Source: a virus. Taken from it: a stretch of 29,513 nt of DNA. Numbering within the stretch: position 1 is the stretch's first letter; every line of letters starts with the position of its first letter. Positions 1-29,513 of this stretch are shown in pieces. The notes beneath the pieces are model-generated. The model was given only the letters and a program-made list of their open reading frames with translations. It was not told where the DNA came from and made no database searches. Where the stretch lies: positions 1 through 29,513 of IMG/VR virus record IMGVR_UViG_3300046010_002935. The stretch is one strand, 5' to 3'. The translations under genes and the position numbers were made by a program.

Positions 1-1
1 A

Positions 2-346
2 GGGATGCGGACCGACGTGGTGCAGCCTTTCCTCGTTTTCGACACCGAGCACCTGCGCGATATGCTCTCCCGGCTTCGGAAGGGCGACATCGACCGCGAG
101 TGGGGTGTTGGGATCCCGCCGGTGCTCGAGGTCCAGGGCGCCTATCTGGCCGACCGGGATCTTTACTGGCGGCATCTGGACAGCCATCAACTCCGACCGG
201 TGGCCAACCGTGCCGGGCGCATCAAACACGTCTGGACGAAGCGCAATCAGAAGTGGCCAGACCATCTCCATGACTGCGAAATCATGCAGCTTGCCATGGT
301 CATGCTCTGGAACGACCTGAAGACGGCGGAAGATGCTAACGATTGA
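2..346 (+). CDS. Terminase large subunit, C-terminal fragment (gene begins before the window)
   Basis: The reading frame is open from the first bases of the window and ends at TGA 344-346. Only about the last 114 residues are present, so no ATPase motifs can be checked. The visible part fits the end of a GpA-type large terminase, which cuts and pumps phage DNA into the prohead. It has a Trp/His-rich stretch followed by KWPDHLHDCE, which resembles the terminal N-x-W-x-DCE signature of the GpA nuclease domain, whose Asp is a catalytic metal ligand. Position directly before the portal is the usual one for this gene. An ATG at 5 lies in frame but is very unlikely to be the real start. Family assignment rests on a short fragment plus gene order. 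Confidence 0.72.
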   Translation, partial: GMRTDVVQPFLVFDTEHLRDMLSRLRKGDIDREWGVGIPPVLEVQGAYLADRDLYWRHLDSHQLRPVANRAGRIKHVWTKRNQKWPDHLHDCEIMQLAMVMLWNDLKTAEDAND

Positions 347-379
347 ACCGAAGGCGTCCCGCCGTATTTTGGCGCGGAC

Positions 380-787
380 GTGTTCTCGTTCAACGTAGCC
401 ATCAAGCGGGCGCATCTTCGTTCCGTCTTTTCGACGCTGGGCGAGTCGTCGCTGTTGGTCGCGCTGACCGCCAAGGTCATCGCCGCGGCAAACGGAATCG
501 AATCCGGGCAGATCGTCCGCTCCACGTCTTCCTCGGATGTCTCCGTCGAGTTTGCTGAGCCCGGCAAAGGTGCCCCGGCACCCGCGGACATGGTGGAGAT
601 GTGGGAAAGCCTGATCGCCGACTACGAGCTTGCGGTCCAGCTCCTGAGTGACGACGGCATCGCGTCACCGACCGACACCCAGATCTTCAACAAGATGCTG
701 TCCAACGTCTTGGTCTCTACGACCCGGTACGGTGGCGATTTCACCTGGATGCGCCGCGAGCCGCTCATCCGTACCGGAATGACCTGA
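380..787 (+). CDS. Unassigned head-region protein between terminase and portal
   Basis: This encodes 135 residues from a GTG start and its TGA overlaps the portal ATG. I do not recognise the family. It is mainly helical-looking, with an Ala/Pro-rich middle (about 57-70) and an acidic Trp-containing helix (MVEMWESLIADYELAVQLL). Its slot, between terminase and portal, is often filled by a small head-completion or gpW-like protein, but this one is larger and no motif supports that. It lies in the same frame as the terminase end, and the codons between the terminase stop and the GTG (347-379) also read as plausible protein. The true start is therefore uncertain, and a single-base error or frameshift from the ATG at 333 is possible. 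Confidence 0.6.
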   Translation: MFSFNVAIKRAHLRSVFSTLGESSLLVALTAKVIAAANGIESGQIVRSTSSSDVSVEFAEPGKGAPAPADMVEMWESLIADYELAVQLLSDDGIASPTDTQIFNKMLSNVLVSTTRYGGDFTWMRREPLIRTGMT

Positions 788-2346
788 TGGGATTCATCCA
801 GAACATCATCAACCGTTTCCGGGCGGCACCCGAAAACCGTTACGAGGGAGCCAACAACTCCATCCGCCGCTCGTACCTCGACACGTCCTACACGTCGGCC
901 CGCTTCGACGTTACCGCATCGACCCGCCAGCAGATCGTCCGAAAGAGCCGATTCTTTGAGCAGAACAACGCGGTGATGAACCGCCTCGGTGACCTGTTTG
1001 AGTCATACACGGTCGGTTCCAACTTCTCGGTGCAGCCCGCATCCTCGGATCCCGAGTGGAACCTGCGGGCCAAAAAGTGGTGGGACATCTGGAGCCGATA
1101 CCCGGATATCGGATCCCGGCAGTCGTTTGGCACTCTGATGTCGCTGGCCGCCCGCGGGTGGTTCTTCGATGGTGAGTCGTTCATCCTGCTGACCAAGGGC
1201 GAGACCGGGCGCCCGAGGCTTCAACTGATTGAGCCGCAGCAGATCGCCACACCCAACGGCCAAGAGTCGAAAGCGGACATCTTCGACGGTGTGCGGTTCG
1301 ACACTCGCACCGGCCGTGCCGTTGCTTACTTCGTTGGCCAGGAGCAAAAGCAGGGCGAGCTTTCCGACGTCCGGTCGCTGCCGTCCGATTCCATCGTCCA
1401 CATCTTCGAGCCGCAGCGTGCCGGCCAGCTCCGCGGTCTGCCGTTCGTCGCCTGCGTCATCAACGATCTCCACGACCTCGACGACCTGCAGCGTCTGGAA
1501 ATGGACTCCTGTAAGCTGGCCTCGAGCGTGGCGCAGGTCGTCAAGACCAGCACCGGCGAAGTCCAGGCAACGAGCCTGCGTTCTGGCGGCACCGGCCCCC
1601 AGGGCAGCGCACAGTCCTACTACGAGAACATCTTCGGGTCGGCCGTGAAGGTGATGAAGCACGGCGACGAGTTCGAGCAGTTCATGTCCGACCGGCCGTC
1701 GGTCAATATGCGCGAGTACTGGCGGCAACTGACCGAGAAAGTCTGTGCCGGCATCGGCATCCCCTACGTCTTGGTATTCCCCGAGTCGATGCAAGGCACG
1801 GTCTACCGTGGGGCGCTTGATATGTCGTCGGTCTGGTTCCGAAGCCGGCATCAAGTCATGGCATCGGCCGCACGTCGCATCTGGGAATACGTCATGGAAT
1901 ACGCCATCCGGGTGGATCCGACGCTCCAGAATGCACCGGATGACTGGTACGAGGTGGCAATCCAAGCGCCCCGGGCGCCCAACGTGGACGTGGGCCGCAA
2001 CTCGGCCGCCCAACTTGCCGAGCTTGGTAGCGGCGTGACCACGTTCGACGAAATCTACGGAGCCCGCGGCATCGACTGGCGGTCGGCCCTCGAATCCAAG
2101 GCGCAGCAGGCCAAGCACATCCGCGACTTGGCCATCAAGTACGGCATCGACGTCTCCGAAATCAGCACCGCGCAGAAGGTCCAGATCGCGCCCGAACCGT
2201 TCGACGACGTGGCCGAGGACTCCGAGGAAGACCGATCCGAAAACGACAACGGCGACGACAACGGCAACGGATCCCAGCGTGCTAGCGGAAACGTGCTAGC
2301 CGTTGCGCCTGCGAAAAACCGTGGGAAAAGGAGGAAGAAGAAATGA
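787..2346 (+). CDS. Portal protein (lambda B-like family)
   Basis: At 519 residues it is close to the lambda portal length. Portals form the dodecameric ring at the capsid vertex through which DNA enters and leaves. Seen here are an N-terminal helix region with NRYEGA and RRSYLDTSYTSARFD, an early segment (VRKSRFFEQNNAVMNRLGDL) matching the R-x-N-x-x-A-x-x-A-x-D pattern of lambda-type portals, and a conserved-looking core with FFDGESFILL and IEPQQI. PYVLVFPESMQGTVYRGALD resembles the region where this family has a G-x-x-Y-S-x-x-R motif. The C-terminus is a low-complexity Asp/Glu/Asn tail followed by a Lys/Arg-rich end. It overlaps the preceding stop and the next gene's ATG by a few bases. Confidence 0.88.
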   Translation: MGFIQNIINRFRAAPENRYEGANNSIRRSYLDTSYTSARFDVTASTRQQIVRKSRFFEQNNAVMNRLGDLFESYTVGSNFSVQPASSDPEWNLRAKKWWDIWSRYPDIGSRQSFGTLMSLAARGWFFDGESFILLTKGETGRPRLQLIEPQQIATPNGQESKADIFDGVRFDTRTGRAVAYFVGQEQKQGELSDVRSLPSDSIVHIFEPQRAGQLRGLPFVACVINDLHDLDDLQRLEMDSCKLASSVAQVVKTSTGEVQATSLRSGGTGPQGSAQSYYENIFGSAVKVMKHGDEFEQFMSDRPSVNMREYWRQLTEKVCAGIGIPYVLVFPESMQGTVYRGALDMSSVWFRSRHQVMASAARRIWEYVMEYAIRVDPTLQNAPDDWYEVAIQAPRAPNVDVGRNSAAQLAELGSGVTTFDEIYGARGIDWRSALESKAQQAKHIRDLAIKYGIDVSEISTAQKVQIAPEPFDDVAEDSEEDRSENDNGDDNGNGSQRASGNVLAVAPAKNRGKRRKKK

Positions 2347-4190
2347 CCAAGGTCAACAACTGGCTGAGCTACAGCCCGAGGGCCGCCGCGACCGAGCCGG
2401 CGACCATCCAGATCTTCGACCAGATCGGCGAAGACTGGTTCTCCAACTCCGGGGTCACCGCGAAATCGTTCGCTGACACGCTCCAAGCCGTCGGGCCTGG
2501 ACCGCTGAATGTCGAAATCAACAGCCCCGGCGGCAACGTCTGGGACGGTTTGGCGATCTACAACATGCTGCGCGGCCGGCAGGCATCGGTCACCACCAAG
2601 GTGGTCGGTGTCGCTGCTTCCATCGCTTCGATCATCGCGCTCGCCGGTGACGAAGTGGAAATCGCCGACGCGGCGCTGATGATGATTCACGACCCGTCGG
2701 GTCTGGCCGCCGGCACTTCCGACGATATGCGGAAGATGGCCGACGCTCTCGACCAGCACGCCGCGATCCTGTCTGGAGTCTACGAGAAAAAGACCGGCAA
2801 AACCGCGACCGCGATCCGAGCCGCAATGAAGGCCGAGACGTGGTTCACGTCGGCCGAGGCTATCGACTTCGGCCTGGCCGATTCCATTTCCGAGAAGCAA
2901 CCCGCCATGCAGGCCAACGCGGCCCGCGCATGGGTCACCGCTTCCATGAAGAAACTTTCCGCGCCCGGCACTTCCGCCGGCGTGGATGGCGCAAACACCG
3001 CGCCGACATCACAGACACCACACAACATGGACAACAAGACCCCCGATCCCGTGGTGCCGGCCGCTCCCACCGCGCCGGCTCCTGCCGCCCCCACCGCGCT
3101 CGACGCTTCGGCCATCGAAGCCATTGTCGCTAAGGCCGTCGCGAACGCGATTGCCGCAAAGGCCCCCGCTGCCGCCCCGGCGCCCGAGCCGATCACTCCG
3201 CGCATCGAGAACCTCGGCAACCCGCTGCTGGAGAAGCACAAGACCTTCAAGGCCGGTGCTGATCGCCGTAAGTGGCTGATCGAAAACCACTCCGAGCTTC
3301 TGCGGCAGAACCAGATCCACGCTCCGCAGAACACCAACACCTTCACCAGCACCCTTGTGGTGGATTACCTGGCCGATGCGGTCATCACCGTTGCTGCCAC
3401 CCGCCTGGCGCTCCTGGACGGCTTCACCCGCAACGTGGGCCTCGACAACCTCCGCCCCCGGGCCACCGTCCGCGTGAAGCGGTACACCACCGGGTCGGCC
3501 GCGCAGACCAACGCCACCAACTTCGAGACCAACGACGACAGCACCTTGGCCGCCACCACGGTGACCGTGAACCAAATCTCGAAGATCTTCAGCATCCAGA
3601 ACGCCGAGCTGAATCAGGGCTTCCAGCTCGCGGATCTCGCCCAGGGTTCCGCCGACCTGTTCGCTTACGGCATCTCCGATGTCGTCACCGGCCTGATGGT
3701 TTCGGCCAACTACGACAGCCCGACCACCATCGGCATCGCTGCCAACTTCGACACGTCCGACCTCCCGGCGATCCTGGCGCTCGCCAAGAACTACCGGAGC
3801 AAGAACCTTGTGCTGGACGGTGGCCACATCGCCCGGCTGATGTTCTCATCGGCCGCGAACACGTTCCCTGACGGCCGCCTCGCCGCTCTGGCCAACGGTC
3901 GCTTCGGGTTCGACCTGATCGCCGAGAACAACCGCTGGACCGGTGGCATCGCCAATCTGGCCGGGTTCGTCTGCGGCCCGGACGCCATCGCCATCGCCGC
4001 CGGTCTCCCGGTCGGCATGATCGCCGGCGAGTTCCTCGAGCAGCGCACGGTGACGACCAACAACGGCCTCTCCTGCCTGCTGTCGGTCTGGTACAGCCGG
4101 GCCTCGCGGTCGCACTTCGCCAGCTACGACATCATGTTTGGTGCCGGCGTGGGCGACGCCACCCAGGGCGAGCTTCTGATCACCGCCTAA
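2343..4190 (+). CDS. ClpP-like prohead protease fused to major capsid protein
   Basis: One 615-residue frame carries two functions. Residues 20-185 form a ClpP/S14-like serine protease, with INSPGGNVWDGLAIY (about 59-73), the nucleophile Ser93 in GVAASIASI, and His116 in MMIHDP. The third catalytic position probably falls in the segment AETWFTSAEAIDFGLAD (164-180). Residues 205-285 are an Ala/Pro linker with a helical stretch (AIEAIVAKAVANAIAAKA) that may act as scaffold. Residues 290-615 read as an HK97-fold major capsid protein, including a long Thr/Asn-rich middle. Protease-capsid fusions are a known phage arrangement. The gene has the strongest SD of the virion block (AAAGGAGGAAG). An internal ATG at 3027 may start a separate 387-residue scaffold-capsid product. 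Confidence 0.88.
   Translation: MTKVNNWLSYSPRAAATEPATIQIFDQIGEDWFSNSGVTAKSFADTLQAVGPGPLNVEINSPGGNVWDGLAIYNMLRGRQASVTTKVVGVAASIASIIALAGDEVEIADAALMMIHDPSGLAAGTSDDMRKMADALDQHAAILSGVYEKKTGKTATAIRAAMKAETWFTSAEAIDFGLADSISEKQPAMQANAARAWVTASMKKLSAPGTSAGVDGANTAPTSQTPHNMDNKTPDPVVPAAPTAPAPAAPTALDASAIEAIVAKAVANAIAAKAPAAAPAPEPITPRIENLGNPLLEKHKTFKAGADRRKWLIENHSELLRQNQIHAPQNTNTFTSTLVVDYLADAVITVAATRLALLDGFTRNVGLDNLRPRATVRVKRYTTGSAAQTNATNFETNDDSTLAATTVTVNQISKIFSIQNAELNQGFQLADLAQGSADLFAYGISDVVTGLMVSANYDSPTTIGIAANFDTSDLPAILALAKNYRSKNLVLDGGHIARLMFSSAANTFPDGRLAALANGRFGFDLIAENNRWTGGIANLAGFVCGPDAIAIAAGLPVGMIAGEFLEQRTVTTNNGLSCLLSVWYSRASRSHFASYDIMFGAGVGDATQGELLITA
3011..3029 (+). promoter_or_regulatory. Possible internal translation start for scaffold/capsid
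   Basis: The bases before the in-frame ATG at 3027 (ACAGACACCACACAAC) are purine-poor and A/C-rich. This is the same kind of leader found before independent starts at 12260, 15268 and 28831. Initiation here would give MDNKTPDPVV..., beginning exactly where the protease domain ends. No SD is present, so this is inference from leader resemblance and domain position. Confidence 0.35.
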
Positions 4191-4199
4191 GCCTGACGC

Positions 4200-4376
4200 A
4201 TGAGACTGGCAACCACCATCGCCGTGGACAAGAACGGGAAATCCAAACTCGTTTCTGGTCCCGAAATTGACGCGACTCTCCAACGCGACAATTTCAACAC
4301 CGCGACCGTCCCTGAGGGAGGCAGGCTCGTCCTGTTCATTCAGGGAGCCCTGGCACCGAAAGTCCGCAAAGGATAG
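4200..4376 (+). CDS. 58-residue hypothetical protein after the capsid gene
   Basis: It starts at ATG 4200 (MRLATTIAVDKNGKSK) and stops at TAG 4374, 9 bases after the capsid stop. It looks like a small beta-rich soluble protein ending in a basic VRKG tail, and I do not recognise it. Codon use (high GC in third position) matches its neighbours. It sits immediately before the 4387-4416 hairpin, so it is probably the last gene of the head transcription unit. A capsid-associated or stabilising role is only a guess from position. There is no SD. Confidence 0.6.
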   Translation: MRLATTIAVDKNGKSKLVSGPEIDATLQRDNFNTATVPEGGRLVLFIQGALAPKVRKG

Positions 4377-4386
4377 TTCCAACCTT

Positions 4387-4416
4387 GGGGGCCTCGGCAA
4401 TACGGCCGGGGCCCCC
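4387..4416 (+). terminator. Strong hairpin, candidate transcription terminator
   Basis: The arms GGGGGCCTCGGC (4387-4398) and GCCGGGGCCCCC (4405-4416) pair over 12 positions with one G-T wobble, around the 6-base loop AATACG. It is followed by TCTT and then AAAA rather than a clean T run, so it may attenuate or terminate imperfectly. It lies between the head unit and the next small gene. Confidence 0.55.
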
Positions 4417-4435
4417 TCTTAAAAGACCCAATACA

Positions 4436-4696
4436 ATGGCCGTCCAAACCGATATTGCCGTGCAGGATTCCATGGGATTCCAAGGTGTCGTTCCTGTGAC
4501 CGGGACCGCGCTCAACTCCGCTGGTTACACCGCCATTCAGTTCGCCGAATCGGGCACGCTGACCAGCATCGCAGGCCTCGGCATCTCGGGCACCTGGACC
4601 GGCATCACGTTCCCCGCTGGATTCATTATCCGAGCCAGGATCTCCAGCTTCCAGCTCGCCTCCGGAAAGGCCTTGGCCTACCTCGCGCGCGCCTAA
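4436..4696 (+). CDS. Small hypothetical virion-region protein, 86 aa
   Basis: ATG 4436 is chosen over an upstream TTG because that TTG lies at the edge of the terminator-like hairpin, and the ATG follows an A/C-rich leader as in other genes here. The product (MAVQTDIAVQDSMGF...) is beta-rich, with Gly/Thr-rich strands and a basic end (LASGKALAYLARA). The family is not recognised. A small capsid decoration or accessory protein would suit its position just after the capsid gene, but that is inference. Its stop TAA shares its last A with the next ATG. Confidence 0.6.
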   Translation: MAVQTDIAVQDSMGFQGVVPVTGTALNSAGYTAIQFAESGTLTSIAGLGISGTWTGITFPAGFIIRARISSFQLASGKALAYLARA

Positions 4697-4851
4697 TGAC
4701 GCTCGACCTCGCAATGTCGCTGGCATCCGACTCCGAGTCGGCCATCGACCCTTATCCTCCAGCAGATCGCAATATGCTGCAGGAGGACGACTTCCTTGTC
4801 CTACAAGAAGACGGGGCGTCGAAGATCGTTTTTTCGCTGATAACTGATTAA
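4696..4851 (+). CDS. 51-aa acidic hypothetical protein with an L-x-E-x-G mini-repeat
   Basis: It starts at ATG 4696, overlapping the preceding TAA by one base, and ends at TAA 4849. It is strongly acidic. The C-terminal half contains MLQEDDFLVLQEDGASKI, a doubled L-x-Q/E-E-D pattern close to the LLESGDKLLLESGSSI segment of the protein at 11693. The function is unknown. The one-base overlaps suggest translation coupled to the 86-residue gene upstream. It could be a small head decoration or linker peptide, but no family was recognised. Confidence 0.55.
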   Translation: MTLDLAMSLASDSESAIDPYPPADRNMLQEDDFLVLQEDGASKIVFSLITD

Positions 4852-4863
4852 CGCTTTTACACC

Positions 4864-6336
4864 ATGCCCGACTCCAAGATTACAGCACTCGCCAGCATCG
4901 GAACCGGAACCGATCCAGCCAATGACCCGCTGGTCATCGTCGATGTCTCCGACCCGACCATGGCGGGGTCCGGCACCACCAAGAAGGTCACGCTGAATCA
5001 GCTTCTCGGGGCTGGTGGTGCTGCTTCGTTTTCTTCACTTACCACGTCTGGAGCCGCCACCTTCAGCGGCAACACGACGCTTGGTGACGCGCAGGCCGAC
5101 ACCTCGACGATCAACGGCCAGCTCACCGCTCGCCAGGGCGAGTTCCCGTCCGCCGTCCGCGCCGCTGCCAGCGATTACGCTGCGGTGACGTTCGATGGGG
5201 CGACGGCTGGGACGCGGATTGCTGCTCCATGTCAGGCTATCGGCACGGGTGACTTCTCAATGTGGAGCCGGTTTCGAGTTCCTGCGATCAGTGGAGGGCA
5301 AAACTTTGCCGTGATTGGACTCAGTAGCGCAAATACCACAATTTCAGTCGCCAATGGTCTTAGAACTGTTGTCGATAATTTGGGGGCATTTTTTGTTCAG
5401 CTTTACGGTGCTACGACAAGCGATAGCAGGACTGCTACAATTTCTGGTTTTATTACCGCTTATGTTGGTCAGGTTGTCGATGTTGTTGTCACACGCTCTG
5501 GATCGACCCTGAAAATCTACATCAACGGTGCTGATACTGCATACACTGAAACCACTGCAGGAACTCCTCCGGCTTGGAGCGCAACAGTCGCATCCGACTT
5601 TGCTCTTGTTGGTGCCGCTGGAACTTCTGGGGTAACCGTTTTCTCAGGCCGCATCTTCCGCTCCGTCGTCTTCAACCGCGCTCTGTCCGCTGCAAATGTC
5701 GTCGAGGTTGGCACCACCGGAGTGAACCCGGCGGATCAGTGGGGGACTCAGACGGGGCAAACCAGTGGCACTTTGGTTGCATCTAAACGCTATCGAATTA
5801 CCACTTACGTCTCTGCTGATTCATTCACGAATGTCGGAGCTGCGTCTAACACGACCGGTGTTGAATTCGTTGCAACCGGAACGACTCCGACGACTTGGAC
5901 TAATGGCTCCACTTTGAATCGAATCGGTGGAATCATAGATTTGGACTTCACCGTCGGAACCGGCTACCAAGCCACCGACCGAAGCACCAATAGCCTGCAC
6001 GGCACTCTGTTCAACGCTGTCGAGTTCACGCAGCCGAAGCGGGTAGCGGTGCTCTACGCTACGACCAACACCAACGGCAACCAGCAGATGCTGGGCACGC
6101 TGGCAATCCCGACCAACGCGATCATCGAGGATATCGTGGTGAACTCGACCGGATCGGCTACGGTGAGCGTCGGGAACGTCTCGGCTGGCACCCAGATCGT
6201 CAACGGTGCCTCGGTCGTCTCAGGACGCCAACGGCTCACCATTGCTACGCCGTTCAGCACGACCGGCAACCTGTGGGTGAACAGCAACGCCACCGCTACC
6301 CTGCAATTCACCATCCTGTACACCATCGCTTCCTAA
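4864..6336 (+). CDS. Fibre/decoration protein with LamG-like domain
   Basis: It has 490 residues and follows an A/C-rich leader. Residues 1-50 (KITALASIGTG...PLVIVDVSD...GTTKKVTLNQLLG) are a widespread N-terminal module of phage fibre and decoration proteins. Residues about 105-280 look like a concanavalin/LamG beta-sandwich (DYAAVTFDGATAGTRIA, FSMWSRFRVP, LKIYINGAD, GRIFRSVVFNRALS), typical of carbohydrate or surface binding. Residues about 300-353 are an inserted module seen in many phage proteins (NVGAASNTTGVEFVATGTTP). Residues about 390-490 form a beta-rich C-terminal domain. Base composition drops inside the LamG part (24 of 60 G/C at 5341-5400 versus 43 of 60 at 5101-5160), suggesting a recombined domain. 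Confidence 0.72.
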   Translation: MPDSKITALASIGTGTDPANDPLVIVDVSDPTMAGSGTTKKVTLNQLLGAGGAASFSSLTTSGAATFSGNTTLGDAQADTSTINGQLTARQGEFPSAVRAAASDYAAVTFDGATAGTRIAAPCQAIGTGDFSMWSRFRVPAISGGQNFAVIGLSSANTTISVANGLRTVVDNLGAFFVQLYGATTSDSRTATISGFITAYVGQVVDVVVTRSGSTLKIYINGADTAYTETTAGTPPAWSATVASDFALVGAAGTSGVTVFSGRIFRSVVFNRALSAANVVEVGTTGVNPADQWGTQTGQTSGTLVASKRYRITTYVSADSFTNVGAASNTTGVEFVATGTTPTTWTNGSTLNRIGGIIDLDFTVGTGYQATDRSTNSLHGTLFNAVEFTQPKRVAVLYATTNTNGNQQMLGTLAIPTNAIIEDIVVNSTGSATVSVGNVSAGTQIVNGASVVSGRQRLTIATPFSTTGNLWVNSNATATLQFTILYTIAS

Positions 6337-6337
6337 C

Positions 6338-6541
6338 ATGAACGAGAACCTCATCACGTTTGACCCGGCGATCAAGGTCAACCCCAGCATCATCGCCGGC
6401 GACATGTTCGTCAGCACCGCCGAGGTCATCCCCCAGGACGATCCGGCCCAAGTGGTGGCCTCCATCTACGGTGACGGACGAGTGATCGGCGTGCCGTTCA
6501 TCGACTCCAACGAAAACTCCATCAGGGTTGCCCTGAGCTAA
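6338..6541 (+). CDS. 67-aa hypothetical protein
   Basis: It starts at ATG 6338, one base after the fibre stop, with a short CTAAC leader and no SD. The product (MNENLITFDPAIKVNP...) is a small soluble beta-rich protein with no membrane segment or cysteines. I do not recognise the family. It sits between the fibre and the small membrane proteins, so it could be a fibre accessory protein or the first gene of the lysis-like group. Its codon use matches that of its neighbours, and coding potential is good for its size. Confidence 0.55.
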   Translation: MNENLITFDPAIKVNPSIIAGDMFVSTAEVIPQDDPAQVVASIYGDGRVIGVPFIDSNENSIRVALS

Positions 6542-6542
6542 C

Positions 6543-6710
6543 ATGAACAACGAGACAACCAGCAGCGGCATCGGCGTCTCACTCGCCACCGCAGCCACCG
6601 CCGGACTTGTCAGCCTGATCCCCCAACTTACCGAGTGGTTCCAGCTCGGGACCGCTATCCTCGCATTCGCAGCCGCAGCAATCGCACTCTACAAAGCCAT
6701 CAAGAAATGA
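6543..6710 (+). CDS. Small two-helix membrane protein, candidate holin
   Basis: The product is 55 residues, from ATG 6543 to TGA 6708. It has a short polar N-terminus (MNNETTSSG), a first hydrophobic helix at about 10-28 (VSLATAATAGLVSLI), a brief polar turn (PQLTEWFQ), a second hydrophobic helix at about 36-50 (GTAILAFAAAAIAL) and a basic end (YKAIKK). Small size, two helices and a charged C-terminus fit a phage holin, which makes the inner-membrane lesion at lysis. The next two genes encode another small membrane protein and a tryptophan-rich peptide, and a lipoprotein follows, which supports a lysis cassette. Sequence alone cannot prove holin activity. Confidence 0.6.
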   Translation: MNNETTSSGIGVSLATAATAGLVSLIPQLTEWFQLGTAILAFAAAAIALYKAIKK

Positions 6711-6889
6711 AAAACCTTAAGACCACTCTCGCCGGTATCGGTGCCATCCTCGTCGCCGTCGGCGGCGCTCTCACCGCCGCGCTCGACAACGATCCCGCCA
6801 CCAACTTCGACATCGCCGCGACCATCGCCGCCATCACCGCCGGTGCCGGCCTGATCGCCGCCCGCGATGCCGACAAGAAGTCCGAGTGA
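6707..6889 (+). CDS. Second small membrane protein, holin-like
   Basis: It has 60 residues. ATG 6707 overlaps the previous stop by four bases, which favours it over the upstream in-frame alternative. Hydrophobic segments are at about 7-26 (TLAGIGAILVAVGGALTAAL) and 36-52 (IAATIAAITAGAGLIAA), and the end is charged (RDADKKSE). This matches a common phage small protein of the form K-T-T-L-x-G with a tail resembling FxARDxxxxSE, often predicted as a holin or membrane protein of unknown role. With the 55-residue gene it may form a holin/antiholin pair, but which is which, or whether either is one, is not determinable here. Confidence 0.6.
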   Translation: MKNLKTTLAGIGAILVAVGGALTAALDNDPATNFDIAATIAAITAGAGLIAARDADKKSE

Positions 6890-7056
6890 ACTGGATCTAC
6901 CAGATCCTGAAGGCCCTCCTGGACTGGCTCCGAGAAACACCGCCACCCGATGTCGCCCATGGAAAAGCACCGACTGATCTCAAGGATCGCCTGCGCCGCC
7001 GCATTGACGGCCTCCCTGGGCTGCCGGACGACGGTGGTGCTGGTCCCAAGCGGTGA
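6886..7056 (+). CDS. 56-aa amphipathic small protein in the lysis-like cassette
   Basis: GTG 6886 overlaps the preceding TGA in the pattern GTGA, and the frame ends at TGA 7054. The N-terminus NWIYQILKALLDWLRE is an amphipathic or weakly membrane-associated helix. It is followed by a Pro-rich hinge (TPPPD) and a basic helix (DLKDRLRRRIDGLPG). Its second half is overlapped out of frame by the lipoprotein gene starting at 6950. The layout recalls overlapping Rz/Rz1 spanin pairs, but it lacks a clear periplasmic coiled coil and is short for an i-spanin. The function is unknown, though coding is supported by tight coupling on both sides. Confidence 0.5.
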   Translation: MNWIYQILKALLDWLRETPPPDVAHGKAPTDLKDRLRRRIDGLPGLPDDGGAGPKR

Positions 7057-7174
7057 CCCGGTGATGCTCGCCAAGCCCACCAAGGCCAGCGTCTACAGCT
7101 TCGACAAAAACCAGAAGCTCGTCGGCCCTTCCACAGTCATCATCCCTGCCGGTTGGTACGCTCTCCCCAAATGA
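6950..7174 (+). CDS. Small lipoprotein, candidate lysis/outer-membrane protein
   Basis: The product is 74 residues from ATG 6950, or 71 from ATG 6959, which gives a cleaner signal peptide. From the second Met, a basic start (MEKHRLISR) precedes a hydrophobic core (IACAAALTASLG) and Cys22, giving an S-L-G-C site. This is acceptable for lipoprotein processing but not the ideal L-A-G-C. The mature part contains VPSGDPVMLAKPTKASVY and IPAGWYALPK, matching a small lipoprotein type common in phages of Gram-negative bacteria. The first 107 bases lie inside the preceding gene in a different frame. It would sit in the inner leaflet or outer membrane and may help lysis as an o-spanin-like factor. Confidence 0.6.
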   Translation: MSPMEKHRLISRIACAAALTASLGCRTTVVLVPSGDPVMLAKPTKASVYSFDKNQKLVGPSTVIIPAGWYALPK

Positions 7175-7524
7175 CCAACATCACCCAGGAGATTCCGCGT
7201 GGGGACCGGTGGATCGTCCCGGTATCGGTCACCATCCCTGATGACTCCGCGTTCGACTGGACGGGCGTCCAGGCCAAATGCGAGGTCCGAGACGCATCGG
7301 ACAACACGATCTTCCAGACGCTGACCCCGGCCGCCAATCTGTCGGTTGCTGGCACGGCTACCTTCACGCTTGAGCTTACCGGTGCCCAGACCATCACCCG
7401 GGACATCGGCGACAAGCTGGTTGCCGATCTGGTCATCTGGAGGACGTCGCCAACCTTTGGCCCGCACACCTTGGTCGTCTTCCAACTCAACATCACCCGA
7501 CGGATCACGACGACCACGGCATGA
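7171..7524 (+). CDS. Beta-sandwich structural protein, 117 aa
   Basis: ATG 7171 overlaps the lipoprotein stop by four bases and is preferred to a GTG at 7153 inside that gene. The sequence starts MTNITQEIPRGDRWIVPVSV and alternates Thr/Val-rich strands. It resembles small Ig-like or BppU-N-like domains that act as adaptors in phage baseplates and fibres (RGDxWxxPVxV, then AKCEVRD). There is no signal peptide. It overlaps the next fibre gene by four bases. Adaptor or fibre-attachment is the most likely role, inferred from fold-like pattern and position. Confidence 0.55.
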   Translation: MTNITQEIPRGDRWIVPVSVTIPDDSAFDWTGVQAKCEVRDASDNTIFQTLTPAANLSVAGTATFTLELTGAQTITRDIGDKLVADLVIWRTSPTFGPHTLVVFQLNITRRITTTTA

Positions 7525-8279
7525 GCGACATTGCCATCCAGATCAAGGATCAGGTTTTCCAGATCCAATTCCCGCGGTTTGTGGCTGGGACAACCGGCGC
7601 TGGAAACGTGGCTTGGAATGATGTCACCGGGAAACCGGCGACGTTTCCGCCTTCTGCCCACACCCACCCGATCTCTGAGGTCATCGGGCTCCAGACTAGG
7701 CTGGATGAAGCAGACGGAACCGCGCTCAATCAAGCGGTCATCAAGCAGGTCCGCAAATCGACCGCCGGCACGATTACCAAGGGCCAAGTCGTCTACATCG
7801 TCGGAAGCTCTGGATCCCATCTGACGGTCGAGCTTGCTGATGCCGATTCTGAGGCCACGGCCGCCACGACCATCGGTGTTGCGTTGGAGACCATCACCAA
7901 CACGACCGAAGGTTTCATTATCACCCAGGGCTTCATCGACGGGTTGAGCAACCTTCCGACGGCTACATTTACCGACGGGCAAGCGCTCTGGCTGTCGTCA
8001 ACGGCTGGTGGGTGGACCAACACGCGGCCGACCCAACCGGCGCACGGTGTCTTCCTTGGATGGGTGGTATCGGCCAGCAACGGGGCCTCGGGTCGAGCCT
8101 ACATCAAAGTCATCAACGGCCAGGAACTTGAGGAACTGCACGACGTGCTGATTACCAGCCCGGCAGACAATCAGGTTCTGACCTACGAAGCATCCTCTGG
8201 TCTTTGGAAGAACAAGGCCGCATCCGGTGGTGGAATCACAAACGGCCAGTCCATCGTCAACGCTCTCATTTTCGGCTGA
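7521..8279 (+). CDS. Fibre/decoration protein with H-x-H collar module
   Basis: It has 252 residues. An early segment, NVAWNDVTGKPATFPPSAHT, followed by HPISEVIGLQTRLDE, is the well-known fibre signature W-x-D-V-x-x-K-P-x-x-F-P-P-x-x-H-x-H. The middle (about 78-205) contains KSTAGTITKGQVVYIVGSSG and ADADSEATAATTIGVALETI, a module repeated in many phage head or tail decoration proteins. A third part (NGQELEELHDVLITSPADNQ, then YEASSGLWKN) is the usual C-terminal repeat. It is a surface protein of the virion. Whether it sits on the head or the tail cannot be decided from sequence. Confidence 0.7.
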   Translation: MSDIAIQIKDQVFQIQFPRFVAGTTGAGNVAWNDVTGKPATFPPSAHTHPISEVIGLQTRLDEADGTALNQAVIKQVRKSTAGTITKGQVVYIVGSSGSHLTVELADADSEATAATTIGVALETITNTTEGFIITQGFIDGLSNLPTATFTDGQALWLSSTAGGWTNTRPTQPAHGVFLGWVVSASNGASGRAYIKVINGQELEELHDVLITSPADNQVLTYEASSGLWKNKAASGGGITNGQSIVNALIFG

Positions 8280-8282
8280 TCC

Positions 8283-10355
8283 ATGAAGCAATTCATCGCC
8301 CCTTCATACACGTTCACCCCTGGAGCGTCTGGCGTCGGCACCGTGAACCTGTCGGGCATCTCCGGGTTCAACATCAAGTACTTGGTCGCTGTCATCAACC
8401 AGACCCGCGGCGTTGTCATCTACAGCACCGGTGACACTGCGACCCGATACACAAATCTGTCGGGCACGACGTTGACGCTGAACGTGGACACGTCCACGCA
8501 CAACAGCGGCGACGTTCTCCAAGTCATCTACGAGGTGACCTCGACGGATCCGCTGACCGACACGCAGCTTCGAGCGTCGGCGGTTCCTGTCAGCGGCACG
8601 TTCTTCCAAGCCACGCAGCCGGTATCCGCCGCATCGCTTCCGCTGCCTTCCGGCGCCGCGACAGAGACAACGCTGTCATCCATCGACGGAAAGCTTGGAT
8701 CATTGGGCCAAAAGACCATGGCCAACTCGGCTCCGGTGGTCATCGCATCCGACCAGTCGGCCATTCCGATCACCGGCAGCATCACCGCATCCAACCCGTC
8801 TGTTGGGACGACTGGATCAGCGGTCCCTGCATCCGGTACGCTGATCGGCGGCACCGACGGAACCAACCTTCGCGGCATCAAGACCGATGCGAGCGGTGAG
8901 CTTCAGGTCGATGTTCTGTCGAGCGCCCTCCCCGCCGGCGCTGCCACGTCTGCCAATCAAGCGCCGCTGACGACTACCCACCCGCTTCCGAACGCAAGCG
9001 GTGCGATTGTCCGCCAAGCGCCCGCCGAAATCTGGTCGGTTGGATTTGCTGCCGTCGGATCTTCCCTATTGGCAACAGAGCTTACCCAACGCCGCCTCGG
9101 CACTGGAGTCGGTGTTTCCCAGAGCGCTTCAAACCTGGTTCTGACCAGCGGCACGACTGCGAACTCCGAGTATCTTGCCCGCAGCGTCCAATCCTTCCGC
9201 GGTGCGCTGACCGCTCGCCACAAGACGATCCTGTCGCAACGCATCGCCAACAACAACTTCGCGGTCATGCTGGCCGACAGGATTGGCGAGGGGTTGTCCT
9301 GCACAATCAACAGCGCAACGAGCATCACCGTCACGCTGACCGCTCACGGCTTCACGTCCGAAAACGTCGGCCAGTCCATGATGGTGGGCGCGATCAACGG
9401 CGCGAATGGCGTCCCAGGACGCTATGCCATCGCTTCGATCCCCAGCGTTGACACGATCAACTTCACCGTCGCTGGTTGGCCTGCTTCCGGTTCCTGCACG
9501 GTGGATCTTTTTGGCTGGAACTACCTGTGGACGCAGTACACGGGTACAACGGCCACGGCGGCAAACGTGGACGCGCAGCGCAGGGGCTGGAATAGCGGTG
9601 TTACCGCTGCCACGATCAACACCACGGCCTCTCCAGGCCACGTCATGCAGACCTATGCAGACGGTCGCAACGTCAACTGGGCTGACTCGCTGGTCGCCAG
9701 TTCTACGGCCCCAACGGTCACAACTCGCGGAAGCCGCATTGAAAACCTCCCCGACGACGACACGGAGCTTTACCTTTACCTGTGGCTCTGGAATGGCACC
9801 ACGAATCCAGCCAGCACGACGACTTGGACGATTGGGTTTCTGGCCGTCGAGGACAACGCAAACGTTCCCGCTTACATCGCTGGCATTCGACCCACCGGAC
9901 AACAGGCTGCTTTGCCTGTACAAATCCAGGGAACGGTCACGACCACTTTCACGCAACCCGCCTTAGTCGCTGGCACTGCCGCCATCGGTGACGTTGGCCA
10001 GCAATATCGCGCCAACGCGACGGGGGCAGCATCTGGAACCCACCTTGTTTCTGCCAATACGACCAACGCCACCGTGGTCAAGGGTTCTGCCGGCCGTGTC
10101 CTTGGTTGGTTCTTCATCAACACCAACGCCGCCATCCGGTACGTCAAGCTGCACAACCAGACAACGACACCGACGGCTGGCACCGGCGTCGTCCGCACCA
10201 TCGGGATTCCTTCCAACGGCGTGGCCAGCTTCACGCTTGAAGGCGGCATCGCATTTTCCACTGGAATCGCGCTCACGACCGTCACCGGAGCCGCAGACGC
10301 GGACAACACAGCTGTCGGTCTCAACGACATCATTGGCGACATTTTCTTCGCATGA
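8283..10355 (+). CDS. Large fibre/virion surface protein, 690 aa
   Basis: Residues 1-90 form a compact beta domain (FIAPSYTFTPGASGVGTVNL). They are followed by a long linker of a kind shared by many environmental phages: TDTQLRASAVPVSGTFFQAT, then PVSAASLPLPSGAATETTL and LGQKTMANSAPVVIASDQS. Residues about 230-530 are a beta-rich body (TLTAHGFTSENVGQSMMVGA, AQRRGWNSGVTAATIN). The last 140 form a beta tip (RVLGWFFINTNAAIRYVKLH, then GIAFSTGIAL). Modular linkers of this kind carry interchangeable receptor- or surface-binding ends. The gene follows the 252-residue fibre by three bases and overlaps the next ATG. It is probably a fibre or head fibre, with the binding target unknown. Confidence 0.68.
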   Translation: MKQFIAPSYTFTPGASGVGTVNLSGISGFNIKYLVAVINQTRGVVIYSTGDTATRYTNLSGTTLTLNVDTSTHNSGDVLQVIYEVTSTDPLTDTQLRASAVPVSGTFFQATQPVSAASLPLPSGAATETTLSSIDGKLGSLGQKTMANSAPVVIASDQSAIPITGSITASNPSVGTTGSAVPASGTLIGGTDGTNLRGIKTDASGELQVDVLSSALPAGAATSANQAPLTTTHPLPNASGAIVRQAPAEIWSVGFAAVGSSLLATELTQRRLGTGVGVSQSASNLVLTSGTTANSEYLARSVQSFRGALTARHKTILSQRIANNNFAVMLADRIGEGLSCTINSATSITVTLTAHGFTSENVGQSMMVGAINGANGVPGRYAIASIPSVDTINFTVAGWPASGSCTVDLFGWNYLWTQYTGTTATAANVDAQRRGWNSGVTAATINTTASPGHVMQTYADGRNVNWADSLVASSTAPTVTTRGSRIENLPDDDTELYLYLWLWNGTTNPASTTTWTIGFLAVEDNANVPAYIAGIRPTGQQAALPVQIQGTVTTTFTQPALVAGTAAIGDVGQQYRANATGAASGTHLVSANTTNATVVKGSAGRVLGWFFINTNAAIRYVKLHNQTTTPTAGTGVVRTIGIPSNGVASFTLEGGIAFSTGIALTTVTGAADADNTAVGLNDIIGDIFFA

Positions 10356-10528
10356 AGATCAAGGCCCTGTTCACCATCTACATCGACGGAAAAATGGTGC
10401 TGGCCGGTCAATCGGCCATTGTCGATGACGTGACCGGAAACAACCTGATCGCCGAAGGGATGGCGGTCCTGCTTTCTGAGGATGAACGGGGCGGGTTTGC
10501 CGTTCCGATGGAAACCGACCCGGAATGA
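10352..10528 (+). CDS. 58-aa hypothetical protein before the connector genes
   Basis: It begins at ATG 10352 inside the stop of the large fibre (ATGA overlap) and ends at TGA 10526, itself overlapping the next ATG. The sequence (MKIKALFTIYIDGKMVLAGQ...) is a small beta-rich protein with an acidic end (METDPE). I do not recognise it. Overlap at both ends and matching codon use argue that it is a real gene, co-translated with its neighbours. A role as fibre-assembly helper or small head protein is possible but unsupported. Confidence 0.55.
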   Translation: MKIKALFTIYIDGKMVLAGQSAIVDDVTGNNLIAEGMAVLLSEDERGGFAVPMETDPE

Positions 10529-10902
10529 CCACCATCGGCACCAGTCTGCAACAGGGCATGGATACGCTTTCCCGCGTCCTGGGTGGTCCTACGTTCATCT
10601 GGCGCGGCACAACGGTTTCCTGCATTCCTGCGACCATCTCAGACGCCAACAGCGTCATCCCAGGCGGGTTTCAGCCCGACATCCAGACGCGCATCCTGGT
10701 GAAGGTCCAAGACTGGGCCGCCGCCGACTCATCCATCATCATTGTCGATGACACGCCGTTCACGGTCGAGGAGTCCGAGACGCCGAGGCCGATCATCGGG
10801 CGCACGCTGACCTATCTCGGGAAGTCCTACCGTATCGTCTCGGCCAAGACCGACCCGAGCGGAGCATTCTACCGTGTCGATCTGGCCAGCCCGAGGAAAT
10901 GA
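10525..10902 (+). CDS. Head-tail connector/adaptor protein, FII-like
   Basis: It has 125 residues and overlaps both neighbours by four bases. The C-terminal third (TLTYLGKSYRIVSAKTDPSG, then YRVDLASP) has the strand pattern typical of small head-closure or head-tail joining proteins such as lambda FII and its relatives, which cap the portal and receive the tail. The N-terminus (TSLQQGMDTLSRVLGGPTFI) is helical. Position at the start of the neck/tail genes supports this. Similarity is at the level of pattern and gene order. Confidence 0.55.
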   Translation: MTTIGTSLQQGMDTLSRVLGGPTFIWRGTTVSCIPATISDANSVIPGGFQPDIQTRILVKVQDWAAADSSIIIVDDTPFTVEESETPRPIIGRTLTYLGKSYRIVSAKTDPSGAFYRVDLASPRK

Positions 10903-11696
10903 GGCCCGTTGTCAACATCACGGTCGATTCCTCGAGGTTTGACACCGCGCTGAAGCAGTACCTTCTGACGACAAGCCGGGATCTGGACAAGGCTGTCAAC
11001 GCCCGGATGTTTTTCCTGATGGTCCGCCTGTTCGTCTTGGTCCCACCCCGCAGCCCAGCGGCAGAGCGGGCGCGCATCGGTGAGTATCTGTCCAGGCCGA
11101 TTGGCGACATCAACCGAGTCTCCAGGAAAACCGGCAAGCGAGTCGGCAAGAGCCGCCTGCTGCGCCGGGTCCACTTGATCGCGCAGGCACGGGAGCGCAA
11201 GGCGGGCAATCGCGGTCTCTACGGCGAGCGGATGAAGGACGCCGCATCGTCTCTCTACCGCAAGGCCATCGGGTCGGTTGGTTACCTGCGCTCCGGCGTG
11301 GTCAAGGCCATCCGAGTCTTCAACAAGGGTTTCAGCCAGTTTGCAAAGCCGAAGTGGCGGCCGCTGGTCAAGCCGTCTGGCTACAAACCGCCCGCCAAGC
11401 CGAACGCTGCATTGGTGTCGCTGGCCAACCAGTACGGCCTGCCCGAGGAGAACGTCGCCGTCCACAAGGGCACCAAGGCGAAAGGCTACCAAGCGGTGCC
11501 CGGGTGGAACCCGACTGCCTCGGTCCTGATGCAGACCGGCATTGCTGACAACCAGCTTGGAAGGGTCAAGTCGATCTACGACACGGCCATGCAAAAAGCC
11601 TACGACGACGAACTGGCCGAGCTTCAGGCACACATGACCGACGCACTGCTTGCCAATGGGAAGGTGCTGGTGGATAACGGAATCGACATCCGATGA
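10899..11696 (+). CDS. Neck/minor tail protein (gpZ- or gp10-like position)
   Basis: It has 265 residues and overlaps the genes on both sides. The start (VNITVDSSRFDTALKQYLLT) is like the N-terminal strand and helix of tail-completion proteins of the lambda gpZ/HK97 gp10 kind. These are followed by long basic helices (RVSRKTGKRVGKSRLLRRVH) and an Arg/Lys-rich middle. Between the connector and the tail terminator this is the expected protein for joining tail to head. A two-in-one VPPRSPAAERARIGEYLSRP region may be a flexible loop. Assignment rests mostly on order. Confidence 0.5.
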   Translation: MRPVVNITVDSSRFDTALKQYLLTTSRDLDKAVNARMFFLMVRLFVLVPPRSPAAERARIGEYLSRPIGDINRVSRKTGKRVGKSRLLRRVHLIAQARERKAGNRGLYGERMKDAASSLYRKAIGSVGYLRSGVVKAIRVFNKGFSQFAKPKWRPLVKPSGYKPPAKPNAALVSLANQYGLPEENVAVHKGTKAKGYQAVPGWNPTASVLMQTGIADNQLGRVKSIYDTAMQKAYDDELAELQAHMTDALLANGKVLVDNGIDIR

Positions 11697-12247
11697 ATGC
11701 CGTCGCGCTGAGAGCCGAACAAGCCGTTGCCGATTACCTCGGCGGCGCTGTCTGGCCGTCTGACGGGTTCGTCCTACTGGAGAGCGGCGACAAGCTGCTG
11801 CTCGAAAGCGGGTCGTCGATCATCTACGGCATCGGCCTCGGGGCCCCATCGGTGCTGACATCGTTCTCTCACGGTGAGTTTGAGGACGAAGACGAACAGG
11901 ACACCATGCCGGTGTTCCCGCGCATCGTCGTCATGTCCACCAATGCTGCCCCGGTGCAGCGGTTCGACGTCACCTGCGAGGTTGGCATGACCTGCGAAAT
12001 GCAGGTTTCGGCCGACGACACCACGACCGTGGAACTCATGGAAATCATGCACCGGTTCGACTCGCTGCTGGCCGACCTGCTGGCCGATTCTCCGGGTCCG
12101 TCGGTGCTGGACGCCACGGCTGACAACGAGTTTGGACCGTTCACCGCGCAGTTCTGCACGCCGCTGGATTTCGGGCAGTCTAGCGTCCAGAATCGGTCCA
12201 GGACGTTCCAGCGGTCATTCACCCTTTTCTGTTCCGCAACCACCTAA
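11693..12247 (+). CDS. Tail terminator-like protein with inserted L-L-E-S-G repeat
   Basis: It has 184 residues from ATG 11693. Its place just before the tail tube gene and the alternating strand pattern (FPRIVVMS, RFDVTCEVGMTCEMQV, RSFTLFC) fit a gpU-like tail terminator, which caps the finished tail tube. Residues about 27-44 (LLESGDKLLLESGSSI) are unusual. They form a doubled L-L-E-S-G motif that looks inserted near the N-terminus and resembles the tail of the 51-residue protein at 4696. An acidic loop (FEDEDEQDT) follows. The function is moderately likely and the insertion is unexplained. Confidence 0.5.
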   Translation: MNAVALRAEQAVADYLGGAVWPSDGFVLLESGDKLLLESGSSIIYGIGLGAPSVLTSFSHGEFEDEDEQDTMPVFPRIVVMSTNAAPVQRFDVTCEVGMTCEMQVSADDTTTVELMEIMHRFDSLLADLLADSPGPSVLDATADNEFGPFTAQFCTPLDFGQSSVQNRSRTFQRSFTLFCSATT

Positions 12248-12259
12248 CCAATACCCACC

Positions 12260-12754
12260 ATGGCAAACACGCAGGGCAACAAGTACCTTTTTGGATCACC
12301 GGCAACGCTGACGATGTATGATGCCGCAGGTTCTCTCATCGTCACTGGGTACATTTCCCCAGACATCGAAAACTACGACATCACCCACGAATGCGACACC
12401 GAGGAAGTCCGCAACTCCAACGGCGAGGTCGTTGGTCATCTCGCTTACAACAACCGGCTGACGTTGACGGTCAATTTCATTCCTGTTGGAACCAGCCCGA
12501 CGGAGGCAACCGCGTTGAATCAGCGGCTTTGGGGATGCTCGCTTCCGACCGGAAACGGCACTGTCATTATTTCTGGCGCTCCAATCATCAATGTTGGTGG
12601 TTATACGGACGCCATCAACGCGCCAACCGGCAATCGCTGGATCTACGGTGGCGGTGGGTCGATCAAGACGACCGCGACCGGAAAGGCTACCGGCACGATC
12701 ACGCTGAAGCGGTTCACGAACCTGTCCGCCACTGGCGCTGCCACCAACGTGTGA
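12260..12754 (+). CDS. Major tail tube protein
   Basis: It has 164 residues and follows an A/C-rich leader (CTAACCAATACCCACC) without an SD. Beta-rich sequence with YDITHECDTEEVRNSNGEVV and NRLTLTVNFIPVGTSPTEAT fits the beta-sandwich tube subunit that polymerises around the tape measure. The C-terminus is GKATGTITLKRFTNLSATGA. Size, composition and its place ahead of the chaperone-position gene and tape measure all agree. This should be one of the most abundant proteins of the particle, which makes the absence of an SD noteworthy. Confidence 0.7.
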   Translation: MANTQGNKYLFGSPATLTMYDAAGSLIVTGYISPDIENYDITHECDTEEVRNSNGEVVGHLAYNNRLTLTVNFIPVGTSPTEATALNQRLWGCSLPTGNGTVIISGAPIINVGGYTDAINAPTGNRWIYGGGGSIKTTATGKATGTITLKRFTNLSATGAATNV

Positions 12755-13311
12755 CCAGTCTGGCTGACATCCTGACGGCGACGGCGCAACCCTGCCCGAT
12801 GGTAATGGGGTTGCGTCTGGTTCCGTATTCCGTGGGGCATTCACTGATGCTCCACCGCATGGGATCGCCGCTTGTCATCGGTGGCGAGGTGTCGCGGGCG
12901 GACCTCATGCAGGGCGTGCTGGTCTGCTCCGAGCCGATCAAGGAGACGCTGAAGACACTGCGCTCGCCGTTCCGCGGCATCATTCTCTGTCTGTGGACGC
13001 GCAAGACCATAGGGCTGTCGTTCGAGGTCGAGTTCGAGAAGTGGAACAACTGGATGGCCAGCCAATCGACGGCACCTGAGATTCTGACCAAGCCCGGCGC
13101 CAAACGGGCGCTGGCCATGCCGTGGCCCGAAAGGATGCTCGCCTGCTGTCTTGACCTCGGTCTCACCGAGGACACGGTTCTGTCGATGCCGATAGGTGAC
13201 GCGGAGCGCCTCGTTCTCGCCAGGGCAGAAACTCACGGCGACGTTGAACTTTGGAGCCCGAAGGACGAAGCTCTGTGGCGTTGGGCGCAGCAACAGGCGG
13301 CCAACAACTAA
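12751..13311 (+). CDS. Tail assembly chaperone-position protein
   Basis: GTG 12751 overlaps the tube stop (GTGTGA) and gives 186 residues. The open frame extends far upstream but only as an out-of-frame shadow of the tube gene. The protein is helical with several Cys and Trp residues (RMLACCLDLGLTEDTV, ALWRWAQQQAANN). Its place between tube and tape measure is that of lambda gpG-type chaperones, which coat the tape measure during assembly. No second overlapping frame or slippery site is visible before the tape measure start, so the usual programmed frameshift product is probably absent. Assignment is by position only. Confidence 0.45.
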   Translation: MTSLADILTATAQPCPMVMGLRLVPYSVGHSLMLHRMGSPLVIGGEVSRADLMQGVLVCSEPIKETLKTLRSPFRGIILCLWTRKTIGLSFEVEFEKWNNWMASQSTAPEILTKPGAKRALAMPWPERMLACCLDLGLTEDTVLSMPIGDAERLVLARAETHGDVELWSPKDEALWRWAQQQAANN

Positions 13312-13315
13312 CCCC

Positions 13316-14413
13316 ATGGCGATCTTCTCACTTCTGGCAAAGCTCGGGTTTGACGGCACCGCATTTGAAACTGGGGCCAAGCGGGCAACGTCTCTAGCCA
13401 AGGGCATCGGCCGGGAAATCAACTCGACCTTGGCAAGCGTCTTCACCGTGGACAAGCTGGCCCAGTTTGGCATGGAGGCCATCGACGCCGCGGGCAAGAT
13501 CAACGACCTCTCAACCCAGCTTGGTGTGACGGCCGAGTTTCTCCAAGAGATGAAGTTCGCCGCCGAGATGTCAGGCGGCAGCCTCGAAGGCGTTTCCGGT
13601 GCGCTGGAAAAGATTGCTGTCGCCAGAACCAAGGCGCTGCAAGGCAATCAGGGCCTCATCGCCGCTTTCGAGCGCTTTGGCGTTACTGCCGAGGAACTGA
13701 AGACCGCCAAGCTGGAGGACATCTTCCTGAAGATCGGCCGGGCATTTGAGGGCGTGGCCAATCCCCAACAACTGCTTGAACCGTTCCGAGAACTGGCAGG
13801 CCGTGGTGCCGGAGCTCTGATCCCAGCCATGGTCGAGGGGTTGGCCGAGGCATCGCAACAGGCCCGAAACATGGGGATGGTGATGTCGAACGAGGTCATC
13901 ACGACGCTGGACGAGGCCAACGACCGGGTGGACATGATGAAGAAAACGATGACCGCCGGGATGGGGTCATTGATCGCCAACATTCTTTCACCGATTGCAA
14001 AGGCTTTTGAAGCCTTCGGCGCTGGATTGCAAGGAGTCATCAACGAGTCGATTCAACAGGGCTTTCGGTTGGCAAATCCGATTACTACGATGATGAACCA
14101 AATCGACACATTCGCCCAGTCGTACCGGTCTTCAATCGAAGAACAAGATGCCGAGATGCAGGCCAGAAGGGAGGCACGCGAAAAGAGAGCGGAGCTTATG
14201 CGAAAGGCAACATTCGATTCAAGGGCAGCCGAAAAAATCGTTTCTAGCGTGGCCGTTTCCGCCGCTTCATCAGACGCATTGGCTCGCACCGGTGGCTTCA
14301 CCGCTTTCCAGTCAAACCTCGACAAATATTTTGGTGCCGTCAGAACACAGGCTATGGATCTCCGCGACATCGCACGCAACACTCAGCGCACGGCTGAAGC
14401 CGTCGAGGAATAA
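13316..14413 (+). CDS. Tape measure protein, short
   Basis: ATG 13316 follows the leader AACTAACCCC and is chosen over upstream frame starts that lie within the chaperone gene. The product has 365 residues. The N-terminus MAIFSLLAKLGFDGTAFETG and then KINDLSTQLGVTAEFLQEMK, FAAEMSGGSLEGV and FRELAGRGAGALIPAMVEGL are typical of tape measure proteins of phages with non-contractile tails. Hydrophobic stretches occur at about 220-245, then a charged coiled-coil region (EQDAEMQARREAREKRAELM). Tape length sets tail length. At about 1.5 angstrom per residue this predicts a tail near 55 nm, which is short. No lysozyme-like domain is seen. Confidence 0.75.
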   Translation: MAIFSLLAKLGFDGTAFETGAKRATSLAKGIGREINSTLASVFTVDKLAQFGMEAIDAAGKINDLSTQLGVTAEFLQEMKFAAEMSGGSLEGVSGALEKIAVARTKALQGNQGLIAAFERFGVTAEELKTAKLEDIFLKIGRAFEGVANPQQLLEPFRELAGRGAGALIPAMVEGLAEASQQARNMGMVMSNEVITTLDEANDRVDMMKKTMTAGMGSLIANILSPIAKAFEAFGAGLQGVINESIQQGFRLANPITTMMNQIDTFAQSYRSSIEEQDAEMQARREAREKRAELMRKATFDSRAAEKIVSSVAVSAASSDALARTGGFTAFQSNLDKYFGAVRTQAMDLRDIARNTQRTAEAVEE

Positions 14414-15243
14414 TGGCGAACATCCAAGGCATCCCAAACCCGACCGCACTCGAATACATCGAGGTTGCACGGTCATACGACAACAACGGCACAGGCCGCG
14501 TCGTCCAACTGACGTTTCGCGGGTCCAAGGACGCCCTCCGCATCGCCTCGGCACAATGGGTGGCCATCGGTGCAAAATACACCATCCGTGAAGATGGTCC
14601 ATACTCGGAGGCCACCGTCACCATCGGTGGCAACAGCTTTGACCCAGGAACACCCATCGACCAACAGTCGGCGCCTTTGGTTGGTGAGGTCGCCGACATC
14701 CGCTACGAGTTCCGCACCGATTATGTCGAAGTGTCACTTTTCGCATTGCCAGCTGTTGCTCGCGAGGCTTCGACCGTCAGCAATCCAAGCACATACAGGT
14801 TTTTAATCGAGACGGCGGCCAAAAGGGGTGAACCGCTGCCATCTCCTCCCGAAAGCAACATTTCGACGTTTCCGATGGCTCAACGGGTGTGGGCAAAACT
14901 GTCTAGAGGCGAGGAATCGTTTCCTGTTGCTCGAATCGGTCTAACCCGCATTGCCACCTGGTCGGGCAACCTCTCCCTTCCGCAGATTCCACAAGGCATC
15001 CCGCCGGTGTATTATCCGGTTTCGTTTGGGATTGCATGGCAGCTACCGAACAGCGTGTTGCAAATGCTTCCCGCTGTTCCTGTGGATCCGGCCACCGGAC
15101 AAGTCCAAGCCCCGCCTGGGACCGCTTGGGGCTGGAAGCAAACCAACTATTCCACCAACCTCATCACCAAAACAAACCAGGTCGAGCAGGTCATCTCCTG
15201 GACGTTTGCGCCTTACGACTTGGACATCTACCCGTTCTTCTAA
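14413..15243 (+). CDS. Tail protein after the tape measure, distal-tail-like
   Basis: It has 276 residues, and its ATG shares a base with the tape measure stop. The protein is mixed beta (VVQLTFRGSKDALRIASAQW, AKYTIREDGPYSEATVTIGG) with a Pro-rich end (VPVDPATGQVQAPPGTAWGW). Its slot after the tape measure suggests a distal tail or baseplate ring component. I do not recognise the family and no enzymatic motif is visible. The end FAPYDLDIYPFF is unusually aromatic. Confidence 0.5.
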   Translation: MANIQGIPNPTALEYIEVARSYDNNGTGRVVQLTFRGSKDALRIASAQWVAIGAKYTIREDGPYSEATVTIGGNSFDPGTPIDQQSAPLVGEVADIRYEFRTDYVEVSLFALPAVAREASTVSNPSTYRFLIETAAKRGEPLPSPPESNISTFPMAQRVWAKLSRGEESFPVARIGLTRIATWSGNLSLPQIPQGIPPVYYPVSFGIAWQLPNSVLQMLPAVPVDPATGQVQAPPGTAWGWKQTNYSTNLITKTNQVEQVISWTFAPYDLDIYPFF

Positions 15244-15267
15244 CAACCAACCCAACACCCACATCTC

Positions 15268-15642
15268 ATGGCAGACGAAATCCAAATGACGGCCCGGCTC
15301 TACGCATCGAAGAACGGTGCCTACCTGCCGTCGGTCACCTACACCAAGAGCGCCACCATGGTCGGCACCGACATGGGCAGCCAGACGCAATCCATCGGCA
15401 CCGGCGCGTCCGAAATCCTCGACGTGCCCGTGGATGTGACTAGCCCCTACAAGGTGCTCATCACCAACCTCGACAACTCCAACTACGTCGAGCTTTCCTT
15501 CACTTCGGGTTTCGCCGCGGGCGCTGGCACGATGCGTCTTCCGCCCGGCGAGACCATGCTGATCCCGTACATCAACACGAACCTGTACCTGATCGCCAAC
15601 ACGTCGGCCTGCACGATCCAGGCTACCTTCTGCGAGATCTGA
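15268..15642 (+). CDS. Small tail protein A of a tandem paralogous pair
   Basis: It has 124 residues and follows a 24-base A/C-rich leader (AACCAACCCAACACCCACA) with no SD. It starts MADEIQMTARLYASKNGA and ends TCTIQATFCEI. It shares the pattern MAxEIxMxARLYAxKxGA, then DMGxQTQ, LDxPxD, PYKxL, NLD, PPG and CEI with the next gene over its whole length, so the two arose by duplication. It is beta-rich, with no signal or membrane segment. It may form a ring or decoration at the tail tip. The family is not recognised. Confidence 0.62.
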   Translation: MADEIQMTARLYASKNGAYLPSVTYTKSATMVGTDMGSQTQSIGTGASEILDVPVDVTSPYKVLITNLDNSNYVELSFTSGFAAGAGTMRLPPGETMLIPYINTNLYLIANTSACTIQATFCEI

Positions 15643-15654
15643 TTCACACCCGCC

Positions 15655-16038
15655 ATGGCAAACGAAATCGAAATGGCCGCCCGCCTGTACGCTGCCAAGG
15701 GCGGGGCCAGCATCAACTCGCAGACGTGGACGGCCGTGGCCAACATGACCGGCCGCGACATGGGGCAACAGACCCAGGACGTGGGCAATAGCTGGGAGAC
15801 GCTCGACACGCCGACCGACCTTGCGCTGCCGTACAAGCTGCTGCTCGTCAACCTCGACCAACTGAACGGCATCCAGATGCGGTTTCGCGACGCCACGACG
15901 TTTCCGAATTACGCTACGCCGATCCAGATTCCGCCGGGTCAGTTCACATTCCTTCCGCAGATTATCAGCGGCGTCGAGGTGCAACTCATCTCGACCAGCG
16001 GCACGGTTAAGGTGATGACCCAGTACTGCGAGATTTGA
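15655..16038 (+). CDS. Small tail protein B of a tandem paralogous pair
   Basis: It has 127 residues, after the leader CACACCCGCC. It is clearly related to the gene at 15268: both begin MA[DN]EI, both carry ARLYA, DMG, QTQ, PYK, NLD and PPG in the same order, and both end in CEI. This copy has extra Trp and Arg residues (WTAVANMTGRDMG). It diverges most between 75 and 115. The divergence suggests an old duplication with separate roles, perhaps adjacent rings or a heteromeric tail-tip part. It is next to a low-GC large gene that may be the receptor-binding protein. Confidence 0.62.
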   Translation: MANEIEMAARLYAAKGGASINSQTWTAVANMTGRDMGQQTQDVGNSWETLDTPTDLALPYKLLLVNLDQLNGIQMRFRDATTFPNYATPIQIPPGQFTFLPQIISGVEVQLISTSGTVKVMTQYCEI

Positions 16039-16042
16039 TGCC

Positions 16043-16258
16043 ATGCCCATCCAGCTTCCATCAAAGGTGTCCGAGCGTGGCCTAAAGTCTGACCACGCTC
16101 GGGCCATCAACCAGCTCATCGAGGCCGTCCGCCGGGTGCAACTGGTCGCTGGCCCGGGTCAACGGGTGGAGCAGAACGCCAACGGCACCACGCTGAAGAT
16201 CCAGCCCGGGTTGACGATGACGACCACCCAGACCGCCGAGGAATCTTGGTTTTATTGA
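16043..16258 (+). CDS. 71-aa hypothetical phage protein
   Basis: ATG 16043 lies five bases after the previous stop. It begins MPIQLPSKVSERGLKSDHAR, followed by AINQLIEAVRRVQLVAGPGQ and a Thr-rich end. A pattern of the type P-x-x-x-x-H-A-x-A-I-N-x-L-I followed by a basic helix is common in small phage proteins near the tail genes, but I know no function for it. It is the last GC-rich gene before composition falls sharply. It could be a tail-tip adaptor for the large protein downstream. Confidence 0.55.
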   Translation: MPIQLPSKVSERGLKSDHARAINQLIEAVRRVQLVAGPGQRVEQNANGTTLKIQPGLTMTTTQTAEESWFY

Positions 16259-16261
16259 TGT

Positions 16262-18892
16262 ATGCCGTTTGCGTTGGATAAGCGTGACAAAATGTTCAAC
16301 GCTAGCAACCTGAATGGGTTGTACGCTCGTTTCGACAAAAAGTGTTTTTTGGCTCTTAATGGTTTGAGCCCACTATTTGGCAGCATATCATCAGGAAATT
16401 ACGGGCTGAATGTTCCTTATGGTGTGATTTATCAATACAGAAGAGACCCAGCTACTTGCAGAAGACTTGCTGGCCCAGACGCTTATCTTGAAAATTACGA
16501 TCAGGTCAATGCCTACATTGAGCTTTCAAAATTAGAAAGCAAATATCTAGATGTTAATGGAGGGCAGGTCTATGTAGACAGATATCTTCCATCTGGCGCA
16601 GGTGTAAATGTTGACATCAAACAAATTCACTTTTCGTTTGAACTTCTCAAACGAGAGATCGACGGAAAACAATATGATGTGCATTTAGGATGGGACCCGC
16701 CCAATACATTTCAAACATCATTGGTCAACGGAAGCTTGGGAATGTCGCCAAGATTTCCGCCATCTAGGATACATAAACACGAAACGGCGGTTGCGGATAT
16801 CTACATTGAAGGATTCTCTGATTTCATTATCAAAAACACCTATCAACGATACGATTGCTGGAGAATCCACAACTGCAATGCTTCGACTTTGTATGTCGAT
16901 TTGCAGATTCCAGATGGTTCCTCCGTCACAATTTCGATTGAGCCTTCGTCCTGCAAATCGTTTAGAAGAAATGTCGATGGTAAATGGATAACTTCCTGGC
17001 AAGACGGAACTCCATGCAGGTATTTCTTTCCATATGTATCGCGTGACGTTCCTTATTTTGCTGGTGGGCCTCCTTTATCAATAGCTGGAGCGTTCATGGC
17101 AATAGAACGTTCTGCTTCAGCAAATAACATTGCCAATCCATTTATTATTTTTACATGGCAGAACGCTCTGTACGCACAACTTGATCCAGACCGCCGTTTT
17201 GACATTCTCAAAACATATCCAAAATCATACGATGACCCAGTAATTGACAACAATTTTATAGGAGATTGCGTATTTACTTGGGGAAGAGCAAAGGTTGTCG
17301 AGTCAATCGGATCTGTTATTACCAACTCATATTTCAAGGCTTTTGATGGCGTAGAAGATTTTTTAAGTGATCTCGACGACATAGGCCTAGACGTATTACA
17401 ATCGCACGGTGAATTGTTGCTAACGCCTAAAAATCCAAGTGCTACAATCACAATCTATCCGGTAGATTGTAACGTATTTATTGGTGGAACATCAAATTTG
17501 TACTGGTCAATTCCTCCAGCAGGTTTGTCCGTTAGCACATTTTATCCTGCTACATATCAAACCGAAAACCACAATTCAACTATTGGATGGATTCCGGCGA
17601 ATGTTCCAGATTGGTTTGAATCCATCGCAACCCTTAGGAAACGAATAGCGGTAGAAGAAGGCTACTATACATCAATAGACGATTTTGAATCTGTATCGGA
17701 TGCTGTTATTTCTAAATTTACAATGACCCCGTTGGGTCTTTGCTGTTCTGCTGTAAGTGGATTGCAAATACAAGCTTGGAACAATTTGGCATTCGACGAA
17801 ATTGCAGGATATGAGTACAGAGCTTTTGTTGGAGATTTGTTTATCAAATACAGAATGGCTGGTGATGGGCCGCCTTCTTTATCTACAACCAAATATGTGT
17901 CGAGTGTAAGAACTTATTTGTTTCACGTTTCGTCGTCTTCTGTATATTACGAAAAAACTCTTCCTGTTTTAACTGGCAGTAGTATCAATGCGGCATTTGT
18001 TCCACCGAACGGACCATGGGGTTTCGCGTCTTCGGTATACGATGCCGAGCTTTCTAGAATATTGTCCGTATCGACGGGTGGTGCCGATTTTTGGGTTGAT
18101 AAATGGGGTGCATATGGCGGTAAAGACGCCAAAGTTAGAATTTTGGGGCAACCTGACAAAACGCTTCAGACTCAAATTCAAACAACAACAGCAATACCTC
18201 CATTAGTTAGAGACGATGTTTTTAGGTCTTTAGACGATCCGCAAATGGCTGGGATTGCTGGCACCGTGACGCTTGGGAATGACTATAACATTGCTCAAAT
18301 CAATTACAAAGAAACCGGACAGTATTTCAATCTTCCATACGTTCCGTCTCTTGTGACTCAAGATGGTGGAACGGGTCCAATCTTTCACAAGATTCCAAAA
18401 TCTGCTTGGCTTTGGAATCTTATTGAATGGGCTGTTAATGCTTGGACTAAAGCAATACCAATGTGTATGGGCAATGAGAATGTTCCTTTAATTGGAGGAA
18501 TTCCATTAAAAAATCTTGTTGATACTTACAACACGGATTCATCGGATACGAGCGGCAGGAGAGCTTTTTCCTTAACTGAAGCTCAATACGATCAGCTTCT
18601 AACGAACGGCATTCCAGCCTACAGGCAAGCACTTCCGCCTCCGTTTCCTGCTGGTACATATGATTATTGGGTGGCTGCAGAGGATCTTGCTTCATATTGT
18701 AAATCCTATGGTTTCAACTCATACAATTTTGATACCGTAGACGATATGCTGACTCCAACACGTCGATTTGAGGAGCGGTCTTATTCGGCTGGCGAGACAG
18801 TTCAAGTTGCGAGTTACGTCGATTCCGTGAGCTTTGGTCCGGGGATTTCCAAGCAACTCTATGGATCTATTAGATATGTAGATATCAAGTAA
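16262..18892 (+). CDS. Large low-GC protein, candidate receptor-binding tail protein
   Basis: It has 876 residues from ATG 16262. An ATG at 16258 in another frame ends at once. I recognise no family. It is rich in Tyr, Phe, Ser, Asn and Pro, with many predicted strands, about 11 cysteines and no clear signal peptide or transmembrane helix. A beta-rich ectodomain-like composition and last position in the tail block fit a host-contact protein. G/C counted by hand is 20 of 60 at 16501-16560 and 19 of 60 at 17221-17280, against 39 of 60 at 15781-15840. AGA, ATA and TTT/AAA codons are frequent, unlike its neighbours. This strongly suggests import from another source. The frame is intact over its whole length. 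Confidence 0.7.
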   Translation: MPFALDKRDKMFNASNLNGLYARFDKKCFLALNGLSPLFGSISSGNYGLNVPYGVIYQYRRDPATCRRLAGPDAYLENYDQVNAYIELSKLESKYLDVNGGQVYVDRYLPSGAGVNVDIKQIHFSFELLKREIDGKQYDVHLGWDPPNTFQTSLVNGSLGMSPRFPPSRIHKHETAVADIYIEGFSDFIIKNTYQRYDCWRIHNCNASTLYVDLQIPDGSSVTISIEPSSCKSFRRNVDGKWITSWQDGTPCRYFFPYVSRDVPYFAGGPPLSIAGAFMAIERSASANNIANPFIIFTWQNALYAQLDPDRRFDILKTYPKSYDDPVIDNNFIGDCVFTWGRAKVVESIGSVITNSYFKAFDGVEDFLSDLDDIGLDVLQSHGELLLTPKNPSATITIYPVDCNVFIGGTSNLYWSIPPAGLSVSTFYPATYQTENHNSTIGWIPANVPDWFESIATLRKRIAVEEGYYTSIDDFESVSDAVISKFTMTPLGLCCSAVSGLQIQAWNNLAFDEIAGYEYRAFVGDLFIKYRMAGDGPPSLSTTKYVSSVRTYLFHVSSSSVYYEKTLPVLTGSSINAAFVPPNGPWGFASSVYDAELSRILSVSTGGADFWVDKWGAYGGKDAKVRILGQPDKTLQTQIQTTTAIPPLVRDDVFRSLDDPQMAGIAGTVTLGNDYNIAQINYKETGQYFNLPYVPSLVTQDGGTGPIFHKIPKSAWLWNLIEWAVNAWTKAIPMCMGNENVPLIGGIPLKNLVDTYNTDSSDTSGRRAFSLTEAQYDQLLTNGIPAYRQALPPPFPAGTYDYWVAAEDLASYCKSYGFNSYNFDTVDDMLTPTRRFEERSYSAGETVQVASYVDSVSFGPGISKQLYGSIRYVDIK

Positions 18893-18898
18893 ATCTTT

Positions 18899-18955
18899 GG
18901 GCAATGTCGAAGGAGCTTTATCGGCAGGTGCTATAAAGCCAACCTCCGCTTGCCC
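18899..18955 (+). other. Nested inverted repeats at the late/early boundary
   Basis: Three paired arms are nested in one 57-base span: GGGCAA (18899-18904) with TTGCCC (18950-18955), GGAG (18912-18915) with CTCC (18944-18947), and GCTTTAT (18915-18921) with ATAAAGC (18933-18939). The bases between arms do not all pair, so the structure would have bulges. It starts seven bases after the stop of the low-GC gene. It could act as an mRNA 3' end structure, a processing site or an operator. Confidence 0.45.
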
Positions 18956-18975
18956 AGCGAAATCTTGCTTGACCG

Positions 18976-18993
18976 AAACCCAGCGTTGGGTTT
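18976..18993 (+). terminator. Short perfect hairpin upstream of the early genes
   Basis: AAACCCA (18976-18982) and TGGGTTT (18987-18993) form a perfect 7-base stem around GCGT. It lies 14 bases before the GTG at 19007. The T run is only three bases, so it is either a weak terminator for the virion block or a leader hairpin or operator of the downstream operon. Confidence 0.35.
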
Positions 18994-19006
18994 AGGTGGG
19001 GCCCGC

Positions 19007-19150
19007 GTGAAGTGCCCCACCTGCAATTCAATCTTTGCCGCAAGCCTGGCCGAAATCGGCCGGGAGATGGGGCGCATCACGTCGCAAAAAAAGGCCGCCG
19101 CCGCACGCCGCAACGGCAAAAAAGGCGGACGGCCAAGGAAGGAAAAATGA
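19007..19150 (+). CDS. 47-aa CxxC/AT-hook-like small protein
   Basis: GTG 19007 is preferred to TTG 18950, which lies within an inverted repeat. The N-terminus MKCPTCNSIFAASLAEIGRE has one CxxC knuckle. The C-terminus is strongly basic and ends RRNGKKGGRPRKEK, with a GRP core like an AT-hook. Similar ends occur in small phage and bacterial DNA-associated proteins. It overlaps the ATG of the next gene by four bases. A DNA-binding or regulatory role for the early operon is plausible. Only one CxxC pair is present, so zinc binding would need a dimer. Confidence 0.55.
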   Translation: MKCPTCNSIFAASLAEIGREMGRITSQKKAAAARRNGKKGGRPRKEK

Positions 19151-20226
19151 CTGAGAGCAATGAAGTGCAACCCATGGAGGTCGTCGGAAACGACGCCTTG
19201 CTGGCCATCGAACTGGCGCAGATCGACACGCAGATTGCAACCGCCAAGCGGTATCCACGCAACATCGCCAGCGTCAAGACCGCGATGCTCACCATCGCCA
19301 CGCTGGATGAAGAAACGGCATCGTCATGCTTCTACACCCTCCCGAGGGGCGGCAAGACGGTGCAAGGTCCGTCCGTCCGCATGGCCGAGATCGCGCTCAG
19401 TTGCTACGGCAACGTGAAGGCCGGCACTCGGATCCTGTCGGTCCATACCGGGGACAACCCGCACGCGGTCGTCCAGGCCGTCGTTCACGACCTGGAGAAG
19501 AACGTCGCCTACTCGGTCGAGAAGCGCCGCCGCATCGTCGGCAAAAAGTCCAAGGGCGGCGCGCCCGACGAAGACGACATCAATCTGGCGGTCAACGCGG
19601 GCTCGGCCATCGCCTTCCGCGACGCCGTGTTCAAGGTGGTGCCGGGCGCACTCACCAAGTCGGTCACCGATGCCGCGATGAAGGTGGCGGTCGGTGACGT
19701 CAAGAGTCTGGCCAAGAAACGCGACCAGGTTCTCAGTCGACTTAAGCAAATGGGAGCGACCGAGGCCCGGATCCTGTCCGCCTTGGGGCTGGCAAAGGTC
19801 GAGGAGATCGACGCCGACAAGCTCGGGGAACTCATCGGCATCGGAACCGCGCTCAAGGACGGGTCCATCACCATCGAAGAAGCGTTCCCGAACGCCACCA
19901 ATCAAGAGGCCAAGCCGATCTTCAAGGAACCAGTTCAGGCCACCGTCACCGTGACACCGACGGCGCCCGCGGCCGAAACTGCCATCCAGGTCGATGCGTC
20001 CGAGCCTGTAACCACGGCCGAGGAAGCCGGCACGCCGCAGGAGCGCCTCGCCGCGCTCGTCATCCGCGCTGGGTTCACCCTCGAGGACTTCAACGCATTC
20101 GCCATCGGCATCGGGTTCTACCCGACCCCGGTCTCCGACTGGCCCGAGGTTCCGGTTGAGACCGCCAACCGCATCCTTCGCAGTCCGAAGGGTCTGATCA
20201 CCCAACTGAAGGGGGGTGCCAAGTGA
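19147..20226 (+). CDS. Putative single-strand annealing/recombination protein
   Basis: ATG 19147 has a good SD (AAGGAAGG), giving 359 residues. Residues about 15-195 show a family pattern I associate with phage recombination loci: EIDTQIATAKRYP-like (AQIDTQIATAKRYPRN), LDEETASSCFYTLPRGGKTV, GPSVRMAEI, then AVVHDLEKNVAYSVEKRRRI, GSAIAFRDAVFKVVP and KVAVGDVKSL. Next comes an acidic linker and a C-terminal helix bundle (ERLAALVIRAGFTLEDFNAF). A nuclease gene lies one small ORF downstream, as for RecT/Erf annealing proteins with partner exonucleases. No fold test is possible here, so annealing activity is inferred from context. Confidence 0.55.
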   Translation: MTESNEVQPMEVVGNDALLAIELAQIDTQIATAKRYPRNIASVKTAMLTIATLDEETASSCFYTLPRGGKTVQGPSVRMAEIALSCYGNVKAGTRILSVHTGDNPHAVVQAVVHDLEKNVAYSVEKRRRIVGKKSKGGAPDEDDINLAVNAGSAIAFRDAVFKVVPGALTKSVTDAAMKVAVGDVKSLAKKRDQVLSRLKQMGATEARILSALGLAKVEEIDADKLGELIGIGTALKDGSITIEEAFPNATNQEAKPIFKEPVQATVTVTPTAPAAETAIQVDASEPVTTAEEAGTPQERLAALVIRAGFTLEDFNAFAIGIGFYPTPVSDWPEVPVETANRILRSPKGLITQLKGGAK

Positions 20227-20519
20227 GCGACCGCATCACCCAGCTTGCGGACCTCATTTTAAGGAGGGTGCCCAGACTTATCTGCGAGGCCACCGATCAG
20301 ATCAACGAGGCCATCGGCGCTGCCATGGAGGAGGCGCAAGAGAAGGAAGGCGGGAAGGCAATCCTTTCGCTGTCGATCACAGCCAAATGGGACTTGGATG
20401 GCAACGCTGTCATCCTGTCCATGCCGGTGTCCGTCCGCCGCAAGTTTGAGGTCGTTGCCAGTCTGGACGATCCGAACCAGCAGAGCCTGCCCATCGACGA
20501 GGAAGGGGGTGCACTGTGA
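20223..20519 (+). CDS. 98-aa hypothetical protein between annealing protein and nuclease
   Basis: GTG 20223 overlaps the upstream TGA (GTGA) and has a purine-rich SD (AAGGGGGG). The N-terminal half is helical and charged (EEAQEKEGGKAIL). The C-terminal half has the pattern SITAKWDLDGNAVILSMPVS, then VRRKFEVVASLDDPNQQSLP, which matches a small phage protein type of unknown function usually found near recombination genes. Its position between a putative annealing protein and a PD-(D/E)XK nuclease suggests an accessory role in that pathway. It overlaps the nuclease start by four bases. Confidence 0.62.
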   Translation: MSDRITQLADLILRRVPRLICEATDQINEAIGAAMEEAQEKEGGKAILSLSITAKWDLDGNAVILSMPVSVRRKFEVVASLDDPNQQSLPIDEEGGAL

Positions 20520-21637
20520 GCGACGAACGCGCAGCACTACCGAGCGCATCCTCGGCGCACCGATACGCTTCCTGCCCGGGGTCGTTCCTCTTGGAGCAAC
20601 AGGTCACCGAGCCCGAAACGTCATCGGCCGACGCCACCACGGGAAACCGGATCCACGCTGTTCTGGCCGGCGAGAACGTCCACAAGTACCCGGCCGATCA
20701 AATCGTCCTGACCTCCGAGGAATCGGAGATCGTGGACCTCTGCACGCAACAAGAGGCGCAGCTTGTCCAGGCCGTGTTCCGCGGATCCAAGCCTACCACG
20801 ACAGTCCGGGAGCGCCGGTTCTGGTCTTTCGACTCGGAGTGGCGGAAGCTCTGGTCAGGCAAGCCTGATGTCGTACACCTGCTCGGAGACCGCGTGTTGG
20901 TTATCGACTACAAGACCGGCCGCGGGGAGGTCGAACACGCCACCGGCAACCTGCAACTGCGGGCGCTGGCCGTGTTGGCATCCGAGCATTGGGAGGGGTC
21001 GATCAACGACGTTACCGTCGCCATCATACAGCCCCACGCCGGTGAGCCGTCGGTCTGCACCTACGCATGGGAAGACCTCGACAAGGCCAAGGCGCAGATC
21101 TACGAGCTGATGGACCGCGTGAAGCGCCCAGGGCAACCGAGGGTGCCGTCGGTCGATGCCTGCCGCTACTGCAAGGCGAAACCGATCTGCCCGGAGGCCC
21201 AAGCCGTCGTCGAGACGCTCCCGGCCACCGTGCCGAAAGAGTCCGGCGAGATCGTCATGTCACCGGACCAGATTGCCCGCTTCCTCGAAGTGGCACCGCT
21301 GGCCGAGTCCGTCATCGAATCCGTCCGCGGGAAAGCCCGCAGGATCCTGGAGGCCGGGGGCGCCATCCCAGGGTGGAAGCTCAAGCCCGGGGCCGTCCGC
21401 GAGTCCATCACCAAGCCCGAGGTTGTCTTCGGGCGGTTCTGCGCAGTCGGTGGCACGCAAGCCGACTTCGCCAAAATTATCACCGTCACCAAGACCAAGC
21501 TCCGCGACTCGGTAAAGGCCGTGACCGGGACCAAAGGCAAGGAACTGGACGCTCAGGTCGAGGCAATGCTCGACGGATGCACCGAGGCCAAGCCAACCGC
21601 GCCGTCGCTGGTGAAGGAAAAGGAGGTGGTCGCATGA
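20516..21637 (+). CDS. DUF2800/Cas4-like PD-(D/E)XK nuclease with Fe-S-type cysteines
   Basis: It has 373 residues from GTG 20516. The N-terminus SASSAHRYASCPGSFLLEQ is the usual DUF2800 start, with Cys20. His47 lies in TGNRIHAVL, GKPD at 115-118 supplies Asp118, and VIDYKTG gives Asp131 and Lys133 of the PD-(D/E)XK core. Gln147 follows in NLQLRALAVL. Cys216, Cys219 and Cys225 with Cys20 form the C-x(n)-CxxC-x5-C pattern that holds a 4Fe-4S cluster in Cas4/AddB relatives. It should be a DNA exonuclease acting with the upstream annealing protein in phage recombination. Nuclease assignment is strong. Substrate polarity is unknown. Confidence 0.82.
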   Translation: MSDERAALPSASSAHRYASCPGSFLLEQQVTEPETSSADATTGNRIHAVLAGENVHKYPADQIVLTSEESEIVDLCTQQEAQLVQAVFRGSKPTTTVRERRFWSFDSEWRKLWSGKPDVVHLLGDRVLVIDYKTGRGEVEHATGNLQLRALAVLASEHWEGSINDVTVAIIQPHAGEPSVCTYAWEDLDKAKAQIYELMDRVKRPGQPRVPSVDACRYCKAKPICPEAQAVVETLPATVPKESGEIVMSPDQIARFLEVAPLAESVIESVRGKARRILEAGGAIPGWKLKPGAVRESITKPEVVFGRFCAVGGTQADFAKIITVTKTKLRDSVKAVTGTKGKELDAQVEAMLDGCTEAKPTAPSLVKEKEVVA

Positions 21638-22086
21638 ATCCCATCATGGAAGACGCCGATGACCACCCGATGCATCTGGTCGAGGAGTTCATGCTGACAT
21701 TCGGACAAGCCGTTCCCGGACTGTCAAAGATGCCAGAGCCCGACGTCCAGAGCCTCCGGTTTCGACTCATCCACGAGGAGGCCGAGGAACTGCATGACGC
21801 GGACAGCCTGGTCGAGTACCTCGACGCCGTTGGAGACCTGCTCTACGTCGTCTACGGAGCCGCTCTGGCCGCTGGATTCACCGACAAGCAGGTCGATGCC
21901 GCTGTGCGAGAGATCCACCGCTCAAACATGAGCAAACTGTGGAGCAAGGACGAACTCGCCAACGTACCAGGAGACGCCAAGGCATACCCGACAGGAGATG
22001 GCCGTTGGATCGTCCGCCGCAACGACGGGAAGATCATCAAGAGCCCGTCCTACTCGCCCGCAAGGCTGAAGGAGATCATCGAATGA
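21634..22086 (+). CDS. MazG-like/PRA-PH nucleotide pyrophosphohydrolase
   Basis: It has 150 residues from ATG 21634, with an excellent SD (AAAAGGAGGTGG). The core shows FRLIHEEAEEL (Glu48, Glu49, Glu52) and, 12 residues on, EYLDAVGDLLYV (Glu61, Asp64, Asp68), the EExxE...ExxD metal site of the MazG/phosphoribosyl-ATP pyrophosphohydrolase fold. Then come GFTDKQVDAAVREIHRSNMS and KLW. A basic C-terminal tail (WIVRRNDGKIIKSPSYSP) is typical of the phage and PRA-PH types. It probably hydrolyses nucleoside triphosphates to clean or shift pools during infection, or alters (p)ppGpp signalling; the substrate is not readable from sequence. Confidence 0.8.
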   Translation: MNPIMEDADDHPMHLVEEFMLTFGQAVPGLSKMPEPDVQSLRFRLIHEEAEELHDADSLVEYLDAVGDLLYVVYGAALAAGFTDKQVDAAVREIHRSNMSKLWSKDELANVPGDAKAYPTGDGRWIVRRNDGKIIKSPSYSPARLKEIIE

Positions 22087-22421
22087 AGATGCTCCGATCC
22101 ATCGGCTTCGCCCGGGTCTACCGGGACGCCGAAGTCATCACCGGTGACACCGGAAACCAGTTCGTCCAACTCATCGCCGAGTTCGAGGAGCGAACGCTCT
22201 ACAACGGCACCACGCACGCCCAGCGGGTGCAAATCAGGTCATTCGACAAGAAGGACATCGCACGCGCCTACAGGCTGATTGAAGGAGCGTGGATCCTGTT
22301 CTCGGGAGACTGCGATGCCGTCGCCGAGAAGGGCCCGACGGGCTGGTGGTACGCCAACCCGCGGGTCACCGGCCGGATCCTCAAAATCGTGGACCTCGAC
22401 CAGGGGGTGGCCCGTGCCTGA
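22083..22421 (+). CDS. 112-aa protein, possible OB-fold/SSB-like
   Basis: It has an ATGA overlap with the MazG gene. Residues AQRVQIRSFDKKDIARAYRL, then IEGAWILFSGDCDA and TGRILKIVD resemble the strand-helix-strand order of small OB-fold ssDNA-binding proteins, where a basic helix precedes the G-x-W/V-I-x-x-x-G segment. A partner in the recombination module, it sits between a MazG-like enzyme and RusA. It lacks the acidic DDIPF tail of typical SSB, which the gene at 28831 has. The fold call is tentative; coding is well supported. Confidence 0.5.
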   Translation: MKMLRSIGFARVYRDAEVITGDTGNQFVQLIAEFEERTLYNGTTHAQRVQIRSFDKKDIARAYRLIEGAWILFSGDCDAVAEKGPTGWWYANPRVTGRILKIVDLDQGVARA

Positions 22422-22842
22422 AATCCTGTCATGCTGGGTGGACGGCCGCCCAAAAGCACAACCCCGCGTGAAGGCATTCCGCCGCGGGAATCATGCCGGC
22501 GTCTATGACCCCGGGACCGCCGACAACTGGAAGCTCGCGGTGGCCGCCGCCGTAAAAGCGGCATGGAACAAAGAGCAGCACACCGGCCCTCTCCGGTTGA
22601 CGCTGCGATTTATGATGCCGCGACCCAAGGCCCACTTCACCAAGTCGGGCCAGATCAAGGTGACCGCTCCGCACTACCAGACATCCAAGCCCGACCTGGA
22701 CAATCTGGCCAAGGCGGTCATGGACGCGTTGACCCAGATCCAGGTCTGGAAGGATGACTCCCAGATCGTCCAGCTCTGGGTGTCGAAACCGTACACCGAA
22801 AAGCAGGCCGGGTGCTGGATCCAACTGGACACGGTTGACTGA
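22414..22842 (+). CDS. rusA: RusA-type Holliday junction resolvase
   Basis: It has 142 residues from GTG 22414, close to the usual RusA length. RusA cuts four-way junctions made during recombination or replication. The family signature is plain: SKPDLDNLAKAVMDALT (Asp94, Asp96 and Asp104) and VWKDDSQIVQLWVSK (Asp114, Asp115 with downstream Lys), the acidic metal-binding centre of RusA. An N-terminal G-R-P-K-A-Q-P-R segment is also typical. It overlaps the preceding gene by eight bases. It is the last gene of the recombination operon, followed by a 132-base gap. Confidence 0.85.
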   Translation: MPEILSCWVDGRPKAQPRVKAFRRGNHAGVYDPGTADNWKLAVAAAVKAAWNKEQHTGPLRLTLRFMMPRPKAHFTKSGQIKVTAPHYQTSKPDLDNLAKAVMDALTQIQVWKDDSQIVQLWVSKPYTEKQAGCWIQLDTVD

Positions 22843-22974
22843 CCGACACGGGGGCCGCGCATCCGAAAAACGCGGGCAAAAAAAATCTGAGAAAAATGTT
22901 GCAAGGCGCAGTTTCCTCGTTAAATTGGCCCCGTTGACAGCACGAAGCTGCGACAGAATCGAAAGACTGCACGA
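22843..22974 (+). promoter_or_regulatory. Intergenic gap with candidate promoters
   Basis: These 132 non-coding bases contain an A-rich stretch (22878-22896). Two weak promoter candidates are visible: TTGCAA (22899-22904) with TAAATT (22921-22926), 16 apart, and a consensus TTGACA at 22934-22939 without a good -10. The 5-base stem CCGCG...CGCGG before the A run has no T tract, so it is not a + strand terminator. Confidence 0.35.
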
Positions 22975-23169
22975 ATGAAAAACATGAGCAAGTTCGAGAA
23001 AATCAAAAAGGTGGCCGAGGTGGTGATGCACCACGATTCCAAGCTCACCAAGTTCCAGGCGGCCGAAATTGCCGAGGGACTGCTGGAAAAGCGGTGGTGG
23101 GATCTACACGACGCGCTGACATCCGCCAACGACCCTTACAAGATTGCTGGCCGCGCAATTTTTGGCTGA
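22975..23169 (+). CDS. 64-aa hypothetical protein
   Basis: ATG 22975 (MKNMSKFEKIKK) or ATG 22984 could start it. The product is helical and charged, with LTKFQAAEIAEGLLEKRWWD, and no signal peptide. I do not recognise it. It is flanked by the two larger gaps of this region, so it may be its own small transcription unit. Small basic and Trp-containing proteins at such sites are often host-takeover proteins, but nothing here proves it. Confidence 0.5.
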   Translation: MKNMSKFEKIKKVAEVVMHHDSKLTKFQAAEIAEGLLEKRWWDLHDALTSANDPYKIAGRAIFG

Positions 23170-23275
23170 TTTTTGGGCTGGGCAGCGCCCGTAAGCTGCC
23201 ACGTTCGACCCGGGATGCATCCGGGGATCCAGGGGCGCGACTGGTCAACGCGCAGAACTTCAACAGACCCAACGA
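23170..23275 (+). promoter_or_regulatory. Gap with an 18-base near-perfect dyad, possible operator
   Basis: The 106 bases hold CCCGGGATGCATCCGGGG (23209-23226). It is symmetric in 16 of 18 positions, with GGATGCATCC at its centre. A GGCAGC/GCTGCC pair (23181-23186, 23195-23200) lies nearby. No -35/-10 pair stands out. The gene after it starts at 23276 with the leader CAACAGACCCAACGA. Confidence 0.35.
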
Positions 23276-23620
23276 ATGAATCTCACAAACCTCATTTCCG
23301 CGCTCATCATTGTCGAGTCGTCCGGCCGGGACAACGCGGTCGGGGACGGCGGCCGCGCACTCGGCCCGCTCCAGATCCACCGCGCCGTCGTGGTGGACGT
23401 GAACCGATTCACCGGATCCTCCTACCGCTGGGAGTCGATGACCAACCGAGCGCAGGCCCGGGCCGTCTGCGAGGCTTACCTTCGGCACTACGGCAAAGGA
23501 TGCACCACCGAGCAACTCGCCCGCCGCTGGAACGGTGGCCCCCAGGGCGACCGAAAGTCCGCGACGCTGCCCTACTGGCGCAAGGTCGAGGCCGCACTCC
23601 GAAAGGTGGAGGCAAAGTGA
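23276..23620 (+). CDS. Lytic transglycosylase/lysozyme-like enzyme, candidate endolysin
   Basis: It has 114 residues. Glu14 in ALIIVESSGRDNAVG is in the position of the catalytic Glu of SLT-type transglycosylases. GRALGPLQIH corresponds to the S-x-G-L-M-Q-I motif, and LARRWNGGPQG to the Y-N-A-G motif. The middle (AVCEAYLRHYG) is like the family helix. It should cleave peptidoglycan between MurNAc and GlcNAc. It has no signal peptide or wall-binding domain, so release would need the membrane proteins near 6543-6889. It lies about 16 kb from those, amid recombination and small accessory genes. Confidence 0.78.
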   Translation: MNLTNLISALIIVESSGRDNAVGDGGRALGPLQIHRAVVVDVNRFTGSSYRWESMTNRAQARAVCEAYLRHYGKGCTTEQLARRWNGGPQGDRKSATLPYWRKVEAALRKVEAK

Positions 23621-23760
23621 AAAAGACGCTTCTCCGGCTCCGCGGGATCGAAGCCGAGCATCTCACCCGCGAAGACGCGGGCGAAGTGTTCCGCGCCGCC
23701 CGCCGGCATCGGCTCATCAACAATCTCAGCCCATGGAAACGAAAACCGAAAACCAAATGA
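23617..23760 (+). CDS. 47-aa basic protein
   Basis: GTG 23617 overlaps the previous TGA and has a purine-rich SD (AAAGGTGGAGG). The sequence MKKTLLRLRGIEAEHL, followed by an acidic helix (TREDAGEVFRAARRHR) and a very basic tail (WKRKPKTK), has no known family match that I recognise. No hydrophobic segment is present, so it is soluble, perhaps nucleic-acid-binding. The next gene starts at ATG 23757, overlapping its stop by four bases. Confidence 0.5.
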   Translation: MKKTLLRLRGIEAEHLTREDAGEVFRAARRHRLINNLSPWKRKPKTK

Positions 23761-24023
23761 CACCACACAACGACGGCGGCACCGCATTCCCGACGATGCC
23801 GACCGCGACCACCGATGGAAAAATGACAGACGGTCAACGAGTGCTGACCCACTACGGGTCCACGCCTGGCATGACTCTCCGCGCATGGCTCGCCGGCCAG
23901 GCTCTCATGGGCTGGGCAGCCGGACGCAATCGGTCGATGTGTGAATCCGACGCCGACAAGGTGGCCGACGCTTGCGTGGCCTACTCCGACGCGCTGATCC
24001 GAAAGCTGGAGGTGAAGCCGTGA
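23757..24023 (+). CDS. 88-aa conserved small phage protein
   Basis: ATG 23757 sits after the leader GAAAACCGAAAACCAA; an in-frame ATG at 23733 is possible. The product has GMTLRAWLAGQALMGWAAGR and then DACVAYSDALIRKLE, a pattern (M-S/T-L-R-x-x-x-A-x-x-A-L...YADAM) seen in many small phage proteins of unknown function. The final codons plus GTGAGC overlap the start of the next gene, giving the SD GGAGG. It is the first gene of the run with the stop/start cassette. Confidence 0.62.
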   Translation: MTPHNDGGTAFPTMPTATTDGKMTDGQRVLTHYGSTPGMTLRAWLAGQALMGWAAGRNRSMCESDADKVADACVAYSDALIRKLEVKP

Positions 24024-24211
24024 GCGCAACCATTCCGCGCTGCCGTTGGATTCTTACCCACGGTCACATCGTTGCCGAATGCGGCGCACCGGCCACGCAT
24101 CGTTGCCCTGAATCATGCGTGACGTTCTGTGACGATCACGCCGATGATTACTCGGACTGCTTCGGAGATGATTCGCTGATCGAATTACCAGCCAAGGAGG
24201 CCAAGCCGTGA
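24020..24211 (+). CDS. 63-aa cysteine-rich, zinc-type small protein
   Basis: GTG 24020 (MSATIPRCRWILTHGHIVAE) overlaps the preceding TGA. Cysteines at about 8, 21, 29, 33, 37 and 47 with nearby His (THRCPESCVTFCDDHADD) look like a small zinc-binding knuckle. The C-terminus AKEAKP is coded by the repeated 20-base junction that also supplies the SD of the next gene. The function is unknown. Small zinc proteins in phage early regions often bind DNA, RNA or host proteins. Confidence 0.58.
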   Translation: MSATIPRCRWILTHGHIVAECGAPATHRCPESCVTFCDDHADDYSDCFGDDSLIELPAKEAKP

Positions 24212-24624
24212 GCCATACACCGAGGACGGATGACAAGGACTGGTCGTTCCATTTGCTCTTCGTTGAAGCGCAGAAGATGGAACGCGAACTCAACGCTGCC
24301 AACGAGCGCATCGAAGCTCTTAACCGTGGCAACGCGAACGCCGAGCGGATCCTTTGCGAGCTGACTGGATGCGAGTCTGGGAGAGACGTTCCAGACTGGA
24401 TCGTGAAGAAGAACTGGGAGTTGACTGATCTTTCCAAGGCGTACTTGGAGCTAGTCCACAAGCATACGCTGACGGAAGACCGCATCAAGCGGCTGGAGGA
24501 GGCGGGGGATGCGATGCTGAACGCATGGTTGATGCCCGAAGACTCCATGGAGTATTGCGACTGGATTGCGTTGAGCGCAGACGCAAAAGCAAAGTGGTTC
24601 AAAGCCAAGGAGGCCAAGCCGTGA
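24208..24624 (+). CDS. TPRTD-module small coiled-coil protein, long form (138 aa)
   Basis: GTG 24208 is in the repeated junction. The modules in order are an N-terminal MSHTPRTD, then MERELNAANERIEALNRG (coiled coil), a unique middle with one CxxxxxC-like pair (LCELTGCESGRDVPDW), then DRIKRLEEAGDAMLNAW, and a C-terminal WFKAKEAKP. Shared modules with the genes at 24621, 25000 and 25296 show duplication and exchange. The DNA for DRIKRLEEAGDA is an exact 35-base repeat with 24753-24787. It is a short helical protein with no enzymatic motif. Proteins of the MSxTPRTD type occur in phages, but their function is unknown to me. Confidence 0.6.
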   Translation: MSHTPRTDDKDWSFHLLFVEAQKMERELNAANERIEALNRGNANAERILCELTGCESGRDVPDWIVKKNWELTDLSKAYLELVHKHTLTEDRIKRLEEAGDAMLNAWLMPEDSMEYCDWIALSADAKAKWFKAKEAKP

Positions 24625-24787
24625 GCGATACACCGAGGACGGATGCGGCGGAACTGGAAGCGAACATTGGAGTCACGCACTTCGATCATAAGGACTTGTC
24701 CGCTGCCTATCACTTCACCCGCCAACTGGAACGAGAACTCACAGCGGCCAACGACCGCATCAAGCGGCTGGAGGAGGCGGGGGATGC
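24478..24787 (+). repeat. Exact 35-base direct repeat inside two neighbouring genes
   Basis: Bases 24478-24512 and 24753-24787 are identical over 35 positions and code DRIKRLEEAGDA in both genes. Together with the 41-of-42 match at 24191-24232 and 24604-24645, this shows recent duplication or conversion between the 24208 and 24621 genes. Confidence 0.9.
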
Positions 24788-24854
24788 ACTCGCCAACAAT
24801 CACAATCCGTTTACGTTTATCGACTGGCACAAAGCCAAGGAGGCCAAGCCGTGA
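24621..24854 (+). CDS. TPRTD-module small coiled-coil protein, compact form (77 aa)
   Basis: GTG 24621 begins MSDTPRTDAAELEANIG, followed by FTRQLERELTAANDRIKRLE, EAGDALANN and WHKAKEAKP. The first 42 bases from the junction (24604-24645) match 24191-24232 at 41 of 42 positions. It looks like a minimal copy of the gene at 24208 with the middle removed. A heptad-like coiled coil (about 30-56) suggests self-association or binding to another helical protein. The function is unknown. It shares the SD-containing junction at both ends. Confidence 0.6.
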   Translation: MSDTPRTDAAELEANIGVTHFDHKDLSAAYHFTRQLERELTAANDRIKRLEEAGDALANNHNPFTFIDWHKAKEAKP

Positions 24855-25003
24855 GCGTCTTTGCCACACTCGGGATCATCATCCTGCTGACGTTCGCCGC
24901 ACTGGCATTCGGCCTGTTGATCGTCCTGGTCGTGCTGATCCAAGAGATTGGCCCACTGGTGAGATGGTTGGGAAAACTGAAAAGGAAGGAGGCCAAGCCG
25001 TGA
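24851..25003 (+). CDS. 50-aa single-span membrane protein with KEAKP end
   Basis: GTG 24851 gives MSVFATLGII then a long hydrophobic helix at about 5-31 (LLTFAALAFGLLIVLVVLI) and a basic end (WLGKLKRKEAKP). It lacks the TPRTD and coiled-coil modules, but is inserted between two junction repeats, so it shares only its ends with its neighbours. A single-pass membrane protein at this place might be a superinfection or host-envelope factor. A second holin is possible but not supported by context. Confidence 0.6.
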   Translation: MSVFATLGIIILLTFAALAFGLLIVLVVLIQEIGPLVRWLGKLKRKEAKP

Positions 25004-25299
25004 GCAACATCAATGACGTATTCGGAAGACCAATGTTTGAAAAGCAGATGAACCCTCAACACGAAGCGCACGAACGCCTTTGCAAGTCCATCGGAGATAT
25101 GGCGAAGGAGAACGAGGCTCTCAAGCAGCACGTTTCTGAGCTTGAAAACCGTCTCCGCGCTCTGTGGGACAAGCTCGAAGGTGAGAGAAAGCATTACATG
25201 GAGAGGATCGAAAAACTCGAAGAAGCTGGTGATGCGATGGCTGAACGCTGCGAGGTAGACATCGAGAACTGGTACAGAACAAAGGAGGGGAAGCTGTGA
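25000..25299 (+). CDS. Coiled-coil small protein of the shuffled family (99 aa)
   Basis: GTG 25000 (MSNINDVFGRPMFEKQMN) starts after the fourth junction repeat. Residues about 25-75 are strongly helical (ENEALKQHVSELENRLRALW), then RIEKLEEAGDAMAERC and a C-terminal WYRTKEGKL. It keeps the RIxxLEEAGDAM module and a diverged version of the W-x-x-K-E-x-K end, but not TPRTD. The DNA of the shared module has drifted, so this copy is older than the 24208/24621 pair. The function is unknown. Confidence 0.6.
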   Translation: MSNINDVFGRPMFEKQMNPQHEAHERLCKSIGDMAKENEALKQHVSELENRLRALWDKLEGERKHYMERIEKLEEAGDAMAERCEVDIENWYRTKEGKL

Positions 25300-25466
25300 A
25301 CCATATTGTTGCCTCCAACAAAAAGGTCAGCAAAACCCCGCGCACAGACCGGCAGCCGTTCATCACGGTTGCGTTTCAGCGGTTCTTGAAGATCGGCTTC
25401 GCTCGACAACTGGAACGCCAGCTTGCCGCTGCCAACAAGCGGATCAAGGAACTGGAGAAAAGATGA
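25296..25466 (+). CDS. 56-aa TPRTD-module protein, end of the array
   Basis: GTG 25296 overlaps the previous stop. An N-terminal extension (MNHIVASNKKVSK) precedes TPRTDRQPF, then a short basic hydrophobic segment and ARQLERQLAAANKRIKELEK. So it has modules A (TPRTD) and B (ERxLxAANxRIK) but lacks the EAGDA and KEAKP parts, and its stop overlaps the next ATG (AGATGA). It closes the array. The missing C-terminal module may reflect a deletion or a different junction. Confidence 0.55.
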   Translation: MNHIVASNKKVSKTPRTDRQPFITVAFQRFLKIGFARQLERQLAAANKRIKELEKR

Positions 25467-25675
25467 ACAACCCCATCGACCCCGTCGCATTCGTCTTCAA
25501 GCACCGGAAGACCGGCGAAGTCATGGTCACATCTGGAAGTGGACCGGATTACTGGTACAAAAAGGATTGGGAACACACCGCCAGCATCAACGCCTGTTTG
25601 GCCATCCATTACCTCATCAACGCCAAACCGAAGGAGCGGAACCGATATTTGAGGTCACTGACCGAGAAGGTATGA
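25463..25675 (+). CDS. 70-aa hypothetical protein
   Basis: ATG 25463 overlaps the previous TGA by four bases. The sequence MNNPIDPVAFVFKHRKTGEV is followed by WYKKDWEHTASINACLAIHY. This pattern, with W-x-H-T-A-S-I-N-A-C, is seen in small phage proteins of unknown function. It is basic and soluble. It may belong to the same group of host-interaction genes as the array upstream, but lacks their modules. It ends in an ATGA overlap with the next gene. Confidence 0.6.
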   Translation: MNNPIDPVAFVFKHRKTGEVMVTSGSGPDYWYKKDWEHTASINACLAIHYLINAKPKERNRYLRSLTEKV

Positions 25676-25896
25676 AACTGCGACCGATCAAGTGGGTCCA
25701 CGGACCAGAGAACGAGCCGATCTTTTCCGAGACTGTGACGGACATCGAAATCGTCGATGAAGTCGGAGGCGAGTTCGTCGAGGTCCAACAGCACCATGAT
25801 GGCTACGGCAAGATCGGTATTACACCCGAGGAATGGCCAACACTCCGACGGGCTATCAACAAAGCGATCAATCAATGCATGGAGTCGAAACAATGA
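25672..25896 (+). CDS. 74-aa hypothetical protein
   Basis: ATG 25672 is within the upstream TGA overlap. The product is MKLRPIKWVHGPENEPIFSE, then an acidic strand region (VTDIEIVDEVGGEFVEVQ) and an ITPEEWPTLRRAINKAINQC helix. It is soluble, with one Cys near the end. I recognise no family. It has overlapping stop/start junctions at both ends, so it is likely co-translated with the zinc-type gene that follows. A role in early takeover is possible but unproved. Confidence 0.58.
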   Translation: MKLRPIKWVHGPENEPIFSETVTDIEIVDEVGGEFVEVQQHHDGYGKIGITPEEWPTLRRAINKAINQCMESKQ

Positions 25897-26108
25897 AACG
25901 ATGGAACAAAAAAGCACGGCCGCTTCTGGCCGGGACAAAATACGGCAACATCATCAAAGTATGGTGTCCGTATTGCAAAACACATCACATGCACGGATGG
26001 GACAAAAATGCACCAGATTCAGACGCGAGCCACAGGGTAGCTCACTGCCTCCCCGGAAGCCCGCTTCGTGAATCCGGTTACTTCATCACCGTCGAACCAA
26101 ATCAGTAA
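25893..26108 (+). CDS. 71-aa Cys/His small protein (WCPxC...HRVAHC type)
   Basis: ATG 25893 is in an ATGA overlap. The product has VWCPYCKTHHMHGW, then HRVAHCLPGSPLRESGYFIT. CxxC plus HxxxHC-like residues form a likely zinc site. This WCPxC-x-x-x-H-x-H-G...HRVAHC...GY pattern is found in many phages and bacteria, with no established function known to me. It is basic at its N-terminus (KRWNKKARP), which would suit nucleic-acid binding. A two-base gap separates it from the helix-turn-helix gene. Confidence 0.65.
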   Translation: MKRWNKKARPLLAGTKYGNIIKVWCPYCKTHHMHGWDKNAPDSDASHRVAHCLPGSPLRESGYFITVEPNQ

Positions 26109-26110
26109 GG

Positions 26111-26356
26111 ATGAAACCCATCCTCACCCAGGAACAGGTTGACCGGCTGATCGGCACGGCCAAGGCGCCCAAGCCCCGGAAGCCGCTGAGCCACGGCGTC
26201 CTGCTCCACCAACCGCTGCCGGACCACGTTGTCCTGGACGTACGGAAGCGCTGGGAAGCCGGTGAGCCGATCAGACAGATCGCCAACGACCACGGCATCA
26301 CCCGGGCAGCCGTGTCGCTGATCGGGTCCAGGCAACGACGGCGGGACGTCGTTTGA
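26111..26356 (+). CDS. Helix-turn-helix DNA-binding protein
   Basis: It has 81 residues. The N-terminal half is Pro/Lys-rich (AKAPKPRKPLSHG). Residues 38-75 (PDHVVLDVRKRWEAGEP, then IRQIANDHGITRAAVSLIGS) form a resolvase/Hin-like helix-turn-helix, with the second helix TRAAVSLIGSR as the likely recognition helix. It could regulate the next operon, whose leader (26357-26541) holds a TTGACA and small dyads, or act at a replication site. There is no catalytic domain, so it is a regulator or accessory factor, not an integrase. Confidence 0.65.
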   Translation: MKPILTQEQVDRLIGTAKAPKPRKPLSHGVLLHQPLPDHVVLDVRKRWEAGEPIRQIANDHGITRAAVSLIGSRQRRRDVV

Positions 26357-26541
26357 CAAATCAGCAAATCGACCGCACACTCACCACGTCGTTGACCACG
26401 ACAACGGGCCTGAGAACCCGAAACAGACATGCAACCAGAAATCCCAATCCAGCCATCGGCGGAGGCTTCCCGGCAGCGCAACGCGTCGGTCCTGTGCCAA
26501 TTCTCAGCCGTCGGTGGTTGGATTGGGGATTCAGGAACCCC
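26357..26541 (+). promoter_or_regulatory. Leader of the replication operon with a TTGACA and dyads
   Basis: A consensus TTGACA (26353-26358) overlaps the stop of the HTH gene, but the matching -10 (CACACT, 17 bases later) is weak. A CGTTG/CAACG inverted pair (26390-26394 and 26402-26406) and a CGGG/CCCG pair follow. The sequence ACGTCGTTTGAC at the start is repeated as ACGTCGTTGAC around 26386. It also contains a possible 38-codon ORF, listed separately. Confidence 0.35.
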
Positions 26542-26545
26542 ATGA
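26429..26545 (+). CDS. Possible 38-aa leader ORF
   Basis: ATG 26429 follows the leader ACCCGAAACAGAC and the frame stops at TGA 26543, in an ATGA overlap with the initiator gene. The sequence (MQPEIPIQPSAEASRQ...) is not recognised. Overlap with the next start and the A/C-rich leader favour translation, perhaps as a coupling leader, but the short length makes chance occurrence quite possible. Confidence 0.3.
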   Translation: MQPEIPIQPSAEASRQRNASVLCQFSAVGGWIGDSGTP

Positions 26546-27351
26546 CAGACAATTCAACCAACACCAAACGCAAGGCGCCCGCCTTCCAGTTCTACGCCGA
26601 CAATTTTCTGGCCGGGACTGCTGACATGACGGCCGAGGAAGTTGGCGGGTACGTCAGACTGCTATGCCACCAATGGACCAAGGGTGGAATCCCGAACGAT
26701 GAAGACCGTGCCGGTCGCATGGCAGGCCTAATGGGGTCGCCATCGCTTCGCTATGTTCTCGCCAAGTTCTCGCCATGCGATGACGGAATGCTTCGGAACG
26801 AGAGAATGGAGCGCATTAGGTCGGAATCCGAGGCTCACAAGGCCAAACAGTCAGCATCCGGTCGAAAAGGAGCCGAAAAACGATGGTCTAAATGGCTGAA
26901 TGATGGCGACCCTAATGGCGACCCTAATGGGGTTGCTATGGCGACCCCAATAGCGAACGAATGGCCAAATGATAGCTCTCCATCTCCATCTCCTTCTCCT
27001 AGTAATACTCTAAATCTAAAGAACCCCCATACCCCCTTGAAAGGGGGCGAAGAGTTCGAGCAGCTTCGAGCCAGAATCGGCGGATGGTTCAATCGCAGGG
27101 AATCCACGGTCTGGACCTCGAAGGAGATCAAAGCCCTCAAAGCCGTCCTGACACTCAAGACACCGCCCGAGGACATCGACGCTCTGGAAACCCGCTATCT
27201 GTCCGGCAACCCATACCTGCGACGCGACATCCTGACGTTGCTCAACAACTGGAACACCGAGATCGACCGAGCAAAAAGCAAAGTCGTCGATTCCCCCGCC
27301 AAACCCGACGACAAATGGCGTCCTGACATGGACATCGCCAATTACATGTAA
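26542..27351 (+). CDS. DUF1376-type replication initiation protein
   Basis: ATG 26542 gives 269 residues. An upstream TTG in the same frame lies in non-coding leader and is rejected. Residues about 12-95 (FQFYADNFLAGTADMTAEEV, then GGYVRLLCHQWTKGGIPNDE) are the DUF1376 domain of phage initiators and YdaU-like proteins. A basic patch (ASGRKGAEKRWSK) and a low-complexity linker (GDPNGDPNG..SPSPSPSPS) follow. The C-terminal part (KEIKALKAVL, NPYLRRDILTLLNNW) is helical. Like lambda O, it is followed by the helicase gene. The linker DNA holds repeats that may be the origin. Confidence 0.75.
   Translation: MTDNSTNTKRKAPAFQFYADNFLAGTADMTAEEVGGYVRLLCHQWTKGGIPNDEDRAGRMAGLMGSPSLRYVLAKFSPCDDGMLRNERMERIRSESEAHKAKQSASGRKGAEKRWSKWLNDGDPNGDPNGVAMATPIANEWPNDSSPSPSPSPSNTLNLKNPHTPLKGGEEFEQLRARIGGWFNRRESTVWTSKEIKALKAVLTLKTPPEDIDALETRYLSGNPYLRRDILTLLNNWNTEIDRAKSKVVDSPAKPDDKWRPDMDIANYM
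26903..27047 (+). other. Candidate replication origin within the initiator gene
   Basis: Two adjacent copies of the 12-base unit ATGGCGACCCTA (26903-26914, 26915-26926) and a diverged third (26938-26950) are followed by a pyrimidine-rich tract (26976-27000), an AT-rich stretch (27001-27023) and a perfect hairpin CCCCCTT/AAGGGGG (27032-27038, 27041-27047). Iterons, AT-rich unwinding DNA and location inside an initiator gene are the layout of lambdoid origins. Function is inference. Confidence 0.5.
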
Positions 27352-28649
27352 TGGACCCATTCTTCGCAGAAAACGACGAATACGGCCTGTTGGGTGCCTG
27401 CATGGCCGGCGGTCACGACGTCTGCCATGAAGCCTTCGCGGCAGTTCCGAGCCATGCTCTCCAAGTCGATGCGCTTCGGGACATCTATGACCTCCTGAAA
27501 GGCTTGGTTGCCGCCAACCAGCCCGTTGGCATCACCGACGTGGCCAAGGCCTGGGCGAAGTCCATGCCGGCCATCCCGGTCCCATTCGAGGCCATCAACC
27601 GCTGCGACGAACTCTGCCCCAGCCCGGCCAATCACCCGGAGTTTGCCAAAGCCGTCCTGGACGCCCATCACAGGCGGCAGCTAAGGCTTACTGGAGACCG
27701 TTTGATCCGCGAGTCCGCTGTCCTGACCCTCGGAGTCGATCAAATCGTCTCCAATGCGGAGGCAGGGCTCACCGTCGAGGCCTCAAAAGAGGAGATCCGA
27801 TCCTCCAAGTCGGTCGTCACCGGTTTTATCGACGCCACACAGGCAAGATTTGCCCGCAAGGGAGAGCTGTCGGGCATCACGTCCGGGTTTCCCAGGCTTG
27901 ACCGAATGACCGATGGATTTCAGCCCGGGGAACTGGCCATCATCGCAGCCCGACCATCTATCGGGAAGACGGCCATCGCCATCAGCATTGCCAAAAGCGC
28001 AGCCATCGACGCTCGGATCCCCACCATGTTCGTCTCACTGGAGATGTCGGACGAATCCATTGTGCGCCGCATGGTCTCCACCGTTGGGTCAATCCCGATG
28101 CACGACATCAAGACTGGGGAGCTCGACCAGGGCGGAATGCGATCCATGACCGCGGCCTCCGCCAAGATCGCCGCCAGCCCGATCCACTTCGCTTCCGGGT
28201 CCGGTGTCGCCAACATCGCCACGATCACCGCCCTGGTCCGTCGTGCCGTCCGCAAGTGGGGTGTCCGGTTGGTCTTGGTCGATTACCTCCAGAAGATCCA
28301 CGGCACCAAGACCGCCGAGAAGCGCACCTACGAAATCGCCGAGGTCAGCGGGAAGCTTAAGGCCGTCGCTGCGGACACCGGTGTCGCCTTGGTCGCGCTG
28401 GCCCAATTAAACCGGGAGAACGAAAAAGACAAAGCCCGTCCGCCAAGATTGACGGATCTTGCAGACTCCGGCCAAATTGAACGAGACGCCGACCTTGTTG
28501 CATTGTTGGACCGCAAACGCAATGAGCCTCGAGGAGACGCTGTTCTCGCCGTTGCCAAACAACGAGACGGTGAATGCGGTCTGGTCAATCTGTGGTACGA
28601 AGGAAAGTTCTGCCGGTTCACAGAAAACAATAACAACCAGATCGAATGA
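27351..28649 (+). CDS. DnaB-type replicative helicase
   Basis: It has 432 residues. ATG 27351 shares a base with the initiator stop. Residues about 8-110 fit the DnaB N-terminal domain. The RecA-like core has Walker A at 200-207 (ARPSIGKT), FVSLEMS with catalytic Glu231, Walker B at 307-314 (LVLVDYLQ), AQLNRENEKD and SGQIERDADLVALLDRKR. These are DnaB signatures. It unwinds the fork in a 5'-3' direction as a hexamer, loaded by the upstream initiator or a host factor. The end (RFTENNNNQIE) is short and polar. Length is near the family norm. Confidence 0.9.
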   Translation: MDPFFAENDEYGLLGACMAGGHDVCHEAFAAVPSHALQVDALRDIYDLLKGLVAANQPVGITDVAKAWAKSMPAIPVPFEAINRCDELCPSPANHPEFAKAVLDAHHRRQLRLTGDRLIRESAVLTLGVDQIVSNAEAGLTVEASKEEIRSSKSVVTGFIDATQARFARKGELSGITSGFPRLDRMTDGFQPGELAIIAARPSIGKTAIAISIAKSAAIDARIPTMFVSLEMSDESIVRRMVSTVGSIPMHDIKTGELDQGGMRSMTAASAKIAASPIHFASGSGVANIATITALVRRAVRKWGVRLVLVDYLQKIHGTKTAEKRTYEIAEVSGKLKAVAADTGVALVALAQLNRENEKDKARPPRLTDLADSGQIERDADLVALLDRKRNEPRGDAVLAVAKQRDGECGLVNLWYEGKFCRFTENNNNQIE

Positions 28650-28834
28650 CAAAAGACGAAGCACTCAAACACGCTGAACGTGTCAACATAGCCAGACAAC
28701 GGTTCAATGACTGGCATGAAAAGAACTACGGCACAACAGACCCAAACAACCGAGCCGCCGTCAACCTGATGCTGGCCCGATGGTCTGCATGGCTCGCCGC
28801 TCTCAACCTCAACAACAACACCACACACAAATGA
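28646..28834 (+). CDS. 62-aa hypothetical protein between helicase and SSB
   Basis: ATG 28646 overlaps the helicase stop. The sequence (MTKDEALKHAERVNIARQRF) is helical and polar, ending in an Asn-rich tail (LNLNNNTTHK). The DNA for this tail (CAACAACAACACCACACACAA) doubles as the A/C-rich leader of the next gene. I recognise no family. It may help replication by its operon position. The tail may be shaped by that leader function rather than by protein need. Confidence 0.55.
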   Translation: MTKDEALKHAERVNIARQRFNDWHEKNYGTTDPNNRAAVNLMLARWSAWLAALNLNNNTTHK

Positions 28835-29121
28835 TCGTCGCCAAGATTGACGTGACCAAGCTCGACAAGACCCAGTTCTTCAAGGGAACCAAGGGCATTT
28901 ACACCGACCTCGTTCTGATCCCCAACAAGGACGGCACCGACCAGTACGGAAACGATGGATTCGTAAGCCAGGGCGTGTCAAAAGAAGCACGCGAGGCAGG
29001 GAAGAAAGGGGCCATCGTCGGGAACTACAAGAAGATCAACAACGGGGGCAAAGACAAGCCTGCTCCACCCAAGGCCAAGCCACAAACGAATGCGGCAGAC
29101 GAGGATGACGTCCCGTTCTGA
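28831..29121 (+). CDS. SSB-like protein with acidic DDVPF tail
   Basis: It has 96 residues from ATG 28831, overlapping the previous stop. It begins MIVAKIDVTKLDKTQFFKGT, followed by KGIYTDLVLIPNKDG, an OB-fold-like strand order, then a Lys/Pro/Ala-rich linker (DKPAPPKAKPQ) and the end DEDDVPF, the acidic tip by which bacterial SSB binds partner proteins. It is short for a full SSB. Position after the helicase fits ssDNA protection at the fork. The tail is clear; the core fold is likely. Confidence 0.7.
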   Translation: MIVAKIDVTKLDKTQFFKGTKGIYTDLVLIPNKDGTDQYGNDGFVSQGVSKEAREAGKKGAIVGNYKKINNGGKDKPAPPKAKPQTNAADEDDVPF

Positions 29122-29153
29122 TCTTGAACTACACCAAGGCCAAGGCATTGCAA

Positions 29154-29513
29154 ATGATCGACCACGCTGATCTGGTCCGCCTCGCCGTCCGCCGAGGGTG
29201 GATGTCATACCCACAAGGAACCGAGACCGACAAACACGGGTGCTTGAAGATCCAGAAGGAGAAGCCAGACATCGAATACAGAAAACCACGGCACACAATT
29301 GAGACAGCCCGCATCGCATACAAACTCAGGAACGATGGGTTGCAACTGATTGAAATATCCAAACGCCTATGTGTCCCAATGGGATCATTACACTATTTGA
29401 TATCAAAAGGACACGAGGATTATCTAATTACACAAAGGGCAATCAGCAAAGGCATCATTGTCAAATCAAACGAGTTAGAAGGCTCCCGGCACAGGTCCAA
29501 TAACATTCTCCTT
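29154..29513 (+). CDS. Helix-turn-helix protein, 3' end cut by the window
   Basis: The frame is open to the last base, so the protein has at least 120 residues. ATG 29154 is used here; TTG 29124 is an alternative start that would add 10 residues (the window has no clear TTG start). AGG at 29138-29145 gives a modest SD. IAYKLRNDGLQLIEISKRLC, then VPMGSLHYLISKG looks like a helix-turn-helix with recognition helix GSLHYLISK. The base composition drops towards the window end. A regulator or DNA-binding replication factor is likely. Confidence 0.55.
   Translation, partial: MIDHADLVRLAVRRGWMSYPQGTETDKHGCLKIQKEKPDIEYRKPRHTIETARIAYKLRNDGLQLIEISKRLCVPMGSLHYLISKGHEDYLITQRAISKGIIVKSNELEGSRHRSNNILL

Follow-up and report, generated by a model that had tools for sequence, protein, structure and literature searches.

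Exchange of a late gene of the tail block, with the surroundings kept, has been described for the Alteromonas phages A5, V22 and P24, where it was attributed to host recognition and to recombination of co-infecting phages (PMC10579305). The locus analyzed in this work resides on a 29,513-base virus record, a phage contig of about 60% GC that is referred to in its full length as the window, and it likewise appears to have exchanged a late tail-block gene within conserved surroundings. It differs from the Alteromonas phages in that the exchange would have taken place within one phage group, concerns a single gene and left a scar that can be followed at the level of single bases, and in that the encoded protein is a putative receptor-binding protein. 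A second system suited for comparison is Verrucomicrobia phage P8625 (NC_029047), which is among the best named-phage matches of the portal protein (E 3e-25, 25% identity) and carries genes for a ClpP-like protease and a tape-measure protein in the same order as the window. In P8625, the tape-measure gene is followed by two smaller genes and then by a large gene annotated as 'tail fiber'. Profile comparison did not reveal any similarity between the window protein and the 634-aa tail fibre or the 584-aa lectin-like protein of P8625.

In the window, the tape-measure gene (13196-14413, PHROG match with E 8e-18) is followed by four small genes, the gene for an 876-aa protein on which this work is focused, a phrog_3657 gene, and genes for an exonuclease and a helicase. 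The 876-aa gene is therefore located late in the tail block, between the tape-measure gene and the genes for recombination and replication. All features described here lie on the plus strand. The first small gene (14413..15243) encodes a 276-aa protein that did not match any entry in Pfam, PHROG or NCBIfam and is prone to exchange. It is followed by a conserved 124-aa gene (15268..15642) and its tandem paralogue of 127 aa (15655..16038), the products of which are 41% identical to each other (blastp, E 8e-33), strongly conserved in the phage group and without a family match. The fourth small gene encodes 71 amino acids (16043..16258), and its conserved 3' end forms the left recombination border. 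Downstream of the 876-aa gene, a 404-aa gene (19012..20226) with a match to phrog_3657, a family of unknown function, opens the next block and consists of unchanged recipient sequence. Further downstream, but still shortly behind the exchange site, two recombination genes are present, one for a PD-(D/E)XK nuclease with a full-length DUF2800 match (20516-21637) and one for a RusA resolvase (22279-22842). A concanavalin-A-like (Laminin_G_3) domain is present in a 490-aa protein encoded beside the head genes (4864-6336).

A homologous gene is found at the same position in 86 non-identical loci, with the small genes upstream in 81-83 of them. IMG/VR was scanned first with the 876-aa protein, next with its 127-aa neighbour and finally with a profile, which confirmed 187 relatives of about 850-935 aa that are mostly 37-58% identical to the window protein. 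Contig by contig, the gene is consistently placed after the 71-aa gene and the same small genes. It thus belongs to the conserved core of a phage group that is as yet undescribed. A preliminary description of the window, made from the sequence alone, had stated that the protein belongs to no recognised family. This holds for the databases: single-sequence and profile searches of the 876-aa family against Pfam, PHROGs (30 members), NCBIfam and PDB sequences yielded nothing significant, and the protein had no match among named phages, prophages and curated families. It does not hold beyond them, given the 187 relatives from a single IMG/VR scan.

The open reading frame of the 876-aa gene (16262..18892) runs from ATG to TAA over 876 codons with no internal stop and is therefore intact as first described. 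Its GC content is 0.418 (0.47, 0.43 and 0.35 at the three codon positions), compared to about 0.60 in the remaining window, and its GC3 of 0.35 contrasts with values of 0.56-0.87 in the other listed window genes. When the gene is excluded, the lowest stretch of the same length (2631 bp) has a GC content of at least 0.552 (mean 0.601, sd 0.022); a local dip to 0.52 occurs at 5251-5750. The preliminary description had called the gene very low in GC on the basis of two 60-base lines with 33 and 32%. The difference between 41.8% GC in the gene and about 60% in the phage bears out the statement as such, but the two lines are extremes, as only 4 of 43 such lines have values of 0.34 or less and their mean is 0.42. 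The switch in codon usage that had been noted at the ends of the gene is confirmed by codon counts. Per 1000 codons, AGA occurs 20.5 times in the gene and 1.6 times in the other genes, ATA 14.8 versus 0.7, TTT 38.8 versus 8.7 and AAA 32.0 versus 8.8 times, while CTG drops from 32.2 to 4.6. At either end of the gene the composition changes within tens of bases.

A composition of this kind could in principle be a long-standing property of the locus, i.e. the gene would never have been imported and its low GC content would be maintained by selection that acts, for instance, on expression or translation. In fact, low-GC alleles fall below the average of their own genome in L003, L050, L051 and L074. 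Across the 86 loci, however, GC content of the gene and of its flanks are tightly correlated (r = 0.88), alleles of GC-rich relatives are themselves GC-rich (0.58-0.66), and no locus departs further from the fitted line than the window, at 6.0 sd beneath it. Taken together, these values argue against low GC being selected in this gene in general. Equally low GC in all close relatives had been named in the preliminary description as the finding that would imply long residence; the allele of the closest relative, L010, has a GC content of 62.6% and is unrelated in detail. As the remnant of a former resident gene described below also contradicts it, long residence is barely conceivable, and the low GC content of the gene is the footprint of a source phage and not a property selected in the gene. 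The same gene is a low-GC outlier at two further loci (L091:5001-7673 and L099:5001-7697, z -3.4 and -3.5). L091 is 95% identical to L102 upstream of the gene and carries a different allele (0.47 versus 0.62 GC), apparently as a consequence of the same kind of replacement. The opposite case is represented by L082:33-2834, a GC-rich allele (0.616) on a contig of 0.536 GC (z +2.7).

The gene and its neighbours point to different relatives. As judged from the flanks, L010 is the closest sampled relative of the window, with amino acid identities of 75, 99, 98 and 94% for the 276-, 124-, 127- and 71-aa proteins and of 97% for the product of the downstream gene, whereas the 876-aa proteins are only 39% identical. 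The comparison of close relatives proposed in the preliminary description has thus revealed a different, GC-rich allele between very similar neighbours. On the other hand, the allele present in the window recurs in IMG/VR 3300025889_000976 (L002/L056) and 3300006875_000353 (L003), with 96% identity over all 876 residues and about 94% identity at the nucleotide level. The sampled part of these genomes has a GC content of about 51.5%, and the neighbours of the gene are 44-96% identical to those of the window (in L003 44, 96, 86 and 62% for the 276-, 124-, 127- and 71-aa proteins). Synonymous distances agree with this picture. Between the window and L003 they amount to 0.21 in the 876-aa gene and to 2.0 and 3.2 (saturated) in two small genes, and between the window and L010 to 0.16-0.25 in three small genes. 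In the protein tree of the 876-aa family, the window and L003 form a pair with a support of 100 and a clade of the window and L010 is rejected (AU test, p about 1e-116), while a flank tree built from three small proteins unites the window and L010 with a support of 96. In the AU test on the protein-only flank tree, a grouping of the window with L003 is not rejected (p 0.76), because the small proteins change slowly. Since the flank proteins are too conserved, DNA distances constitute the deciding evidence for the flanks. It follows from the conflicting identities of the gene and its neighbours that a divergent allele replaced the resident one.

The imported allele is intact and kept under purifying selection, with a dN/dS of about 0.08 against L003. 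A drift towards the GC content of the recipient was not seen (54 changes in one direction, 80 in the other). The preliminary description had considered the acquisition to be recent, which is only roughly right, as the synonymous distance of 0.21 to the nearest sampled copy is about the same as that between the small genes of the window and L010. L003 should be regarded as a carrier of the allele and not as its proven donor, since its own flanks resemble those of L008 (84% identity upstream and 95% over 658 bases downstream), which carries another allele and does not share the 876-aa gene with L003. L003 may therefore itself be a recipient.

Both borders of the imported segment can be located precisely. 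On the left, base-level alignment and sliding identity place the crossover at GAATCTTGGTT (16240..16251, about 11 bases), which is shared by L010 as the recipient type and L056 as the donor type. To the left of it, the end of the 71-aa gene is similar to L010, and to the right of it the sequence is similar to L056. On the other side, a donor-like tail extends past the stop codon into the right crossover zone (18893..18917), with the similarity to L056 fading after about 18910. It is followed by a scar (18918..18973), the 3' remnant of the replaced resident gene. Read in frame from 18918, the scar yields RSFIGRCYKANLRLPSEILLD, a decayed version of FLRYADLRLPNELAS, the C-terminus of GC-rich alleles that is not present in low-GC alleles. 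L010-like sequence resumes as a blastn HSP at 18938, corresponding to position 12350 of L010. This position is still coding DNA, 36 bases inside the L010 gene, the end of which is at 12385. When all 86 loci were searched for the motif LxLPxE behind the stop codon, it was found only in the window. As the scar is unique to the window and matches the C-terminus of GC-rich alleles, a GC-rich homologue must formerly have been present at this locus. The proposal that the gene is an import is hence correct insofar as a gene-sized foreign segment is present; no gene was added, however, but a resident homologue was replaced, and the 3' end of the old gene is still there.

With sharp borders of this kind, the question arises whether the contig joins two co-occurring phages that never existed as a combined phage. 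Such an assembly chimera would be in line with the existence of a relative with the same allele and with the fact that the right border is seen in the window assembly only. The left border, in contrast, is repeated in a second record (L009/L147) that is identical over 12,191 bases and ends inside the gene, although the samples are possibly not independent. Furthermore, the allele is not the sequence of the L003 phage, as evidenced by 134 GC-changing differences alone, by the synonymous distance of 0.21 and by the 4% difference between the proteins. The parental types have about 11 bases in common at the left border but no shared bases at the right one, which is less than an assembler needs, and the scar is both diverged and frame-shifted relative to the intact C-terminus, which would not result from a chimera. 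An assembly artefact is consequently very improbable.

Concerning the origin of the allele, the preliminary description had assumed a different kind of phage or host. A gene with low GC and AT-ending codons could indeed have been taken over from a host of low GC content or from an unrelated phage. This is contradicted by several lines of evidence. Searches with tblastn, using the 876-aa protein, that of the relative L024 and the 124-aa neighbour as queries, did not produce a match in 50,697 named phage records, and no homologue was found in bacteria and archaea with one genome per species; genome scans with two profiles did not identify a host of the phages either. All relatives that were found occupy the same locus in the same phage group. 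The 96% match resides in an L003-type phage, the portal of which is 75% identical to that of the window, and which belongs to the same group as the window phage. An origin outside the group is therefore highly unlikely, and the source was in all likelihood another member of this group, with a GC content of about 51%. The search for homologues in low-GC phages that had been recommended was successful in that it led to the match in phages of about 51% GC, but these are members of the same group.

Our preferred explanation, to which we assign a probability of roughly 85%, is that a divergent allele replaced the resident copy of a tail-block gene when two phages belonging to one group recombined inside the same cell. 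The recipient would have been a GC-rich, L010-like phage and the source a phage of about 51% GC with the allele now present in L003 and L056. No route other than recombination between co-infecting members of the group would account for the pattern. The exchange was presumably made by phage recombination enzymes, which may have relied on the brief conserved segment that closes the 71-aa gene for the left crossover and on hardly any homology, if any, for the right one. The DUF2800-type PD-(D/E)XK exonuclease and the RusA resolvase encoded in the window could take part in such a process. The replacement is ordinary phage mosaicism, a known process that is unusually well recorded in this case.

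Comparison of loci across the group indicates that the window is not an isolated case. In a pair test scored by gene position, a gene was counted as exchanged when it was less than 65% identical while the other four genes were at least 80% identical; the tape-measure gene was left out because its length varies. The 876-aa gene was exchanged in 30 of 111 pairs (27%), while exchange of the 124-, 127- and 71-aa genes was not seen in 73, 73 and 72 pairs, respectively; as pairs share loci, the counts do not represent independent events. The 276-aa gene was exchanged in 49 of 136 pairs (36%), a frequency no lower than that of the 876-aa gene, from which it is separated by three conserved small genes. 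With a looser threshold of 75%, exchange of the 127-aa gene was recorded in 12 of 100 pairs. When nine protein clades are mapped on the flank tree, some branches of which are weak, 17 changes are needed compared to a minimum of 8. Both flanks are kept in L074/L123, L084/L136, L067/L090 and the window/L010, where identity is lost between -40 and +40 from the start codon and regained no more than about 30 bases past the stop codon, and L074/L132 also exhibit a drop within about 40 bases of the start and a return within about 30 bases of the stop. As these changes lie near start and stop, the whole gene is the unit of exchange. In L029/L023 and L091/L102, identity recovers only about 250 bases further on. 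The 876-aa gene has been replaced repeatedly across the group, mostly at the same borders.

Which function the protein fulfils in the tail has to be deduced from its genetic context. Its position after the tape-measure gene and its exchange at fixed borders suggest that it is probably an exposed tail-tip or receptor-binding protein, and a role in host recognition, as put forward in the preliminary description, is plausible. If the protein is indeed exposed at the tail tip and binds receptors, swapping it would alter the range of recognised hosts. No sequence match or convincing fold match to tail-tip or receptor-binding proteins was found in families, PDB or fold searches. An AlphaFold model computed with 53 relatives reached a pLDDT of 78.5 and a pTM of 0.84; its best fold matches in the PDB have Z scores of at most 5.0, and no Foldseek match has an E value below 0.001. 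Residues from about 52 to 254 resemble, depending on the model, a domain of a 6o38 chain, StcE and two tailspikes (Z 3.4-5.2), and residues 339-421 resemble flagellar cap and hook proteins (Z up to 5.0); both similarities are below a meaningful level and were dismissed. A further point against this role is that conservation is spread along the 876-aa protein and not confined to an N-terminal anchor.

The protein could also be a structural component of the tail without receptor contact, such as a hub or a tube terminator, and the exchanges would then reflect frequent recombination near a block border. The negative outcome of the search for a receptor-binding fold, the exchange of the 276-aa gene and the placement of the gene where the structural block ends and recombination is tolerated would all fit this notion. 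However, exchange never affects two of the three neighbouring small genes and reaches the third at the loosest threshold only, so that recombination is not simply general in this region, and alleles that are 38-60% identical at constant flanks point to a diversifying use. A purely structural role thus appears less likely, and we favour the exposed tail-tip or receptor-binding protein. As a tentative extension, the 876-aa family may constitute an undescribed class of host-recognition proteins without a recognisable fold or family that belongs to a widespread group of uncultured phages and is encoded at a fixed-border exchange site, at which entire alleles with identities down to 38% replace one another.

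Independent of the exact function of the protein, one replacement in an uncultured phage has been recorded cleanly here, with the type of the recipient, the type of the carrier, the two borders and what is left of the old gene. Recurrent replacement marks which anonymous tail gene is under pressure to vary, and the 876-aa gene is the first candidate among the tail genes of this group for tests of host recognition.
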